Shown: one piece after another, positions 1 through 64,000 of the stretch
How positions within the stretch are numbered: position 1 is the stretch's first letter
Layout: each line of letters begins with the position of its first letter
Origin: Emticicia agri
GTDB taxonomy: Bacteria > Bacteroidota > Bacteroidia > Cytophagales > Spirosomataceae
Direction of reading: 5' to 3'
DNA: 64,000 nt
Assembly (NCBI RefSeq): GCF_004168285.1
Contig: NZ_SEWF01000035.1
Coordinates: 1 to 64,000 of the forward strand
Position numbers and translations under genes: made by a program
The notes under the pieces: generated by a model
What the model was told of the DNA's origin: nothing
The model's input: the letters and a program-made list of their open reading frames with translations, nothing else
Databases searched by the model: none

Positions 1-848
1 ATGGGTCTGAGGTAGGGTTTGTACAAACTTACTATCCGGTTTGGTATCTTGGCTTGTGGGTGTAAGTATCGCTGTTTTTGCTGTTGATAAACCAGTTTAA
101 TGGTCTTAAATGTTTCAGCGTCTACCATACTTAATCCTTTCGCTTGAGTTTGATTGAGCAGGGATTGATAGGCTTCTATTCCTTTATCCAACAATTTTAG
201 TAAAGCATTTTGCCTGCTTCTGGTTTTTCTATAACTTTTCTTTCGCAGTTTGCTGTAAGAGATATATTTAGTCTTTTGGTCTTTAAACTTTGAGCGAGGT
301 AATTTGATTCGATAAGTTTGACACAGGGTGGGAATCTGTTTTTCCCATAACCATTGACAAGATTCCCAAAGTAATTTCACATCTGTAGGGAAGCGAATAT
401 AAGACTCATAACAGGTAGCATCCATTAGTACTACTTGTTTATCAGGTATTTCCTGCTTCCAATTTGCAATAAGGGTTTGTTGTAAAACGCCTAAATCAAT
501 ATGCTTTGCCAGGTAAGTTCGTGCATTAGAGACAAAAGCATTATCCCGAACCATTTGATTATCACACAATTGAATGCCACAAAACATTTGTATAGCCCAG
601 TCAGTATTTAATCGCTCTAATAGCTTTTCATCACTCAGTTTCAGATAATGCTTCAGAAACATTAAACCAAAATATCCTCGTGGTGGTAAAATGGAAGGAG
701 AACCAACTTTGGTTTTCTTTTTTGGAAGAAGATTGTCTAAAGCTACCCAATCTATGGTTTGATAAATCGCACCTAATTCTGTCTTATTCTTGAAAATGTG
801 CAATCTGGAAAAATTTGGAGAATCCAAATCAAATAATGTACCTTGCAT
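1..848 (-). mobile_element. IS5-like DDE transposase, 3' part cut by window edge
   Basis: An open frame starts at an ATG (complement of 846-848) and runs off the left edge without a stop, giving about 282 codons. The N-terminal 100 residues resemble the DUF772 domain of IS5/IS1182-type transposases (SILPPRGYFGLMFLKHYLKL, then WAIQMFCGI). The stretch LMDATCYESYIRFPTD near residue 150 matches the region of the first catalytic Asp in this group. A basic segment follows (KLRKKSYRKTRSRQNALLKL). The remaining DDE residues would lie beyond the edge. It would catalyse cut-and-paste movement of its own element. The element ends are not visible with certainty; the right end should lie between 849 and about 1000, just downstream of the tolC-like gene. 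The exact IS subgroup is uncertain. Confidence 0.85.
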
Positions 849-884
849 CTGTATTTTTAATTCTTAGCAGAAGAAAAATACGAA

Positions 885-924
885 AAACCCCGAAATATGT
901 CAAGTTCGTGCATATTCGGGGTTT
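885..924 (-). terminator. Hairpin upstream of the transposase
   Basis: AAACCCCGAAATATG (885-899) pairs with CATATTCGGGGTTT (911-924) with one bulged base. Read on the minus strand it is followed by TTCGTATTTTT. It stands between the tolC-like gene and the transposase, so it could stop read-through into the transposase, as many insertion sequences do near their ends. It may instead be part of the element end. Confidence 0.5.
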
Positions 925-1008
925 ATTTATTTGCTAAAATATTGCTAATCAAATCGTTACCCTATTAAAGGAGAGCCTATGTATCTTCTTAAGTCAATGA
1001 ATTGAGGA

Positions 1009-1029
1009 GGGAGTAGCAATTCTACTCCC
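1009..1029 (-). terminator. Hairpin after the tolC-like gene
   Basis: GGGAGTAG (1009-1016) and CTACTCCC (1022-1029) form an 8-bp stem with a 5-base loop just after the stop of the tolC-like gene. There is no clear T-run, so termination is only plausible. Confidence 0.4.
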
Positions 1030-1033
1030 GGTT

Positions 1034-2338
1034 TCACAAATTCCCACTCGCTTTCTTATATCTCACGCTGGCTATCAGAAAATTATAAATGCTTGATAAG
1101 TATTGATTTTCGGCACTTTGTAAAGCATATTCTGTGTTCTTTAAGTCTGATAACAAAATAACCCCTTTCTCGAAACGGAATTTATCTGTTTCTAAAATTC
1201 TTTGGGCAAGGGCAATGTTTTTCCTGGCTTCTTCCAGATTCAGTTTTGACTGTTGCAGAGTATTCCAGGTACTTTTAGATTCATAGCTGAAATCACTTTT
1301 TAGTCGCTCAGTATTTAAGGTATTTATCTGCTGACGCACTTTAAAGTCGTTAGAGGCTAATCTGGCTTGTCGGCCATCAAAAATAGGTACACTGGCTCTG
1401 ATGCCTATATAGTTAGCCGGAAACCATGTGCCTTTCTCAAATGGGTTAAGTGTTTCAGCCAACTGAAAATAAGAATAATTGCCATAGGCCGAAACCATAG
1501 GTTTATTTCTTGCCAGTTGCTTCTGTACATTTAACTGGTTTATGCGCAAATTCAACTCTTCTGCCTTTATCTCCGTCCGTCGTTCAATATTCGATTGATT
1601 GTCAATAATCTGTGAATAGTTGAAAATGGCCTGCAAATCTTCGCCGGGTTCTACTTTGTCTGTTGTATTTAACTGGTATTGTAATGAAATCAGACTAAGG
1701 TCATAATCCTGCTGGTTTTTAGTCTGAGCCAGTCTGGCATTACTTACATCTAATTCAAGTTTATCCAAATCATTTTTCAGAACCGCCCCCTGGTCAAATC
1801 GAGCCTGACCTACTTCAAAATAACTATTGGCTCGCTGCAAAGCCAAGGTTGATAAACTAAGCCTTTCTTTGGCAAACACACTATTATAATAAGCCTCCGT
1901 AATAGCCTGTCGTAAGTTAATGCGTAGCTGTTCAAGGTTGTTTTTCTGTGCTTCCACTTGCGTGTCATTTACGGCACGGTCAATCTTTTTATTGGCATCA
2001 TAAACCTTCTGCTCGGCTTGCACCATAAAGGAATTATTAAAGGGGCGACCCAGTTTTATTTCAGTCTGCGATTCACCTGAACCGGGTAGCGCAAAAGGCA
2101 ATACCGTTGTTTGTAGCTGGGTGTTCCAGCGTACATCGGCATTCCCGTTTACCTGTGGTAGCCATCGGGCTTTTACTTTCTCGTTTTCGGCAGAAGCAAT
2201 CTGCACATTCAGGTTTTGTGATTTTAGTTCTATGCGATTCTCCAGACCCTTCTGAACAGCCTGTTCAAGCGTAAGGGTTTGAGAAAATGCAACGGATAGC
2301 GTAAAGCCAAATATAAAAGATAGAATAAGGCGTATCAT
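1034..2338 (-). CDS. TolC-family outer membrane efflux protein
   Basis: This 434-residue protein has a signal peptide (cleavage near residue 19, VAFSQ) followed by the duplicated long-helix pattern of TolC/OEP proteins. These trimers form the outer-membrane and periplasmic tunnel of tripartite efflux pumps or type I exporters. Features seen: LTLEQAVQKGLENRIELKSQ at the start of the mature protein, as is usual for the first OEP repeat, and long Q/N/L-rich helices ending in LLSDLKNTEYALQSAENQYLSSIYNFLIA. In Bacteroidota such a gene normally sits with an HlyD-type adaptor and an RND or ABC pump. Here neither flank has one: an insertion sequence lies directly downstream, so an operon may have been split. 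Substrate unknown. Confidence 0.9.
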   Translation of the reverse strand: MIRLILSFIFGFTLSVAFSQTLTLEQAVQKGLENRIELKSQNLNVQIASAENEKVKARWLPQVNGNADVRWNTQLQTTVLPFALPGSGESQTEIKLGRPFNNSFMVQAEQKVYDANKKIDRAVNDTQVEAQKNNLEQLRINLRQAITEAYYNSVFAKERLSLSTLALQRANSYFEVGQARFDQGAVLKNDLDKLELDVSNARLAQTKNQQDYDLSLISLQYQLNTTDKVEPGEDLQAIFNYSQIIDNQSNIERRTEIKAEELNLRINQLNVQKQLARNKPMVSAYGNYSYFQLAETLNPFEKGTWFPANYIGIRASVPIFDGRQARLASNDFKVRQQINTLNTERLKSDFSYESKSTWNTLQQSKLNLEEARKNIALAQRILETDKFRFEKGVILLSDLKNTEYALQSAENQYLSSIYNFLIASVRYKKASGNL

Positions 2339-2526
2339 AATTCAATTTTTTTTCAAATGTATATACTTATCAAAACGGGCGTATAAATATTTTGATAAGA
2401 CGGAAGAAAAGCCCTATAAAATCTCATGATTGGGTATTGAGAGGTATTGATTTCCTAAACGCTGATTTTCACCGACTGAAGTCGGTGGCTAAGAAAACAA
2501 CGGAATATTTTATTATGTAAGCCGGA

Positions 2527-2540
2527 CCGCGCGGCGGCCG
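2527..2540 (-). repeat. GC-rich 14-bp mini-insert in the central hairpin of repeat B copy 1
   Basis: On the minus strand it reads CGGCCGCCGCGCGG. Removing exactly these 14 bases joins GCCGGA to CTTAAGTCCGGC and restores the perfect 18-bp palindrome GCCGGACTTAAGTCCGGC. The other two copies of the host repeat have an uninterrupted 18-bp palindrome at this place. It differs by one base from the insert at 49436-49449. Confidence 0.75.
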
Positions 2541-2590
2541 CTTAAGTCCGGCGTGGTATGCAAAAAAACATTTGTTAATATAGTCGGCGA

Positions 2591-2605
2591 CCGCGACGGC
2601 GTCCG
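2591..2605 (-). repeat. GC-rich 15-bp mini-insert in the last hairpin of repeat B copy 1
   Basis: On the minus strand it reads CGGACGCCGTCGCGG: the 49436 insert with one extra T. The flanks GTCGGCGA and TTCGCTGAC correspond to the stem of the third hairpin in the copy at 33142-33159. The exact right boundary is unclear by a few bases. Confidence 0.65.
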
Positions 2606-2844
2606 TTTCTATTCGCTGACACTCAGGACGAAAATAATCCCTATCTACATTAAACCAATTGCCTCAAAAACACTCTTTTAATTAGAATTTTACTATTCTG
2701 TTTTTATAATCTACTCATTTTCAGTCAATTAAATCTCTTAACGAATCATTAACAAAACGGCAATAAACTATCGGCTTCTCTTTTACATCTAAGAATCAAA
2801 TAAGTTTAAAAAAACAAAAAATAACAATAACCAGGAATTTCACT

Positions 2845-3261
2845 ATGAGAAAGTTAATCATGATAGCAATGTTGGTGGCAGGAGCCATCGGTGCTAATGC
2901 GCAAAGAGGATATGACAGACGTGATGGTGGTCGTTACGGAAGAAATGATAATGTTGTAGATAGCTACCAGATTCAGGCACGCAATGAGATTGCGCAAGGC
3001 ATTAAGTCAGGTAGAATAACTTCAAGAGAAGCCAAACCTTTGTTACGTGAAGCAGAAAGAATTGAGGTAAAAGAAAATCGTTTCAAACGTGATGGCAGAA
3101 TAGATAATTTTGAACGCCGTGAGTTGGAGCAGGATATAGCTGTATTGCATAGCTGGATTGCCCGTGAGAAACGTGACAGAGAGAGAGTTACCTATGATGA
3201 ATATAGCAGAGGATATGCCAATGGCCGTTACAACGACCGTTATAGCAAAGGTAGATGGTAG
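2845..3261 (+). CDS. Small secreted basic protein of unknown function
   Basis: The 138-residue product has a clear signal peptide (MRKLIMIAMLVAGAIGANAQ, cleaved after NAQ). The mature part is rich in Arg, Asp, Gly and Tyr. The ends look disordered (RGYDRRDGGRYGRND at the start, YDEYSRGYANGRYNDRYSKGRW at the end). The middle, about residues 45-108, is predicted helical with a repeated pattern: IKSGRITSREAKPLLREAERIE and then DGRIDNFERRELEQDIAVLH. I do not recognise the family. It is likely periplasmic or exported. It has its own terminator at 3311-3344 and a long upstream region, so it is probably monocistronic. Confidence 0.8.
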   Translation: MRKLIMIAMLVAGAIGANAQRGYDRRDGGRYGRNDNVVDSYQIQARNEIAQGIKSGRITSREAKPLLREAERIEVKENRFKRDGRIDNFERRELEQDIAVLHSWIAREKRDRERVTYDEYSRGYANGRYNDRYSKGRW

Positions 3262-3310
3262 AAGAGATTAATAAATGAGTTTTATTAATAATGCTTTTTC
3301 GTAAAGGACA

Positions 3311-3344
3311 GGGTAAGGTAATAACCTTACCCTTTGTTTTTTTA
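3311..3344 (+). terminator. Rho-independent terminator
   Basis: GGGTAAGGT and ACCTTACCC form a perfect 9-bp stem with loop AATA, followed by a T-rich tail. It lies 50 bases after the small secreted protein gene. Confidence 0.85.
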
Positions 3345-3464
3345 TAGAGTTTTGGTCTGAAACATTCCGGCATTTGATTGGTTGAGTATAAATAATCTGA
3401 GTCTTTTGATTAAGAATAAACAGAGATATGTATCTTGCAAAGCGATTATTCCTATTTCAATTGT

Positions 3465-4349
3465 ATGATAACCCTAACAAATGCTGTTATTAGTGCTACG
3501 ATTAACCCCAAAGGGGCCGAATTAGTAAACCTTATCCATAAAGCCACACAAATAGACTATATGTGGTCGGCTGACCCGGCTTTCTGGGGGAAATCTTCAC
3601 CTGTCTTGTTTCCTGTGGTAGGAGCTTTGAAAGACAATAATTTTATTTATAAAGGAGAAACATACACTTTACCTCGTCATGGTTTTGCCCGTGAGCGTGT
3701 GTTTGAAGTAGAAAGCCAGACAGAAAATAGTGTTACCTTTCTTTTGAAATCTGATGAAGCCTCAAAAAAGGTCTTCCCTTTTACATTTGAATTTCGCCTG
3801 CACTATACTTTAGACGAAAATCGGTTGCATGTGAAATACGAGGTTACCAATACGGGTGATGCTGAAATGTTCTTTTCGGTAGGTGGACACCCGGCCTTTC
3901 GTGTGCCATTAGCAGACGGAACCAGTTATGAAGATTACTATCTGGAGTTTAATGCCGAAGAAGACCTGATGCGCTGGCCTTTGGCTGACGGAGGTTTGAT
4001 AGAGACTATGCCTGAAAAACTACCAGTAAACAATAACCGCATACCCTTAACCAAAGAATTATTTTATCAGGATGCCCTTGTGTTTAAACACCTGCAATCA
4101 GATAGTGTTGTGCTGAAATCTGATAAAACCCATCACCAATTACGGTTTTATTTCAAAGACTTCCCGTTTTTAGGTATCTGGGCGGCAAAAGATGCCGATT
4201 TTGTGTGCATTGAGCCCTGGTGTGGTATTGCAGATAGTGTCAGTCATAACCAGCAACTGACAGAGAAAGAGGGGATAAATCAATTGAATGCAAAAGAAAA
4301 TTTTGAGAGGACTTGGGGGGTGGAGATTGTGCGGTCCGCCGCGCAGTGA
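3465..4349 (+). CDS. Aldose 1-epimerase family protein (LacX-like)
   Basis: Mutarotase-fold protein of about 294 residues, related to the LacX branch of aldose 1-epimerases, which interconvert the anomers of aldoses or sugar phosphates in the cytoplasm. Seen: the N-terminal beta strands (MITLTNAVISATINPKGAELVNL), PRHGFARERVFEV with the conserved His/Arg region, SVGGHPAFRVPL with the second conserved His, and CIEPWCGIADS with the Glu expected to act as catalytic base. The ATG at 3465 is preferred to an upstream TTG at 3435 because the family starts here. The last residues (RSAAQ) are encoded by a GC-rich mini-insert at 4332-4345, so the native C-terminus has probably been replaced. Substrate unknown. 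Confidence 0.85.
   Translation: MITLTNAVISATINPKGAELVNLIHKATQIDYMWSADPAFWGKSSPVLFPVVGALKDNNFIYKGETYTLPRHGFARERVFEVESQTENSVTFLLKSDEASKKVFPFTFEFRLHYTLDENRLHVKYEVTNTGDAEMFFSVGGHPAFRVPLADGTSYEDYYLEFNAEEDLMRWPLADGGLIETMPEKLPVNNNRIPLTKELFYQDALVFKHLQSDSVVLKSDKTHHQLRFYFKDFPFLGIWAAKDADFVCIEPWCGIADSVSHNQQLTEKEGINQLNAKENFERTWGVEIVRSAAQ
4332..4345 (+). repeat. GC-rich mini-insert at the 3' end of the epimerase gene
   Basis: CGGTCCGCCGCGCA matches the family consensus at its left side (CGG, two bases, CGCCGCGC) and ends imperfectly. It encodes the last residues of the epimerase, and the stop follows at 4347-4349. A second insert in opposite orientation lies 20 bases downstream. Confidence 0.6.
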
Positions 4350-4506
4350 TTAGTCTTGAACTGTGCCGCGACGGCGTACCGTTTTACCTGATTTTTGTGA
4401 TTACACTGATTAATAGTTTATCCTTAAAATCATGTTCATAATCAATCAAATCATATAAATCAGGTCAATCAGTTAAATCATAGTTCAAGACATCACAAAA
4501 TCACTC
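4346..4506. repeat. Long imperfect inverted repeat
   Basis: The left part (AGTCTTGAACTGTG, then ACCTGATTTTTGTGATTACAC) is the imperfect complement of the right part (AAATCAGGTCAATCAG, then CATAGTTCAAGACATCAC), around a centre near 4430. The left arm carries a GC-rich insert at 4366-4381 in place of sequence present in the right arm. It fills the 206-base gap between the epimerase and the hydrolase genes. Confidence 0.7.
4366..4381 (-). repeat. GC-rich 16-bp mini-insert in the left arm of the inverted repeat
   Basis: On the minus strand it reads CGGTACGCCGTCGCGG, the longer subtype (two variable bases, extra T). The right arm of the same inverted repeat has AT-rich sequence at this position. 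Confidence 0.65.
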
Positions 4507-4555
4507 ATTCAATATTTTTTACCTTTACCACAAATAGCTTAACTATAACCAACAG

Positions 4556-5320
4556 ATGAAACTTTTTTACAGAAAAACAGGTGAAGGACAGCCTATATTG
4601 ATTCTACACGGCGTTTTTGGCTCTTCCGACAACTGGTTTACCATTAGTAAAATGATAGCCGATAAGGGCTTTGCTGTCTATGCTTTAGATGCCCGTAATC
4701 ATGGACAGTCGCCACGCAGTGAAGAATTCAGTTATGAACTCATGGCCGAGGATTTGAACGAATTTATTGACGAACATCAATTGGATAAACCGATTATTAT
4801 TGGTCATTCGATGGGAGGGAAGACCGTGATGCACTTTGCCATGAAGCATGAAGGGAAATTCAGCAAACTGATTATTGTGGATATTGCGCCTAAATATTAT
4901 CCTTCTCACCACGGACATATCATACAAGGACTCAATTCTATCGATTTAGATAAACTTACCAACAGAAAAGAAGCTGAACTACAATTGGACCGCTATGTAA
5001 CCAGTGTAGGCGAACGTCAGTTTTTGCTAAAAAACCTTTACCGCAATGATTTAGGTAAATTCGACTGGCGTATTAATTTACCCGTACTAAGCAAGGAAAT
5101 CTACCAGATTGGTGGCGATTTTACAGATACCCGTGAAATCTCTGAACCAGTTTTATTCCTGCGTGGTAGCGAGTCCGGCTATATTTATGACGAAGATGTA
5201 ACAGCCATCAAAAAAATATTCCCTAATGCCACTGTAGAAACCATAGAAGGCGCAGGCCACTGGATTCAAGCCGAAAAACCTAATGAGTTTGTGGAGGCTG
5301 TGGTTGGATTTATTGGGTGA
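4556..5320 (+). CDS. Alpha/beta hydrolase (YbfF-like esterase)
   Basis: Cytoplasmic alpha/beta-hydrolase of 254 residues. The oxyanion-loop motif HGVFGSSDNW is at 19-28, the nucleophile elbow GHSMGG has Ser85, and the catalytic His lies in EGAGHWIQAEKP near the C-terminus. DARNHGQS at 45-52 and HSMGGKTVMHFAM are typical of the YbfF/ABHD11 group of esterases that act on short acyl esters or thioesters. No signal peptide. It is separated from the epimerase by a 206-base repeat, so co-transcription is not assumed. Physiological substrate unknown. Confidence 0.9.
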   Translation: MKLFYRKTGEGQPILILHGVFGSSDNWFTISKMIADKGFAVYALDARNHGQSPRSEEFSYELMAEDLNEFIDEHQLDKPIIIGHSMGGKTVMHFAMKHEGKFSKLIIVDIAPKYYPSHHGHIIQGLNSIDLDKLTNRKEAELQLDRYVTSVGERQFLLKNLYRNDLGKFDWRINLPVLSKEIYQIGGDFTDTREISEPVLFLRGSESGYIYDEDVTAIKKIFPNATVETIEGAGHWIQAEKPNEFVEAVVGFIG

Positions 5321-5340
5321 GGCTTTTTAATTCTATTTCT

Positions 5341-5450
5341 CTGTTCGGCTAAATATTTATCCGCAACGAAGTTGTTAGTCGATGTATATGCCATTCTTAG
5401 AATGGTATTTTTCTAATAGCCTTTTTAAAAAAGGCTGATGCTATGACTAA
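5341..5450. repeat. Multi-hairpin repeat, family D copy 1
   Basis: It starts GTTCGGCTAAATATTTATCCG and contains the hairpins CAAC-GAA-GTTG, GCCATTC-TTA-GAATGGT and AGCCTTTTTA/AAAAAGGCT, ending in GACTAA. Copy 2 at 6478-6590 has the same order of hairpins with different stem bases that still pair. The right arm runs into the start region of the next gene. Confidence 0.65.
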
Positions 5451-5484
5451 TAATTTCATTAGGGATATAAAAGTAAATTTTAAT

Positions 5485-5910
5485 ATGAAAAACTATCTGA
5501 TTTTATTCTTTTTAAATTTAGGTATAAACGGGTGTATTCCAAAAGAGGGACCAAATTGTCATAAAAGTATTGGTGTTATCAATAATAGCTCAAAGGATAT
5601 TTGGGTTTATAGAAGCGATAAAAATGGGAAGTTTGTAGGCGGTTGTTATACAACACTATCGGAGTTTGTACCCGCCAATTCAAGTAGAGAAAAAGTAGTA
5701 AATCAGCCAATAAGAGATAATTGTTATGAAAAACATATGAATGGCACATTCAGAGGTGGTAAATTAGAGGTTTATATATTTTCAATAGACCCCCATAGTC
5801 TGAAAGATAACTGTGATACTACAAAATTAAAAACCTATTTATTAGAAACAAGAGCCTTAACAGTAGCCGAACTTCAAAAGAATAACTGGACATTTACATA
5901 TCCTAAGTAG
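5485..5910 (+). CDS. Lipoprotein of unknown function
   Basis: A lipoprotein of about 141 residues: short basic start (MKN), hydrophobic stretch (YLILFFLNL) and lipobox GINGC. The mature part has IGVINNSSKDIWVYRSDKNGKFVGGCY and further Cys residues that could form disulfides. I do not recognise the family. The frame extends upstream to an ATG at 5443, but that stretch derives from the repeat, and the ATG at 5485 gives the lipoprotein signal. It is followed after 44 bases by another exported protein gene, with a fragment of repeat D between them. Confidence 0.65.
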   Translation: MKNYLILFFLNLGINGCIPKEGPNCHKSIGVINNSSKDIWVYRSDKNGKFVGGCYTTLSEFVPANSSREKVVNQPIRDNCYEKHMNGTFRGGKLEVYIFSIDPHSLKDNCDTTKLKTYLLETRALTVAELQKNNWTFTYPK

Positions 5911-5924
5911 GAATTAAGCATCTG

Positions 5925-5945
5925 TTCGGCTAAATATTTATCTGC
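5925..5945. repeat. Fragment of repeat family D
   Basis: CTGTTCGGCTAAATATTTAT is identical to the first 20 bases of the copy starting at 5341, but none of the following hairpins is present. It lies directly upstream of the next gene and may supply part of its 5' leader. Confidence 0.55.
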
Positions 5946-5954
5946 GATTTATGT

Positions 5955-6467
5955 ATGAAGAAAAGAATAATACTAATAGCAGTTACACTAATTTTTGCGT
6001 GTCTGATGATACTATTCTTTCAAAGAAAAGAGGAAGTTAAATCGAATAATTTGAAAATATTTTTCCCATCGTATACCAATATATACGACGATTATAAAAC
6101 TGCACACGAAGAATCGATAAAAACAGGTAAACCATTATTGATATTATTTACAAGTTATAACTTTAGAACAAATATAAGAGATCAGGTCTTTAAATTCATT
6201 AACCATAAAGAAGTTCGAAAATTACTTGAGGAAAAATATATTTTTGTTTGTTTGCTGGTAGATAGCCCTAAAAAATTAAGCAAGGCTGATTCATTAATTT
6301 ATGGGGGATTTGCAGATAAAGGAGAATTATGGTCTGACTTTCTAATCCAAAAATTCAAACAAAATGCAATTCCTACTATATTCATTGAATATACAAATGA
6401 TAAATTCAGGGCAGTGGACACCAATTATTTAAAAAATCTGGAAGACTTTCTGACTAAAATAAAGTAA
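5955..6467 (+). CDS. Membrane-anchored thioredoxin-like protein without CXXC
   Basis: A 170-residue protein with an N-terminal membrane anchor (residues 4-23) and an outer domain that looks thioredoxin-like: YKTAHEESIKTGKPLLILFTSYNF, then EEKYIFVCLLVDS, then KFKQNAIPTIFI with the cis-Pro loop. This resembles thioredoxin-fold proteins with the pattern of Ala-X-X-X-Gly-Lys-Pro before the active site. The redox pair is absent: the usual CXXC place reads TSYNFRTN, so disulfide chemistry is unlikely and a binding or folding role is more probable. Assignment by fold pattern only. Confidence 0.6.
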   Translation: MKKRIILIAVTLIFACLMILFFQRKEEVKSNNLKIFFPSYTNIYDDYKTAHEESIKTGKPLLILFTSYNFRTNIRDQVFKFINHKEVRKLLEEKYIFVCLLVDSPKKLSKADSLIYGGFADKGELWSDFLIQKFKQNAIPTIFIEYTNDKFRAVDTNYLKNLEDFLTKIK

Positions 6468-6477
6468 TTTTTTGTCT

Positions 6478-6590
6478 CTGCTCGGCTAAATGTTTATTTA
6501 GTCGGTGGGTCAGGCGTTCTTAGAGCGGTATTTTTTTTAAAGCCGTTTTAAAAACGGCTGACACTTTGACTAAATTAAAATTTAGCCGAA
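6478..6590. repeat. Multi-hairpin repeat, family D copy 2
   Basis: The outer stem CGGCTAAAT (6483-6491) pairs with ATTTAGCCG (6580-6588), and ATTTAGTC (6496-6503) pairs with GACTAAAT (6568-6575). Inside are two hairpins, one with a CTTAG-type loop near 6513-6529 and the perfect AGCCGTTTT/AAAACGGCT (6541-6559). Compared with copy 1, stem bases change on both sides. Confidence 0.75.
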
Positions 6591-6646
6591 CGGGGGCTGT
6601 GGTTGGGTTTATTGGGTAGGGTGTTTATCGAAGTATATTTTTTATT

Positions 6647-6780
6647 GTAGAGACGACTTGTAGGCGTCTCCATTGGTCTGTAATACGCAATTTACGTTAA
6701 TTAAACAGATATTTAGCCTAAGTATATTACAATATATCTTTCTGCAAAGACCCGAGGAGACGCCTACAAGTCGTCTCTAC
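6647..6780. repeat. Pair of inverted extragenic palindromes (family A)
   Basis: A 25-bp sequence (6647-6671) is repeated exactly in inverse orientation at 6756-6780. Each arm is itself a hairpin (GAGACG, 9-base loop, CGTCTC). The 84-base spacer is AT-rich. This is the layout of BIME-type paired REP sequences. It lies just beyond the 3' end of the desaturase gene. Confidence 0.85.
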
Positions 6781-6791
6781 ACAACGCATTT

Positions 6792-8273
6792 TTATTTCCC
6801 AACCATCTCCCCAACAATCTTAGCCGAAGATAATGCCAATGGTATCCCACCGCCCGGATGGACACTTCCGCCTACAAAATACAAATTCTTAATACGAGAT
6901 GAGAAATTGGCGTGGCGGAGAAATGCTGCAAATTTGTTGTTGGAACTATTGCCATACAAAGCCCCCTGAACCGAAGAAGTTCTCATTTCAATGCTTCTGG
7001 GGTCAAGAATGCTTTCTGATTCTATCAGTGGGGCAATATCTGTTTTCAGGTTTCTGCTGAGTTTGGTGATTACGTTCTGTCGGGCTTCTGCAATCAATTT
7101 GTCCCAGTCCTGGCCTTCATTGGCAGGAGCATTCAGTAAGATAAACCAGTTTTCACAGCCTGCTGGCGCATCATCTTTTTTGTACTTGGAAGTAATATTG
7201 AGGTAAATAGTTGGGTCGTGGTAAATGGTTTTTTGCTGAAACTGATGTTCAAATTCTGCTTGATAATTATCTGAAAAGAAAATATTGTGCAAGCCTAATT
7301 CAGGAAATTCTTTTTTAATTCCCCAATAAAAAATCAATCCCGAACCGCTTTTGGGTTGATTCAGTAATTTTTCAGGATGCTTTGCCTGGGGTAAGAGTTT
7401 ACGATAGGTAGGCGTAATATCCATATTACTCACCACTATATCAAACGCACAAAAATCTTCAGTTTTATTAGTATCTGCCTGCTCAATCTTCAATCCTTTT
7501 ACTTTTTTATCTATCACTACTATCTCTTTCACCCGGGTATTGAAATGAAATTTCACGCCTAAATCTTGAGCCAGAGCCACCAGACTTTCGATAATGCCAT
7601 ACATACCCTTTTTCGGAAAAAATGCCCCGATATTATATTCCAGATGCGGAATAATGTTCATCGTAGCAGGTGTCTGGTAGGGGTCAGACCCATTGTAAGT
7701 GGCATATCGGTTAAATAACTGCACCGCCTTAGGCGTAGAAAAAAACTGCTCATTAGCTGCATTCATGGTATTAAAAATCCCTAATTTGGGTAGATTCAGA
7801 TAACCTTTGAAAGCCTTTGCTGATGTCCAGGTGGAAAGTTTATGTAGAGAGTCTTCTAAGAAAAGGCCGCTTAATATCTCGTACTTAAAAGCACTGTCTT
7901 GCAGCATTTTTAGCACCTTTTCGGCAGGCTCGCCCAGTTGTTTTTCGGCTTCCTGCGCAAATTCCTGCGTATCAGCAGATACATTCAATCGGGTACCATC
8001 TTCCCAGAAATAGCGGCATATTTCGGGTAGTCTGCTATATTCAAAATAATCATTAACAGATTTACCTGATAATTCAAAAAGTTCTTCTACAAAACGGGGC
8101 ATCGTAAATAAAGATGGACCCGCATCAAAACGGTATTTGCCCTGCTCAAAACTGCTGAGTTTACCACCCGGATAATGATTGGCTTCAAATACTTCTACTT
8201 CATAACCTTTGTTGCGTAAACGTATGGCCGTAGCAATGCCACCAATCCCTGCACCAATAATGCCTGCTTTCAT
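6792..8273 (-). CDS. crtI: CrtI-type phytoene desaturase family protein
   Basis: FAD-dependent desaturase or isomerase of the CrtI/CrtD/CrtN group, 493 residues. The N-terminal dinucleotide-binding fold is clear (MKAGIIGAGIGGIATAIRLRNKGYEVEVFEAN), followed by PGGKLSSFEQGKYRFDAGPSLFTMP, a family signature. The C-terminal part LYFVGGSVHPGGGIPLALSSAKIVGE is the typical FAD-contact motif. It would introduce double bonds into a carotenoid precursor at the membrane. No crtB or other carotenoid gene is nearby, so the exact step is open, and a CrtD-like or retinol-saturase-like role is possible. The ATG at 8273 begins the Rossmann fold; the frame continues 11 codons upstream. Confidence 0.85.
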   Translation of the reverse strand: MKAGIIGAGIGGIATAIRLRNKGYEVEVFEANHYPGGKLSSFEQGKYRFDAGPSLFTMPRFVEELFELSGKSVNDYFEYSRLPEICRYFWEDGTRLNVSADTQEFAQEAEKQLGEPAEKVLKMLQDSAFKYEILSGLFLEDSLHKLSTWTSAKAFKGYLNLPKLGIFNTMNAANEQFFSTPKAVQLFNRYATYNGSDPYQTPATMNIIPHLEYNIGAFFPKKGMYGIIESLVALAQDLGVKFHFNTRVKEIVVIDKKVKGLKIEQADTNKTEDFCAFDIVVSNMDITPTYRKLLPQAKHPEKLLNQPKSGSGLIFYWGIKKEFPELGLHNIFFSDNYQAEFEHQFQQKTIYHDPTIYLNITSKYKKDDAPAGCENWFILLNAPANEGQDWDKLIAEARQNVITKLSRNLKTDIAPLIESESILDPRSIEMRTSSVQGALYGNSSNNKFAAFLRHANFSSRIKNLYFVGGSVHPGGGIPLALSSAKIVGEMVGK

Positions 8274-8400
8274 AGAGTCCGGGTTGTCATCAAAATGGTT
8301 TGTCAACTATTAACCATATACGGGGGCTAATTGTTAAGGCATTCAGATATTTTCAGGACACTATTTTACGAGTAATTATCGAAAACTCTGCAATAACCTT

Positions 8401-9318
8401 TTATTGTCCGATAGCCATTAATGAAAAACTTACATTCGGAATAGATATTTCTCCACTTGTGATATTGCAAAATCTGATATACCCACCTGTGTTTGTTATT
8501 GTTTCAACACTCAGAACAATTTTTTCGACATTAGAAGAACCTGTATTTTTCTGTCCAATAACGACAACCGGTGGTTGGGTAAATATAGAATTATTCCCAA
8601 ACGAAAATCCTAAAGTTTTACAAGTGTTGCCGTCAATATAGAAATTGGCTGATGTAGCCGGAGATGTAATGGTAATCATTTTCAACTGGGCGCTGCTGGT
8701 ATTTGCTAAAGTCCCTTTTCCTTGTACTGATAAACTTCCGGCATAGCTCACATTACCATCTACTCTCAGCTTATCTGTGGTGACGGAAATAGTGCCTATA
8801 TCAATGTTACCATTATTTTTTATAATCATTCTTCCCCCTGCTCCCTGTTCACGGAACTCAAACCTGTTTGATCCGAATATAGTAGCTAATACCCACGATT
8901 TCGTGTCAGCACTGCTTCTAATGACCATATCCCGGTTTACTAATTCCAATTTTTCAACAGGCGTTTCGGTATTAATTCCGACTTTCCCATCAATGGATAA
9001 CGTATTGATATTCGCTTTGCCCAAAATATCCAGTTCATAAGAAGGGATATTCTGGCTAATGCCAACTTTGCCCATATAATATATATCTGCCTCCCCTTCC
9101 CAGATAGGTATAGTCGCTTTTGAATCAAGATTACCTATACAATACTTAACCGTATTGTCATTTATATCATAAAAAATTCTACCTATATAAGAATCAGGAC
9201 AGTGAGTACTGATATTATTACTTGCCAGCCTGAAAGCCTCCGGCTGAATAACTGTAAACTGGGCGGATAGTTTCTGTGAAAAAAACACAATGCTCAGAAT
9301 GAAGAGTTTTAATTTCAT
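8401..9318 (-). CDS. Secreted fibre-like protein, copy 2 of a tandem pair
   Basis: A 305-residue exported protein with a signal peptide (MKLKLFILSIVFFSQKLSAQ). The middle carries the pattern GKVGINTETPVEKLELVNRDMVI, common in Bacteroidota surface proteins that resemble phage tail-fibre shafts, with repeats such as YMGKVGISQNIPSYELDILG and KLRVDGNVSYAGSLSVQG. The C-terminal 100 residues (TPVVVIGQKN-like core and final SLMAIGQ) match the end of the upstream neighbour (NILCIGQ). Both proteins have the region with CPDSYIGRIFYDINDNTVKYC or its equivalent near residue 40. Probably a surface or appendage protein; function unknown. Confidence 0.75.
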   Translation of the reverse strand: MKLKLFILSIVFFSQKLSAQFTVIQPEAFRLASNNISTHCPDSYIGRIFYDINDNTVKYCIGNLDSKATIPIWEGEADIYYMGKVGISQNIPSYELDILGKANINTLSIDGKVGINTETPVEKLELVNRDMVIRSSADTKSWVLATIFGSNRFEFREQGAGGRMIIKNNGNIDIGTISVTTDKLRVDGNVSYAGSLSVQGKGTLANTSSAQLKMITITSPATSANFYIDGNTCKTLGFSFGNNSIFTQPPVVVIGQKNTGSSNVEKIVLSVETITNTGGYIRFCNITSGEISIPNVSFSLMAIGQ

Positions 9319-9366
9319 GACTCTATAGAAATTTTAATGAATGTTTGAGTAGTCTCTATCTTTTAC

Positions 9367-10290
9367 CTATTGGCCAATACACAGGATATTGAAGACAATA
9401 TTACTAAGCGAAATATTGCTTGCGGTAGTATTACAAAAACGGACAGTTACTGCCGAAGAAGTGGCTGACTGAATGCTGATAATTAATTTACCAAAATTAC
9501 CTGTACCTGAAACCAGATTTCCGACCTGTACTGTGGGAGCAGATGAAAAGCCGGCAGAACTTACATTTAATGCCGGAGAATTGGTAGCGCAATTGCCTGC
9601 AAGAACCGTAAACGAGGATCCAAGATTTACCTGTGCTAAATGCGTTTTTAATGAATTGGCCGTGGTGGTTCTGACAATACCATTCCCACCATTTACGGTC
9701 AGGTTTCCGGTGAAACTTCCCGTACCATCTACTGAAAGTTTAGCAGTCGGCACAACAGGGCCAATGCCCACATTACCACCATTGGCAAATATCATTCTGG
9801 TAGTGCCGTTTTCCTGAAGCGATAAATAATCATTTTCGTCTGAATAATCGAATTTCCAAGTCTTTGAATCAAGGGTACTGGTAATGGCTACATCACCATC
9901 TACGACTTCTAAGGCTGTTTCAGGAGAAGCTGTGCCTATGCCTAATTTACTAACACTAAGCGCATTTGAAATTTTAGCACTACCATTAACATCCAGGTCA
10001 AATTGAGGGTTATCCGTATTGATTCCTACTTTACCAGTAAAATTGATTGCTTGAGGGAGAGCCTCAATGGTACGCCATTGTGAAATCGTGGTTCTCCATT
10101 GGGTGCCATCACAGGCCATAATTAAGCTGGTAGTGGTATTAAAATAGATTTTGCCTTTATCGTCAACGGTGCAAGCCGGGGCTTCTGCTAAATTCGGAAC
10201 AATGAAACCATCAGGTAGCATGGTGCCCGATTGGGCAAAAGTATTGAAAGAGAGGAGATGAATGATTAATAAGAATAATAATTTTTTCAT
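9367..10290 (-). CDS. Secreted fibre-like protein, copy 1 of a tandem pair
   Basis: A 307-residue paralogue of the following gene. Signal peptide MKKLLFLLIIHLLSFNTFAQ, then PACTVDDKGKIYFNTTTSLIMACDGTQW, a Cys-pair motif seen in many Bacteroidota surface proteins. GKVGINTDNPQFDLDVNG and LGIGTASPETALEVVDGDV follow as shaft-like repeats, and the C-terminal domain ends NIVFNILCIGQ. The ATG at 10290 gives the signal peptide; the frame extends 23 codons further up. The 48-base gap to the second copy suggests one transcript and a local duplication. No chaperone or anchoring gene is adjacent. Confidence 0.75.
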   Translation of the reverse strand: MKKLLFLLIIHLLSFNTFAQSGTMLPDGFIVPNLAEAPACTVDDKGKIYFNTTTSLIMACDGTQWRTTISQWRTIEALPQAINFTGKVGINTDNPQFDLDVNGSAKISNALSVSKLGIGTASPETALEVVDGDVAITSTLDSKTWKFDYSDENDYLSLQENGTTRMIFANGGNVGIGPVVPTAKLSVDGTGSFTGNLTVNGGNGIVRTTTANSLKTHLAQVNLGSSFTVLAGNCATNSPALNVSSAGFSSAPTVQVGNLVSGTGNFGKLIISIQSATSSAVTVRFCNTTASNISLSNIVFNILCIGQ

Positions 10291-10829
10291 GGTTTTAATG
10301 AATTGAAAATTAAAAAATATAGAGTACTTTATATTATTTCCTGTTTTGTTTGATCTCACCGACTATTCTAAAGCTTTATAATAAATACTGTTTAATAAGA
10401 CATTGTCGGCTTCATTCACAGGCCGGAGTATGTTCGTCAGACCATCCAGCCTCTGGCGGGTATTAAACACAGTTTTCAAACCATACTTCTATTTCTGATT
10501 GATGGCTCAAAAATATTTGATGGGAGATGTCCGGTAAATTTTTTTCATTTGAATGACGAAAAATTGTATTTGAATCGTAGCCGAATCGGAATAAACCGGA
10601 AAGTAAATTTCAGATTAACAGACGATTTATTTCTTCTAATCGAAAGGGGGTTGTTCATAAAGTGGTGTTTGTGAGATGGATATATCCGCAGAATAAAATC
10701 TTGGGTGATTTCATCGATTAAAATCTATTTTAAAAGAATTTTTTAAAGTTTTTTGTTATTTTTTCATTACTTTGCGTCTAAAATAGAGAACCTTACTTAC
10801 TTAATTATACACTCTCCTTAATAACCCAA
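10291..10829. other. 539-base region without a gene
   Basis: No convincing open frame. An imperfect inverted repeat joins ACTGTTTAATA (10387-10397) with TATTAAACACAGT (10461-10473). The 3' part is AT-rich and holds TTACTTTG at about 10769-10776, close to the Bacteroidota -7 element TAnnTTTG, which could start the transcript of the NtrC-like gene. Confidence 0.4.
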
Positions 10830-11993
10830 ATGGCTAAATTATTAATTGTTGATGATGAAAAGAGTATTCGGGATGCTTTAAGAGACATCCTGGAATATGA
10901 AGAATACGAAGTAGATGAGGCGAAAGATGGCGAAGAAGGATTAGAAATGGTACTGAAAACCCATTATGATGTGGCTTTATGCGATATAAAAATGCCCAAA
11001 TTAGACGGTCTGGAAATGTTGCTGAAAGCGAAAGAAGAAGGGGTAATGACCCAGTTCGTCATGATTTCTGCCTTTGGAAACGTCGAGAATGCTGTGGAAG
11101 CCACCAAGCGTGGTGCTTTTGACTTCATCACCAAACCACCTGATTTGAATCGCTTACTCGTAACTGTGCGCAATGCCATAGAAAAGAGTAAAGACGTAGA
11201 AGTGATTAAAACACTGAAACGCAGAATCTACAAAATCAATGAGATTGTCGGAGAGTCAGACCTTATCAAAAAAGTAAAAGATACTATCGACCGTGTAGCA
11301 CCTACCGAAGCCCGTGTATTGATTACAGGACCCAATGGCTCGGGTAAAGAGATGGTTGCCAAGCAGATTCATGAAAAAAGTAACCGTTGCAATCAGCCTT
11401 CTGTTGAAGTAAACTGTGCGGCTATCCCTTCAGAATTGATAGAAAGTGAACTTTTCGGCCACGAAAAAGGTGCTTTTACCTCGGCTATCAAACAAAGAAT
11501 CGGTAAGTTTGAGCAGGCAGATGGTGGCACACTCTTCTTAGACGAGATTGGTGATATGAGCCTTTCGGCACAAGCCAAAGTGTTAAGAGCCCTGCAGGAA
11601 AGCAAGATTACACGTGTGGGCGGAGACAAAGAAATAAAAGTGAATGTACGTGTAATTGCGGCTACCAATAAAGACCTGAAAAAAGAAATTGCGGAAGGGA
11701 ATTTCCGTGAAGACTTATACCATCGTCTGAATGTAATTCCGATTCATGTACCTGCACTGACCGACCGCAAAAGTGATATTCCACTGCTGGCAGATAAATT
11801 TCTGCACGATGTGGCCGATGAATACGGCGATGCTGTAAAAGAATTTGAGCCAGATGCGATGGAGTACATGAAAAGCCTGCCGTGGACAGGTAATGTGCGT
11901 GAGTTACGCAACGTTGTAGAACGTCTGGTAATTATGTGCGGACCTACTATTACGCTTGACGACGTAAAATTATATGCAGGAATAGGATTTTAA
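10830..11993 (+). CDS. NtrC-family sigma-54 activator lacking a DNA-binding domain
   Basis: Response regulator of 387 residues. The receiver domain (1-115) has acidic residues D8/D9, phospho-acceptor D52 in CDIKMP, and K102 in TKPPD. The AAA+ domain (about 135-375) has Walker A GPNGSGKE (167-174), Walker B TLFLDEIG (234-241), the sigma-54 loop at 214-219 and ELRNVVERL in the sensor II region. Two features are odd. The loop reads GAFTSA rather than GAFTGA, with Ser for the second Gly. The protein stops shortly after the AAA+ domain, so no Fis-type helix-turn-helix is present. Such short versions occur in Bacteroidota. It may act from solution or with a partner. No histidine kinase is adjacent. 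Confidence 0.9.
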   Translation: MAKLLIVDDEKSIRDALRDILEYEEYEVDEAKDGEEGLEMVLKTHYDVALCDIKMPKLDGLEMLLKAKEEGVMTQFVMISAFGNVENAVEATKRGAFDFITKPPDLNRLLVTVRNAIEKSKDVEVIKTLKRRIYKINEIVGESDLIKKVKDTIDRVAPTEARVLITGPNGSGKEMVAKQIHEKSNRCNQPSVEVNCAAIPSELIESELFGHEKGAFTSAIKQRIGKFEQADGGTLFLDEIGDMSLSAQAKVLRALQESKITRVGGDKEIKVNVRVIAATNKDLKKEIAEGNFREDLYHRLNVIPIHVPALTDRKSDIPLLADKFLHDVADEYGDAVKEFEPDAMEYMKSLPWTGNVRELRNVVERLVIMCGPTITLDDVKLYAGIGF

Positions 11994-12003
11994 TGTAGCA
12001 ATG

Positions 12004-12047
12004 AATCCAGTAGATAAAAATAAACGCTGATTTTTATCTACTGGATT
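12004..12047 (+). terminator. Terminator hairpin
   Basis: AATCCAGTAGATAAAAA (12004-12020) pairs perfectly with TTTTTATCTACTGGATT (12031-12047) across a 10-base loop. It lies 11 bases after the NtrC-like gene. Confidence 0.8.
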
Positions 12048-12116
12048 TTATCTATGCGTTTTACAGGGTATTTTCGTAAAAAAGAAGCCCTGTGTTGTTC
12101 ATATTGAAAATTTTGT

Positions 12117-13802
12117 ATGGCTCTAATTTTTACTACCCTATCCCGACTGCAGAAATTTGCTATACTGATAGGTATTATCCCTGTCCTGTTTTATTGCTAC
12201 GTTATCTTTAATTTCTCTTCCAATGTTCCTTTTTATGACGATTTTTTCTGGGGTTTCGACTACATCGAAACTTACATTCAGAAAGATTCCGTATTAGATA
12301 AAATCAGGATGTTGTTGATGCAACACAACCAGCATCGTTTTATTTATTTCAGAGCCGTATTGTTAGAACTATTTCAGTTAGAAGGAAATCTTAATTTCAG
12401 ACATCTGATATTAGTTGGTAATATAAGCCTTTTCGGCATTTTTGCTGTTTATGCTTTTGCTTTCAGGCGTATAGCTATTTCCTGGGTCTATTTTCTGCCG
12501 GTTCCATTCCTGATGTTTCAATACCAGTTCATGTATAATAGTATTGTTAGCTATGATGTACCCAATATGAGCGTCATTTTTTTAGCTATACTTACTTTTT
12601 ATCTGGCCTGTTTTGTTACGCCCAAACGCAGCTATTGGCTATGGATAGTCGGTTTTTTTGCTACTTTCTCTAATGGGAATGGGATAGTGGTATTCTTTGT
12701 GGCTATCATTCTGTTACTATTGCAACAAAGATTCCGGCAGGCCATTTATACGGCTATTGTCTATGCCCTGAGTCTGGCAATCTATTTCAATGGGTTTCAG
12801 ATGAATTCTGGGGAGGCCACCTTAAACGGTAATACTTTCCTATATGCGTTTCGGTTTTTAGGAGCTGCTTTCTTTACTGATATTAATTCAGTTTCTGTGG
12901 CCTTAAGTATCATTGCCGTGACTGGAATAGTTATCTACTTTATTTATTTCTTCGTTAATCTGATAAAAACCAAATTCAAACCTGTCGAAAATAAAGTCTT
13001 ATTGTTTTGTTTAGGTGTATTTCTGTTTTTGGCCTGTACAGCCATGATGACAGCCATTGTTCGGGCTATTCATAAGGTTGAAATACCTGATTGGTACAAA
13101 AACTATTCGATTCTGTTTATTACAACCATTTACCTGTTTCTGATAAACTTTAAAGTGAATGAGTATCTACAAGGAGCTATTCTTGGAATGTTTATTTGGT
13201 ACGGAGTAGGGATTTGGTACTCATCAGCAGAAAAAAACCTGATAAGCTATCAGTACATGAAATCAACCTTTGAAGCCGACGTGGTTAATTTTCGGCGATA
13301 CCAATACTGGTCATTCCTGACAGCTCAGGAAGGAGTACAGTTTTACGAAAGACATAATCAACAAACTAATGAATTTATCAGAAAGGGTTGGTACGTACTA
13401 CCCGAAACACCTTTAAGCAATCAGGTTTTCGATAAAAGAAAAAGCGAAAAGACCACGTTCATCATTGAAAAATCGGCCGAACATTATGCTACCATTATAA
13501 AGTATACTCCAAAGAACCCGAATGATAACGACAGAATATATAAAGAAAGATATGGTTTTATCGTCAATGATTCTACTAACCGGAAGTATTTTTTCGGCGC
13601 CACCCCAACATTTAATGGTATCAGAGGGGTCATTAAATATAAAAGCTTATTCTACGACAGAGTTGGCTTCGGTGTGAAGTATGAATATTTCAAAAATGCA
13701 ATTCCGGCCGGAGATTATCGTGTCGGGATGGTGTTTATCGACGCCAATAAGCGCGCTGAATGGAAAATTTCAGACCAGACTATTAGAGTTGATAATTACT
13801 AA
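12117..13802 (+). CDS. Multi-spanning membrane protein, GT-C glycosyltransferase-like
   Basis: A 561-residue integral membrane protein with about 10-11 hydrophobic segments over residues 15-365 and a soluble C-terminal domain of about 190 residues. The first extracytoplasmic loop holds VPFYDDFFWGFDYIETY: an acidic pair just after the first membrane helix is the hallmark of GT-C glycosyltransferases that use polyprenyl-phosphate sugars. FSNGNGIVVFF near residue 185 resembles loops in other bacterial members. That assignment is inference from topology and motif; I do not recognise a named family. It converges on the PorP/SprF-like gene with one base between the stops. Confidence 0.65.
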   Translation: MALIFTTLSRLQKFAILIGIIPVLFYCYVIFNFSSNVPFYDDFFWGFDYIETYIQKDSVLDKIRMLLMQHNQHRFIYFRAVLLELFQLEGNLNFRHLILVGNISLFGIFAVYAFAFRRIAISWVYFLPVPFLMFQYQFMYNSIVSYDVPNMSVIFLAILTFYLACFVTPKRSYWLWIVGFFATFSNGNGIVVFFVAIILLLLQQRFRQAIYTAIVYALSLAIYFNGFQMNSGEATLNGNTFLYAFRFLGAAFFTDINSVSVALSIIAVTGIVIYFIYFFVNLIKTKFKPVENKVLLFCLGVFLFLACTAMMTAIVRAIHKVEIPDWYKNYSILFITTIYLFLINFKVNEYLQGAILGMFIWYGVGIWYSSAEKNLISYQYMKSTFEADVVNFRRYQYWSFLTAQEGVQFYERHNQQTNEFIRKGWYVLPETPLSNQVFDKRKSEKTTFIIEKSAEHYATIIKYTPKNPNDNDRIYKERYGFIVNDSTNRKYFFGATPTFNGIRGVIKYKSLFYDRVGFGVKYEYFKNAIPAGDYRVGMVFIDANKRAEWKISDQTIRVDNY

Positions 13803-13803
13803 C

Positions 13804-14661
13804 TTAGAACCGATACCCCAACAGAAAATCAACATTGGTATCAGAAAGTAGTGCTGAATGGTCAAATGCAGCGCCAATCTGCAATCGTTTACCTAAAGAA
13901 AGTCTTGCCGTATAAATACTTCGTAATTCAAGGATACGTAAAGCATAAGACATATCTAATGTTTTGAATAGTGCCATATTCAGCCCTACATCTATATCCA
14001 TATTTCTCTCCTTAAAATAAAGTAGAAAGGGTGTTATTGCCAGATTTTCCTTGAAAAGGTTAAGCTTGTATGAGGCATTGAAGTAAAATTCCTGCCAGTT
14101 TTTGATAAGTGTTTCATTGTCTTTCTTTACTTCGTTTGAAAATAAGTTTTTACCCGAAAAACTCAGAATCAAGCCCTTCCGTTGGTAAAATAGGCCAAAG
14201 TCTAAATTAGGGTTTACGCGCAGACTTTTGCCTGACGCTACCTGCAAAGCACCTAACGTCTCCCAGTTGATATAATTGAAATCAATGACTGCCCTCAAAC
14301 CAAAACTAATCCGGCCTTTTCCTAACTCATATTTTCTCCCATAACCACCATACAAGGTATGTTTATTATAAAAGGAATAGCCATCGTGTATATATGAAAG
14401 ATTGAAAAAGCTCTTCTGGTTGATATTGCCCAGATAGTTCAGATAAATATTAAGCGGCTTAGTCCAGACAGCATTGTTTTCCTGCGGCACAAATTTATCT
14501 TTCAGGTAAAGAGATAGGTAATGATTGTGCGTATCATCATTGAGACCTGCACCTGCATTATAGAAGTTAAGATTGCCCAGATAGATATTAGGCCGTAAGG
14601 TGTTCTGGGCAAAAACAGGCTGTATGAGCGTCAATAAAATAGTAATAGAAGTATATTTCAT
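13804..14661 (-). CDS. PorP/SprF family outer membrane protein (type IX secretion related)
   Basis: A 285-residue beta-rich protein with signal peptide (MKYTSITILLTLIQPVFAQ). The pattern matches PorP/SprF proteins: LRPNIYLGNLNFYNAGAG, GKGRISFGLRAVIDFNYINWE, LRVNPNLDFGLFYQRKGL, LSFSGKNLF and the final Phe (LLGYRF), as expected for an outer membrane barrel. PorP/SprF proteins work with type IX secretion in Bacteroidota, often paired with a secreted giant protein or adhesin. Here the partner is not evident; a secreted lipase-like gene lies 7 bases upstream on the same strand and probably shares its transcript. Confidence 0.75.
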   Translation of the reverse strand: MKYTSITILLTLIQPVFAQNTLRPNIYLGNLNFYNAGAGLNDDTHNHYLSLYLKDKFVPQENNAVWTKPLNIYLNYLGNINQKSFFNLSYIHDGYSFYNKHTLYGGYGRKYELGKGRISFGLRAVIDFNYINWETLGALQVASGKSLRVNPNLDFGLFYQRKGLILSFSGKNLFSNEVKKDNETLIKNWQEFYFNASYKLNLFKENLAITPFLLYFKERNMDIDVGLNMALFKTLDMSYALRILELRSIYTARLSLGKRLQIGAAFDHSALLSDTNVDFLLGYRF

Positions 14662-14668
14662 ACGCTGA

Positions 14669-15859
14669 CTATTTTAAAAGATTAAAATCATTCAATGTAT
14701 TGGTAATGTATTCTTTCAGGTTCGTATCGTGTCCGCCTCCTGAATAGGTATAGAATTTAATATCTCCCCCTGCTGCCTGCAAGCCGTTTTTAGCATCTAT
14801 CGAATTGGAATAAGGCACTACCTTGTCTGAATCTCCATGATGCAAAAATACTTTTCCCACAGGCTTCCATCCTGCAGAAAAGGTATTATTCTCCAGAATT
14901 GACCTGAATCGGGTGTCTGTTCCATCCACTATTTTTGACAGAAAAAAATTATTCAGAATGTCCTTCGGCTTTTTAGAAGGAGCAAAAATGGCGGCGTACT
15001 GGTCGAATACCGGATATGAAAAAATCTGGTCGGTAGGGCGGGGCGAAGGCGAAAACTTATTCAGGGCATAGATACTCCAGGAAAAAATGTTGATAATATC
15101 TGAATCTTCATTCTTTTTCAATAAAATATCATCAATAAACTTGATGAAATGATAGGGCCCGGCAAGACCTGAACTGGCAACCACATTGAATTGAGATGAG
15201 TAAGCCTCCTGAATATATTTATGGGCAGATAAGCAAGCTGCACCTCCCTGGCTCCAACCGCTTAGAAAAAGCCGATTGTCATAATCAATGCCTTTTCCTT
15301 CTAAAAATGCTTTGGTTGCCAAAAGCCCGTCAATATTTGACTTGAACATTTCCGGGTAATTGAGGTAGGGGTGTTCTCTGTTATGGGTACTTCCATAGCC
15401 AATGTAATCAGGCAAGAAAACAGTATATCCGCCCGATGCCCAGGTTAATCCCATATTCCTGATTTCTGAAAAATCAGTACTACCTCCTGAGTAATTGGAT
15501 GGAACAGTATTATCCACATTGAAGAGACTACCTACATGCACGGGTAGCTGTGTGCCATGAAAGTAAGCAATTAAATAGGCTGAGCTGACGTTGTCAGGCA
15601 CCATAATCAGGCCTTTGGTGTCTATTTGTTCGCCTCTGCATTCTGTTCGATAGGTAATGGCGTAGAGAGTTACTTCATGTTTCGCTATATCCTGAACCGA
15701 GAGTTGATCTACATTTGCAATGATTTGCTGAATGGACAAATGCCCTTTTTCTTCAAACGCAATCAGCGTGCCGCAAGTCTTTGGCGTTAACTCACCATCT
15801 TTTTTACATGAGCCGCCTATTAAAAAAGTCAGAACTGAAATGTACAGAACTTTTTTCAT
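14669..15859 (-). CDS. Secreted lipase/esterase lipoprotein (alpha/beta hydrolase)
   Basis: A lipoprotein hydrolase of about 396 residues. MKKVLYISVLTFLIGGSC forms a lipoprotein signal with Cys near residue 18. The catalytic core has LFLSGWSQGGAACLS (nucleophile Ser in GWSQGG), HHGDSDKVVPY (Asp) and YSGGGHDTN (His). The arrangement resembles fungal-type secretory lipases and related prolyl-oligopeptidase-like hydrolases. LIAYFHGTQLP provides the oxyanion region. It is likely anchored at the cell surface or periplasm. The ATG at 15859 is preferred over 15868 because it starts directly at MKK of the signal peptide. It lies upstream of the PorP/SprF-like gene, probably in one operon. Confidence 0.8.
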   Translation of the reverse strand: MKKVLYISVLTFLIGGSCKKDGELTPKTCGTLIAFEEKGHLSIQQIIANVDQLSVQDIAKHEVTLYAITYRTECRGEQIDTKGLIMVPDNVSSAYLIAYFHGTQLPVHVGSLFNVDNTVPSNYSGGSTDFSEIRNMGLTWASGGYTVFLPDYIGYGSTHNREHPYLNYPEMFKSNIDGLLATKAFLEGKGIDYDNRLFLSGWSQGGAACLSAHKYIQEAYSSQFNVVASSGLAGPYHFIKFIDDILLKKNEDSDIINIFSWSIYALNKFSPSPRPTDQIFSYPVFDQYAAIFAPSKKPKDILNNFFLSKIVDGTDTRFRSILENNTFSAGWKPVGKVFLHHGDSDKVVPYSNSIDAKNGLQAAGGDIKFYTYSGGGHDTNLKEYITNTLNDFNLLK

Positions 15860-16286
15860 GCCAATCACCGTTTAAATTTGTTCGTTTCAGCCTATTAGCC
15901 TGTCCGATGAAAGTTTCATCAAACAGCAATAGTAAACAGCAGACTTTTTTATAGATTGGGTATAGTAATTATACGGGATAGGGAAGTAACTTCAGGAAAT
16001 ATAGTCCGGTTCAGAATTTGCTTATAAAGCAAACCGAACTTCATTTTGAGACATCGAAAGTATTGTATAACAATATTGGTCAAAATGTCTTGTTTAAGCA
16101 AGAGCTAAGACGGTTTTTATTTTCTGGGTCTAAAAAATATTCTCTGTAAGATGATAAAAAAAGTCAAATAGGGGTAATTTTGCAAAACAAGAAGAGACCC
16201 CCATATCTAAACTTATTAATATTAGTACTATAAACGTAGGCTGAAATGCTTATCTGAAGACAGAAAACGAATAAAAATCTAATCTA
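15860..16286. other. Divergent intergenic region upstream of lpdA
   Basis: A 427-base gap between the lipase-like gene and lpdA. It contains a small palindrome GATGAAA-G-TTTCATC (about 15906-15920) and TAATTTTG at 16175-16182, which fits the -7 element TAnnTTTG and is a good candidate for the lpdA promoter, leaving a leader of about 100 bases. No open frame of interest. Confidence 0.5.
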
Positions 16287-17687
16287 ATGCAATACGACGT
16301 TACGGTAATAGGCTCCGGTCCCGGAGGATACGTGGCGGCTATCAGAGCTGCCCAGTTAGGTATGAAAACCGCCATTATTGAAAAATACAATGTTTTAGGA
16401 GGTACTTGCCTGAATGTGGGCTGTATTCCCTCAAAAGCCTTGCTCGATTCGTCAGAACATTTCTATAATGCAACGCATCATTTTGCCGAACACGGCATTG
16501 AAATCCCTGCGCCTAAGGTAAATCTTGAGCAGATGATGGCCCGTAAAAAAGGCGTGGTAGAGAAGATGAACGGCGGAATTAACTTCCTGATGAAAAAGAA
16601 TAAAATTACGGTTTATAACGGTTTTGGTTCTTTTATTGATAAAAATAACATCAAAATTAAAAAGGCTGACGGTTCTGAAGAACAGATAAGTACTGAGAAA
16701 GTGATTATTGCCACAGGCTCAAAACCTACGATTCTGCCTTTTATGAATTATGATAAAAAAAGGATTATTACCAGTACTGAGGCTTTAACTTTAACCGAAA
16801 TACCCAAACATCTGATTGTGATAGGGGCAGGGGTAATAGGTGCCGAATTAGGCTCGGTATATGCCCGTTTAGGAGCTAAAGTAACCTTTGTAGAATTTGC
16901 CGATTCCATGATTCCGACGATGGATAAAACAATGGGCAAAGAGTTGCAGAAGGCAGTAAAGAAATTAGGTACTGATTTTTACTTCAATACTAAAGTTACT
17001 AAAATTGAAAATTTAGGCGAAGAAGTATTGGTATCGGCCGATGGCGCAGATGGCAAACCTGTAGAAATCAAAGGTGATTACTGTCTTGTATGTATCGGTA
17101 GAAGAGCTTATGTGGATGGCTTGAATTTAGAAGCCGTAGGTATAACTACCGACAGAGGTAAAGTAGTTGTTGACGAGCATACGCTTGAAACCAACGTAAA
17201 AGGCATTTATGCCATTGGTGATGTGGTACGTGGAGCAATGCTGGCACACAAAGCCGAAGAAGAGGGTGTGCTGGTAGCTGAAACCATGAGCGGCCAAAAA
17301 CCGCATATCAATTATAACCTTATTCCGGGAGTAGTTTATACCTGGCCAGAAGTGGCCTCTGTGGGGCAAACAGAAGAAGAACTCAAAGCCAAAGGTATCA
17401 GCTATAAATCGGGTCAGTTTCCATTTAAAGCTCTCGGACGTGCTACTGCCAGTGGAGACACAGATGGTTTGGTAAAGATTTTAGCCCATAAAGATACCGA
17501 CGAGGTTTTAGGTGTACATATTATAGGCGCCAGAGCCGCCGACATGATTGCCGAAGCGGTGATGGCAATGGAATTCAGAGCCAGTGCCGAAGATATTTCA
17601 CGCACCTCTCATGCTCACCCGACTTATATGGAGGCTGTCAAAGAAGCCGCTTTAGCTGCTACTGATAACCGACCGATACATACGTAG
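16287..17687 (+). CDS. lpdA: Dihydrolipoyl dehydrogenase
   Basis: E3 component of 2-oxo acid dehydrogenase complexes and the glycine cleavage system: it reoxidises dihydrolipoyl groups and passes electrons to NAD. Length 466 is normal. FAD-binding motif GSGPGGYVAAIRAAQLG at 9-25; redox disulfide C41/C46 in GGTCLNVGCIPSK; NAD-binding fold VIGAGVIGAELGSVYARLG; second FAD motif IYAIGDVVRGAMLAHKA; C-terminal catalytic His-Glu in HAHPTYMEA. All key residues are present. No E1 or E2 gene is adjacent. It has its own upstream promoter and is followed by a hairpin repeat, so it is probably monocistronic. Confidence 0.97.
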   Translation: MQYDVTVIGSGPGGYVAAIRAAQLGMKTAIIEKYNVLGGTCLNVGCIPSKALLDSSEHFYNATHHFAEHGIEIPAPKVNLEQMMARKKGVVEKMNGGINFLMKKNKITVYNGFGSFIDKNNIKIKKADGSEEQISTEKVIIATGSKPTILPFMNYDKKRIITSTEALTLTEIPKHLIVIGAGVIGAELGSVYARLGAKVTFVEFADSMIPTMDKTMGKELQKAVKKLGTDFYFNTKVTKIENLGEEVLVSADGADGKPVEIKGDYCLVCIGRRAYVDGLNLEAVGITTDRGKVVVDEHTLETNVKGIYAIGDVVRGAMLAHKAEEEGVLVAETMSGQKPHINYNLIPGVVYTWPEVASVGQTEEELKAKGISYKSGQFPFKALGRATASGDTDGLVKILAHKDTDEVLGVHIIGARAADMIAEAVMAMEFRASAEDISRTSHAHPTYMEAVKEAALAATDNRPIHT

Positions 17688-17700
17688 GAAGCATAATTTA

Positions 17701-17778
17701 GTGATAGAATTAATCGTGAATTGTGAATGCGGACGCCGCGCGTCCGCATTCACTAATTCGCAATTAATCACTCATCAC
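17701..17778. repeat. Long hairpin repeat between convergent genes
   Basis: ATTAATCGTGAATTGTGAATG on the left is the imperfect complement of CATTCACTAATTCGCAATTAAT on the right. The apex carries a GC-rich insert (17730-17746). It lies between lpdA and the convergent membrane protein gene and overlaps the stop of the latter; it may serve as a two-way terminator. Confidence 0.8.
17730..17746 (+). repeat. GC-rich 17-bp mini-insert at the apex of the hairpin
   Basis: It begins CGGACGCCGCGCG and ends TCCG, which mirrors its own first four bases (CGGA). Removing the 17 bases joins GTGAATG to CATTCAC, a perfect palindrome at the apex. The first 13 bases are identical to the insert at 49436. Confidence 0.75.
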
Positions 17779-18479
17779 ATAGCTGCCTTCGCAGGTTGTT
17801 TGACAGCGAAATAATCGACCATACCTAAAATCAGGATGCAACGGGCTACAATTACGATGGTTCGGGGAATGAAACCCAACCACGGCAATTGTTCGATGAA
17901 AATGCTGTAGAAAACAAGAAAATTGGCAAATGCCATTAATACCACACTCCAGCTTATCCAGAACCTGTCTGACTCACTAATGGGTAAAAAAGAAGCTAAT
18001 GTACTTGTATATATATAGATGAAAGCATAGCATAAAAGCAGAATTTTATCTAAGACCGGTAAGGCTGTATGCAGTGTAAATATATAAAACAAGAGGGGTA
18101 CTATTGCATAGATCGGGAAGACACGCAGGAACTTGTACAATGCTCCCTGATATTTTATTTTAGAACCCATAAGCTTAAAAATACCTGCCCAGAGGCATAA
18201 AATACAGGCGTGGATAATGAGATTAAAATCTTTTATTAAAGCCGGAAAGAAGATGACACATAAAGAGATAGGAATCGGTAATATCAGTGTCAGGATAAAA
18301 AGTTTATCAATGAGGGTAGGTAAGGGCTTGCGGTGTTGATAGTACCAGACTGTCAATATAATAGCTGCAATAATTCTTGCAATGGCTATCCAGAAAACAC
18401 TTTCTTTTTCTGGTAGGTCAAGCAGAAAAAATTCTAAAATCAGTAAGAGTAAAGTAGCAGTTATGTATCTTGTATTCAT
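17775..18479 (-). CDS. Integral membrane protein of unknown function
   Basis: About 234 residues with 7-8 hydrophobic segments and little else (LLLLILEFFLLDL, FWIAIARIIAAIILTVWYY, LFILTLILPIPISLCVIFF and so on). The topology and the segment SDRFWISWSVVLMAFANFLVFYSI are faintly reminiscent of YhhN/TMEM86 lysoplasmalogenases, but I cannot support that call. The start is uncertain: ATG at 18479 or 18500, with a TTG further up. A dyad GAGCCTG/CAGGCTC (18491-18516) lies around these starts. It is downstream of the dehydratase gene on the same strand, perhaps co-transcribed. Confidence 0.6.
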   Translation of the reverse strand: MNTRYITATLLLLILEFFLLDLPEKESVFWIAIARIIAAIILTVWYYQHRKPLPTLIDKLFILTLILPIPISLCVIFFPALIKDFNLIIHACILCLWAGIFKLMGSKIKYQGALYKFLRVFPIYAIVPLLFYIFTLHTALPVLDKILLLCYAFIYIYTSTLASFLPISESDRFWISWSVVLMAFANFLVFYSIFIEQLPWLGFIPRTIVIVARCILILGMVDYFAVKQPAKAAM

Positions 18480-18532
18480 CAGGGTAGATAGAGCCTGCAT
18501 GATGACATACAGGCTCAAATATTTAAGTTCAA

Positions 18533-20260
18533 CTAATGTGATTCTCTCTGAACCTCATGGCCTGATTTTCCGGCTAAAAAGTCTAAATCTGCCCCCTTGT
18601 CTGCCTGAGTAACCGTATTAATATAAAGCTGAACATACCCACGGTTATAGCCTAAATCAACAGGTTTCCAGTTTTTGCGTCTTTCTGCCAGTTCTTCGTC
18701 TGATACATGCAGGTGTATTTTACGATTGTGTACATCTACCTCTATCAAATCGCCATTCTGTACTAATCCGAGCGTACCACCCACGGCCGATTCAGGAGAA
18801 GCATGAAGGAATACTGTTCCATAAGCGGTACCACTCATACGGGCATCTGAAATACGCACCATGTCGGTAATACCTTTTTCTAATATCTTTTTGGGTAATT
18901 GCATGTTGCCAACCTCGGGCATACCCGGATAACCCTTGGGTCCTACGTTTTTCAAGACCAGTACGCAGGTTTCGTCCACCTCCAAATCGGGGTCGTCAAT
19001 GCGGGCATGATAGTCTTCTATGGTTTCAAAAACTACGGCTTTGCCTGTATGTTGCATCAGATGTGCCGATGCGGCCGAAGGTTTGATTACTGCGCCGTTT
19101 TCGCACAGATTACCTTTTACCACTGCAATTCCTCCCTCACGTAGAATAGGGTTTTCAGCAGTAGCAATTACCTCTTCATTCCATATCTTGGCACCTTTCG
19201 AGTTATCAATCAGACTTTTGCCATTAACCGTAATAGCTGTTTTATGTAAAAAGCCAGACATTTCTTTAATTACTGCCGGAAGCCCGCCTGCGTAATAGAA
19301 ATCTTCCATCAGGTATTTGCCCGACGGCATCAGGTTCAACAGGAATGGCATTTTACTGCCTATTTTATCAAAATCTTCCAAATCAACTTCCACACCTATT
19401 CTCCCGGCAATAGCAAGCAAATGTAATACCAGATTTGTTGAGCCACCTACAGCCGCATTCATCATGATGGCATTTTCAAAGGCTTCACGTGTAAGAACCG
19501 ACGAGAGGAGCATATTTTCTTTCACCATTTCTACAATTCTCATGCCCGACATGTGCGCCAATACTTTTTTACGGGAGTCTGCCGCAGGTATGGCAGATGC
19601 CCCCGGTAGGGTAAGGCCTAAAGCCTCTACCATTACTGCCATTGTAGAAGCGGTACCCATTGTAGAGCAGTGCCCGATACTTCTGCTCATACAGGCTTCA
19701 GCATCTTCAAACTCTTCAAGTGTCATTTTGCCTGTTTTTACATCATCTGCAAAACGCCATACATCAGTTCCCGAACCGATAGCTTTGCCCTGAAAACGTC
19801 CGCTTAACATGGGGCCGCCCGGTACTACAATGGTAGGTAAGTCAACACTTGCGGCGCCCATTACCAACGATGGCGTGGTTTTATCACAGCCTGTCAGTAA
19901 TACAATGGCATCGAAAGGATTGCCCCTGATACTCTCTTCTACGGTCATGGCAGCGAGGTTTCTGTAAAGCATGGCCGTAGGGCGAATCAGTGTTTCGCCT
20001 AATGACATTACCGGAAACTCTAAAGGGAAGCCCCCGGCTTCATAAACACCATTTTTAACCGATTGTGCCAGCTCCCGGAAATGGCCGTTGCAGGGGGTTA
20101 CTTCTGACCATGTATTGCAGATTCCTATGACAGGTTTGCCTTTAAACTGATGTGCAGGGTAGCCCTGATTCTTGATCCAGCTTCTGTAAATGAATCCATC
20201 TTTTCCTTCTTTTCCGAACCAGTCCTGGCTACGAAGTTTTGTTGTATTTTCAGAGGTCAT
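18533..20260 (-). CDS. IlvD/Edd family dehydratase, pentonate (sugar-acid) type
   Basis: Iron-sulfur dehydratase of 575 residues. The three cluster Cys are C57 (TPCNGH), C125 (TGCDKTTPS) and C198 (IGHCSTMGTAST), consistent with the [2Fe-2S] members. The start RSQDWFGKEGKDGFIYRSWIKNQG and the end LDFLAGKSGHEVQRESH are characteristic of the L-arabinonate/D-xylonate dehydratase branch rather than the dihydroxy-acid dehydratase of isoleucine-valine synthesis. It would remove water from an aldonic acid to give a 2-keto-3-deoxy acid in the cytoplasm. No other sugar-acid genes and no ilv genes are adjacent. Family certain; exact sugar unknown. Confidence 0.88.
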   Translation of the reverse strand: MTSENTTKLRSQDWFGKEGKDGFIYRSWIKNQGYPAHQFKGKPVIGICNTWSEVTPCNGHFRELAQSVKNGVYEAGGFPLEFPVMSLGETLIRPTAMLYRNLAAMTVEESIRGNPFDAIVLLTGCDKTTPSLVMGAASVDLPTIVVPGGPMLSGRFQGKAIGSGTDVWRFADDVKTGKMTLEEFEDAEACMSRSIGHCSTMGTASTMAVMVEALGLTLPGASAIPAADSRKKVLAHMSGMRIVEMVKENMLLSSVLTREAFENAIMMNAAVGGSTNLVLHLLAIAGRIGVEVDLEDFDKIGSKMPFLLNLMPSGKYLMEDFYYAGGLPAVIKEMSGFLHKTAITVNGKSLIDNSKGAKIWNEEVIATAENPILREGGIAVVKGNLCENGAVIKPSAASAHLMQHTGKAVVFETIEDYHARIDDPDLEVDETCVLVLKNVGPKGYPGMPEVGNMQLPKKILEKGITDMVRISDARMSGTAYGTVFLHASPESAVGGTLGLVQNGDLIEVDVHNRKIHLHVSDEELAERRKNWKPVDLGYNRGYVQLYINTVTQADKGADLDFLAGKSGHEVQRESH

Positions 20261-20304
20261 AATTTAAGTTAGAGAAAAACGCAAAAAAATTTATCAATAA
20301 TCCT

Positions 20305-20312
20305 TATTTTTG
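20305..20312 (+). promoter_or_regulatory. Bacteroidota -7 promoter element
   Basis: TATTTTTG fits TAnnTTTG and lies 68 bases upstream of the OmpA-like gene in the divergent region. The -33 element is not clear. Confidence 0.4.
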
Positions 20313-20379
20313 TGTTGTTTTGCAACCAAATTAAGAAATTTGTTGGAATTAATTTTGAATGACTTAAAAATTGAACATT

Positions 20380-21666
20380 ATGAACTTATTTGATACGTTG
20401 AACGAGGCAATGACTGATGAAGTTGTATCAAAAATTGCCAAGTTGACCGACGAAGAGCCTACGAAAACTAAAAAAGCAATTGATGGAATATTCTGCACGT
20501 TAATTGCAGGATTAGTAAGACGAACCGGAAGTACCATGAGTGTAAACATGCTTTACAACCAGGTACAGAAGGGTAACCAAGGGGGAGAACTGATAGGAGA
20601 CATAATGTCTTATTTAAGTAAGAAAGATAAATTAGATGGGATATTAAAGACTGGTGATGGATTGATAAGTCAGGTTTTCCCTGCTTACAAGAGCCCATTA
20701 ATCAGTATGATAGGGACGTATGCCGGAATCAAGAAGAATTCATCAACGATGTATTCGAGCTTGGCTACTCCAGTTCTGATTGATGCTTTAAGCAGAGAAA
20801 TCAGTAATAATAAAATGGATGTGGATGCTTTGACTACTTATTTAGCCGAACACCATGAGCCATTGTTTAAAAGAACACCAGAGGAATTGGTTGAAAAGAT
20901 GATTCCGCAATTAGGTTTGCAGGAATTGCTTTCTCCTAAATTTACTTCTAATTCAAGCAACAAACGTGTGGTTGCTCCTAAGCCTGCTTCGGTAAAACCT
21001 AAGTCGGTTGCAGGTGTGCCTACCACTACCCCACAGGTAGTAGAAACCGAAGAGGAGGAATATTCAAGCGAGGGTTCAGCATTTCCGGTAAAATGGTTGT
21101 TGATTTTCCTGGTAGTAATTGCCGCAGCGGCCGGAGGATATTATTATTATGAAAACTACTATAAGCCTGCTCAGGTAGCCACAACTGCCGATGAAACGAT
21201 AGTGATGGATTCAACTATTGCAAGTCTGGATAGTTCAGGGACAGCAGCAGTTGACTCGGTAGGTTTGAAAGATACTCTGAAAGCGACAACACCTGCAACA
21301 CCTGTTGGAGGAGGCTCTTTAACACAAGAATTGGACCCGTATCTGACTGATAAAACCAAACCGGCAGGCCAGATTTTTACCATGAAAGAGGTGTCATTTG
21401 TGAAAGGTTCGCAGGCATTAGATGATAAGTCAACGGCTTCCATCAATGAGTTAGCCGAGTTGCTGAAGAAATACCCTAAGATGCAAATCAGAATTCAGGG
21501 ACATTCGACAGATGCCGTAGGTCTTGATAATAAAGTGATGGCTACCAAAAGAGCCTTTGCTATCAAGAAAAGGCTATTGGTTGCAGGCATAACCGACACC
21601 CGTATTGATGCCATTGGTATTCAGGGTAGTGGCGATAAAGCAGATATAAAAATTGTGTCAAAATAA
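20380..21666 (+). CDS. DUF937-OmpA domain envelope protein
   Basis: About 428 residues in three parts: an N-terminal helical DUF937-like domain (NLFDTLNEAMTDEVVSKIAKLTDEEP, residues 1-190), a low-complexity linker and one membrane helix near residues 235-250 (WLLIFLVVIAAAAGGYYYY), and a C-terminal OmpA-type peptidoglycan-binding domain (SFVKGSQALDDKSTASINELAELLKKYP, then IRIQGHSTDAVG and ATKRAFAIKKRLL). It probably spans the inner membrane with the OmpA domain on the cell wall and the DUF937 part in the cytoplasm, like MotB-type anchors. The ATG at 20380 is chosen over a TTG three codons upstream. Terminator follows. Confidence 0.85.
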   Translation: MNLFDTLNEAMTDEVVSKIAKLTDEEPTKTKKAIDGIFCTLIAGLVRRTGSTMSVNMLYNQVQKGNQGGELIGDIMSYLSKKDKLDGILKTGDGLISQVFPAYKSPLISMIGTYAGIKKNSSTMYSSLATPVLIDALSREISNNKMDVDALTTYLAEHHEPLFKRTPEELVEKMIPQLGLQELLSPKFTSNSSNKRVVAPKPASVKPKSVAGVPTTTPQVVETEEEEYSSEGSAFPVKWLLIFLVVIAAAAGGYYYYENYYKPAQVATTADETIVMDSTIASLDSSGTAAVDSVGLKDTLKATTPATPVGGGSLTQELDPYLTDKTKPAGQIFTMKEVSFVKGSQALDDKSTASINELAELLKKYPKMQIRIQGHSTDAVGLDNKVMATKRAFAIKKRLLVAGITDTRIDAIGIQGSGDKADIKIVSK

Positions 21667-21683
21667 GAATCATAATTCCAGCA

Positions 21684-21720
21684 TAAAAAAATACCTCGCC
21701 GATTGACGAGGTATTTTTTT
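21684..21720. terminator. Bidirectional terminator
   Basis: AAAAAATACCTCG pairs with CGAGGTATTTTTT around an 8-base loop, with T-runs in both directions, between the convergent OmpA-like gene and ffh. Confidence 0.9.
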
Positions 21721-21727
21721 ATGCTCA

Positions 21728-21765
21728 CCAACTATGACGGCGAACCGTCATTTATAGTGTTGGCA
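21728..21765. repeat. Palindrome with a short GC-rich core
   Basis: CCAACTAT and ATAGTGTTGG form the outer arms, with TGA and TCA inside. The core CGGCGAACCG (21738-21747) is the left 10 bases of the mini-insert family on the minus strand (CGG-TT-CGCCG), without the CGCGG end. Confidence 0.6.
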
Positions 21766-21772
21766 AATCCTA

Positions 21773-23089
21773 TTATTTAAAACTCTTCATTTTACCGCTT
21801 GTCTGCATCTGGTTTACTTTCTTCATCATAGACCGCATCTGGTCAAATTGTTTCAGAAGGTTGTTTACCTGCAAAATCTGTGTTCCACTACCAGTAGCAA
21901 TTCTTTTCTTACGGCTACCGTCAATAATATCCGGTTTTTCACGCTCTTTTGGTGTCATAGAGCGAATAATGGCTTCTATCGGTTTAAAAGAGTCATTACT
22001 GATGTCAAGGTCTTTAATCTGCGAGCTTACGCCCGGAATCATCCCCATCAGGTCTTTGATATTACCCATTTTCTTGATTTGCTCCAGTTGCGTCAGAAAG
22101 TCGTTCAGGTCAAACTTGTTCTCACGCATTTTTTTGTTCAGACGTTTGGCTTCGTCTTCATCAAAGGCTTGTTGTGCACGTTCTACCAACGAGATAACGT
22201 CACCCATACCTAAGATACGGCTTGCCATACGATCAGGATAAAACACATCAAGCGCTTCCATTTTCTCACCTGTCGAAATAAACTTGATAGGTTTATTTAC
22301 CACAGTTTTAATAGAAAGTGCCGCACCACCACGGGCATCACCATCAAGTTTGGTTAGTACTACTCCATCAAAATCCAGACGCTCATTAAAAGTCTTGGCC
22401 GTATTCACCGCATCCTGACCTGTCATGGAGTCAACCACAAACAGAATCTCGCTCGGGGTTACTGCTTTTTTGATGTCTTCAACCTCTTTCATCATCACCT
22501 CATCAACAGCCAGACGTCCGGCTGTATCTATGATGACTATATTTTTTCCTTTACTTTTGGCAAAAGCAATGGCATTTCTGGCAATGTCAACGGCATTTTT
22601 GCTTTCAGGCTCGGCATACACCTCTACGCCTATCTGCTCGCCTAATACCTGTAACTGGGTAATAGCCGCAGGACGATAAATATCACAGGCTACCAATAAT
22701 ATCTGGCGGCCCTGTTTTTTCAGGTAATTGGCAAATTTACCCGAGAAAGTGGTTTTACCTGAACCTTGTAAACCCGCAATCAACACAATGGCAGGAGAAC
22801 CTTTCAGGTTAGCACTCTGGGCTTGTCCACCCATCAACTCGGTCAATTCTTCCTGAATAATTTTAACGAATAACTGACCCGGCTCTACGGCAATCATTAC
22901 CTTGCGGTCGATGGCTTTTTCTCTTACACGGTCGGTTACGTCTTTAGCAACTTTATAGTTTACGTCGGCATCCATCAGGGCACGGCGTACTTCTTTTATC
23001 GTTGCAGCAATGTTAATATCAGAGATTCTACCTTGCCCCTTGAGGGTTTTGACAGCTTTATTGAGTTTATCACTTAAATTTTCAAACAT
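21773..23089 (-). CDS. ffh: Signal recognition particle protein Ffh
   Basis: SRP54-type GTPase that binds 4.5S RNA and signal sequences of nascent membrane and secreted proteins and docks with FtsY. Length 438 is normal. N domain 1-90 (MFENLSDKLNKAVKTLKGQGRISD); G domain with P-loop GLQGSGKTTFSGK near 105-117, DTAGRLAVD and TKLDGDARGGAALS; Met-rich M domain at the C-terminus (MKKVNQMQTSGKMKSFK, MGMIPGVSSQIKDL). All GTPase motifs are present. It stands alone, converging on the OmpA-like gene across a shared terminator. Confidence 0.97.
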   Translation of the reverse strand: MFENLSDKLNKAVKTLKGQGRISDINIAATIKEVRRALMDADVNYKVAKDVTDRVREKAIDRKVMIAVEPGQLFVKIIQEELTELMGGQAQSANLKGSPAIVLIAGLQGSGKTTFSGKFANYLKKQGRQILLVACDIYRPAAITQLQVLGEQIGVEVYAEPESKNAVDIARNAIAFAKSKGKNIVIIDTAGRLAVDEVMMKEVEDIKKAVTPSEILFVVDSMTGQDAVNTAKTFNERLDFDGVVLTKLDGDARGGAALSIKTVVNKPIKFISTGEKMEALDVFYPDRMASRILGMGDVISLVERAQQAFDEDEAKRLNKKMRENKFDLNDFLTQLEQIKKMGNIKDLMGMIPGVSSQIKDLDISNDSFKPIEAIIRSMTPKEREKPDIIDGSRKKRIATGSGTQILQVNNLLKQFDQMRSMMKKVNQMQTSGKMKSFK

Positions 23090-23227
23090 CTTTCAGACTA
23101 TTAATGATTATTCCCTTATGGATTCCAGCTAAGGAAAAGTATTTTGATAACAATTTGCAAAGTTAAGATTTTAACAATAAAAGCGTAATAGTTTTTTTAA
23201 AAGGATTCCTTCAAAATTCTTATTCTG

Positions 23228-23235
23228 TATCTTTG
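23228..23235 (+). promoter_or_regulatory. Bacteroidota -7 promoter element
   Basis: TATCTTTG fits TAnnTTTG, 24 bases upstream of the P-loop kinase start codon. Confidence 0.45.
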
Positions 23236-23259
23236 CACCCTAAGCACATTACACATTTT

Positions 23260-23829
23260 ATGAAACTCCATATTTTAGGGGCCTCTTGCAGCGGGGTAAC
23301 AACTTTAGGCAAAGCATTAGCCAATTACCTTAATATTCCTTATTTTGACAGTGATGCGTATTTCTGGGAAAAAACCAATCCTCCTTTTACCACCAAACGA
23401 AATCCGGCGGTAAGAAACCAGATGCTTGAAACAGACAGTCTGAAATATGATAGCTGGATAATAGGTGGCTCCTTATTAAAATGGGATTTAGCCATAGCTT
23501 TTGACCTGATTGTGTTTTTATATATCCCACATCAGCTAAGAATGGAGCGGCTCAGAAAACGGGAGTTAGAAAGATATGGCGATATTATTTTTACTGACCC
23601 TACCAGAAACCAGCAGTACAATGATTTTCTGAACTGGGCTGAAGGGTATGATAATAATACTACCCAAGGAAGAACCCTCGCCGCACATGAAAACTGGCTG
23701 GCTCAACAAACCTGCCCTGTATTAGAAATTAGGGGAGATTATAGTGTGGAGGAGCGGGTAGAAATGATTTTGGAGAAAATTACTTCCCAAAAATCCGCTT
23801 CCGATGCTCGGAGCCCCATTGGGCTATAG
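23260..23829 (+). CDS. P-loop kinase, adenylate-kinase-like
   Basis: About 189 residues. The P-loop is LHILGASCSGVTTLGKALA at the N-terminus, followed by IPYFDSDAYFWEKTNPPFT with an acidic substrate-binding position, DSWIIGGSLLKWD, and the LID-like RMERLRKRELERYGD. This resembles the group annotated as AAA or adenylate-kinase-like proteins that phosphorylate unknown small substrates (FlaR type). The Walker motif has Val-Thr-Thr after the Gly (GVTT) where GKST or GKTT is usual, so the conserved Lys is missing from its usual place and activity is uncertain. The 3' end overlaps the convergent hxlR-like gene by 50 bases. Confidence 0.75.
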   Translation: MKLHILGASCSGVTTLGKALANYLNIPYFDSDAYFWEKTNPPFTTKRNPAVRNQMLETDSLKYDSWIIGGSLLKWDLAIAFDLIVFLYIPHQLRMERLRKRELERYGDIIFTDPTRNQQYNDFLNWAEGYDNNTTQGRTLAAHENWLAQQTCPVLEIRGDYSVEERVEMILEKITSQKSASDARSPIGL

Positions 23830-24157
23830 AACCTATAACCTCTTTTAAGGTGTGGCCGTATTCGGTTAGCTCATATTCTACCGTAACAGGCTTGGTATCA
23901 TAAACCGTACGTTTCACTAAATCGTTGTCTTCGAGGTCTTTCAGTTCTTTTGAAAGCATTTTAGCACCAATACCAGTTACATCACGAATCAATTCCATAA
24001 AACGCTTTTTTCCAAAGCTCAATGAGCCTATAATCATAATCTTCCACTTACCGCTCAGAATATCCATTGCATCCTGAACAGCCACCATGTGTTGGCTGCA
24101 TTGCGCAGGGTTGTGTTCTTGTGTATCTGTTGTATCAGCGACTTGTTTTGTCATCAT
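23780..24157 (-). CDS. HxlR-family transcriptional regulator
   Basis: A winged-helix regulator of 125 residues, the normal length: AMDILSGKWKIMIIGSLSFGKKRFMELIRDVTGIGAKMLSKELKDLEDNDLVKRTVY is the HxlR core with the recognition helix around MLSKELKDLE. HxlR proteins are dimers that often sense thiol-reactive or aldehyde stress through an N-terminal Cys; one Cys is present here (AQCSQH, residue 20). It is divergent from a DoxX gene with 258 bases between, a frequent arrangement in which the regulator represses the neighbour. A palindrome lies in that gap (24299-24316). Confidence 0.9.
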   Translation of the reverse strand: MMTKQVADTTDTQEHNPAQCSQHMVAVQDAMDILSGKWKIMIIGSLSFGKKRFMELIRDVTGIGAKMLSKELKDLEDNDLVKRTVYDTKPVTVEYELTEYGHTLKEVIGSIAQWGSEHRKRIFGK

Positions 24158-24280
24158 TTTAAAAATCTTATCTGCTTGGCGTTAGTAAGAATAACAAATA
24201 TAATCACAAATTCTATCATTGTACACTATCGAAAGTATATCTGATTTCTTACCTGTTACTATCTAAACAAATTATTCTCC

Positions 24281-24316
24281 TACTTTTGCCTTAATAGATA
24301 GTTTCTTAAAGGAAAC
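24281..24316 (+). promoter_or_regulatory. Promoter element and dyad upstream of the DoxX gene
   Basis: TACTTTTG (24281-24288) fits the -7 element. Just downstream, AGTTTC-TTAAAG-GAAACT (24299-24316) is a near-perfect dyad placed where a bound repressor would block early transcription. It is a candidate operator for the divergent HxlR protein. Confidence 0.45.
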
Positions 24317-24415
24317 TACTTTCTAAAAGAAATTAACTTCCAAACGTAAACTTATTCTCTCTGTTTTGTGTATTACCATAGACTTTATTTCTAAATACTT
24401 AAAACATAAAAAATC

Positions 24416-24769
24416 ATGTCAAGCAAAACACAAAAAATTCTGGCCATTATCTTTATGGCACTTCCATCATTCATGTTGGTTATGAGTGGTGTAATGAAAA
24501 TTATAGGCAGTGAACAAGTGGTAACAGGTATGACCAAAGGAGGCTATGGGCCTTATATTACTATTTTGGGTATTGCCGAAATCGTTTTTGTGATTTTATT
24601 CTGGATACCCAAAACCTATAAAATCGGCTTCTATCTGATAGTATCTTATCTGGGTGGTGCGGCTGCCGTAGAACTTGGTGGCGGTGCTAATCCGGTTGCA
24701 TTTGCGCTGATAGCCTTAGCCTGGATTGGTTTCTACCTGAAAGATAAGAGTAATTTTGTGGTAGGGTAG
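24416..24769 (+). CDS. DoxX-like membrane protein
   Basis: A 117-residue protein with four membrane helices: ILAIIFMALPSFMLVMSGVMKI, YITILGIAEIVFVILFWIP, IGFYLIVSYLGGAAAVEL and AFALIALAWIGFYL. This is the short DoxX/DUF4267-like fold common in Bacteroidota. The family is often linked to redox or thiol stress through an HxlR regulator, which is divergent here. Enzymatic function is not established. Confidence 0.8.
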   Translation: MSSKTQKILAIIFMALPSFMLVMSGVMKIIGSEQVVTGMTKGGYGPYITILGIAEIVFVILFWIPKTYKIGFYLIVSYLGGAAAVELGGGANPVAFALIALAWIGFYLKDKSNFVVG

Positions 24770-24774
24770 GACAA

Positions 24775-24861
24775 CCCCATCCTAACCTTCCCCAACAATG
24801 GGGAAGGGACAAAAAAAAGCCCCTCTCCCCACAGTTGGGGAAAGGGGTTGGGGTGTGGGGT
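24775..24861. repeat. C/G-tract repeat between convergent genes, uninterrupted copy
   Basis: CCCCATCCTAACCTTCCCC, AACAATGGGGAAGGGAC, an A-run, then CCCCTCTCCCC, ACAGTTGGGGAAAGGGG and TTGGGGTGTGGGG. The two halves pair into a long hairpin with A/T-runs, so it can terminate transcription from both sides (DoxX gene and susD). A related copy at 49370-49465 lies in the same kind of place. Confidence 0.75.
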
Positions 24862-24896
24862 TTAATCCACTAATTAAAGAATAGGTAAGTAAGCGA

Positions 24897-26582
24897 TTAA
24901 TATCCTTCGTTCTGTTTTAAATAACCCGGGATATTAGACGCTCCGTCAATAGCTGTCTGAGGAATCGGGAAGATTCTTTTCTTAGGGTCGTTATTGGTTT
25001 TTTCTGTCCAGGTACCTTCATATTTACCAAAACGAATCATATCCGGGCGGCGTACCATTTCCCAGTAGAATTCAAAACCACGCTCACGGAACAATAAATC
25101 TAATGTCATAGTAGCTAATGCTGGCGGAGGTGTAGTAATGTTTCTTGCGGCTCGCACAGTGTTTACATCAGCCAATGCACCAGCAGCATCATTGCTTTTA
25201 CGCAATTTAGCTTCTGCACGCATCAGATAAATATCTGCCAGACGAGTGATTACAATGTCAGCATCACCGAAGTTTCTGCCACTGGCCGATTTTTTGCTGA
25301 ACTGATATTTTTCAACACGGTAGCCTGTATTATAGTTACTGCCTTCTACTGTAAAGTCAACTTTTTCTGAGAAGTTAACCGGTAGATCCGATCTGTTACG
25401 GGTATCGTAATTTAATTTGGCAACTTTAAAATTACCATTTGAGCATTTTACAAAAACCCCATTTTTTCTCACTAACCCATACTGTTGACCACGTAAGATA
25501 CCACGGTCGATATTGAAATCCGGTCCGGCTACACAAGAGTCAGCAGGATTGGTATAGATAGAAATATTCTGTTTATAGAAACGTGGGTCAACTGAAGGGT
25601 CTTTATCACCATAGGCATTTACCCAGGTGCGATAATAGTCAGAAGTAATGGCAGGGCCATCGGTACCATTAGCAGCCGGGAAATTATAAAGCGGAAACTG
25701 GTCGCCTGAGATAGAGAAATAAGCCATACGGTTGTGGCCGTTCAGTTCGGCTCTCTGGTCAACTGCAAAAATCAACTCTTTGTTATCGTGGTTATCATCG
25801 TTAAAAATAGCAAAATAATCTCTTGATAACTGATACTGACCCGATGAAATGATTTTATCGCAGTATTCTATCACTTTATCCATATCTTCAGGTTTGAAGT
25901 TGAATTGTGTAGCATATCTGTCGCGATATACGGCTGCATTCAGATACAATCGGGCTAATAGAGACCAGGCACCCCCTTTGGTTAATCTGCCTGGTCCTAC
26001 ATTTGTTTCAAGGTTTGGTTCAACTGCCAGCAATTCACTTTTAATGTACTCAAAGGCTTCTTCACCTCTGATAATTTTTGAGGTTTCGCCCACATCATTT
26101 TTAACGAAAACAAGACCGAACAAATCCAGAGTAAGCATTGAGTAATAAGCTCTCATGCCTCTGGCTTCAGCTAAAAAAGTTTTGGCTGATGGGTCGTTCA
26201 TGGTTGGCAACGTATTAATAGCCGTGATGGCTCTTGACATACCTTGTAGAATCAGGTTCCAGGTATTACGGATATTCGGGTCATTGGCACCGTGTGTATG
26301 GGCGTGCATGGCCAGGTAAATACCGTTATCACCCCAGTCAGTACCACCACGATAGGGTAAGATAGCTTCGTCAGTCGAAATCTCCTGTAAGGCAAAATGG
26401 TTTGTGTGGTTAAAGATATCGGGAAGGCGGGCATATACCGGAGCTATAATTCCCTCTACCGCTTGTTTATCAGTCAGGTTTGAGCCAAACGTTTCGTCCA
26501 GAATTATTTCATTCAGGTCTGTACAGCTATTCAAAACCAACAAGCCGGCAAGTGCTAATGTTGTATATATTTTCTTTTTCAT
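24897..26582 (-). CDS. SusD/RagB family outer membrane lipoprotein
   Basis: Surface lipoprotein of 561 residues that caps a SusC-type transporter and captures its ligand. Lipobox LVLNSC with Cys near residue 20. TPR-rich N-terminal half with ARGMRAYYSMLTLDLFGLVFV and GGAWSLLARLYLNAAVYRDRY, and the C-terminal signatures LADIYLMRAEAKLRKSNDAAGALADVNTVRAARN and ERGFEFYWEMVRRPDMIRFGKY, both standard for the family. It lies 13 bases after susC in the usual order. No glycoside hydrolase, sulfatase or peptidase follows, so the ligand cannot be inferred from context. Confidence 0.96.
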   Translation of the reverse strand: MKKKIYTTLALAGLLVLNSCTDLNEIILDETFGSNLTDKQAVEGIIAPVYARLPDIFNHTNHFALQEISTDEAILPYRGGTDWGDNGIYLAMHAHTHGANDPNIRNTWNLILQGMSRAITAINTLPTMNDPSAKTFLAEARGMRAYYSMLTLDLFGLVFVKNDVGETSKIIRGEEAFEYIKSELLAVEPNLETNVGPGRLTKGGAWSLLARLYLNAAVYRDRYATQFNFKPEDMDKVIEYCDKIISSGQYQLSRDYFAIFNDDNHDNKELIFAVDQRAELNGHNRMAYFSISGDQFPLYNFPAANGTDGPAITSDYYRTWVNAYGDKDPSVDPRFYKQNISIYTNPADSCVAGPDFNIDRGILRGQQYGLVRKNGVFVKCSNGNFKVAKLNYDTRNRSDLPVNFSEKVDFTVEGSNYNTGYRVEKYQFSKKSASGRNFGDADIVITRLADIYLMRAEAKLRKSNDAAGALADVNTVRAARNITTPPPALATMTLDLLFRERGFEFYWEMVRRPDMIRFGKYEGTWTEKTNNDPKKRIFPIPQTAIDGASNIPGYLKQNEGY

Positions 26583-26595
26583 GTGTTCTAAAATT

Positions 26596-29500
26596 TTATA
26601 ATGAAACGTTCAGGCCGAATACTACCGAACGGGCTTTAGGATAACTTAAATAATCAATACCATAAGAAGTAATACCACCGATAGTTCTGTCAATGTTTAC
26701 CTCTGGGTCGAAACCATCGTATTTAGTAATCACAAACAGGTTTTGTCCGGTTACTGATAGTCTTAAACCTGATACCCATTTACCAAGGCCAATGGCTTTT
26801 GTATTGACATTATAGCCTAAAGAAAGGTTGTTTAAACGGAAGAATGCGCCATCTTTCAGGAATCTCGTAGAAACCGGAGCCGAGTTGTTGATTGATTCAG
26901 TCGGGTTAGCGATAGCTTCAGGGGTGGTATTCAAACTTTTTGATAATCTCAGTTTATAGAAGTTAGCATTGGCCGTATTATCATAGATTTTGTTACCTGA
27001 TACACCATTGAAGTTAACAGCTAAATCGAAGCCTTTGAAAGAAACATTACCATTGATATTGTATTGTTTGGTTGGTAGAGCACTACCTGCGGCAATACGG
27101 TCGTTGTCGCCTACTACGCCATCACCATTCACGTCTCTGTAAGTGCTGATACCTTTGTCGTCAAATCCGGTAAATTCTTTCAGGAAGAAAGTACCGATAG
27201 GCTGTCCGCTTACATAACCATTGATAGTGGCAGAAGTTAAACCAGAACCCGAAGCACTACCTGATGGAATAACGGTATATGGAGAGTTTTTAACAATATT
27301 GTTGATGAAAGTCATGTTACCACCAATATCAAATCTTAATCCGTTTCCGGCAGTGTAACGGTAATTCAATTCGATTTCAAGACCTTTGTTGATAATCTTC
27401 ATGTCTTCCACGTTAGTCCAGAAAGTACCAGCCGGTTGAACAGGGTCAGCAGGGATTACTTCTAATAAAATGTTATTAGATACTTTTTGGAAATAATCGA
27501 TAGCTCCTGTTAAAGCACCACGGAACAAACCAAAATCAAGACCTACGTTTGTTTGGGTTGATACCTCCCACTGAATATTAGGATTAGCCAAACGGGTATA
27601 AGATGTTCCGGCAGGGAATGCACCTGTTGGATATAACGGATAACTGGTAGAAGAAGATACAGTTGAAGTAAACAAGGCCTGGGTAATTTTTGCAGGAATC
27701 TCCTGATTACCGGTTTGTCCCCAACCTGCTCTCAGTTTCAAATCTGTAAAACCTGCGTTTTTCATAAACTCTTCTTCAGAGATTCTCCAGCCCAACGAGA
27801 ACGACGGGAATACACCATACTTATTATTAGCACCGAATTTAGACGAACCATCGGCACGCACAGTAGCAGTAGCCAGGTATTTGTCTTTGTACTGGTAGTT
27901 TACACGACCGAAAAACGATTGTAGTTCATTTACCAGTGCATAGCCACCCGGTTTGTTATTAGCCAATGTCAACTCCTGACCTAAGCCCGGGTTATAAATA
28001 GGCTCAATGTCTGTAATCGGGAATTTGTTGATGCTTGTATTACGACCTTGCACAAATATTTTCTGGTAAGAATGACCTACCAATGCCGTCATGTTATGCG
28101 CACCTGTGTTCAGCGTATAAGTCAGATAATTTTCTATCAGCTTATTTCTGTTCCAGGTATTGTAAGTTTCTAATCTACCATCTTGTTGTGGCTCTAAATT
28201 GGCCAAAGACTGAATATCACGTACCCCTGTCGAGTTATCAATACCAAAGTTTAGTTTATATACTAAATCTTTTGTGATTTTGAACGAAGGAGAGATATTA
28301 CCAATTACACGGTTAACGGTAGAGGCATCTTTCTGTAATCTGAGTGTAATTAACGGATTGGTAAAGTTCGGATAGTTACGAGGTCTACCGTTATCGTCAT
28401 ACGCCGGATATGTCGGGTTGGCTGAAATAGAGCCACCGATTAAACTTTCGGTCGGAGGTCTTGAGTTAGTTGTATAAGTAGCGTTCAGATTCACATCAAC
28501 AGTCAGACGATCGTCCAGGAATTTTTGTGTAACGTTAATACGACCTGTATAACGGTTCAGATTGCTGTTTTTCAGGATACCTTCCTGATTCTGAATACCA
28601 AATGAGCCATAGTAAGTCAGTTTATCTGCACCACCGCCTAACGATATGTTATGGTTTTGTGTAATAGCTGTTTGCATTACTTCACTTTGCCAGTCGGTAT
28701 TTCCGCCTAAGTCTTCTAATACACCACCTACCGCTTTTACCTGAGTTCTGAATTCATCAGCCGTAAATACAGGTAATGCTCTGGCAACTTTTGAGATACC
28801 TACACTTCCTGAATAAGTAAGCGTTGAGAAGCCTGCTTTACCTTTTTTGGTAGTAATTAAAACAACGCCATTAGCACCGCGAGAACCGTAGATAGCTGTA
28901 GCAGAAGCATCTTTCAATACATCTATTGACTCAATATCCTGTGGGTTCAGGAAGGTCAAAGGGTTAATGGCAGCACCTGTACCTGAGTTATCCAGCGCCA
29001 TACCATCCAGAATAAATAAAGGGGTACTACCTGTACGAAGTCCTCCCGGACCACGGATAGTGATGCTTTGCGCAGCGCCCGGCTCACCACTGGCAGAGGT
29101 AACGTTTACACCCGCTACTTTACCTTGTAATAATTGCTCAGGAGAGTTGATGATACCTTTGTTAAACTCGCTGCTTTTCAGCGATTTTACGGCACCTGTC
29201 ATATCTTTTTTAGCCGCACTACCATAACCGATTACCACTACCTGAGCCAGGTCAGATGCTTCGGATACCAGTTTTACATCAAGTGTAGTGTTGTTGCCTA
29301 CGGTTATTTCCTGTTTGCTATAACCAATAAATCCGAATACGAGTACAGATTTTTCGTCAGGTACTGAGATAGAGTAGTTACCGTTTGCATCAGTAGTGGC
29401 GCCTTTCTGAGTGCCTTTCAGAATCACACTGCAACCTACCAGAGGCTCGCCTGTTCCGGCATCTGTTACAGTTCCTTTAACTGAAATTTCTACAGCCTTG

Positions 29501-29646
29501 CTATCAACTTGACTGCTATTACGTGAGTCTTTCACACTGGCGAATATTGCCTTTTGTGCGTATACCTGTGGCATAGACAGAATGGCAAACAAAAATACCC
29601 CCAAAAGGAATTTCAATGGTGGGGGAGAGGTAGAAAGGTGTTTCAT
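26596..29646 (-). CDS. SusC/RagA family TonB-dependent outer membrane transporter
   Basis: TonB-dependent transporter of 1016 residues. The ATG at 29646 begins a signal peptide (MKHLSTSPPPLKFLLGVFLF, cleaved after VYAQ); a longer frame starts 27 codons earlier but has no signal there. After it come a carboxypeptidase-like domain (VKGTVTDAGTGEPLVGCSVILKG), the plug with the SusC motif DPSATAIYGSRGANGVV-like (here DASATAIYGSRGANGVV), and the 22-strand barrel ending GLNVSL. DVNGDGVVGDNDRIA is a Ca-binding-like loop often seen near the barrel end. It works with the downstream SusD to import a glycan or peptide. Upstream tandem repeats suggest LacI-type control. Confidence 0.95.
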   Translation of the reverse strand: MKHLSTSPPPLKFLLGVFLFAILSMPQVYAQKAIFASVKDSRNSSQVDSKAVEISVKGTVTDAGTGEPLVGCSVILKGTQKGATTDANGNYSISVPDEKSVLVFGFIGYSKQEITVGNNTTLDVKLVSEASDLAQVVVIGYGSAAKKDMTGAVKSLKSSEFNKGIINSPEQLLQGKVAGVNVTSASGEPGAAQSITIRGPGGLRTGSTPLFILDGMALDNSGTGAAINPLTFLNPQDIESIDVLKDASATAIYGSRGANGVVLITTKKGKAGFSTLTYSGSVGISKVARALPVFTADEFRTQVKAVGGVLEDLGGNTDWQSEVMQTAITQNHNISLGGGADKLTYYGSFGIQNQEGILKNSNLNRYTGRINVTQKFLDDRLTVDVNLNATYTTNSRPPTESLIGGSISANPTYPAYDDNGRPRNYPNFTNPLITLRLQKDASTVNRVIGNISPSFKITKDLVYKLNFGIDNSTGVRDIQSLANLEPQQDGRLETYNTWNRNKLIENYLTYTLNTGAHNMTALVGHSYQKIFVQGRNTSINKFPITDIEPIYNPGLGQELTLANNKPGGYALVNELQSFFGRVNYQYKDKYLATATVRADGSSKFGANNKYGVFPSFSLGWRISEEEFMKNAGFTDLKLRAGWGQTGNQEIPAKITQALFTSTVSSSTSYPLYPTGAFPAGTSYTRLANPNIQWEVSTQTNVGLDFGLFRGALTGAIDYFQKVSNNILLEVIPADPVQPAGTFWTNVEDMKIINKGLEIELNYRYTAGNGLRFDIGGNMTFINNIVKNSPYTVIPSGSASGSGLTSATINGYVSGQPIGTFFLKEFTGFDDKGISTYRDVNGDGVVGDNDRIAAGSALPTKQYNINGNVSFKGFDLAVNFNGVSGNKIYDNTANANFYKLRLSKSLNTTPEAIANPTESINNSAPVSTRFLKDGAFFRLNNLSLGYNVNTKAIGLGKWVSGLRLSVTGQNLFVITKYDGFDPEVNIDRTIGGITSYGIDYLSYPKARSVVFGLNVSL

Positions 29647-29874
29647 AATAAGATGATTAATTAAACAATTAGATGTTCTAACAGTGTACTTACAAAGGGT
29701 GAGGTATTGCGATAAATAATAGTGCATAAGAAAAGTGAAACAATTTCTACCTTACATCAGACTGCTCCGGCAAGGTATATTTTGAATCTTCAGATTACGG
29801 GTGTTAATTAGTGATTTCTTGAAATTTGTTGCATTATAACAATAAAAAATATTATTATTTTTAAGATGTTTTAT

Positions 29875-29911
29875 GCAAACGTTTTAAATCGTTGCGCAAA
29901 CGTTTTAAATC
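29875..29911 (-). promoter_or_regulatory. Tandem LacI-type operator-like repeats upstream of susC
   Basis: GCAAACGTTTTAAATC occurs twice, at 29875-29890 and 29896-29911, 21 bases apart (two helical turns). GCAAACGTTT matches the half-site core of operators for LacI/PurR-type regulators (consensus containing CAAACGTTTG). The pair lies about 230 bases upstream of the susC start. Confidence 0.55.
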
Positions 29912-30303
29912 TTTTGAGAAATCGGGTCAAAAAATGGAAATAATTGACAATTGGAAGACTAACACTATTGGTTGATGAAATTTCCTGCACTTTGTTACCT
30001 TTAACCTTGATTTTATTAATTTTCAGCCGCAAAAGTAGTCTTTTAGTATTCTGCCAATGTTATCAGGCTATTAAGCAATTGTTAAGGAGACCAGGCATGA
30101 GGGGGAGATTAACGTTGTCTTGCTACGTAATTGGGGGCTTCAAACACGCACAATAGAAGAAAACGCAAGGTATATTTTATGAGGTAGTTCATAATAAGGC
30201 AAAAGGTGAGGAAAACATTCCTCACCTTTTGAAACATTCGCATACATTAGCTATGGCACAGAATTTTGGTTTTAAGGTATAATACCATGAAACTAATATT
30301 TGT
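29912..30303. other. Gene-poor stretch with an isolated perfect hairpin
   Basis: A frame at 29944-30156 has no family resemblance and is probably not coding. A perfect 13-bp hairpin (AAAAGGTGAGGAA, loop AACA, TTCCTCACCTTTT) stands at 30201-30230. It ends in four T and could terminate a short RNA transcribed from either side. GGTATAATACC at 30277-30287 is a perfect small dyad just ahead of the following short frame. Confidence 0.4.
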
Positions 30304-30495
30304 ATGTCACACTTCTTTGTAATACTAATCCAAATTCCGTATATCATACTAAGTTTAGTCTGCGGAATCAGCGTTGTTATTTCGAACTGGAACGAATTTG
30401 CAGCTAAGAGACAACCTAAGAAAGCATATATGGTCGTTGAATCTACAGAAGTAGAAGCAATACCGGATATGAACTTAGTACCAATGGCTGCCTGA
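30304..30495 (+). CDS. Possible small membrane protein
   Basis: A 63-residue frame with one hydrophobic helix (MSHFFVILIQIPYIILSLVC) and a soluble tail with alternating basic and acidic parts (NWNEFAAKRQPKKAYMVVES). No recognised family. It is supported only by its coherent membrane-protein composition and by a dyad (GGTATAATACC) 17 bases upstream. It could be spurious. Confidence 0.35.
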   Translation: MSHFFVILIQIPYIILSLVCGISVVISNWNEFAAKRQPKKAYMVVESTEVEAIPDMNLVPMAA

Positions 30496-30526
30496 AACGA
30501 AACGTTTTACAGGTCAGTAGCTTAGG

Positions 30527-32857
30527 CTATAGTTGGTCGTCATCAGCAGGTTTTGCAGTAGGCGGAGTGTACTTTTGAGTTGAATCAATATGATACCCTT
30601 CTCCTGCCGCAAATACGCAGTCTCCTGATATTGAGACAGTCGAGGGCTTCAGAAATGAGCCCTTTTTGTATTCCAGATTTTTATCGGCATATACTTTCTG
30701 AAAGAACATTCCCCACGTCGGTAACGATACCCTCGCTCCTTGCCCCAGGGCAATTGTCCGGAAGTGTATGGTCGGGTCGTCTCCACCGGTCCAGCCTCCT
30801 GCCACCAGCGTAGGTGTAATTCCCATAAACCAGCCGTCTGAATAGTTGGAGGTTGTACCCGTTTTAGCGGCAACCTCGTTTCCGTCTAAAACGCCGTATC
30901 TTGAAAGTCCGCCAAAGGCCGTACCACCCGGTTGTGTAGCTCCACGCATCAGGTGAATCATTTTGTAAGCCGTCTCCTGACTGATTACTTCTTTGCTATC
31001 TGAATAATATTCTTTGATTAACTCTCCGTTTTTATCCTCAATACGTGTTACAAAAATAGGCTCGGTATATTTGCCCGAGTTGGCAAATACACAATAACCG
31101 GCCAGCATTTCATACAAAGAAACATTACTGATACCCAAACAAAGCGCGGGTACTTCATCTAATTTGCTCTTGATACCCAACTTATGGGCATAATTAATGA
31201 CATTTCCTGCTTTGAACTGGTTAATCAGATAAGCACTCACGGTATTGATAGATTGTCCTAAAGCCTGTCGTAGCGTGAGCGAACGATAGCTATAGACCCC
31301 ATCAGAGTTTTTAGGTGTCCAGCTTCCGCCCGGTACTGAAATCGTAATAGGCTGGTCAACTACGTGTTCGCAGGTCGAAAAGCCATTATCAATGGCCGTA
31401 ACATATACAAACGGCTTAAAGGTTGAGCCCGGTTGTCTTTTTCCTTGTTTTACGTGGTCGTATTTAAAATATTTATAATTAATACCACCTACCCATGCCT
31501 TGATTTGTCCGTTGCGTGGGTCCATTGCGAGAAAACTCGAATGTAGGTAAAATTTATAATATCGGATAGAATCCATCGACGACATCACGGTATCTCTTTC
31601 ACCATTCCACGAAAATACACGCATTTTGGTAGGGCGGTTCATCTCTTTCCACACCTTATCCATATCTCCATCATACTCTTCTCTTAATTCACGGTAACGA
31701 GGGGTAGTTTTAGCAATGTTTTCTATGAAATTAGGAATCTCTGTATAAACCCCTGAAGTACCCGGTTTCTCAATTGTCCACGGGTTACGGCCTTTCCAGT
31801 GTTCATAAAATTTCTTCTGCTGGTCTTTCATGTTCTCTCTTAATGCTTCTTCGGCATAAAGCTGCATACGAGAGTCTATGGTCGTATATATCTTGAAACC
31901 TTTGGTATAAATATCGTCGGGGTCGTAGCCTTCTTTCGCAATTTCGTCTTTCAGCCAGCCTTTCAGAAACTCTCTGAAATAAGGTGCAGGACCTGTATTA
32001 TGGCTTTCAGGCTGATAATTCAGGGTAATAGGTACTTGTTTCAATGATTCTGCTCTGGCAGGTGATAACTTGTCATATTTCACCATCTGGTCGAAAACAA
32101 TATTACGACGACCCTTAGAGGCTTGCGGATGAAATTTAGGATTGAAACGTGAAGGGTTCTGAATCATGCCCACCAATACGGCGGCCTCTTCAAGGGTTAC
32201 TTCGCTTGGTTCTTTTTTGAAGTAAGTTTTGGTGGCCGAACGAATACCAAAAGCTCCACTACTGAACTCAATCGTGTTCAGGTATTTCTCCATAATCTCC
32301 TGCTTGGTATATCTGCGCTCCAGTTTAATGGCGGTTATCCATTCCTTGGTTTTAATAATAATCTGTCTGATACCCGGCACTGCATACAAAGGACCTTTGT
32401 AATAATCAATTTCACGCAGTTTAAACAAGTTTTTAGCCAACTGTTGCGAAATAGTACTACCGCCCCCTTTTCTCTGGCCTGTAAAAAGCCCTGTTACCAC
32501 ACGCAGAGTACTACGGGCATCAATCCCTGAATGTACCGTGAAACGGGCATCTTCGGTAGCTACCAAGGCATTAATAATATTGGGAGAGAGTTCACTGAAC
32601 TCGATAGGACTACGGTTTTCGTAAAGAAACTTACCGATTACTTTTCCATCGGCAGAAATAATTTCAGAAGCTACATCGCTTTTCGGGTTTTCGATTTCTT
32701 CGGGGCTGGGCATTTTACCAAACAGCCAGAAAAGGTTGAAACTCACGGCTATCAGATATACAACAACTGCCAGTGCTGTAAAGCCTGTAAACTTCCAGAT
32801 TCTTGAAATGATTTTTTTATATCTACCTGCTTCTAATTCCGGGAATGTAAACTTCAT
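30527..32857 (-). CDS. Penicillin-binding protein 1A, bifunctional
   Basis: A 776-residue class A PBP that polymerises and crosslinks peptidoglycan at the outer face of the inner membrane. N-terminal anchor WKFTGFTALAVVVYLIAVSF (residues 21-40). Glycosyltransferase-51 domain with ALVATEDARFTVHSGID and GGGSTISQQLAKNLF. Transpeptidase domain with active Ser in PGSTFKPFVY, the SXN motif in QSINTVSAYL, and KTGT in AAKTGTTSNYSDGW. All catalytic motifs are present. It is the last gene of a long minus-strand run, but 325 bases with a repeat separate it from the peptidase upstream. Confidence 0.95.
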   Translation of the reverse strand: MKFTFPELEAGRYKKIISRIWKFTGFTALAVVVYLIAVSFNLFWLFGKMPSPEEIENPKSDVASEIISADGKVIGKFLYENRSPIEFSELSPNIINALVATEDARFTVHSGIDARSTLRVVTGLFTGQRKGGGSTISQQLAKNLFKLREIDYYKGPLYAVPGIRQIIIKTKEWITAIKLERRYTKQEIMEKYLNTIEFSSGAFGIRSATKTYFKKEPSEVTLEEAAVLVGMIQNPSRFNPKFHPQASKGRRNIVFDQMVKYDKLSPARAESLKQVPITLNYQPESHNTGPAPYFREFLKGWLKDEIAKEGYDPDDIYTKGFKIYTTIDSRMQLYAEEALRENMKDQQKKFYEHWKGRNPWTIEKPGTSGVYTEIPNFIENIAKTTPRYRELREEYDGDMDKVWKEMNRPTKMRVFSWNGERDTVMSSMDSIRYYKFYLHSSFLAMDPRNGQIKAWVGGINYKYFKYDHVKQGKRQPGSTFKPFVYVTAIDNGFSTCEHVVDQPITISVPGGSWTPKNSDGVYSYRSLTLRQALGQSINTVSAYLINQFKAGNVINYAHKLGIKSKLDEVPALCLGISNVSLYEMLAGYCVFANSGKYTEPIFVTRIEDKNGELIKEYYSDSKEVISQETAYKMIHLMRGATQPGGTAFGGLSRYGVLDGNEVAAKTGTTSNYSDGWFMGITPTLVAGGWTGGDDPTIHFRTIALGQGARVSLPTWGMFFQKVYADKNLEYKKGSFLKPSTVSISGDCVFAAGEGYHIDSTQKYTPPTAKPADDDQL

Positions 32858-33040
32858 TTTGGTGAGGAAAGGGTGTTATATAAAGCAAACGTAAGCATTT
32901 TTGTGTATTGTTGCAAAAGGTTACAGGGTTAAAATCTCAATTTCTGTACATATAACCTATGCAAATGATACCTATCATACGAAAGATTTGGTTAATTATT
33001 GTGTGGGGTAGGGTTGTTAAAAAACTTATTAATATGAATT

Positions 33041-33160
33041 TCACCGAATGAATTCGGTGGCTAAAAAAACAAAGGAATATTTTTATATAAAAGCCCGACT
33101 TAAGTCGGGCGTGTATCAAAAATTACCTTTGTTATCTTAGCCGGCGACTTCAGTCGCTGT
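33041..33160. repeat. Cloverleaf-like palindromic repeat, copy 2 (family B)
   Basis: Hairpin CACCGAATGAATTCGGTG (33042-33059), arm GGCTAAAAAAACAAAGGAAT, perfect 18-bp palindrome GCCCGACTTAAGTCGGGC (33093-33110), opposite arm CCTTTGTTATCTTAGCC (33126-33142), hairpin CGGCGACTTCAGTCGCTG (33142-33159). The two arms pair, so the element folds as a cloverleaf on either strand. It carries no GC-rich insert. It fills most of the 325-base gap between the PBP1A and peptidase genes. Confidence 0.85.
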
Positions 33161-33182
33161 TACTCTGTATGTAATTCATATT

Positions 33183-34481
33183 TTACTTCACCGTACTCTT
33201 ATCAATCCTTGTAGGGGTATCTGTGCCTGCTACAATGGTTTGAGAACTCAGCGCAATGGCTCTGATAGTAGCCACAATATTCTGTATATCTAATGATTCT
33301 ACTTCGTCATTTACGCTATGATACAATTTATCCGTATCAATCTGGTCGGTAGAAATGGTATGTGCCGGAACCCCCAGACGAGCCAGCGTAGCGTTATCAG
33401 AACGATAGAAAAGGTTTTGTTGCGGATACGGGTCGGGGTTGAACGTAAAAGCAGTACCTTTCAGGTTTTTCTGTAAGATAGTGCCAAAATCAGAGCGTTC
33501 AAAGCCTGTAATAAAGGCTGAATTGATACCCCATTTAGAGGCTTTACCAATCATTTCAATGTTAAACATGGCCACTACTTTGTCGGCATCTAATTGTTGC
33601 GAGAAATATTTAGACCCAAAACCACCGATTTCTTCGGCTGTAAAGGCTGCAAAAACGATGGTTCTTTCGTTATTTTTCAGCTTTTTGAAATAGTTGGCTA
33701 AAGCAATAACTGCCGTTGTACCCGAAGCATCGTCGTCAGCACCATTCGCAATCGAGTCGCCATCTACCGCTTTCTGAATACCGAGGTGGTCGTAATGACC
33801 TGAAAACACAACCATTTCATCAGGCTTGCTTTTGCCCGGTAACACACCTACTACGTTGGTCATCATAAACGCTTCTTTGCGTTGTTTGATTTTTACAGAA
33901 TAATTTTCTACCGAACTGATACCCGATACAAGCAAAATATTACCTGCCATTTTCGGATAAGGCTTAGACAATAATCTCGTGCGATTCAGGAAACGTTTAA
34001 TACCTGCCAGTTTAGACTCATGGGCGGCATCTACTACCACTATTTTACTGGTAGAATCGCTCATATACTGGTTAGGATTAAAAGTATCGCCTGCGCCTAC
34101 GATTACTACAGGAATATTCGACGTCCAGTTTATTTCTTCATTATCCGACAATAACGCATATTTATCTTTAGGTATCACCTGACCGTTAATCATTACCTCT
34201 GCACTCACAAATCCGTCAATTTTGGTAATCGGAAACTCCTGCCGATAGCCACTCAGCCCCTTCAAGGGCTGTAAGCCAATTTTCTTAAATTCATCAGCAA
34301 TAAAAGCGGTGGCTTTTTCAATCTGCCGGGGTTGCATGGAGTTTCTTCCCATCATATCATCGGCTGCTAAAGTACTGATGATGCGTTTTACTTCTGCTTC
34401 TTTAATGAGTTTGTTGACCTTTTGAGCCTGAGAGACATACGTGATAAGAAAGAGGATAAGGGTTAGTCTGATGATTTGCAT
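33183..34481 (-). CDS. Secreted M28 family metallopeptidase
   Basis: Zinc aminopeptidase-type protein of about 432 residues with signal peptide (MQIIRLTLILFLITYVSQAQ). The two-metal site is visible: His and Asp in SGHYDHLG, bridging Asp in GADDDASGTTA, Glu pair in FTAEEIGGFGS, Asp/Glu position in FNIEMIGKA, and His in VPAHTISTDQID. These match the M28 pattern. An inserted PA-type subdomain fits residues 130-230. It probably degrades peptides in the periplasm or outside. The ATG at 34481 is chosen because it starts the signal peptide; the longer frame would overlap the upstream gene. Confidence 0.92.
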   Translation of the reverse strand: MQIIRLTLILFLITYVSQAQKVNKLIKEAEVKRIISTLAADDMMGRNSMQPRQIEKATAFIADEFKKIGLQPLKGLSGYRQEFPITKIDGFVSAEVMINGQVIPKDKYALLSDNEEINWTSNIPVVIVGAGDTFNPNQYMSDSTSKIVVVDAAHESKLAGIKRFLNRTRLLSKPYPKMAGNILLVSGISSVENYSVKIKQRKEAFMMTNVVGVLPGKSKPDEMVVFSGHYDHLGIQKAVDGDSIANGADDDASGTTAVIALANYFKKLKNNERTIVFAAFTAEEIGGFGSKYFSQQLDADKVVAMFNIEMIGKASKWGINSAFITGFERSDFGTILQKNLKGTAFTFNPDPYPQQNLFYRSDNATLARLGVPAHTISTDQIDTDKLYHSVNDEVESLDIQNIVATIRAIALSSQTIVAGTDTPTRIDKSTVK

Positions 34482-34506
34482 ATTAGTTTGATGAATTTGA
34501 TAAATA

Positions 34507-35472
34507 TTAATCGTCTGTTTTTTGTTCAATCAGATATTCGTCTTTTTTAAAAGTCTGTTTAACAAATAATTCGCCGATAAAGCCTGCTAAAAATAATTGT
34601 GAACCGATAATAATGGCTACTAATGCCAGAAAAAACATCGGGTTATCGGTTACATTCCGGTAGCGTAATCCCTGACTGATATTATACAATTTTTCAAAAA
34701 TCAGGTAGAGTGCCAGTATTGTACCTACCATAAACGAAAGTACGCCCATCGTACCAAAAAAGTGCATAGGGCGGCGACCGAATTTATTAACAAAGGCAAC
34801 GGTCAGTAAATCGAGAAAACCAAAGATAAAACGCTCTAATCCGAATTTGGTGGTGCCATATTTACGGGCCCGGTGTTGTACTACTTTCTCACCTATTTTC
34901 CTGAAACCATTCCATTTGGCTATAATAGGTATATTCCGGTGCATTTCGCCATAAATCGTAATATTTTTTACTACTCTCGACTGATAAGCCTTCAACCCGC
35001 AGTTGAAATCGTGTAAATGTACACCCGACACCCAACGGGATACCGCATTGAATAATTTGGTAGGAAGTGTTTTGGTAATAGGGTCGTAGCGTTTCTTTTT
35101 CCATCCTGATACCAAATCATACTTCTCTTCGGTAATCATCCGGTATAATTCAGGAATTTCGTCGGGGCTATCCTGTAAGTCGGCATCCATTGTAATAACA
35201 ACTTTGCCTTTAGCTTGTACAAAAGCCGTTTGTAAAGCAGCAGTTTTACCATAATTACGCACAAACTTAAAGCCTCTTACTTTGGTATTTCGCTTGGCAA
35301 GGCTCTGAATTACTTCCCAGGAATCATCATTACTGCCATCGTCAACAAAAAGAATTTCGTAAGTAAAGTTATTTTCCTGCATCACCCTCACAATCCAGTC
35401 GTGTAGTTCGGGTAAAGATTCTGCTTCGTTATATAAAGGGATAACGACTGATATTTGAAGTGCTTGGTTCAT
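34507..35472 (-). CDS. Family 2 glycosyltransferase (DPM1/ArnC-like)
   Basis: About 321 residues. N-terminal GT-A domain with ISVVIPLYNEAESLPEL, FVDDGSNDDSWEV and the metal-binding VITMDADLQDSPDEIP; C-terminal pair of membrane helices (MHFFGTMGVLSFMVGTILALYLI and FFLALVAIIIGSQLFLAGFIGELF). This layout is that of polyprenyl-phosphate sugar transferases, which load a sugar from a nucleotide donor on undecaprenyl phosphate at the inner face of the membrane. Sugar unknown. It lies 13 bases after the methyltransferase gene and 25 bases before the peptidase gene, so the three are probably one operon. Confidence 0.92.
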   Translation of the reverse strand: MNQALQISVVIPLYNEAESLPELHDWIVRVMQENNFTYEILFVDDGSNDDSWEVIQSLAKRNTKVRGFKFVRNYGKTAALQTAFVQAKGKVVITMDADLQDSPDEIPELYRMITEEKYDLVSGWKKKRYDPITKTLPTKLFNAVSRWVSGVHLHDFNCGLKAYQSRVVKNITIYGEMHRNIPIIAKWNGFRKIGEKVVQHRARKYGTTKFGLERFIFGFLDLLTVAFVNKFGRRPMHFFGTMGVLSFMVGTILALYLIFEKLYNISQGLRYRNVTDNPMFFLALVAIIIGSQLFLAGFIGELFVKQTFKKDEYLIEQKTDD

Positions 35473-35485
35473 TAAAGGCAAAGTT

Positions 35486-36214
35486 CTAAAAAATCGTGTA
35501 ATAATCGCTCAACAGTTGACGGAATTTATCCGCATACGTATTTGAATTTTTTTCATGAATCGCTAACGTATCTTCCCGGTATTCTGATATAGACCTTTTC
35601 TGAAAGGTCATGATAACCCTGAACACCGCTTTCTGAGGATTATGTTGTATCAGTAGTTTTTCTGACAAATATAATGCTTTTTTCTGAGCTACTCTTGTTA
35701 ATTGGTCTGCCTCAAACGGTGGGAGTAGCACAATAAAACGACCATCAGCAGCCAATAAGCTGACAACTACCTCAATTAATTCACTGAAAGTCAGAGTCTC
35801 AGCATGTAGTGCTTTATTGGTCTGCGCATCAGGCGATGGCAGGGAGTTCTGATAAAAAGGCGGATTTGAGATAATTAAATCGTATAGAGGATTGACATCA
35901 CCTGACTGTTCACGGCTGAATTGCTGAACAGGTTGCTGATGAAGGGTTATCCTCTCAGCAAATGGGCTTTCGGCAATATTGATTTTTGCCTGTGTGTAGG
36001 CATCATTATCTATTTCAACGGCATCAATAGTTGCCTTGCTTCTCTGAGCAAGCATGAGCGACAAAAGCCCTGTCCCGGTGCCAATATCCAGAATTTTATT
36101 TGCTGCTGATACATCAGCATAGGCACCTAAAATACAGGCATCTGTGCACACTTTCATGGCACATTTATCCTGATGGACGATGAATTGCTTGAACTGGAAA
36201 TAAGATTTTGGCAC
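35486..36214 (-). CDS. tRNA1(Val) adenine-37 N6-methyltransferase (TrmN6/YfiC-like)
   Basis: SAM-dependent methyltransferase of 242 residues. The start PKSYFQFKQFIVHQDKCAMKVCTDACILGA is characteristic of TrmN6. Motif I is ILDIGTGTGLLSLMLAQ, the acidic residue for ribose is in VEIDNDAY, and the catalytic N6-adenine motif is ISNPPFYQNS. It would methylate A37 of tRNA-Val next to the anticodon. Length is normal. First gene of the likely operon with the glycosyltransferase and peptidase. Confidence 0.9.
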   Translation of the reverse strand: MPKSYFQFKQFIVHQDKCAMKVCTDACILGAYADVSAANKILDIGTGTGLLSLMLAQRSKATIDAVEIDNDAYTQAKINIAESPFAERITLHQQPVQQFSREQSGDVNPLYDLIISNPPFYQNSLPSPDAQTNKALHAETLTFSELIEVVVSLLAADGRFIVLLPPFEADQLTRVAQKKALYLSEKLLIQHNPQKAVFRVIMTFQKRSISEYREDTLAIHEKNSNTYADKFRQLLSDYYTIF

Positions 36215-36259
36215 CCTTTTATGCTTTAAAAGGGGCGAAGATAGCGTTTTTTGACTAAT

Positions 36260-37681
36260 TTAAGAAGCAACAACTTTTCCCAACCTTTCTACTTCATCCA
36301 ACAAAGCCACTAAATCTGTTTCAGTAGTAAGTGGATTCATGATGGATACCCTTAAGTATAATTTATCTCCCAAAGTAGTTTGCACAATATAGAATTTGCC
36401 CTCTTCTAATATTCTTTTTCTGATATTGGCATTTAATTCATTCAAAGATGCTGATTCATGGAGTAAACGGAAACAGACAATATTGCTTTCAGGCTCTAAA
36501 GCCAATTCAAAATTGGGTCTGGCTTTCACGAGTGTGGCAAATGTTTTGCCCAAGTCGTAGAGATATTCAACATTATCTGTAAAAATCTGTTCGCCGTGTG
36601 CTTTCAGTATGGCATAAACTTTTACGCTCATCATCAGCTTGGTACATTCAAACGTACGCTTGCCCGAATTAAACCAGTCTTTCGAATGTTGATTCGCCCA
36701 TAAGTACTGCGCTTTTTGCTGAAAAGTTTTAAAAGCATCATCACCACGCTTGAAAATTAAAGCAGTTGTTAAGGCAGGCGCCATCAGCATTTTATGCCAG
36801 TCAATCACCACTGAATCAGCCTGATTCATGCCTTTTATTAGATGCTTGTATCGGTCAGAAAAAACAACGGCACCCCCATGCGCTCCATCGGCATGAAACC
36901 AGAGTTGATGCTTTTGTGCAAAGGCGGCAATGGCTTCTAAATCATCGTAACTTCCGGTTGAGGTAGAGCAGGCACTACCAACGATAGCTATTACCTGCAA
37001 ACCTTTGTCTGTTGCTTCCTGATAGTATTGTTCTAATAAATTGGTTCTTATCTGTAAACGTTCGTTAGTAGGTACTTTAATGATTCCCTCGCTGCCCATA
37101 CCCATAATGCGTGCCGCCCGGTCTATACAATAATGTGCTTCTTCTGATACCATTACTGCCAGATGCTCAGTATTGCCATTTTCCCATACATCGGTTTTAG
37201 CAGCTCTTGCCGCCAATAAAGCCGTCAGATTAGCCAAAGTTCCACCCGAAGTAAGTAAGCCATTGGCATGGTTATCGAATCCTATCTTTTGGGCTAATAA
37301 TTCAGAAAGAATACGTTCTAAAGGATTTGAGACCAGGCCCATTTCATATACTGCCATGCCATTGTTAAGCAGCCCGGTAAGCATACCTGCCAATGCAGAA
37401 ACAGGTACAGGTGGGGTAACCTGATGCCCCATATAGCGTGGATGATGCAGATGAATAGAATGATTGATAGTTTTTCTGAAAAATTCAGTTACATCACCTT
37501 GCCCTTGCTCATAATCTTCCTGCCAGAAAGTTAGGTTTTCTTCAGGGTCTTTATAGGGGATAACCGTCTCTAAACTACCGCTTTGGACCTGTTCGAGATA
37601 GTCAGCCAGTAAATCAACTAAAGTATGTGCCTGTTGACGGAAACTATCTGAAGAAAATGCTTTTTGTAAGGGAGATTCCAT
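36260..37681 (-). CDS. Group II PLP-dependent amino acid decarboxylase
   Basis: A 473-residue enzyme of the aromatic-amino-acid / glutamate / 2,4-diaminobutyrate decarboxylase superfamily. The Schiff-base Lys is K297 in VVIDWHKMLMAP; HADGAHGG (263-270) provides the PLP-ring Asp; LTSGGTLANLTALLAAR (143-159) binds the phosphate; HPRYMGHQVTPPVPVSALAGML is typical of the family. It makes CO2 and an amine from an L-amino acid in the cytoplasm; substrate cannot be read from the sequence. A GNAT gene lies 77 bases upstream on the same strand, which might acylate the product amine. Confidence 0.9.
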   Translation of the reverse strand: MESPLQKAFSSDSFRQQAHTLVDLLADYLEQVQSGSLETVIPYKDPEENLTFWQEDYEQGQGDVTEFFRKTINHSIHLHHPRYMGHQVTPPVPVSALAGMLTGLLNNGMAVYEMGLVSNPLERILSELLAQKIGFDNHANGLLTSGGTLANLTALLAARAAKTDVWENGNTEHLAVMVSEEAHYCIDRAARIMGMGSEGIIKVPTNERLQIRTNLLEQYYQEATDKGLQVIAIVGSACSTSTGSYDDLEAIAAFAQKHQLWFHADGAHGGAVVFSDRYKHLIKGMNQADSVVIDWHKMLMAPALTTALIFKRGDDAFKTFQQKAQYLWANQHSKDWFNSGKRTFECTKLMMSVKVYAILKAHGEQIFTDNVEYLYDLGKTFATLVKARPNFELALEPESNIVCFRLLHESASLNELNANIRKRILEEGKFYIVQTTLGDKLYLRVSIMNPLTTETDLVALLDEVERLGKVVAS

Positions 37682-37758
37682 GCCATATATCTGTTTTACT
37701 GCAACTGTTTCAATCTATAATTTCTATTTTTTTCTAATAACTGACAACCTATAAATGT

Positions 37759-38235
37759 TCAGGCTTGCCAGAAATAGTAATGGTTTTGCTCACGTACCCA
37801 ACCTAAACGCTCGTATAAACTTTGCGCTTGGGTATTGTCGGGTGTGGTTTCTAATAATAAACCTTTATGCCCTTGTTGTGTGATAAAATGCTGTGCAGTA
37901 GTTAACAAGGCTTTGCCAATGCCTTTGCTTCTGAGAGTTTCTTTCACAAATAAATCATTGAGTGTCCAGGAGCGACGCATGGAAACCGACGAAAACATGG
38001 GATATAACTGGGTAAATCCGATGGGCTGATTGTTTTCTAAGGCTAAAAAAATAACCGATTCCTGATTGTCTATGCGTGCTGCTAAAAACTTTTTAGCTCC
38101 TTCCATATCTGATGCCTGTCCATAATATCGGCGGTAAGCATCAAATAATTCGGCAACTGCGGCAACGTGTGCTGAATCGGCCTGTATAATCTCAAGATTC
38201 TCTGTAAGGGTAATGGGTTGTAATAGCTTTTGCAT
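37759..38235 (-). CDS. GNAT family N-acetyltransferase
   Basis: A 158-residue GNAT protein: VAAVAELFDAYRRYYGQASD at the start, PIGFTQLYPMFSSVSMRRSWTLNDLFV (strands 3-4), acetyl-CoA loop KETLRSKGIGKALLTTAQHF, and GLLLETTPDNTQAQSLYERLGW. It transfers an acyl group from CoA to an amine. It is upstream of the decarboxylase gene on the same strand and divergent from a LysR regulator, so the three may form one metabolic unit. Substrate unknown. Confidence 0.88.
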   Translation of the reverse strand: MQKLLQPITLTENLEIIQADSAHVAAVAELFDAYRRYYGQASDMEGAKKFLAARIDNQESVIFLALENNQPIGFTQLYPMFSSVSMRRSWTLNDLFVKETLRSKGIGKALLTTAQHFITQQGHKGLLLETTPDNTQAQSLYERLGWVREQNHYYFWQA

Positions 38236-38266
38236 AGAGGTATGATTTACAACTGCAAAGCAAATA

Positions 38267-38281
38267 GTTATTTATGATAAC
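38267..38281. promoter_or_regulatory. LysR-type binding site candidate
   Basis: GTTAT-TTATG-ATAAC is a dyad that fits the T-N11-A rule of LysR regulators. It lies in the 115-base divergent region between the GNAT and lysR genes. Confidence 0.45.
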
Positions 38282-38350
38282 AAAAAATACTTAATTTTGA
38301 TTAAATGATGCGTTTAAGGCATTATTTATTTTTCTTTTTAAATAGACGTT

Positions 38351-39244
38351 ATGGATTTACGGACCATAGAGAATTTTTTAAAACTGGCCGAAAGACTCAA
38401 TTATCGTAGAACCGCAGAAGATATTTATATTGCCCAGCCTGCTTTGAGCCGTCAGATAATGCAATTGGAAGAAGATTTAGGAGTAGTACTCTTTAACCGC
38501 CACAAAAGAAAGGTAGAACTTACTGAGGCTGGTATTTATTTCAGAGACGAAGCCAAACGAATTTTAGAAGATTTTGAAAGGGTATGCCAGCACACCGCCC
38601 AGATACATAGGGGCGAGGGTGGAGAGATTCGTATTGCCCATTCAAGTTCGTCTATGCAGTTTTTATTGCCGGCTATTCTGACCAGAATTCAGAAAGAAAT
38701 ACCTTCTATGCAAACCGTGCTGTTGGAGTCAACCAATGTTTATGAAATCAATGCATTACTCAACCGAACCATTGATGTAGGCTTTGGCCCCAACATGATT
38801 GTACCTAAAGAAATCAATGCACGTACACTCTATGCCGAAAATTTTGTGATATTACTCCCCGAAAACCATTGGCTGAATGATAGCAATTTTCATTCATTAG
38901 CCCAGTTGGCCGACGAGAATTTTATATTGCCCTCACGCAGTGAGAGTTCGGGCTATGTAGAAAGCATAGAGGCACTTTGCCAGAATTATGGATTTATTCC
39001 GAAAGTAGCTTATCAATCAGGCAATACCAATACAGTTTTGCGATTGGTAGAGGCAGGCGTTGGCGTTTCTATAGAGCCAAAATCGGCCCTGAGCGGGCAG
39101 AATATGAATATAAGACATATTGAACTGACAGACATCAGGGCAAAATCTGAAATGCGAATGGTATGGCTACGAGGCAGGGAAAAAGAATTAGAGCGGTTTT
39201 TTGATATGGTTAATAAGGTGGTAAACGAGGGAAAGATTAAATAA
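38351..39244 (+). CDS. LysR-family transcriptional regulator
   Basis: A 297-residue LTTR. The winged-helix domain (1-60) is MDLRTIENFLKLAERLNYRRTAEDIYIAQPALSRQIMQLEEDLGVVLFNR, followed by the effector-binding domain (about 90-290) with IRIAHSSSSMQFLLPAI and VLRLVEAGVGVSIEPKSAL. It is divergent from the GNAT-decarboxylase pair, the standard layout for LTTR control of a neighbouring operon. Inducer unknown. Confidence 0.93.
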   Translation: MDLRTIENFLKLAERLNYRRTAEDIYIAQPALSRQIMQLEEDLGVVLFNRHKRKVELTEAGIYFRDEAKRILEDFERVCQHTAQIHRGEGGEIRIAHSSSSMQFLLPAILTRIQKEIPSMQTVLLESTNVYEINALLNRTIDVGFGPNMIVPKEINARTLYAENFVILLPENHWLNDSNFHSLAQLADENFILPSRSESSGYVESIEALCQNYGFIPKVAYQSGNTNTVLRLVEAGVGVSIEPKSALSGQNMNIRHIELTDIRAKSEMRMVWLRGREKELERFFDMVNKVVNEGKIK

Positions 39245-39350
39245 CAAATGCTATTTTTTAAATTGTGTAAATTATTACATAATATTTTTTATTTTTGTTA
39301 AACAATTTCGATATAGCCCGAGTTACTTTTACTAATAGAATCCCAGATAA

Positions 39351-39596
39351 ATGTCAAATCCCTACCAACGAAATGGGGGCAATGTGCTTACATTGCCGTC
39401 ACAAAAACTGCTGTTGAGCTTATCCTTAGAAGATTTAGGTCAATTTGTATGTGGCCTGGATATGGAAGAACTTCATGAGCTGCTACGCTTCTACGAAATG
39501 AAAGAATATTTCGAAGCCTGTATAGTTATCCGCAATTACGTAAAATCCGGAAACAAAAAAAATCACGAACACAATTCTCCTGTTTTCTGCTCCTGA
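39351..39596 (+). CDS. Small hypothetical protein
   Basis: An 81-residue soluble protein with an ordered acidic-helical middle: LLLSLSLEDLGQFVCGLDMEELHELLRFYEMKEYFEACIVIRNYVKSGNKK. No signal peptide. I do not recognise a family. The gene has a good ATG, and TATTTTTG at 39290-39297 upstream fits the -7 element, which supports it being real. Two Cys in the core and one near the end. Confidence 0.6.
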   Translation: MSNPYQRNGGNVLTLPSQKLLLSLSLEDLGQFVCGLDMEELHELLRFYEMKEYFEACIVIRNYVKSGNKKNHEHNSPVFCS

Positions 39597-39620
39597 ATTG
39601 GCATTTGAAGTTACGCAAAA

Positions 39621-39647
39621 AAATAATGGCTACTCAAGTGAGTAGCC
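39621..39647 (-). terminator. Terminator hairpin
   Basis: GGCTACTC-AAGT-GAGTAGCC is a perfect 8-bp stem. On the minus strand it is followed by ATTATTTTTTT, so it would end transcription of the lipoprotein gene whose stop is at 39840. About 190 bases separate them. Confidence 0.6.
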
Positions 39648-39839
39648 CTATTCCAAAATGTTTTGCTGTGACTAAAGTGGAAAGTTACGACTTATATTTT
39701 TAATAGACAACAAATCTGTCCAATGTGTCGATTATCTGCATCAAATCATTCAGATTTCCTTACGATTTTATGGTTTTTCTGTAGTTACATTTCTACTGAT
39801 AACTATAAATATAAAGTCCTATAGAATTGTATAGCCTAA

Positions 39840-40451
39840 TTACCAATATATACTATATCTCACTTTCAATGTTCCATCAATTGAATCTGAGTTTTCGAAA
39901 TTGACCTTTATTTTATATGTTACCCATAGTGTTTTAGGATGATAACCGGAAGCAATCGTGATTTTTTCGGTTGGTACTTCGCGAACATCAATAATTTCAA
40001 TATCTCCGTTACCATAAAGATAGTTTAAGTTTATGCCATTTGGATTTTCTCTAAAAATAGACCATTGTTCATTACGTTTTGGCTTTTTTCCTAATGTGCA
40101 TAATTTCTTTAATTGATTAAAACTACTATCTTTATTTCCATCACGAGCATAAAATCGCACAGGGTACAACTGAATCCCTAAAAACTGCCTACCATTATTC
40201 CATGAAAGTATAATACCAACAGGAAACTCAGTATAAAATTCGTTAGGGTTGCCTCCTGATAAAACTTTACCGGAAAGGTTTTTTATAGTAGAATCATTTT
40301 CGATAATTACTACTTCTTTGTCCAGATATATACCACGAAACTCGGCTCTCTCTCTTTCAAGCAGAAAACCGTCAGCGTTTGTTGGAGGCACTGCTTCTTT
40401 GCAAGCTCCAAACAACAAACTTCCTAAAATTATCAAAAGTATGTGTTTCAT
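39840..40451 (-). CDS. Lipoprotein of unknown function
   Basis: A 203-residue protein with lipobox (MKHILLIILGSLLFGAC, Cys 17). The mature part is beta-rich (REFRGIYLDKEVVII-like strands, VGIILSWNNGRQFLGIQLYPVRFYARDG, HPKTLWVTYKIKVNFENSDSIDGTLKVRY). No recognised family. The ending KVRYSIYW, with alternating polar and aromatic residues, fits a final beta strand. Monocistronic by appearance. Confidence 0.7.
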   Translation of the reverse strand: MKHILLIILGSLLFGACKEAVPPTNADGFLLERERAEFRGIYLDKEVVIIENDSTIKNLSGKVLSGGNPNEFYTEFPVGIILSWNNGRQFLGIQLYPVRFYARDGNKDSSFNQLKKLCTLGKKPKRNEQWSIFRENPNGINLNYLYGNGDIEIIDVREVPTEKITIASGYHPKTLWVTYKIKVNFENSDSIDGTLKVRYSIYW

Positions 40452-40593
40452 ATTAAAATAAGTTTGATACCACTTTATTAAAAATGTACATACTTATTCA
40501 TCAATGATTAGTAAAGTTGTGGTAAGCTAAAATTTAGCTCTAACAAATCCGAGTTAAAATTATTTAATGGTGATATTTTCTCCAATTCTACTA

Positions 40594-41223
40594 CTATAAA
40601 TATTCATAGAACAGAATCACATGCACTAACGACATTTCTTCGATTTTATACCCCCATATCCCATTATCTGTTCCACCGGGAACAGGTCTTGCCTGTAAAT
40701 AATAACTGAATTTGGAATAGTCGAAAACCTGATTGACTTCTTTATCGAAGCAACGGTATTTAGGGTCAGCACCTGAGGAGGCAACAGTAGTCAGCGTTGT
40801 TGTGGTAAGTGCGGTAAGGCTTGGGTCGGGGTACACCTGATATAAATCTACCGTTAAATTTGAGGGTAGATTGTCTTTCACACAAACCCGCATTTTCTTT
40901 ACTCTTACTATATAAGGTAAGTATCCGGCAGGGGCTATCAACCGCATATTGGTACCCCCATTGCCGGCTATTTCACCAATAGTAAAATTAACAGGTCCCT
41001 GGTCGTTGATACTGCGGAAGTCGGCAGCCGGAATTGAAAGATACAATTCGCTACCTGTGAACTGATTCACCAATACCCCGGCAGTATCTGAAAAAACAGG
41101 ACGTTTGCCGACCCCCGCAAGGGTAGACGCTTTTAGTGTTCCGGGGGTAGCCTCTGAGTGTTGGGCAATAGCATAAGTACTGGCTATCAGGCAGGTAACC
41201 AAAAGGGTAAAGATTTTTTTCAT
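40594..41223 (-). CDS. Secreted protein of unknown function
   Basis: A 209-residue exported protein with signal peptide (MKKIFTLLVTCLIASTYAIA). The mature part is low in charge and beta-rich, with two Cys that may pair (MRVCVKDNL and KYRCFDKE). ELYLSIPAADFRSINDQG and FSYYLQARPVPGGTDNGIWGYKIEEMSLVHVILFYEY are its most structured parts. It resembles the many small Bacteroidota surface proteins of unknown role; no domain assigned. Confidence 0.7.
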   Translation of the reverse strand: MKKIFTLLVTCLIASTYAIAQHSEATPGTLKASTLAGVGKRPVFSDTAGVLVNQFTGSELYLSIPAADFRSINDQGPVNFTIGEIAGNGGTNMRLIAPAGYLPYIVRVKKMRVCVKDNLPSNLTVDLYQVYPDPSLTALTTTTLTTVASSGADPKYRCFDKEVNQVFDYSKFSYYLQARPVPGGTDNGIWGYKIEEMSLVHVILFYEYL

Positions 41224-41403
41224 GGCAAAAACTGGTTTAGAAGCGTTTGAGAACGCTAAATAAATGAATTGTAAAATTTGCTGAAAGCCTAAATGAGTAT
41301 TTGGTAGGTTAGGCGAGTAGTTGGTAGTATTTAGCTGAAATCCGGTATTTTCAGAAAAGCGGTAATTTTTAAAGGTGCGCTAAAACCTTTGCTTTAAAAT
41401 GCT

Positions 41404-41411
41404 TACTTTTG
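41404..41411 (+). promoter_or_regulatory. Bacteroidota -7 promoter element for aspS
   Basis: TACTTTTG fits TAnnTTTG exactly, 35 bases upstream of the aspS start codon. No convincing -33 element at the usual distance. Confidence 0.5.
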
Positions 41412-41445
41412 CAAAAAAATTGCTCAACATAATTCTTCAGACCTA

Positions 41446-43197
41446 ATGTTAAGAACTCATACCTGTGGACAATTGCGTGTCGCAGATGTAAATCAGACAG
41501 TTACCTTATGCGGGTGGGTACAAGTTGTTCGTGATAAAGGTGGTATAATTTATATTGACCTCCGTGACCGCTATGGTATTACACAGTTAATATTGAATGA
41601 AAATAGCAGCGATACTGACGTAATTGCACAAGCGCGTACATTAAGCCGTGAATTTGTGATTCAGGCTATGGGCGAAGTGGTTGAGCGGGTATCAAAAAAT
41701 GATAAAATTGCCACAGGTGATATTGAAATTAAAGTTTCAGCTTTAGAGATATTGAACCCGGCCAAATTACCTCCATTCCTGATTCAGGACGAAACAGACG
41801 GCGGCGACGATATTCGGATGAAATACCGTTACCTCGATTTACGCCGGAATGTCGTGCGTCAGAACTTACAGTTGCGCCACAAAATGGCACAACAAACCCG
41901 TATTTATCTCGATGGACAGGATTTTATTGAGGTAGAAACGCCGGTATTGATTAAATCGACACCGGAAGGTGCCAGAGACTTTGTAGTACCGAGCCGTATG
42001 AATCCCGGTGAGTTTTATGCTTTGCCGCAATCGCCACAGACTTTCAAGCAATTATTGATGGTATCAGGTTTCGACCGTTATTATCAGATAGTCAAATGTT
42101 TCCGTGATGAAGACTTACGTGCCGACCGCCAACCGGAATTTACACAGATAGACTGCGAAATGTCGTTTGTGAAACAGGAAGATATTCTACAGATGTTTGA
42201 AGGCTTGATTCGTCATTTATTCAAGACTGTGAAGAACATTGATATGCCCGAAGTGCCTCGTATGACCTATGCAGATGCCATGCGCCTGTATGGTTCAGAC
42301 AAACCGGATACCAGATTCGGGATGGAGTTTGTAGAACTGAACGACGTGGCTAAAGGCAAAGACTTTGTGGTATTTGATTCTGCCGAACTGATAGTGGGTA
42401 TCAATGCTGCTGGTTGTGCGGAATATACCCGTAAACAGTTAGATGAATTGACAGAATGGGTGAAACGTCCGCAGGTTGGAGCAAAAGGATTAGCTTATAT
42501 CAGATTCAATGCCGACGGTACGCTTAAATCATCGTTCGATAAATTCTTCGATGAAGCCGCTTTGAAGAACATTGCTGACAAATTTGATGCAAAACCGGGT
42601 GATTTGATTTTGATTATCGTAGGCGAAGCCAACAAAGCCCGTAAACAACTCAATGATTTACGTCTGGAAATGGGTAGCCGTCTGGGTTTACGCAAGCCTG
42701 ACGAATTTAAGGCGTTGTGGGTATTAGACTTTCCGTTGTTGGAGTATGGCGAAGAAGAAGACCGTTGGTTTGCCATGCACCATCCGTTTACGAGTCCGAA
42801 ACCGGAAGATATTCCACTATTAGAGACCGGAGATTTAGGTAAAGTAAGAGCCAATGCTTATGATATGGTCATTAATGGCACAGAAGTAGGAGGGGGGTCT
42901 GTTCGTATTTTCCAGAGACCTTTACAACAACAGATGTTTGGGATATTAGGGTTTACGGAAGAAGAAGCCAAAAAACAATTCGGCTTCCTGATGGATGCTT
43001 TTGAATTTGGTGCACCCCCTCATGCAGGTATTGCATTCGGGTTCGACCGCCTTTGTTCAATCTTTGGTGGAGCCGATTCAATCCGGGATTTCATTGCTTT
43101 CCCTAAAAATAATTCAGGCCGTGATATGATGATTGACTCACCCTCAACCATTGACCAGAAACAAATGGACGAATTGAAGATTAAGACGGTGTTGTAG
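41446..43197 (+). CDS. aspS: Aspartyl-tRNA synthetase
   Basis: Class II synthetase, bacterial type, 583 residues, charging tRNA-Asp. The N-terminal OB-fold anticodon-binding domain has [26 protein letters not shown]. Motif 1 region is [29 protein letters not shown]; motif 2 is [19 protein letters not shown]; the bacterial GAD insertion is between about residues 285 and 400; motif 3 is [15 protein letters not shown]. All are intact. Followed by a strong terminator, so probably monocistronic. Confidence 0.98.
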
Positions 43198-43240
43198 GAA
43201 ATTATTAAAAATTGTTAACGGTAACGTTTAATCGCTTCAC

Positions 43241-43276
43241 AAAAAATCCCTCAGAGGCAATTCTGAGGGATTTTTT
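43241..43276 (+). terminator. Terminator of aspS
   Basis: AAAAAATCCCTCAGA pairs perfectly with TCTGAGGGATTTTTT around a 6-base loop. Works in both directions by its A/T-runs. Confidence 0.92.
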
Positions 43277-43339
43277 GTGTGGCTCTTTTGGAAAAAATCA
43301 GTTTTGTGTGAGTAATTTAAGCAATTTTCATACTACATT

Positions 43340-43699
43340 TTATTGTTTAGGCTTTGATTTGGCAAATTCTCTGCCTTCGCCTGTGTACCACCTCAAATTT
43401 CCTTCTTTATCAATCATCATGTATTCTTCTGCTATTACTTCTTTGTATTTTAATTTTATCACATTCTCCGTTGACTCCACTACCATTTCTTCATTCAATA
43501 TTGATTGGTCATTAAAATTTTCATGAAGAAACACCTTGCCCTCTTTTTTATAAATGGTTACATCTACAACACTTTCATTGGGTGGTCTCCATTGCCCGAG
43601 GGCTGTGCTATCAGCCGCATGAACAGTTTGGGCTTTCTCTTTTAATTGTCCGCACGATGTAAGCATCACAACAAAAAACAACAGTAAGTATCGTCCCAT
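43340..43699 (-). CDS. Small lipoprotein, paralogue of the adjacent pseudogene
   Basis: About 119 residues. MGRYLLLFFVVMLTSC is a lipoprotein signal with Cys 16; the frame extends 41 codons upstream but that part is not signal-like. The mature domain (GQWRPPNESVVDVTIYKKEGKVFLHENFNDQ, then EEYMMIDKEGNLRWYTGEGREFAKSKP) is the same as in the neighbouring broken gene (VYFYNTLADKS, GEYYLIDKEGKLRYFGADGTEYSKE), so the two arose by tandem duplication. Function unknown; probably faces the periplasm. Confidence 0.7.
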   Translation of the reverse strand: MGRYLLLFFVVMLTSCGQLKEKAQTVHAADSTALGQWRPPNESVVDVTIYKKEGKVFLHENFNDQSILNEEMVVESTENVIKLKYKEVIAEEYMMIDKEGNLRWYTGEGREFAKSKPKQ

Positions 43700-43775
43700 C
43701 AGGTTAGGTTTAAATATGAACCTCAAAATTAACAAAAAAGGGTGTAGTCTCAAAATACTATTCTTCTGTCTCATG

Positions 43776-44144
43776 TCAGAACTTAGGTACCTCTTTTGAA
43801 TATTCGGTACCATCTGCGCCAAAATATCTTAGTTTACCTTCTTTATCAATCAGATAATACTCGCCCATAGTTGATAAGCCCGGATTCATATAGGTCAACT
43901 TTACGCCTGTTTCTATGGTATCAGGGAGCAATTCTTCTTTGAATACCGACTTATCAGCAAGAGTGTTATAAAAATATACTCTACCGTCTATTTTACACAT
44001 GGTTACACTCTTGGTAGTAGTATCATAAGGCACCCATTGGTCTATTACAACACTATCTTTCACAAGCCTTTTGTCTTCCTTTTTTGGCTAGTTACAAGAT
44101 GCCACCAATACAATAAACAGAATAAATAAAAATCCTTTCATCAT
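43776..44144 (-). pseudogene. Lipoprotein gene broken by an in-frame TAG
   Basis: From an ATG at 44144 (or 44141) the frame reads MMKGFLFILFIVLVASCN, a full lipoprotein signal, then TAG (complement of 44088-44090), then continues in the same frame as PKKEDKRLVKDSVVIDQW and a complete domain homologous to the intact neighbour at 43340-43699. The stop falls one codon after the lipid-attachment Cys-Asn, so the mature protein cannot be made without readthrough. A GTG at 44063 could restart translation, but without an export signal. A recent nonsense mutation is the simplest reading; a base-call error is possible. Confidence 0.75.
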
Positions 44145-44173
44145 AGCAGGTTTAATTTATATACCAAATTAAT

Positions 44174-44205
44174 AAAAAAGGGCTATCTCTTAATGAAATA
44201 GCCCT
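44174..44205 (-). terminator. Terminator of the toxin-antitoxin-like pair
   Basis: GGGCTAT (44180-44186) and ATAGCCC (44198-44204) form the stem; on the minus strand it is followed by TTTTTTATT. It lies 46 bases after the 48-residue gene. Confidence 0.8.
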
Positions 44206-44250
44206 GAATATTGTTTTTTCATTGTATTTATCAATCAGAGAACTAAATTA

Positions 44251-44397
44251 TCAAGCACTTGCTAACTTACCCATTTTTTGCAACTGCTTTTTCCTTTTTG
44301 CAATAAACTCAGATATTTCTTTTTCATCCTCTTTTGTTAGGGGTCTTGAACGAATTGAAATATCTACATCCGGGTCTTTATAAGTTGTTTTTTTCAT
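44251..44397 (-). CDS. Small 48-residue protein, antitoxin-like
   Basis: The ORF begins MKKTTYKDPDVDISIRSRPL, continues TKEDEKEISEFIAKRKKQLQ and ends KMGKLASA. Its ATG overlaps the stop of the upstream gene (sequence TAATG on the minus strand), which implies translational coupling. The composition, with a flexible N-terminus and an amphipathic charged helix, is typical of short antitoxins that wrap around a toxin. No named family recognised. A terminator follows at 44174-44205, so the pair forms a closed two-gene unit. Confidence 0.65.
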   Translation of the reverse strand: MKKTTYKDPDVDISIRSRPLTKEDEKEISEFIAKRKKQLQKMGKLASA

Positions 44398-44861
44398 TAC
44401 AATAAAAATTTTTCAATTAATAATTTAGCACTTACTGTATCAAAATACATTCTTTGCCCGCTTAATACTCTTGCTCCGTAAAATTTGCTGTAATGATTAA
44501 TAAGAATAGTTTTTGAGTCAAAGACAACAAAACCATCATAATCGTAAGCAAATGCTAAACGACAGGAAAAAGCCAGTAAAATTCCCGCAACATTGTCATA
44601 GGCTTTTTCTTTACCTTTATTAAGGTTTGATTTTTCTAACAAATTAACATATAGATGGTCATTTTTTCTTTTTACAGAAAGAAGGCCATGAATCACATCA
44701 TTATTAGGAGTAATTACTTTATAAACATAATTACCATCTGCTTCATATTCCTTTCTCCAGTCGAAAAGCCAGCCTTTTTTAAGTTTTAGCAAGTCATTTG
44801 TATCCAACAAATCAATCCTTGCTTCAATGCGTTCCTGAGTTGCTCGTAGTATCAGATACAT
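44397..44861 (-). CDS. GNAT-like protein, possible toxin of a two-gene module
   Basis: 154 residues. The C-terminal half looks like a GNAT fold reduced to its core: KAYDNVAGILLAFSCRLAFAYDYDGFVVFDSKTILINHYSKFYGARVLSGQRMYFDTVSAKLLIEKFL, with the helix after the acetyl-CoA loop position, strand GFVVFD and the Tyr/Phe-Gly-Ala segment. The usual acetyl-CoA loop (Q/R-X-X-G-X-G/A) is not evident, so binding of CoA is uncertain. It is followed, with overlap, by a 48-residue antitoxin-like gene. GNAT toxins are known (TacT, AtaT), though usually the antitoxin comes first. A housekeeping role cannot be excluded. Confidence 0.6.
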   Translation of the reverse strand: MYLILRATQERIEARIDLLDTNDLLKLKKGWLFDWRKEYEADGNYVYKVITPNNDVIHGLLSVKRKNDHLYVNLLEKSNLNKGKEKAYDNVAGILLAFSCRLAFAYDYDGFVVFDSKTILINHYSKFYGARVLSGQRMYFDTVSAKLLIEKFLL

Positions 44862-44922
44862 AAAACAAATATAAGCAGAAAACTTGTTAATTGGAAGGCA
44901 TATTTGTACTTTTTACCCACAA

Positions 44923-44951
44923 AAAAATCCCACCAGTCAAGCCGATGGGAT
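44923..44951 (-). terminator. Terminator of the NTF2-like gene
   Basis: AATCCCA and TGGGATT pair around a loop; on the minus strand the hairpin is followed by a run of seven T. It is 25-50 bases after the gene ending at 44974. Confidence 0.75.
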
Positions 44952-44973
44952 TACAGTATCTTTAAAACTCCCC

Positions 44974-45327
44974 TCATGAATAATGCGCATACATCTTATT
45001 CACTTTCCCATTATCATCCAAAAACATCACTTCAATCACTCTTTTCTCCATAATAGATTTATAATAGATTGCTACTGAATTTACGCCTGCTACGGCATCG
45101 AATAATTCAAAATGTAAATCAGGTACTTTTTTAAGAGCTGTTTCCCAATAGTTTCTGATAGCCTCCAAATTTGATAAAGCACCCTCTTCAATCCCCATAA
45201 TAGTTTTAATCATTGGAGTCGTAATGGTTAAATCATTGCTGTAATGGCTCATGATTCTATCCATATCATGCGAGTTCCACGCAGCTACCCATTCCTCTGC
45301 AAATTTCTGTGCTTCAACTTTTATCAT
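44974..45327 (-). CDS. SnoaL/NTF2-like protein
   Basis: About 117 residues with an NTF2-like cone fold: MIKVEAQKFAEEWVAAWNSHDMDRIMSHYSNDLTITTP is the diagnostic start of SnoaL-like domains. IRNYWETALKKVPDLHFELFDAVAGVNSVAIYYKSIM follows, and the end is EVMFLDDNGKVNKMYAHYS. Members include small isomerases and ligand-binding proteins; catalytic residues cannot be assigned. The start at 45327 is the domain start; the frame extends 23 codons upstream. Confidence 0.85.
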   Translation of the reverse strand: MIKVEAQKFAEEWVAAWNSHDMDRIMSHYSNDLTITTPMIKTIMGIEEGALSNLEAIRNYWETALKKVPDLHFELFDAVAGVNSVAIYYKSIMEKRVIEVMFLDDNGKVNKMYAHYS

Positions 45328-45447
45328 AATTTCTAAATTTTGTTTTCTATGTATTTGTACTCCTAATATAGTAGTAAACAAATATAAATTTGGCACTATA
45401 AGCTACCTAATTAAAACTGCTGATTTTATGTATCGGTCAATTCCCCA

Positions 45448-45482
45448 CAAAAAAAATCCCACCAGCCAAGCCGATGGGATTC
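45448..45482 (-). terminator. Terminator of the two-component operon
   Basis: AATCCCA and TGGGATT with eight T following on the minus strand, just after the response regulator gene. The sequence is nearly identical to the terminator at 44923-44951, so one may have been copied from the other. Confidence 0.8.
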
Positions 45483-45505
45483 ATATCTATCATCTTATCT
45501 AATGC

Positions 45506-46189
45506 TTAACAAGTAAACCTGAACCCAATCCCATGTACATTTTCGATTTTGATTTTTGGGTCGTCGGAGAGCATTTTTCTCAGTCGGGTGATGAATACAT
45601 CCAGGCTTCGGCCTAAGAAATAATCGTCTCTGCCCCAGATGGCTGTCAGTATCTCGTCCCGTTTAATTACCTGATGTTTTCTTTCGCATAGGTACTTCAA
45701 TACCTCCGCCTCACGGTGAGTCAGTTGCTCGGCCTTATGGTCTGATTTCAGCGAAAGCTGGTCATAATTAAAATCATAATCGCCTAATTTCCATTTGCCG
45801 TTTCCTTCGGTTATTTCTTTGTTTACCTCTTTTCGTTTCAGAAATACCTTAATGCGCAGGTTGAGTTCTTCAATACTAAAGGGCTTGGTTACGTAGTCGT
45901 CTCCGCCTACTTTCAGTCCGGCAATGCGGTCTTCCTGCATTCCTTTGGCAGTCAGAAATATAATCGGTATCTGTTGGTTCTGTTTTCTGATTTTTTCGGC
46001 CAATGAAAAACCATCTAATTCGGGCAGCATGACGTCCAGCAGACAAAGGTCATATTTTTCTTTGGTAAAGCTCTTCCAGGCTTCTTTTCCGTCCTGAAAA
46101 TGGACAATTTCATAACCTTCCATTTCAAGATTATCTTTTGTTACATAGCCAAGGTTAGGGTCGTCTTCGACGTATAATATTTTGGGCAT
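45506..46189 (-). CDS. OmpR-family response regulator (RprY-like)
   Basis: A 227-residue regulator: receiver domain with D9/D10 and phospho-acceptor D52 (CLLDVMLPELDG), Lys in YVTKPFS, then a winged-helix DNA-binding domain (LTHREAEVLKYLCERKHQVIKRDEILTAIWGRDDYFLGRSLDVFITRLRKML). The order and sequence style resemble RprY of Bacteroides, the partner of the kinase RprX. It lies 12 bases after the kinase gene, in one operon with it. Target genes unknown. Confidence 0.95.
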   Translation of the reverse strand: MPKILYVEDDPNLGYVTKDNLEMEGYEIVHFQDGKEAWKSFTKEKYDLCLLDVMLPELDGFSLAEKIRKQNQQIPIIFLTAKGMQEDRIAGLKVGGDDYVTKPFSIEELNLRIKVFLKRKEVNKEITEGNGKWKLGDYDFNYDQLSLKSDHKAEQLTHREAEVLKYLCERKHQVIKRDEILTAIWGRDDYFLGRSLDVFITRLRKMLSDDPKIKIENVHGIGFRFTC

Positions 46190-46201
46190 ATTTTATGGTT
46201 T

Positions 46202-47458
46202 TCAAACTTCTTGTTTTATAATAACACTGAATGTACTCCCCTTATTTGGTTCGCTATCCACTTTTATGGCCCATTTATGTGCTCTTACAATCTCTCTTAC
46301 ATAGCTTAATCCTAAACCAAATCCTTTCACATTATGGGTGTTTCCGGTAGGTACCCGGTAAAACTTATTAAAAATCTTACTCTGGTGTTCTTTAGCTATA
46401 CCCACACCATTATCACTGATTGAAAACACGAGCGTATCCGCAATATTCTCTGTTTTTATCCGTATACAGGGTTTCTTGCCCGAATACTTGATGGCATTTT
46501 CGAGCAGGTTTCTTATCAGGCTTATCAATTGGATACGGTCGGCATAGATACTTGTGCGGGTGGCATTCAGTTCTATACTCAGCGCATCTTCCAGCTCTGC
46601 TTTTACCCCCTCTGTTACATCATAAATCACCGAATGGAGTTCCTGTAACCGAATATCCAGTTCCATCTTGCCACGTTCCATGCGTGCTGTATTCAGCACT
46701 GATTCTACCTGATTTTTCAGTCGGTTATTCTCCTGCCTGATAATATGCACATACTTTTTCAAACGCTCGGGCTGTTCCATTATTTTAGTCTGGCTCAAAA
46801 CATCTGTGGCTACCCTGATGGTTGAAATAGGTGTCTGAAACTCGTGCGTCATATTATTGATGAAATCACGTTGTACTTCGCTCAGGCGTTTCTGTCTCAG
46901 AATCACAAACATTGAATAGCCAAAAAAGGCTGTTACCACTAAAGTAATAAGCGATGAAATGACCCATATATCCAGACGAGCCGCCAGAAAACTTGTTTTA
47001 CTCGGAAACCTGACACCAAAATAATTAAGGTATTTATCGGTTTTAGGTAAAGTCTTTTTCAAGGCTGTACTCTCTTCAAAATCAGAATTGATATGCGCCC
47101 CATCTACAATTTTGTCGGTATCACAGTCGTAGATACCATATTCAAAATCAGTCTGTAAGTTTTGTTTTTTAAATTCTTCTTTCAGGTAATGCTCTAAAAC
47201 GTCGGCATCTAAAGGGATTCTTAAATTGGCTACGTAATAATCGGAAGAAAGCTGACTGACGGGGTTTTCGATACTGGATAGTTTGTACAGTGAAGAGATT
47301 TTGTTCGCAACATTTCGTAAAGAAATCATTACAGTTTGCCGAAACTGTTGTTCTTTTAAATCGAAAGCACGCTTAACCCAATAGGCCTGCACTGCAATAA
47401 TTCCCGTAATCGAAAGCGTGCCGAGTATAATCAGAAGTCGGATGGTATTTCTGTTCAA
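46202..47458 (-). CDS. Sensor histidine kinase (RprX-like)
   Basis: A 418-residue membrane kinase: first membrane helix LLIILGTLSITGIIAVQAYWV (8-28), periplasmic sensor of about 135 residues, second helix near 165-188, phospho-acceptor H205 in NNMTHEFQTPISTIRVA, and the ATPase domain with NLLENAIKYS (N box), ISDNGVGIAKEHQ (G1) and GFGLGLSYVREI (G2). It phosphorylates the RprY-like regulator encoded next. The short interval between HK helix and sensor suggests direct ligand sensing in the periplasm; signal unknown. Confidence 0.95.
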   Translation of the reverse strand: MNRNTIRLLIILGTLSITGIIAVQAYWVKRAFDLKEQQFRQTVMISLRNVANKISSLYKLSSIENPVSQLSSDYYVANLRIPLDADVLEHYLKEEFKKQNLQTDFEYGIYDCDTDKIVDGAHINSDFEESTALKKTLPKTDKYLNYFGVRFPSKTSFLAARLDIWVISSLITLVVTAFFGYSMFVILRQKRLSEVQRDFINNMTHEFQTPISTIRVATDVLSQTKIMEQPERLKKYVHIIRQENNRLKNQVESVLNTARMERGKMELDIRLQELHSVIYDVTEGVKAELEDALSIELNATRTSIYADRIQLISLIRNLLENAIKYSGKKPCIRIKTENIADTLVFSISDNGVGIAKEHQSKIFNKFYRVPTGNTHNVKGFGLGLSYVREIVRAHKWAIKVDSEPNKGSTFSVIIKQEV

Positions 47459-47675
47459 AACGGGATAGTTTTTTCGTAAAATTAGATAAAAGAAGAATTA
47501 ATGACAAAAAATTAATGAGAAGTTTAGTGAGTGGTTATTAAAAAAGTGATGTAAAATCTAAATATTCTTTTAAAATCGTTGTTTACCCTTTGAAAAAGCA
47601 AATTTTCTACCTTTATTTGCCTTGCTCAAAGAATCTTATTCTATAAAATTAAAGTTTTTCATTTCCCTAAGCACT

Positions 47676-49307
47676 ATGCAAAAATTACAAACCCTCGATT
47701 ACGTTGTATTTCTCTTCTACTTTATTTTAGTGTCAGGTTACGGCTACTGGATTTATAGGAAAAAACAGGCCAAACAAACTTCTACCAAAGACTTTTTTCT
47801 GGCAGAGGGTTCGCTTACCTGGTGGGCCATTGGTGCTTCCTTGATTGCTTCCAATATCTCGGCCGAGCAAATGATTGGGATGTCGGGCAATGGGTTTTCA
47901 ATGGGGTTAGCCATTTCTACTTACGAGTGGATGGCGGCGGCTACACTTATTGTAGTAGGTATCGTTTTTATGCCTATTTATCTGAAAAACAAGATTTTTA
48001 CGATGCCACAATTCCTTAATCAACGCTACAACTCTACTGTGAGCTTGATTATGGCTATTTTCTGGCTGGCATTATATATTTTAGTAAACCTTACTTCTAT
48101 TTTGTACCTGGGGGCTTTGGCGGTATCAGGTATTTCTGGTATTGACTTCACGGCCTGTATGATTGGATTGGCAATTTTTGCCATCATTATTACCGTTGGG
48201 GGGATGAAAGTAATCGGTTTTACTGACGTAATTCAGGTGTTCTTTCTAATTGTGGGTGGTTTAGCTACTACTTATCTGGCTGTTATGTTGGTTTCAAGTC
48301 AATATGATGGAGTGGAGAGTTTGACCAATGGATTGAAATTGATGACTGAAAAGTCAGAAGACCATTTCCATATGATTTTCAAGAAAGGAGATACGCATTA
48401 TATGGCATTACCGGGTTTAACGGTGCTGATTGGCGGTATGTGGATTGTGAACCTGAATTACTGGGGATGTAATCAATACATTACACAACGTGCCCTCGGA
48501 GCAGACCTTGATACTGCCCGTAAAGGGATTTTATTTGCAGCATTCCTGAAATTATTAATGCCTGTGATTGTAACGCTTCCGGGTATTGCGGCTTATACGC
48601 TGTATCAAAAAGGATTGTTCCAACAAGAAATGCTTGGGGCTGATGGTACGTTGAATCAGGATAATGCCTATCCTGTTTTATTAAACCTGTTGCCGATTGG
48701 GTTGAAAGGGCTATCGTTTGCGGCTTTAACAGCGGCTGTAGTGGCTTCGTTGGCAGGTAAGGCTAATAGTATCTCCACTATCTTTACATTAGATATTTTC
48801 AAAAATTATATCGGCAAAAATGCTACCGAAAAACACCTTGTCTGGATTGGTCGTGTAACCATTATTGTATCCATGATTTTAGCTATTGTCATTTCTCCTT
48901 ACATGGGTATTGATAAAAAAGGTGGTTTTCAGTTTATTCAGGAAATGACCGGTTTATTATCACCGGGTATTTTTGCTGCCTTCATCATGGGCTTTTTCTG
49001 GAAACGTACCAACTCGGCAGGTGCTTTGTTTGCCATTGTGGGTGGATTCTTGATTGCACTTTCGATGCACAACAACTGGCCACCATTTTCTGCAATCACT
49101 GACTGGACAACCGTACCATTTCTTGACCGTATGGGAATCGTATTCCTGATTTGTGTAGCCGTGATGTTCATATTAGGCTTTGTATTACCTGACGAAGGCA
49201 AAGGCTTGGAAATAGATGCCAGTATGTTTAAAGTACAAGGTACATTTGCTGTTGGCGCAACGGCTGTAGTAGTGATTCTTGTTTTCTTATACTGGTATTT
49301 CTGGTAA
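47676..49307 (+). CDS. Sodium:solute symporter (SSS/SGLT family)
   Basis: About 543 residues with some 14 membrane helices. LDYVVFLFYFILVSGYGYWIYRKK begins the fold, AIGASLIASNISAEQMIGMSGNGFSMGLA is the SSS signature around the Na2 site, NYWGCNQYITQRALGA matches the SGLT-type Gln/Tyr sugar-site region, and AALTAAVVASLAGKANSISTIFTLDIF carries the conserved small-Ser stretch. The sequence resembles the SGLT branch, importing a sugar with Na+. The ATG at 47676 is the natural start; 18 codons upstream are in frame but not signal-like. No catabolic gene follows. Confidence 0.92.
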   Translation: MQKLQTLDYVVFLFYFILVSGYGYWIYRKKQAKQTSTKDFFLAEGSLTWWAIGASLIASNISAEQMIGMSGNGFSMGLAISTYEWMAAATLIVVGIVFMPIYLKNKIFTMPQFLNQRYNSTVSLIMAIFWLALYILVNLTSILYLGALAVSGISGIDFTACMIGLAIFAIIITVGGMKVIGFTDVIQVFFLIVGGLATTYLAVMLVSSQYDGVESLTNGLKLMTEKSEDHFHMIFKKGDTHYMALPGLTVLIGGMWIVNLNYWGCNQYITQRALGADLDTARKGILFAAFLKLLMPVIVTLPGIAAYTLYQKGLFQQEMLGADGTLNQDNAYPVLLNLLPIGLKGLSFAALTAAVVASLAGKANSISTIFTLDIFKNYIGKNATEKHLVWIGRVTIIVSMILAIVISPYMGIDKKGGFQFIQEMTGLLSPGIFAAFIMGFFWKRTNSAGALFAIVGGFLIALSMHNNWPPFSAITDWTTVPFLDRMGIVFLICVAVMFILGFVLPDEGKGLEIDASMFKVQGTFAVGATAVVVILVFLYWYFW

Positions 49308-49369
49308 TAAAAGACTTGTGATAAAGTCCCAAAAAGACATATAAGATATTCCTTCGTGGAGGTTGACCC

Positions 49370-49465
49370 CTCACCCTAAATCCCTCTCCCCAACAATGGG
49401 AAGAGGGACTTTTTTTGTTCTTTCCCATTGTTGGGCGGACGCCGCGCGGGAAGGTTAGGATGGGG
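49370..49465. repeat. C/G-tract repeat between convergent genes, copy with GC-rich insert
   Basis: CCCTCACCCTAAATCCCTCTCCCC, AACAATGGGAAGAGGGAC, a T-run, then TTTCCCATTGTTGGG and GAAGGTTAGGATGGGG. The right half is the complement of the start of the copy at 24775, but with 14 bases inserted at 49436-49449. It lies between the symporter and the convergent msrA gene and can act as terminator for both. Confidence 0.8.
49436..49449 (+). repeat. GC-rich 14-bp mini-insert, clean insertion site
   Basis: CGGACGCCGCGCGG stands between CCCATTGTTGGG and GAAGGTTAGGATGGGG. The complement of 24775-24802 has the same two flanks directly joined, so both sides match over 28 bases and exactly 14 bases are extra. 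There is no target duplication beyond a possible one-base G or C ambiguity. Confidence 0.85.
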
Positions 49466-50131
49466 TCATTTCAACAACTTCGGAAACATGGCCTGAGCTC
49501 GTTCGATACGTGGTATTGAAACTGATGCCACATAAGGCTCGTCGGCGTGGTGCTGGTCATAATTCTGGTGATATGCTTCGGCTTTATAAAATGCCTTGAA
49601 TGGTACAATCTGCACAGCTATCGGCTTTTTATATTTGCCCGATGCCGCTAACTTATTCTTATAATCAGTAGCTGATTTCTGCTCTTCGGCATTGCTGTAA
49701 AAAATTACCGACCTGTAAGAATCACCGTGGTCAGGTCCTTGTCCGTTTACCTGGGTCGGGTCTTGCGAAGCAAAATAAACCTCTAATAAAGTGGCATAAC
49801 TGATAATCTTTGGGTCATAATAAACTGCTACCGTTTCTGCATGGCCCGTGGTTTCGTTGCTTACTTCCCGATAGGTAGGATTCCTGGTGTTTCCACCACT
49901 ATATCCCGACTCGGCTTCTTTCACTCCTTTCAGGCTGTCAAATATGCCCTCAACTGCCCAGAAACAACCGGAGGCAAAATAGGCAGTATCTAATTTGCCA
50001 TAAGAGGTTCTATCTACTGCCGGAACTTTATATTTTTCGGTCTTTTCATTAGTTGAATCCATAGTTGAGCTACAGGAAAAAACGCCTATAAATGCCCCAA
50101 CCGTAATGATACTTGCAATAGCTTTATTCAT
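49466..50131 (-). CDS. msrA: Peptide methionine sulfoxide reductase A, lipoprotein form
   Basis: Reduces methionine-S-sulfoxide in proteins. 221 residues with a lipoprotein signal (lipobox VFSC, Cys 20), so it acts in the periplasm or at the surface. Catalytic C56 in YFASGCFWAVEG; GYSGGNTRNPTYREVSNETTGHAETVAVYYDP and FASQDPTQVNGQGPDHGDSYRSVIFY are the usual family core. No later Cys is present, so it lacks the recycling Cys found in many MsrA. No msrB is adjacent. Convergent with the symporter. Confidence 0.95.
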   Translation of the reverse strand: MNKAIASIITVGAFIGVFSCSSTMDSTNEKTEKYKVPAVDRTSYGKLDTAYFASGCFWAVEGIFDSLKGVKEAESGYSGGNTRNPTYREVSNETTGHAETVAVYYDPKIISYATLLEVYFASQDPTQVNGQGPDHGDSYRSVIFYSNAEEQKSATDYKNKLAASGKYKKPIAVQIVPFKAFYKAEAYHQNYDQHHADEPYVASVSIPRIERAQAMFPKLLK

Positions 50132-50219
50132 AAGGTTTTATATTAAATGGAATCATTTCTCTTTTAATATAAACGTATTTTGGCTGATTTTGGTTTGTTA
50201 AAATTGGTGGTTATTGCAT

Positions 50220-51236
50220 CTAAATATCTTCTAATAACTTTACCTTATATCCCTTTTCTTCCAGGTATTTCTTAACCGGAAATATATGCATATTGCCATA
50301 GAAAACAGCCATTTTCTTTGCCTTAGACTGTCTGGCAGCAGCTATAATTCGGTTGGCAATAGATAGGTTTCTTTGATACCATACATCAGCATAGGCTTTG
50401 TAATGTTTGTTATGGGTATCGTCTAAAATATGTGCCTGCCCATAATCTGTTTTGGCTACCCACTCTTTTGAGTTAATAGCAAGCATAGCATTACATTGCC
50501 TTAACTGCGCTGTTTCTGCCTTCTTATATTCAGCCCAGAAATTCTCTAATTTTTTCATGGCGGCTGTGCCTTCAAGCTCTTCAGCAAATTTACTATAAGC
50601 CTCACTTTGAATCGGGAAAGTAATTCTATCATCTGTCGGGTACAGGTAGGTAATACCTGATTTTATAGCCAATGGGTAAATCAGTTTAAAAAACTCACTA
50701 TCTTTTTTATCTTCTATCATACGCTTGTATCTTGTCCAGAAGTATTTATCCCAACCTTTGGTAGTATCTATGAGTGACTCATACTGCCTGCTATTCTGGG
50801 CAATCAGGTAATTCTGAAAATTCCTGTTGCCCATGTCTAAACCCAGGTGATAATACTTCCATAATTGTAACCGATGCTTAGGGTTTTCTTTTACACTAAG
50901 TAAGGTCGTGTAATGCCTGATACTATCGGCAGGGTTTATGTGTTTACCAACCCAAACCAGAATCAAAGAATCCCACACGGCACGGTAGTTTTTAGTATAA
51001 TTCTGTATCAGACTTGCTTCATCTGTTGGCATTACTTCTTCCACCGCAATCTGGTCCGGCTTATACTGTAATAGTTTCCGGTAAGCGTCTGACCAGTTAC
51101 AAGAAAGGCTATCAGGAATATAATGAAAGGTTCCTATTAACAAAAATTCAGGTCTGGTATCTTTAGTTTTTTGCATACTGACCAAAAACAGTAGCGTTAC
51201 AAACGACAAAAGGGTGATTCTGAGATAAGCAGGCAT
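50220..51236 (-). CDS. TraB/Tiki-like (DUF5694-type) exported protein
   Basis: A 338-residue protein with an N-terminal membrane or signal segment (LRITLLSFVTLLFLVSM). The pattern EFLLIGTFHYIPDS, KPDQIAVEEVMP, WYQRNLSIANRIIAAARQ and MAVFYGNMHIFPVKKYLEEKGYKVKLL has the GX-H, Glu, Arg-Asn and second GX-H positions of the erythromycin-esterase/TraB/Tiki fold, in which His and Glu bind a metal. Some relatives cut peptides; here the substrate is unknown. It lies 5 bases after a S41 peptidase gene, in one operon. Confidence 0.65.
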   Translation of the reverse strand: MPAYLRITLLSFVTLLFLVSMQKTKDTRPEFLLIGTFHYIPDSLSCNWSDAYRKLLQYKPDQIAVEEVMPTDEASLIQNYTKNYRAVWDSLILVWVGKHINPADSIRHYTTLLSVKENPKHRLQLWKYYHLGLDMGNRNFQNYLIAQNSRQYESLIDTTKGWDKYFWTRYKRMIEDKKDSEFFKLIYPLAIKSGITYLYPTDDRITFPIQSEAYSKFAEELEGTAAMKKLENFWAEYKKAETAQLRQCNAMLAINSKEWVAKTDYGQAHILDDTHNKHYKAYADVWYQRNLSIANRIIAAARQSKAKKMAVFYGNMHIFPVKKYLEEKGYKVKLLEDI

Positions 51237-51241
51237 AGCGA

Positions 51242-52690
51242 TTATTTCTTTTTTAACCAGTTCAGTACAAATTGAATTTTATCTTTTTTTGTATCGGGTA
51301 TTTTAATATCAGGAGCAATGCCACGGGCATTATAGCCATTTTCAGGTATATCTTTATGTAAGGTACTTGTAGGGTAGCTCAGGTAATAGTTCTGTGTTTT
51401 GCATAATAGGCTCACAGCTGTAGTACTTGTATAATCAATCATACCAAAAGTATTATCTCCAAACGTAGTAACCCTGTTGCTAAAGCCCTTTGAATGCAAA
51501 ATGAACGATTCTGCTGCGCTGGCACAAGCCCTGTCTATAAGGATACAAACCTGCTTCGGAAACTCAGAAATGGCAGGGCTTGAGTTCTGCGGATATAGAG
51601 GACCTTTTACTATCTTACCCCGATTGGCTTTCATATCTCTTACTACACGGGCATATAAATTCAGCGTTGTATCGCCCGGCACTTTCTTCTGGTAAGAAGC
51701 CAGTTTTTCGAAATACTTTATTGTGTTAGGCGAAGAAAGGGCTAGCCCCTGACTATCCTGAAAAGGGTTTGTATAATAAAGCATTATCAAAGGGAAATAG
51801 ATAGCATTGCCGCCGCCATTACCTCTGATATCAATAATCAGGTTTTTAGTTGAGGTAATAGCGGTTTTATTAGCCCTAATCAGACTATCTAAATACTTGT
51901 ACTCTACCAGAAAAGAAGGAATACTCAGCAATATATTATCAGCATCTACTCTGTTGAGAGTGGGCAATGAAGCATTGTTTTTATGAATGTATGCTTGCTC
52001 TTTTGTAATAGAAGGATACGATTTACCCCAATAAATAGAGGAACCAATACTCATCACAGCATCTTTATGAATGTTAGCAACATAGCGGGCAGGGCTGAAA
52101 TTACCTGACAGATAGATAGTAAGATAACCTTCTTTATTTTTCGTAAAAACGGCCTTAATATACCCCGGCCTCCAGTTAGTGTTTGTTAAGTTTAGTACTA
52201 CTGCCAGAAATTGCCTTGCATTGTCAGGGTTTTGTATGATTGCTAACTGATAGGCATTATTTTCGGCATACCATACTCCTTCAATCGGGTCTAAATGAGG
52301 CTGATTTTTCTTAAAATATGCAAGGGCTTCCGGTTCCGTCAATGGGTATTCCTTTAGCTGGCTCTTAAAGTGTTTTAGTTGTTGTTCGTTATATTTAGGG
52401 TATTCTGCTACAAATAAGTGTCCGTCTTTAAAATATTTTACATAGTTCTCTAATACTTCAATACAGGCTGTGGTTTCAGTAATGAGTGATTGCTTTTGGA
52501 GTTTTTGCTTAAAGTTTTCGTACTTTTTTTCCTCGGCTGGCTTACCTTTCACTTTCTGGTGGTAGGCAATGTAGTTTTCTTCGGTTTTACTAACCAAATC
52601 GTTATAGTTAGCGGCACAGCTACAACTATCAACCTGGGCATAGAGTGTATTTGCCAACAATATGCCTGACACATAAAGTAATTGCTTCAT
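51242..52690 (-). CDS. Secreted S41-family peptidase
   Basis: 482 residues, signal peptide MKQLLYVSGILLANTLYAQ. The C-terminal half is the tail-specific protease fold: NLIIDIRGNGGGNAIYFPLIMLYY and VCILIDRACASAAESFILHSKGFSNRVTTFGDNTFG, with the nucleophile Ser in CASAAESF. The PDZ domain of CtpA is not evident; residues 20-230 form a family-specific N-terminal part. Length fits Bacteroidota periplasmic S41 peptidases. In one operon with the TraB/Tiki-like gene, and 12 bases after a DUF3108-like gene. Confidence 0.85.
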   Translation of the reverse strand: MKQLLYVSGILLANTLYAQVDSCSCAANYNDLVSKTEENYIAYHQKVKGKPAEEKKYENFKQKLQKQSLITETTACIEVLENYVKYFKDGHLFVAEYPKYNEQQLKHFKSQLKEYPLTEPEALAYFKKNQPHLDPIEGVWYAENNAYQLAIIQNPDNARQFLAVVLNLTNTNWRPGYIKAVFTKNKEGYLTIYLSGNFSPARYVANIHKDAVMSIGSSIYWGKSYPSITKEQAYIHKNNASLPTLNRVDADNILLSIPSFLVEYKYLDSLIRANKTAITSTKNLIIDIRGNGGGNAIYFPLIMLYYTNPFQDSQGLALSSPNTIKYFEKLASYQKKVPGDTTLNLYARVVRDMKANRGKIVKGPLYPQNSSPAISEFPKQVCILIDRACASAAESFILHSKGFSNRVTTFGDNTFGMIDYTSTTAVSLLCKTQNYYLSYPTSTLHKDIPENGYNARGIAPDIKIPDTKKDKIQFVLNWLKKK

Positions 52691-52702
52691 GGTATTTGGT
52701 GG

Positions 52703-53488
52703 TTATACGCTGAAACCTAATTTAACTTTATATCTCCATCGGTCTTTGCCTATTTCATTCTCTAATTTGAGTACCTCCTGTGTTTTCTTACTTATCCAGA
52801 ATACTTCTTTCAAACCTCTTGACTCATGGGTGAGTAGCCAGCAATCTACTTTCTGGTTATCGTACCCTTCTAATTGCCCTGAGCCTGTTACGGTATAGGC
52901 CTCAAATTTTGGCGCAATATAGCCCGGGTCATAAAAAGGAATCATGAATGTAGTATTGATTTTATAGGGCAATAGTGGAAACACCTCAAGGTCGAGGTGC
53001 CAGTTGAGTGTATATTGTGTTACGGCTTGCTGAAATGCCTGCCAGGGGCCTTTTCTATTTTTGGCAGTATCGGCATCGGTCAGGGGTAAATCGTTGATTT
53101 TAGCAGTTTTATTAATAAAATCATATTCGCCTGTGCCTCGTTGTTTCCACCAACTCTGGTGATATAATGGGGCAAAAGTCTTTTTATCACACACCGATTT
53201 CACGGTATGTACTACACTATCACGGTCTTCCCATTCCTGTTTTACCACTATGGCTTCTTTACCATTGTAGTTTTCAAATGATACATTTCTTGTCCAGAAT
53301 TGAGGTCTTGCCCTCGCTCCCTCTTTACTCAGTTTAAAATACACCAGATAGCGGTTATTGCCTTCTTTCAGAAATTTAGTATTTATTTTTGTGGCATCTA
53401 CCCAAACGGTATCTGTACCCTGATTGGCAAGGGTTGAAGCATAAAAAAAGAGGAATAAAAAAGAGAGCAAGTAATTATTGGGTTTCAT
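52703..53488 (-). CDS. Exported protein, DUF3108-like
   Basis: 261 residues with signal peptide (MKPNNYLLSFLFLFFYASTLA). The mature protein is beta-rich, with the pattern WVDATKINTKFLKEGNNRYLVYFK, VKQEWEDRDSVVHTVKSVCDKKTFAPLYHQ, LEVFPLLPYKINTTFMIPFYDPG and GYDNQKVDCWLLTHESRGLKEVFWISKKTQEVLKLEN. The last segments fit DUF3108-like beta proteins, though without catalytic residues. It is part of the run of exported proteins transcribed leftwards from 54250. Confidence 0.65.
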   Translation of the reverse strand: MKPNNYLLSFLFLFFYASTLANQGTDTVWVDATKINTKFLKEGNNRYLVYFKLSKEGARARPQFWTRNVSFENYNGKEAIVVKQEWEDRDSVVHTVKSVCDKKTFAPLYHQSWWKQRGTGEYDFINKTAKINDLPLTDADTAKNRKGPWQAFQQAVTQYTLNWHLDLEVFPLLPYKINTTFMIPFYDPGYIAPKFEAYTVTGSGQLEGYDNQKVDCWLLTHESRGLKEVFWISKKTQEVLKLENEIGKDRWRYKVKLGFSV

Positions 53489-53521
53489 AAGTATTGTTTC
53501 TAAAATGTATTGATGTGAAGT

Positions 53522-54250
53522 TTATTTCAAAGTTATCTTTTCAAAATCAGGGGCATTGAAGCGTATTTGTGTAAAGTCAAAAGTATATAGTTTCTCACTC
53601 TGGTTAATTAATATATGAGTTGGTAACTGTAAATCATCTACCTTTTTCCAGTCTGAAAATCGTATGATTAATAGTTCTTTTTCGTTCTCAGGATTCTGAA
53701 GATGTATTTCGTTTAAGAAACCTGTACGTTTGTCGAAGAATAATAGGCTCAGGTGATTTAACTCGTCTTTTGCCGCAATTCTATATACTGGTTGCTTATC
53801 TGCCTTCAGCTCTTCCGGCTCAGAAAAATCATTAAACCGTTCATGAATATCCAATATCAGGTTATAGAATTCATGGCTTTTGATAGCAAATATGGCCTCT
53901 TTCGTAAGTGGCTGCGTTGAATCGCCTACCACAAATCCTTTTGTATTGTTGTATATTTTTACTTCAAAATCCTGCGGATTATAGCTATAGGTTTGTTTGA
54001 AATAAGAGTAACCTTTGGCGCTGGTGTGTATTTGGGTAGTGTAGTTACCTTTAGGAGAAGTACAATTGGCGAAAGCGATAATAGTCTCAATTTTATCTCT
54101 GCTCGCTTTCTGTCCAACAGCATCCAGCGATTGAGTGATAATAGTTTCTGCATTGACTTTATGGTTTTCTGAATTACGACAACTACTTAACAGAGGTACG
54201 AATATGATAAATATCCGTACCTTGCTCATCAATAGTAATAGCTTTCTCAT
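53522..54250 (-). CDS. Lipoprotein, LolA-like fold suspected
   Basis: 242 residues with lipobox (IIFVPLLSSC). IITQSLDAVGQKASRDKIETIIAFANCTSPKGNYTTQIHTSAKGYSYFKQTY resembles the start of LolA/LppX-type half-barrels (a helix with Ala-Gly-Gly-like segment, then strands). LLFFDKRTGFLNEIHLQNPENEKELLIIRFSDWKKVDDLQLPTHILI is the typical late hairpin region of that fold. Assignment is inference; it could bind a hydrophobic ligand. The start may instead be 7 codons further in, at MSK. Confidence 0.6.
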   Translation of the reverse strand: MRKLLLLMSKVRIFIIFVPLLSSCRNSENHKVNAETIITQSLDAVGQKASRDKIETIIAFANCTSPKGNYTTQIHTSAKGYSYFKQTYSYNPQDFEVKIYNNTKGFVVGDSTQPLTKEAIFAIKSHEFYNLILDIHERFNDFSEPEELKADKQPVYRIAAKDELNHLSLLFFDKRTGFLNEIHLQNPENEKELLIIRFSDWKKVDDLQLPTHILINQSEKLYTFDFTQIRFNAPDFEKITLK

Positions 54251-54302
54251 AATTAATACACTTCACTCGCAAAATATTTGAAACAACCTTACTTTCAAGT
54301 TC

Positions 54303-55271
54303 TTACTTTTTCCAACCTTCCATCACCTTCTCAAAACTTACCCAATAAATATCTCCTGAGCCATTCTGCGGAGAGGTATAAGTTTTCAATAAATCATCAA
54401 TCTTTGCGGCATTTCCTGCATAAGCATTCGGGATATTGATTCTTTCGCTGGTAAAAAACAATATCTTTTTATCCGGGCTTACATAGGGGCAATAGTCTAT
54501 ACGGTTAGAGTTGAGCATACTCAAATGCTGTGCAGGCAGCCATTTACCTGAGGTGTCTTTGATACTCATGTATAAATCTCCTCTACCCTTGTCGTCTTTC
54601 CGTCCATAAGAGGTAAAAATGATGTAATCTTCATCGGGCGAAACAAAGGCATTAAATTCATAGGTTTTTGAATTAACGGCCGTGTCTAAGGGAACAGGCT
54701 GCGTGTATTTACCTTGCTCAAACTTCGATACGAAAATATCTTCTTTACCCACTGCAGTTTTATAAGCTGCCGTAAAGTATAGATTTCCGTTTCGGGCAAT
54801 GGCCGGGTAAAATTCATCTTCCGGTGTATTAACAGGCGAGCCTAAGTTTTGTGCTTCGCCCCATTGTCCATTTTCGCGGCTCACTACCCATATATCAAAA
54901 TCTTTTGGGGTTGTGCCTTGTGTAGGCCTGTTAGAAGCAAAGTAGAGTTTCTTTCCATCGGCAGAGAAAGCCGGCTCCAGATCACTAAATTTTCCGGCAA
55001 AAGGAGCAATTTCGGGGTTACTCCAGGTACCATCTGCGTTTTTCTTTCGATACACAATAGTCTGGAAAACACCTTGTGGCGATTGTAACGTATAAAATAT
55101 TTCGGTACCGTCGGGCGATATAGCAAAATCACGTTCGCCGAATCCGGTACTCATTCCAAAGATTTCGGCTTGCGCCGGAGGGTTAGTCAGAGCAATCGTT
55201 TTTTGGGCGTTCAATGCCAAAGAACCAATAAATATTACAAATGTTGATAGAAGTTTTTTGTTCAGAAGCAT
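54303..55271 (-). CDS. Exported TolB-like beta-propeller (PD40 repeats)
   Basis: About 322 residues; signal peptide MLLNKKLLSTFVIFIGSLALNAQ. The mature part has repeated PD40/WD40-like motifs: FAISPDGTEIFYTLQ, EPAFSADGKKLYFASNRP, YPAIARNGNLYFTAAY, NAFVSPDEDYIIFTSY, CPYVSPDKKILFFTSER. Five to six blades give a propeller like that of TolB, used for protein or ligand binding. Seen in OmpA-linked or exported Bacteroidota proteins. Divergent from the LytS-like kinase gene. Frame extends 7 codons upstream to 55292. Confidence 0.85.
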   Translation of the reverse strand: MLLNKKLLSTFVIFIGSLALNAQKTIALTNPPAQAEIFGMSTGFGERDFAISPDGTEIFYTLQSPQGVFQTIVYRKKNADGTWSNPEIAPFAGKFSDLEPAFSADGKKLYFASNRPTQGTTPKDFDIWVVSRENGQWGEAQNLGSPVNTPEDEFYPAIARNGNLYFTAAYKTAVGKEDIFVSKFEQGKYTQPVPLDTAVNSKTYEFNAFVSPDEDYIIFTSYGRKDDKGRGDLYMSIKDTSGKWLPAQHLSMLNSNRIDYCPYVSPDKKILFFTSERINIPNAYAGNAAKIDDLLKTYTSPQNGSGDIYWVSFEKVMEGWKK

Positions 55272-55499
55272 AGCTATTCGGTTTATCAACATAAAAGTAT
55301 AGGCTTCATTTTATAAAATCTATCAGTCAGCACAAACAACCACTATCACCCCATAGAAAGCCGTTTGTATGGTTATTTGTGGAAATTGCAACAAAAACTG
55401 TTATTGATAGTAAGGAAGTTGCTATTGATAGACCAAAATCTTTTTATAAGAATATTTTCTTATAATTTTATGTTCTTTAAAGTCAGCCAATTTCTTTTA

Positions 55500-56558
55500 A
55501 TGCAAAAACGAATATTGTATCATATAGCTTTCTGGGTAGCATACGTCTTGTTTAAATCCTATCTCAATTTTGAGTCGTTGCAATACAATATGCCTAAAGA
55601 AAGTGTATTCTACCTGTTCTTTTTAGCAGTGGGTATTCAATCAGCTTATCTCCCTATCAAAATCCCACTGGTTTATGCCGTTTTCTACATAACTGCACAG
55701 TTTCTTTCCAAAAAATGGAATGTGCTTAAAACCATTTTCATTCTGTTTTTAGCTTTTTTCTTAGCAATCATTGCGTTTTTGTATATATCAGGCCTATTGC
55801 AACAGTATGTGCTGAAACGTTCGATGGAAAATGAGAACTATTTTTCTTTTGCCAGTTTCTTGTATGCTTTTTTCCTGTTGTCGTTTACCAGCGGCATTGC
55901 CTTAACCTTAAAATTAATCAGGCAGCATATCCGTACAAGAGAAGCCGAACAGGAAATGAGTAAAAAAAGGTTAGAAGCCGAACTGAGGTTTCTGAAAGCA
56001 CAGACCAATCCACATTTTTTATTCAATACGCTTAATAATATCTACGGGCTTGCCCGCAAGAAGTCTGACGATACGGCTGAGGTCGTCATGAAATTATCGA
56101 AGCTCTTACGATTTATGCTGTATGAAACCAATAAGCCTTCTATCTCTATTGAAGACGAACTAAAGGTAATGGAAGATTACATTGAACTGGAAAAAATACG
56201 CTATAACCAACGGCTGAAAATAGATTTCAGTGCAACAGTTGATAACCAACATGAACCTATTGCGCCACTCATTTTATTACCCTTTGTAGAAAATGCCTTT
56301 AAGCATGGCGCAGGTGAGTCTATCAACGAATCTTCTATCAGGATTGAAATACTACTCAAGCAAGGGAATCTGTATTTTAGTATAGAAAACTCTAAATCAG
56401 AAGATAGTCAGTTGGTAATTACCGAAAAAATTGGATTAAGTAATGTACGGCGTCAATTAGAACTGATGTATCCTGACCACCGACTGAGTATCGAAAACCT
56501 TTCTTCTACTTTCACTATTGTATTGGAATTAAACCTGAACAACCATGCAAAAATTTAA
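55500..56558 (+). CDS. LytS-like sensor histidine kinase
   Basis: About 352 residues. Four membrane helices in residues 5-140 (ILYHIAFWVAYVLFKSYL, FYLFFLAVGIQSAYL, IFILFLAFFLAIIAFLYI, FLYAFFLLSFTSGIALTL), then a coiled coil and the His_kinase domain with the phospho-acceptor H172 in KAQTNPHFLFNTLNNIYGLARKKS, as in LytS/YehU kinases, and the ATPase N box ILLPFVENAFKHGAG. The frame runs upstream to 55365 but the ATG at 55500 begins the domain. It overlaps the regulator gene by 14 bases, so they are translationally coupled. Confidence 0.92.
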   Translation: MQKRILYHIAFWVAYVLFKSYLNFESLQYNMPKESVFYLFFLAVGIQSAYLPIKIPLVYAVFYITAQFLSKKWNVLKTIFILFLAFFLAIIAFLYISGLLQQYVLKRSMENENYFSFASFLYAFFLLSFTSGIALTLKLIRQHIRTREAEQEMSKKRLEAELRFLKAQTNPHFLFNTLNNIYGLARKKSDDTAEVVMKLSKLLRFMLYETNKPSISIEDELKVMEDYIELEKIRYNQRLKIDFSATVDNQHEPIAPLILLPFVENAFKHGAGESINESSIRIEILLKQGNLYFSIENSKSEDSQLVITEKIGLSNVRRQLELMYPDHRLSIENLSSTFTIVLELNLNNHAKI

Positions 56559-57240
56559 CTGTATTATTGTAGAAGACGAGCCATTGGCGGCCGAAATATT
56601 GCAGGACTATGTAACTCAGGTGTCATTTTTACAGCTAAAGGCCGTTTGTGCCAATGCTATCATTGCCACAGAAATCCTCAGAAATAATCAGATAGATTTA
56701 ATTTTTTTAGACATTAATCTGCCCAAACTCAAAGGGCTTGATTTTATCAAGACCCTGCAACGTCCGCCTGCTATTATTCTTACTACTGCCTACCATGAAT
56801 ACGCCCTGCAAGGCTACGAACACAATGTATTGGATTATCTGCTGAAACCCATTGAATTCAGCCGATTTCTGAAAGCAGTCAATAAACTCACTACTCCTGC
56901 CGCAACTACTAATTCTACCCAGACAGATGATAGGAAATACCATTTTTTTAATGTGAATAAAAAGATGGTAAAAGTATTTTATGACGAAATACTGTACATA
57001 GAAAGTCAGAGAGAATATGTAAAAATTGCTACCCGAACGCAGGCTATTCTGACGAAGTTAGCTTTGAATGAGGTGGAAGAACTTCTGCAAAACGAGCATT
57101 TTGTGCGGGTGCATCGGTCTTTTATTGTGGCAAAAGATAAAATTGAAGCGTATTCGGCTACTGATGTGGAGATAAATGGCAAACAAATTCCGATTGGCAG
57201 AGGTTATAAAGACGAAGTTTGGGAGGTTTTAGGGAATTAA
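56545..57240 (+). CDS. LytTR-family response regulator
   Basis: 231 residues: receiver domain (IIVEDEPLAAEIL, phospho-acceptor D56 in FLDINLPKLKGLD, Lys in YLLKPIEFSRF) and a C-terminal LytTR DNA-binding domain (FNVNKKMVKVFYDEILYIESQREYVKI, EVEELLQNEHFVRVHRSFIVAKDKIEAYSATDVEINGKQIPIGRGY). LytTR proteins bind direct repeats rather than dyads. It is the partner of the kinase whose gene overlaps it. Targets unknown. Confidence 0.95.
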   Translation: MQKFNCIIVEDEPLAAEILQDYVTQVSFLQLKAVCANAIIATEILRNNQIDLIFLDINLPKLKGLDFIKTLQRPPAIILTTAYHEYALQGYEHNVLDYLLKPIEFSRFLKAVNKLTTPAATTNSTQTDDRKYHFFNVNKKMVKVFYDEILYIESQREYVKIATRTQAILTKLALNEVEELLQNEHFVRVHRSFIVAKDKIEAYSATDVEINGKQIPIGRGYKDEVWEVLGN

Positions 57241-57265
57241 TCGCCAGATTTTTTCATAAAAAACG

Positions 57266-57273
57266 TACTTTTG
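57266..57273 (+). promoter_or_regulatory. Bacteroidota -7 promoter element
   Basis: TACTTTTG fits TAnnTTTG, 30 bases upstream of the Ppx/GppA start, giving that gene its own promoter despite the short gap from the regulator gene. Confidence 0.5.
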
Positions 57274-57303
57274 CAAATCCACTAAATACGGAAAGCAGAT
57301 TCA

Positions 57304-58188
57304 ATGAAAATTGCAGCCATTGACATAGGTTCAAATGCAGCCCGAATGCAGATTTCGTCGGTATTGCATGATAAAAAGAAAATCAATTTTAAAAAGGTAG
57401 AATATGTGCGTTTTGCCCTGCGTTTGGGAATGGACGTATTCAATACAGGAAAAATATCTTACGAAAGCGAGGCACGGATTAAAAAACTGCTGATGGCCTA
57501 CCGCTTACTGATGGAGCTTCACGAAGTAGATGCCTACATGATTTGTGCCACATCGGCCATGCGGGAAGCCGAAAACGGAGCCAATATCGTAGAGAGAATC
57601 AGAAATGAATTAGGCATGGAGATTCACCTGATTGAGGGAGAAAAAGAAGCCGAATTGATTAATGATGTAATTAAAGTGGTTTTAGAAACCGATAAAACCT
57701 ATCTGCATATTGATGTGGGCGGTGGTAGCACCGAACTGAATATTTATAAAGGGAGAACCAAGATAGCCGCAAGGTCTTTCAAAATCGGTTCTGTGCGTTT
57801 ACTCGAACACAAGGAAGCACCCGATGTGTGGAATAAAATGAAAGCATGGGTAAATGAGACGATTCCAACGCATGAGAATGTAATAGCGGTAGGTACAGGA
57901 GGCAATATCTCTAAATTGTTCAATATGATTGAACACAAAACCGAGGGAAGGGCTTCTTTACAGGAATTACAGAAAAAACGAGATTATATTAACAAATTCA
58001 GCTTAGAAGACCGCATTAATAAGCTCCAACTGAATGCCGACCGTGCCGATGTGATTGTTCCGGCCTCTGATATTTATCTATCAGTAATGAAATGGGCAGG
58101 CGCTAAAGAAATTATCGTACCCGACTTAGGATTAAAAGACGGTATTCTGCTGTTAGTCTATGAGACGCTGATGAACGAAGAAGAATAA
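57304..58188 (+). CDS. Ppx/GppA-family phosphatase
   Basis: 294 residues, the single-domain form common in Bacteroidota (E. coli Ppx has over 500 with a C-terminal HD domain that is missing here). Actin-like ATPase fold: KIAAIDIGSNAARMQI (phosphate 1), ATSAMREAENG, HIDVGGGSTELNIY (phosphate 2), AVGTGGNISKL (adenosine-type loop), Glu residues in IEGEKEAELI. It removes terminal phosphate from polyphosphate or pppGpp. First gene of a pair with the secreted hydrolase 9 bases downstream. Confidence 0.93.
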   Translation: MKIAAIDIGSNAARMQISSVLHDKKKINFKKVEYVRFALRLGMDVFNTGKISYESEARIKKLLMAYRLLMELHEVDAYMICATSAMREAENGANIVERIRNELGMEIHLIEGEKEAELINDVIKVVLETDKTYLHIDVGGGSTELNIYKGRTKIAARSFKIGSVRLLEHKEAPDVWNKMKAWVNETIPTHENVIAVGTGGNISKLFNMIEHKTEGRASLQELQKKRDYINKFSLEDRINKLQLNADRADVIVPASDIYLSVMKWAGAKEIIVPDLGLKDGILLLVYETLMNEEE

Positions 58189-58197
58189 AACACTATT

Positions 58198-59199
58198 ATG
58201 AAAAAAAGATTTTTTACTTTTATAACTATTGTTACAACGAGTGCCTGTGTGCTGTTTATCCTCTCTTCGTGGGGTATGTGGGGGCATCAGCACATCACTA
58301 AGTCAGCGATTTTTGCATTACCGGATGAGTTACGGATTTTCTTCTACAATCACCTTGATTTTGTAGTAGAGGAATCTAATGTGCCGGATTTAAGAAAATA
58401 TACTCTGAGCGACAAAGCCGAAAACCCTCGCCATTATATCGACATTGAACATTTTGGCAGTATAGACAGTCTGCCACTTACCAGCAAGTTAGCTTATGCT
58501 AAGTATGAAAACAAAAAATTGCAATCAGATGGTATTTTGCCCTGGTATATTCAGGATGTGATGGTGAAACTGACTAAATCGATGCAAGGCAACAGAAAAA
58601 CAGAGATTCTTTTCTTAGCTTCTGATTTAGGACATTATCTCGCCGATGCCAATATGCCTTTGCATACTTCAAGCAATCATAACGGACAACTTACCAATCA
58701 GGCAGGTATCCATGCTTTCTGGGAAGCACAATTGCCCGAAATGTTTGGGAATAACTACAATGTTTATACAGGCAATGCCCGCTATATTGAAGATGTAACT
58801 AAAGAAACCTGGCGTATTATCAGACATTCGCACCAATTGGCTGATACTTTATTGGCGAAAGACCGGGACCTGAGAAAGACTTTTCCGGCAGATAAAATCT
58901 TTCAGAAAGATGCGAATGGCAAAATAGCCAGAAATAAATTCAATCAGCCGGTTTATACCAAAGAGTATGCAGATTTGTATCATAAGGCTCTCAATGGCAT
59001 GATTGAAAACCAGTTCAGAGAGGCAATTTCGGCTGCTGCCAATTTCTGGTACACGGCTTGGGTCAATGCCGGAAAGCCGGATTTAAAATCCTTGGACGAT
59101 GAGGGGCTAACCAAAAGAAACAAGGCTAATTATAAAAAGGATATTAAAGCCTGGGAAAAAGGAAAATTAACGGTATTGAAGTCTGAAACGGAGTTTTAA
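58198..59199 (+). CDS. Secreted zinc-dependent phospholipase C / S1-P1 nuclease-like protein
   Basis: 333 residues; N-terminal signal or anchor (FFTFITIVTTSACVLFILSSWG). The mature protein starts WGMWGHQHITKSAIFALP, with the N-terminal Trp-X-X-His arrangement of zinc PLC/S1-P1 nucleases. HYIDIEHFG (Asp/His), FLASDLGHYLADANMPLHTSSNHNG (His and Asp of the tri-zinc site) and QAGIHAFWEAQLPE (His, Glu) give the rest of the metal ligands. It could cleave phosphodiesters outside the cytoplasm; the substrate (phospholipid or nucleic acid) is not defined. In one operon with the Ppx/GppA gene. Confidence 0.82.
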   Translation: MKKRFFTFITIVTTSACVLFILSSWGMWGHQHITKSAIFALPDELRIFFYNHLDFVVEESNVPDLRKYTLSDKAENPRHYIDIEHFGSIDSLPLTSKLAYAKYENKKLQSDGILPWYIQDVMVKLTKSMQGNRKTEILFLASDLGHYLADANMPLHTSSNHNGQLTNQAGIHAFWEAQLPEMFGNNYNVYTGNARYIEDVTKETWRIIRHSHQLADTLLAKDRDLRKTFPADKIFQKDANGKIARNKFNQPVYTKEYADLYHKALNGMIENQFREAISAAANFWYTAWVNAGKPDLKSLDDEGLTKRNKANYKKDIKAWEKGKLTVLKSETEF

Positions 59200-59217
59200 C
59201 AATATTATTATTTTTTT

Positions 59218-59258
59218 GTAGAGACGTACGGTTCGCCGCGCGATTGCAATACGTCTCC
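59218..59258. repeat. Left extragenic palindrome of the IS110 locus (family A) with GC-rich insert
   Basis: The sequence begins GTAGAGACGT and ends ATTGCAATACGTCTCC; bases 59228-59242 (ACGGTTCGCCGCGCG) are a mini-insert. Taking out these 15 bases leaves a perfect 22-bp palindrome from GAGACGTATTG to its mirror. An inverse copy lies at 60707-60746. Confidence 0.8.
59228..59242 (+). repeat. GC-rich mini-insert, left palindrome
   Basis: Core CGGTTCGCCGCGCG (59229-59242), variant with TT as the variable bases and without the last G. With the preceding A it makes the 15 bases whose removal restores the palindrome. Confidence 0.75.
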
Positions 59259-59422
59259 GAGGGCCGATAAATATCAAAAATCTATCTATTGTTTTCGAAT
59301 TTGTCCTACAAAATTGAATTCAAAAATTTCATATACCCTTGGAGGTGCTGTGTTAAAAATCAAATAAATAAGGAAAAATATTTATCTTTGTTTTTTAAAG
59401 CAGGAGAGTTATTCCATGCAGT

Positions 59423-59460
59423 TTAGGCAGGTCAATTTGTTTGTATCTGCCTAATTTTTT
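59423..59460 (+). terminator. Terminator at the left end of the IS110 element
   Basis: TTAGGCAG (59423-59430) pairs with CTGCCTAA (59447-59454) and is followed by TTTTTT. It faces transcription arriving from the left and ends at the transposase stop, so it may shield the transposase gene. Confidence 0.65.
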
Positions 59461-60484
59461 AAGCTGCTTTATTCTTACCATAATTTTCATTAAAGGGTTG
59501 ATTGTTTTTAAAAAGCGTATAAATCAGGACTAATAATTTTCTTTGCACGGCTACTACTCCTTTCATTTTTATCTGTGTTTTTTGGTGGATTCTTTCGTAA
59601 ATTGCACTCATTTGTTGGTCGTTGATAACTGCTGTTAAAGCTGGGAAGTAAAGAGTTTTTCGAATATGCTTGTTTCCTTTTTTGGATATTTTGGTAGGGC
59701 TATTAATAGAACTACCAGACTGTTTCTGGACGACATTATACCCTGCATAACACACTAATTGTGAACGAGAATTGAATAAAGCAAAACCATTAGTTTCAGC
59801 AATAATGGCAATAGCGGTAATAAATCCAACTCCTTTAATAGTGCATACATTTTTAACTCTTTCTTGCAATGGTGGGTCATTGACTAAGATAGACTTCATA
59901 TCCTCTTCAATCTCCTTAATTTGTCCCTGGATTAATAACAAGTGCTTTTCGATACGATCAATACTTCTTTGTTGTGGCTCATGGCTATGTTTTAGCGCAT
60001 GTAATTGGTTCTTAATCACTGTCTGTTGCTCTATTAGGGCATTTCTTTCTCTGGAAAGTTGTTTAAGCGTTCGCATTTGTTTAGAAACAGCAGACCAACT
60101 GCTGAGTTTTCTCTCAACCCCCATCTGAGCCAGTACCCTTGCATCAATATCATCCGTTTTGGATTTGATATTTAAACTCTGCGCATAAGTCTTAACCTGT
60201 TTAGCCAGGATTACACTAACTGGCTTTTGCCGCTCAAATAACCAATAAGCCAAAGATTCATAATACACCCCAGTGGCTTCCATCGTATAATGAACTTCTA
60301 TAGACTTATCTGCAAATTGTTCTACCCACCTATCCATCTTCTCAAAGCCAACGCTATGGTTTGCAAACGTTTTGCTTGAAAGAATAGTAACAGATTGGTC
60401 GAGTCGTTTTTGGGCGATAGCCACTGAAATACTTAATTTGCTAATGTCGATGCCAACATTCTGGCGAATAATAGTGTTTGTCAT
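59459..60484 (-). CDS. IS110-family transposase (DEDD)
   Basis: 341 residues. N-terminal RuvC-like DEDD domain: D13 in VGIDISK, E69 in TMEATGVYY, D111/D112 and D114 in KSKTDDIDARVLA. C-terminal Tnp_20 domain with CTIKGVGFITAIAIIAE and GYNVVQKQSGSSINSPTKISKKGNKHIRKTLYFPA, which carries the Ser of the second active site. IS110 recombinases use a structured RNA made from the non-coding part of their own element to recognise donor and target DNA. The gene is complete, and the upstream 200 bases hold a strong dyad fit for such an RNA. Confidence 0.95.
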   Translation of the reverse strand: MTNTIIRQNVGIDISKLSISVAIAQKRLDQSVTILSSKTFANHSVGFEKMDRWVEQFADKSIEVHYTMEATGVYYESLAYWLFERQKPVSVILAKQVKTYAQSLNIKSKTDDIDARVLAQMGVERKLSSWSAVSKQMRTLKQLSRERNALIEQQTVIKNQLHALKHSHEPQQRSIDRIEKHLLLIQGQIKEIEEDMKSILVNDPPLQERVKNVCTIKGVGFITAIAIIAETNGFALFNSRSQLVCYAGYNVVQKQSGSSINSPTKISKKGNKHIRKTLYFPALTAVINDQQMSAIYERIHQKTQIKMKGVVAVQRKLLVLIYTLFKNNQPFNENYGKNKAA

Positions 60485-60706
60485 TGTCTTAGGAATAAAA
60501 GATTAAAAAGGTCTTTTCTCGTAACCATGCTTACTGCTCTCCATCAGGGAGGCGTATTAGGTGCTGTTCTGACTTACTGACTGAAAAATGGGGATACCTC
60601 CAAGTGTACATATATCCCATAGGATATTGTTTAGACGCATTTGCCTCTCATTTTTCAGTAGCAATTTAAACTTTTTTCCTTAATTTAGATTTTGATTCAA
60701 ACATAC
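60485..60706 (-). ncRNA. Candidate bridge RNA region of the IS110 element
   Basis: The 222 bases upstream of the transposase are non-coding and structured: CATTTTTCAGT (60649-60659) and ACTGAAAAATG (60580-60590) form an 11-bp stem, and GGGAT / ATCCC pair inside (60591-60618). IS110-group elements make their guide RNA from the 5' end. The position and folding fit; the guide loops cannot be assigned without the insertion-site boundaries. Confidence 0.5.
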
Positions 60707-60746
60707 GAGACGTATCGCAATCGCGCGGCGAACCGTACGTCTCTAC
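60707..60746. repeat. Right extragenic palindrome of the IS110 locus (family A) with GC-rich insert
   Basis: Inverse copy of 59218-59258 with one base difference (TCGCAAT for TTGCAAT). It contains the mini-insert at 60722-60735 on the minus strand. With the left copy it frames the whole IS110 element, as the two arms of a paired repeat with an element placed in the spacer. Confidence 0.8.
60722..60735 (-). repeat. GC-rich mini-insert, right palindrome
   Basis: On the minus strand CGGTTCGCCGCGCG, identical to 59229-59242. Because both arms have it, it was either present before the pair formed or spread by conversion. Confidence 0.75.
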
Positions 60747-60759
60747 GTGAAAAACATTA

Positions 60760-61683
60760 TTACTGTTCAACCACCTTCTTCTTCCTCTTCACAGTCTGAC
60801 TGGTGAAGGTGCTTTCAAAAATTTTATCCGCATTGCCTGCTTCAAAGCCCTCACGACGGTGTTCCCGCTTAATTTCAGACGGTTTCAGGTGCTGAAACTG
60901 TGGTAAAACCTTACGTTCGGCAAACTCTACATAGCTACCCGAAATCGGATGTGTTTCACCTCTGGCAAACTCGGCATCAATAATTTCGGCAACTGTTGAA
61001 CTCTGTAACAGACCTCCGTCAGGGCTTATCTTGATTTTACCACCTGCATCATTGAGTTTGATGCCTTTTTTCTCTAAGAAATCATTAAATTCCTGAATGG
61101 TATTATATCCATCTTTCAGATTATGTACACTGATGGTATAATGATTCAGGTAATAACGGTTATAGATTACCCATGCGGCATATTCACTTTCTTTCAACAA
61201 TGTCGAATAATCTTCCCAGGTTGGTATGCGCCACAAGGCTTTATGCAAAAACTCATCTACTGCCTCCCCATCATTCAGATCCAGACTATCAGCCGGGTCG
61301 GTTTTTACTTCATCTGTATAGCTTCTGATAATATCCTGAATATGCGGCGGCAAATCGTTTACTCTTAATTCGCTTACAAATATTCTTGGGTACTCAGGCT
61401 TAGGTGGCGAGAACCAGTAAGCATCTAATTTCTTGCCTTCAAAATAGAAGTAATCACGTTTTTCATAGCCCAGATGAAGAAAAATCTTCTCAAACGATTG
61501 AATCCCCAATTGTGGCACTCCCATCGTACGGAAAGCTATATGATCGTTTTCAATTTCGTTGGCATTGGCAATAATTCCTTCGGCAATCATGGCATCCGAT
61601 ACTTTCTGTACATCAGGTACACGCTCACGGTATCGGCGCATCAAGCCATCTAATACGTATGCTAAAGTTGCGTTATTTTTCAT
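60760..61683 (-). CDS. DUF1338 protein, 2-oxoadipate dioxygenase/decarboxylase-like (HglS)
   Basis: 307 residues. The DUF1338 fold is clear: RRYRERVPDVQKVSDAM, NDHIAFRTMG (metal His, H48), PRIFVSELRVNDLPP (Glu), and HYTISVHNLKDGYNTIQEFNDFLEKKGIKLN with a second His. Characterised members (HglS/YdcJ) use Fe(II) to turn 2-oxoadipate into D-2-hydroxyglutarate in lysine catabolism. The upstream gene, 2 bases away, is a saccharopine dehydrogenase, which makes the 2-aminoadipate semialdehyde step of the same pathway. That context supports the assignment. No aminotransferase or other step is visible. Confidence 0.85.
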   Translation of the reverse strand: MKNNATLAYVLDGLMRRYRERVPDVQKVSDAMIAEGIIANANEIENDHIAFRTMGVPQLGIQSFEKIFLHLGYEKRDYFYFEGKKLDAYWFSPPKPEYPRIFVSELRVNDLPPHIQDIIRSYTDEVKTDPADSLDLNDGEAVDEFLHKALWRIPTWEDYSTLLKESEYAAWVIYNRYYLNHYTISVHNLKDGYNTIQEFNDFLEKKGIKLNDAGGKIKISPDGGLLQSSTVAEIIDAEFARGETHPISGSYVEFAERKVLPQFQHLKPSEIKREHRREGFEAGNADKIFESTFTSQTVKRKKKVVEQ

Positions 61684-61685
61684 GG

Positions 61686-62747
61686 TTATTCTTCTCCTTT
61701 AAAAAATTGTCCGTTAGTGGTTGCTAAATAAGCATCTAATGCAATATCTTCCTGTTTAATAAATCCTTTATCTGGTAGTTTACCATCGGCTACCATTTCT
61801 ACTACTGCGGCTATTGATGCTGCGGTTGTCCATGAAATGGCTCTCCAGTGCTTGCCATCAATTTCTATCGGGTGATACGCCTCATAAAACTCTTCGCGAG
61901 CCAGTTCTTCGCCTTTCCAGCCTTCTACTACGGCATACACATATACTACATCGTCCTGCACGGGTGGTTTGGCTTCTGTCAGAATCTGCTCAACCAACTC
62001 ACGTTTATCTTTCAGAATTAGTTCATATAACAAAAATTTCATCAGTTTGGCATGCCCCGGATAACGAATGGTTTTGTAATTGAGCGTATCTACTTTACCC
62101 TCATAAGTTTCGCACATGGTGCCTAACCCGCCTGATGTACTGAATGCCTCAAACTCCTGTCCTTCAATCTGAATATGCTCTATGCCGTCTAAAGAGGGCA
62201 CCATTTTTTTGGTTCCGTTATGAATTACTTCGGCATCGTTGATGTATTCGTTGATTACCCCTGCCGGAGACCATGTAAACGAATAGCCCATCAGTCCGTT
62301 CGGATAACGGGGCAATGCGCCAACCCGTAGTTCAATATCACGCAGTTTGGTAAAGCGTTTCGCTAAATCGGCTCCTACAATCCCAATCAGACCCGGTGCC
62401 AATCCACATTGTGGTGCCATTACTGAGGTAGCCGTTTTAGCCATTTCTCTGATAGCCGTAGTAGTAGGCACGTCTTCAGTAAGGTCAAAATAATGAATAC
62501 CGAATTTATGGGCAGTTTGTGCAATAGGCAGGTTCAGATTATAAGGCATGGCCGACACTACAGCCTCAAAACTCGGAATAGTTTTCTCTAAAAAGCTGAT
62601 GTCGTTTACATCGCCTAAAATAACATCAAAGGGTAATTCGGTATTTGGGTGGCGCTTGTCCATACCCATTACGGCAAAGCGTTTAGAGAGCAATACGCCC
62701 ACCAACGAACCAACTTTGCCCATACCAATCACAAGTACGTTTTTCAT
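61686..62747 (-). CDS. Saccharopine dehydrogenase-like protein
   Basis: About 353 residues; NAD(P)-binding start MKNVLVIGMGKVGSLVGVLLS, then MPYNLNLPIAQTAHKFGIHYFDLTEDVPTTTAI and APQCGLAPGLIGIVGADLA, which matches the Lys9-type saccharopine dehydrogenase (glutamate-forming). Residues 180-350 form the inserted alpha/beta domain (YSFTWSPAGVINEYINDAEVI, FEAFSTSGGLGTMCETYEG). It would split saccharopine to glutamate and 2-aminoadipate semialdehyde. First gene of a pair with the DUF1338 gene. The frame extends 39 codons upstream, without similarity. Confidence 0.85.
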   Translation of the reverse strand: MKNVLVIGMGKVGSLVGVLLSKRFAVMGMDKRHPNTELPFDVILGDVNDISFLEKTIPSFEAVVSAMPYNLNLPIAQTAHKFGIHYFDLTEDVPTTTAIREMAKTATSVMAPQCGLAPGLIGIVGADLAKRFTKLRDIELRVGALPRYPNGLMGYSFTWSPAGVINEYINDAEVIHNGTKKMVPSLDGIEHIQIEGQEFEAFSTSGGLGTMCETYEGKVDTLNYKTIRYPGHAKLMKFLLYELILKDKRELVEQILTEAKPPVQDDVVYVYAVVEGWKGEELAREEFYEAYHPIEIDGKHWRAISWTTAASIAAVVEMVADGKLPDKGFIKQEDIALDAYLATTNGQFFKGEE

Positions 62748-63145
62748 GTCTGGTTTGATAATAAAGTTTATGATGAAACTACAAACACTATAATTAAACT
62801 CTTTTCGATAGAAATATATAGTACTATACCGACCAGTAACAGTCAGTTTAATAGCAAGATACACCTAAAGAAAACAATTTAGTAAAATGAGTTGTCAATA
62901 AATGATAAAGAATGATTAAGACTACCGACAAATATCAGGAACAAATGAGCAGGCACTACGAAGATAGGCGAGGCGTGCTAAGTGATATTTAAGGTCTTTG
63001 AACAAGTGAGAAGATTTATTTTTTAGCAAATGTAGGCAATTGAGGAGAATTTGCAAGAAATTTTTATTGAATCAAATTATGTTGGTAGTTAACACTATTG
63101 CTGTGGTGAAAGATGATTTCGTTTCTTCAAGGACAATTGGAGTTT

Positions 63146-63264
63146 CGGTGAATGAATTCACCGGCTAAGATAACAAAGGAATATTTTTTGTTTAAAACGG
63201 CCGACTTAAGTCGGCCTTACTAATATAAAACCTTTGTTATTTTAGACACCCAATTCATTGGGTG
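63146..63264. repeat. Cloverleaf-like palindromic repeat, copy 3 (family B)
   Basis: Hairpin CGGTGAATGAATTCACCG (63146-63163), arm GGCTAAGATAACAAAGGAAT, perfect palindrome GGCCGACTTAAGTCGGCC (63199-63216), opposite arm CCTTTGTTATTTTAGAC, hairpin CACCCAATTCATTGGGTG (63247-63264). The stems differ from copy 2 at several positions on both sides and still pair. No GC-rich insert. Confidence 0.88.
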
Positions 63265-63310
63265 AACACAAAGTTTTTTTCATGAGAATAGCTTCCATTA
63301 TACCAGTAAC

Positions 63311-63346
63311 ACAATAAAAAAGAACCATTCCCCGAAGAGAATGGCT
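63311..63346 (-). terminator. Terminator of the molybdopterin subunit gene
   Basis: ACCATTC and GAATGGC/T form the stem; on the minus strand it is followed by CTTTTTTATTG. It is 30-65 bases after the gene stop at 63377. Confidence 0.75.
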
Positions 63347-63376
63347 CATGTATGAGTAAGGAATCGTAATGGGCAA

Positions 63377-64000
63377 TTAAGAAATACCATCCAGCAATTT
63401 TTCTTCCTGCTCAATAAACGGCTGATTTTTCAGGCGTTTACCCGTAGCTTTAAAGATAGCATTGGCAATAGAACCTCCGGTTGGGGGCAAAGCAGGCTCT
63501 CCTAAACCTGTCGGGTCAATGCCATTATCAACAAAGTGTACATCAATAGCCGGAATTTCGTTCATCTTAATCAGACGGAAAGTATTGAAGTTGCTTTGGT
63601 TGGGCTTACCTTCATTAAAAGTCAGGTTACCATACATGGCGTGTCCCATTCCATCTACAATCCCTCCTACTACCTGGTTTCTTGCGCCACTCTGGTTGAT
63701 AACCACACCACAGTCAACGGCTGCATATATTTTCTGTAATACGGGTTTGCCTTTTTTCATCACTACTTCTGCCACTTGTGCCACATAAGAAGCATGTGAG
63801 AAATAGACACTGAAACCCAGATGCACGCCTTTACGCTTTTTGTTCCAGCCCGATTTTTCTGCGGCCAGTTCAATGACTGCTTTCATGCGGGCAATGTCAT
63901 AGCGTACGGGGCCTGTTGGCGAAGTTTTCGCTTTCTCTAATAAATCTAATCTGAATTGCACGGCATCTTTACCTGCGGCAGTAGCTACTTCGTCAATGAA
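63377..64000 (-). CDS. Molybdopterin-binding aldehyde oxidase-type subunit (IorB-like), 5' end missing
   Basis: The last 207 residues of a xanthine-oxidase-family large subunit; the frame is open to the window edge (it continues upstream of a GTG at 63961 as FIDEVATAAGKDA). YAAVDCGVVINQSGARNQVVGGIVDGMGHAMYGNLTFNEGKPNQSNFNTFRLIKMNEIPAIDVHFV and GLGEPALPPTGGSIANAIFKATGKRL are family signatures, with the catalytic Glu in GLGEPALPP. The sequence is closest in style to the beta subunit of isoquinoline 1-oxidoreductase, a periplasmic molybdenum hydroxylase with a separate 2Fe-2S subunit. The partner gene should lie beyond the right edge. Confidence 0.88.
   Translation of the reverse strand, partial: FIDEVATAAGKDAVQFRLDLLEKAKTSPTGPVRYDIARMKAVIELAAEKSGWNKKRKGVHLGFSVYFSHASYVAQVAEVVMKKGKPVLQKIYAAVDCGVVINQSGARNQVVGGIVDGMGHAMYGNLTFNEGKPNQSNFNTFRLIKMNEIPAIDVHFVDNGIDPTGLGEPALPPTGGSIANAIFKATGKRLKNQPFIEQEEKLLDGIS

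What the first reader, a model, noticed from the sequence alone, without database searches (positions are those of the whole stretch)
49436..49449. A 14-17 bp GC-rich mini-insert family that lands in other extragenic palindromes
Nine occurrences in 64 kb (2527, 2591, 4332, 4366, 17730, 21738, 49436, 59228, 60722) share CGG-N(1-2)-CGCCG-(T)-CGCGG or a slightly shortened form, in an AT-rich genome. Four sites can be read as clean insertions: 49436-49449 interrupts a 28-bp sequence that is intact at 24775; 2527-2540, 17730-17746 and 59228-59242 each interrupt a palindrome that becomes perfect on removal. Hosts are at least five unrelated repeat types. The size is near the limit of what could carry its own ends, so a protein or RNA in trans must move it, or it is copied by templated repair. 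It resembles GC clusters of yeast mitochondrial DNA in form. I know of no described bacterial element like it.
Basis: seen in the sequence. Interest (0 to 1): 0.88.

Follow-up and report, generated by a model that had tools for sequence, protein, structure and literature searches.

The report
Tiny 14-base mobile DNA insert
A 14-16 base GC-rich sequence sits at more than a hundred places, mostly between genes, in an Emticicia-like bacterium, and relatives with the same sites empty show that at least some copies arrived by clean insertion, which would make it one of the smallest mobile DNA units seen; what moves it is unknown.

Summary
A strict motif (CGCG-N0-1-CGGCG-N1-2-CCG) occurs 114 times in the 6.65 Mb genome and 0 times reversed; 7 times in the window, 0 in 100 shuffles. 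Scanning by host flanks alone, in 15 of 22 host groups the site holds either one base (empty) or a 15-17 base middle, i.e. a unit of 14-16 bp. Joined flanks find an empty homologue for 123 of 139 sites, against 124 of 695 control cuts. Congeners show orthologous filled/empty pairs, including a spare tRNA-Tyr gene with exactly 14 extra bases. Only 5 of 100 sites lie in ORFs (85% of random positions). Hosts are not only palindromes: 19 of 100 sites lie in hairpins of 8 or more pairs. Clear excess was seen only in one family. It resembles cyanobacterial SDR elements and yeast GC clusters but is smaller. Insertion is strongly supported. The mover was not found: Y1 transposase and reverse transcriptase counts do not track copy number in the genus.

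The parts
49435..49448 (-). type S unit CGCGCGGCGTCCGC; interrupts the 28-mer that is intact at 24775-24802
   Evidence: host and unit both absent at the orthologous place in G006 and G007
24775..24802 (+). empty copy of the host of the 49435 unit
2528..2541 (+). type S unit CGCGCGGCGGCCGC inside GCCGGAC|TTAAGTCCGGC (host 2521-2552)
   Evidence: an orthologous filled/empty pair for another copy of this host (L122 filled, window about 33110 empty)
2592..2606 (+). mixed form CGCGACGGCGTCCGT (extra A, short loop) in a GGCGA..TTCTATTCGC host
4332..4345 (-). copy with one mismatch, TGCGCGGCGGACCG; overlaps the end of the ORF 3435-4349
4367..4382 (+). type LA unit CGCGACGGCGTACCGT in a CTTGAACTGTG..CTGATT repeat
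17730..17746 (-). unusual copy: unit core CGCGCGGCGTCCG preceded by CGGA, so that the whole 17 nt is an inverted repeat; flanked by GTGAATG and CATTCAC
59228..59242 (-). type L unit CGCGCGGCGAACCGT inside the palindrome 59221-59257 (begins GTAGAGACG at 59218)
60722..60736 (+). type L unit CGCGCGGCGAACCGT inside the palindrome 60707-60743, an inverted copy of the previous one

Best explanation
It is a non-autonomous mobile mini-element of 14-16 bp. Shown: the unit is a precise insertion in many different, mostly intergenic hosts, lying 3' of a pyrimidine in most of them (C far more often than T). It comes as type S (CGCGCGG-CG[T/G/A]-CCGC, 14 nt), type L (CGCGCGG-CG[G/A]A-CCGT, 15 nt) and longer forms with one extra base after CGCG. 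It is present or absent at orthologous loci of congeners, and its hosts differ between genera. Once inside a repeat, unit and host also multiply together. Inferred: it moves as a single strand folded into a small hairpin (NCGG-loop-CCGN') with a 5' CGC(G) tail, and an enzyme supplied in trans joins it after a pyrimidine in DNA or RNA that is unpaired at that moment (hairpin loops, slipped tandem repeats, the tRNA T-arm). Not known: the enzyme, and whether the intermediate is DNA or RNA.
For: 114 copies against 0 for the control. Host-anchored scan: one base or a 15-17 base middle in 15 of the 22 host groups scanned (of 36). Empty homologues for 123 of 139 sites against 124 of 695 control cuts (Fisher P about 1e-58). 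Orthologous filled/empty pairs: L080/L133 and L105/L050 with exactly 14 nt, L064/L098 twice, L075/L106, L122/window about 33110, tRNA-Tyr of G006 against G000 and G007. Base before the unit C in 30 and T in 4 of 36 host representatives. The same unit in other hosts in other genera. Few degenerate copies: 67 exact, 27 with one mismatch, no excess at two mismatches.
Against: No mover found: Y1 transposase counts do not follow copy number in the genus (Spearman -0.07, 11 genomes), nor do reverse transcriptase counts. The isolated unit folds no better than shuffles (z -1.07 to 0.41), and for the L and LA types another hairpin is predicted as best, so the hairpin is not shown. The apparent basal-pair covariation in this genus (extra A with T, 18 of 18) did not hold over more genera. 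81 of 100 sites are not in a hairpin of 8 or more pairs. Many sites belong to amplified host families, so independent insertions are far fewer than copies. Some orthologous loci are filled in both species or lack the host altogether. Some of the 123 empty hits are spurious: the L124 site hit itself.
Confidence: 0.5

Rival explanations
1. Templated copying without a dedicated enzyme: the unit is carried from one hairpin or slipped repeat to another by template switching during replication or repair.
For: Hairpins and short tandem repeats are frequent hosts. The copy at 17730 looks like an inverted-repeat correction.
Against: Ends are constant in unrelated hosts and there is only a one-base shared target; flanks are not carried along in the clean pairs. 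Distribution is limited to one family while hairpins are universal.
Confidence: 0.2
2. RNA-mediated insertion: the unit is joined into an RNA or copied from an RNA by a reverse transcriptase.
For: Insertion at the T-stem/T-loop junction in three kinds of tRNA-like gene; sites near gene 3' ends, 61 of 94 against 46%. The analogous proposal exists for GC clusters (passages of PMC4478555).
Against: Reverse transcriptase genes do not track copy number: present in three high-copy species but also in G001, G003 and G009 with 0-2 copies. Orientation relative to the gene whose 3' end is nearest: 38 same, 23 opposite (no test made).
Confidence: 0.2
3. No mobility of its own: the unit entered a few repeats once, and the rest is duplication and gene conversion of filled host repeats.
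For: Several hosts are amplified with the unit inside, e.g. groups of 13, 12, 11 and 9 copies. Congeners also share filled sites.
Against: 36 host groups in three species, 16 of them single; insertions in tRNA genes; different hosts in other genera.
Confidence: 0.09
4. Chance GC-rich matches or an assembly artefact.
For: In GC-rich genomes elsewhere in the phylum the motif and its control are both common.
Against: 114 against 0; exact empty sites; G006 and G007, each in about 30 contigs, show the same.
Confidence: 0.01

Closest known systems
Small dispersed repeats (SDR) of Nostoc and relatives (Elhai et al. 2008; not held, content recalled; mentioned in passages of PMC4390886, PMC3116915, PMC2884548)
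   Same: Very short dispersed bacterial repeats inserted precisely inside other repeats; [quoted passage not shown] mover unknown (recalled).
   Different: Here 14-16 nt instead of about 20 (PMC2884548 passage; 21-27 recalled); Bacteroidota instead of cyanobacteria; GC-rich core CGGCGN(N)CCG. No sequence comparison with SDR was made.
GC clusters of yeast mitochondrial DNA (PMC4478555, passages)
   Same: GC-rich palindromic mini-inserts, filled/empty at homologous positions, changes in the bases next to the insert, no known mover.
   Different: Organelle; the main one is 42 nt; target AG; strong hairpin under constraint.
REP and REPIN elements with RAYT (Y1) transposases; GTAG/CGTC palindromes (PMC3116915 and PMC3733652, passages)
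   Same: Short extragenic repeats; some GTAG/CGTC elements are themselves inserted in palindromes. One host here (59221-59257) looks like a GTAG-tagged palindrome.
   Different: The unit is shorter than a 20-40 bp REP, has no GTAG or CGTC tag, and its copy number does not follow Y1 gene counts in the genus.
Repetitive hairpin elements of sponge mitochondria (PMC2800124, passages)
   Same: Repeated hairpins inserted between genes and sometimes in RNA genes.
   Different: Organelle, larger helices, each lineage with its own type.

Membership tests
SDR elements | dispersed repeat inserted precisely within other repeats | tested here: met
SDR elements | length 21-27 nt (recalled; 'some 20 bp' in PMC2884548) | tested here: not met
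   14-16 nt
SDR elements | confined to a group of cyanobacteria (recalled) | tested here: not met
   a family of Cytophagales, Bacteroidota
SDR elements | shared secondary structure with compensatory changes (recalled, for SDR4-6) | tested here: inconclusive
SDR elements | sequence similarity to SDR1-8 | not tested
   original paper not held
REP / REPIN | 20-40 bp palindrome with a GTAG or CGTC tag (PMC3733652) | tested here: not met
   14-16 nt, begins CGCG
REP / REPIN | linked to a RAYT (Y1) transposase | tested here: inconclusive
   Y1 genes in 163 of 200 genomes of the family, no relation to copy number in 11 congeners; Y1 clades were not separated
yeast mitochondrial GC clusters | GC-rich hairpin in AT-rich DNA | tested here: inconclusive
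   GC-rich unit in a 39% GC window, but also in loci of 54% GC; hairpin not shown
yeast mitochondrial GC clusters | AG target, single in empty sites (PMC4478555) | tested here: not met
   at most one C or T at the target
MITE | 70-300 bp with 15-30 bp terminal inverted repeats (PMC3733652 passage) | tested here: not met
   whole unit is 14-16 nt

The most novel reading that the evidence does not exclude
A self-spreading DNA unit of only 14-16 bp, smaller than any mobile element I know of, with dedicated trans-acting machinery that joins it after a pyrimidine in exposed loops, active across one family of Cytophagales and recently enough to have hit spare tRNA genes in single species.
Probability: 0.45. 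Interest if true: 0.88.

Novelty: new variant of a known kind. Interest (0 to 1): 0.74.

Why it matters
It would lower the size at which a DNA sequence can behave as a mobile element to about 14 bp, too short for ordinary terminal repeats plus a body. It offers filled and empty sites, nearly fixed ends and a narrow taxonomic range in which the old question of how SDR elements and GC clusters move could be tested in culturable bacteria.

Tried and rejected
'Lands at palindrome centres' as a general rule: rejected, 19 of 100 sites in hairpins of at least 8 pairs. Compensatory basal pair as proof of a hairpin: extra A goes with T in 18 of 18 sites of this genus, but in the further loci A goes with T 9, G 9, C 6, A 2; several of those look like coding chance matches in GC-rich genomes, and loci for that search were chosen by the motif with A or T, so the test is inconclusive. 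One-base target duplication: fits C..C and T..T sites, not C..T sites. Interrupted tRNA as the sole functional copy: rejected, an intact tRNA-Tyr exists in G006 and an intact tRNA-Pro in G007. Y1 transposase and reverse transcriptase as the mover: no association by counts in the genus. Rfam: no match in the window. Orthologous comparisons without a verdict: 49436 (host absent), L047 (not alignable), L106 2325 and L120 1533 (ambiguous), L126/L053 (nothing aligned between the flanking matches), L050 9901 and L102 985 (no second flank). Paper searches on SDR, Chitinophagaceae palindromes (my wrong first guess at the family), GC clusters, Emticicia repeats, 'smallest known mobile' and Spirosoma repeats listed no description of this unit; this open-access library is no proof that it is unpublished.

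Limits: the tool lists 100 of the 114 places of this genome; flanks were studied for 100 sites, plus 37 of 47 of G006 and 2 of 29 of G007 (counts). Sites within 60 bases of a fetched end, and copies with identical context, were dropped. Host groups come from a simple flank rule, so 36 is approximate; the host-anchored scan covered the 22 first groups and also returned many chance middles. That 18% of control cuts find an 'empty' hit shows background from repeats. The organism is inferred from one protein search.

Full report
What is there. The strict motif CGCG-N(0,1)-CGGCG-N(1,2)-CCG occurs seven times in the window and 114 times in the 6.65 Mb genome, 55 and 59 on the two strands, with 0 matches for the reversed motif; base composition alone would give about 0.17. 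In 938,228 bases that I hold of this genome there are 67 exact copies (control 0), 27 with one mismatch (control 1) and no excess at two mismatches (34, control 59). The family is sharply defined and may be young.

Boundaries. Scanning by host flanks only, without asking for the motif, 15 of the 22 host groups scanned show at the same position both a single base and a 15-17 base middle: C or C-CGCGCGGCG[T/G]CCG-C; T or T-CGCGCGGCGAACCG-T; A or CCGCGACGGCG[G/T]ACCGT; other middles in that scan are mostly chance. The simplest reading is a unit of 14 nt (type S, ending CCGC), 15 nt (type L, ending ACCGT) or 16 nt (one extra base after CGCG), placed 3' of a pyrimidine; the base before it is C in 30 and T in 4 of 36 host representatives. 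Whether the last base belongs to the unit or is a one-base duplication cannot be decided for C..C sites. The hosts whose empty form has A do not fit a duplication; some empty copies of one of them have C at that place.

Insertions. Joined flanks of 139 sites (100 of this genome, 37 of G006, 2 of G007) find an empty homologue in 123 cases, against 124 of 695 control cuts 50-140 bases away (Fisher P about 1e-58). A few of the 123 are spurious, for instance L124 hitting itself. G006 and G007 are mostly 80-86% identical to the window over the stretch compared and largely in the same order. Filled/empty pairs at orthologous loci: L080 9901 filled, L133 empty (ACAAAG|GACTATTT, exactly 14 nt); L105 9940 filled, L050 empty (exactly 14 nt); L064 9843 and 9959 filled, L098 empty at both; L075 9901 filled, L106 empty; L122 1513 filled, window about 33110 empty; less cleanly L098 7292 filled, L064 empty. 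Filled in both: L022/L101, L073/L097, L003/L103, and diverged copies in L075/L106 and L080/L133. Host and unit both absent from the relatives: window 49436, window 59229 and 60722, L082. No verdict: L047, L106 2325, L120 1533, L126, L050 9901, L102 985.

tRNA genes. In G006 a tRNA-Tyr gene carries exactly 14 nt between T-stem and T-loop (GCATG|...|TTCGATT|CATGC); the orthologues in G000 and G007 are empty. In G007 a tRNA-Pro(TGG) gene carries 16 nt at the same place, empty in G006. A gene that I read as tRNA-Ser-like (not called by ARAGORN) carries a unit at that place in both G000 and G006. Since an uninterrupted tRNA gene is ancestral, these are gains. They are not sole copies: an intact tRNA-Tyr exists in G006 and an intact tRNA-Pro in G007. 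This fits a unit that damages what it enters and survives where damage is tolerated.

Hosts. Flank clustering gives 36 host groups, 16 with one member. 19 of 100 sites lie in a hairpin of at least 8 perfect pairs, against about 2% of nearby and under 1% of random positions. 5 of 100 sites of this genome and 6 of 39 of the congeners fall in ORFs of at least 100 aa, several near gene ends, against 85% of random positions. The nearest gene edge is a 3' end for 61 of 94 intergenic sites, against 46% at random; relative to that gene 38 units are in the same and 23 in the opposite direction (no test made). Hosts change with the genus: in G042 (loci 54% GC) several units sit in TTTCAAC-like tandem repeats, and in Dyadobacter luticola one sits in a CACGAATAC repeat (the one match in 80 named loci).

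Range. In the genus (11 genomes) copies are 114, 47 and 29 in three species and 0-4 in the other eight. Of 200 genomes of the family 141 have a match; strong excess over control appears for instance in G042 (142 against 9), G120 (80 against 1) and G064 (62 against 15), while others have none (G034 33 against 42, G150 25 against 26) or no match at all. In a sample of 148 genomes of the phylum, none outside the family shows an excess of that kind; the larger ones are genomes with a high control too: G334 149 against 73, G213 45 against 26, G284 38 against 19, G296 33 against 13. The window's organism is probably an Emticicia relative: one protein is 91% identical to Emticicia sp. 21SJ11W-3, the other hits being Runella, Dyadobacter, Arcicella and the like.

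How it may work. Each type can be drawn as a 3-4 bp hairpin (NCGG-loop-CCGN') with a 5' CGC(G) tail. The isolated unit folds no better than shuffles, and for the L and LA types another hairpin is predicted as best, so the hairpin is an inference from form and host preference. The preference for hairpins, short tandem repeats and the T-arm suggests that the target is unpaired at that time. In the genus Y1 transposases do not track copy number, nor do reverse transcriptases, which occur in 6 of 11 genomes with high and low copy number alike. I favour a trans-acting enzyme on a single-stranded intermediate, with RNA-mediated copying and template switching as live rivals.

Known relatives in kind. 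SDR elements of cyanobacteria are the nearest: short, precisely inserted inside other repeats. [quoted passage not shown] the original paper is not held and its other features are recalled. GC clusters of yeast mitochondria (PMC4478555, passages) share form and an unknown mover. On the tests made, this cannot be called a member of either.

Noticed in passing
window 59459-60484 (-): IS110-family transposase gene (PF01548, PF02371) lying between two inverted copies of a GTAG-tagged palindrome, each with a unit inside (59221-59257, 60707-60743); gene and palindromes are absent from G006 and G007.
   Followed up: partly
L118 (G007:C22) 223-724; L117 (G006:C1) about 3290: Tandem 3' pieces of a tRNA-Pro gene next to the full-length gene; at least the first piece in G007 and one in G006 carry the insert.
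   Followed up: partly
L101 (G006:C6) 8069-13123 and L022 (G000:C5): A cluster of redundant tRNA genes, two of whose members (tRNA-Tyr in G006, a tRNA-Ser-like gene in both) carry the unit.
   Followed up: partly
several G000 loci (one search list): A further subtype CGCTACGGCGAACCG / CGCTACGGCGCACCG in a recurrent CCAAATAATAT..TTTGG host, not matched by the strict motif.
   Followed up: no
L054 16802-18304 (+): Reverse transcriptase gene (PF00078, translation) behind a 546-aa gene; G006 has a reverse transcriptase open frame of similar size.
   Followed up: no
window 21738-21747: CGGCGAACCG within TGACGGCGAACCGTCA, a short hairpin that shares only the core of the unit; perhaps chance.
   Followed up: no
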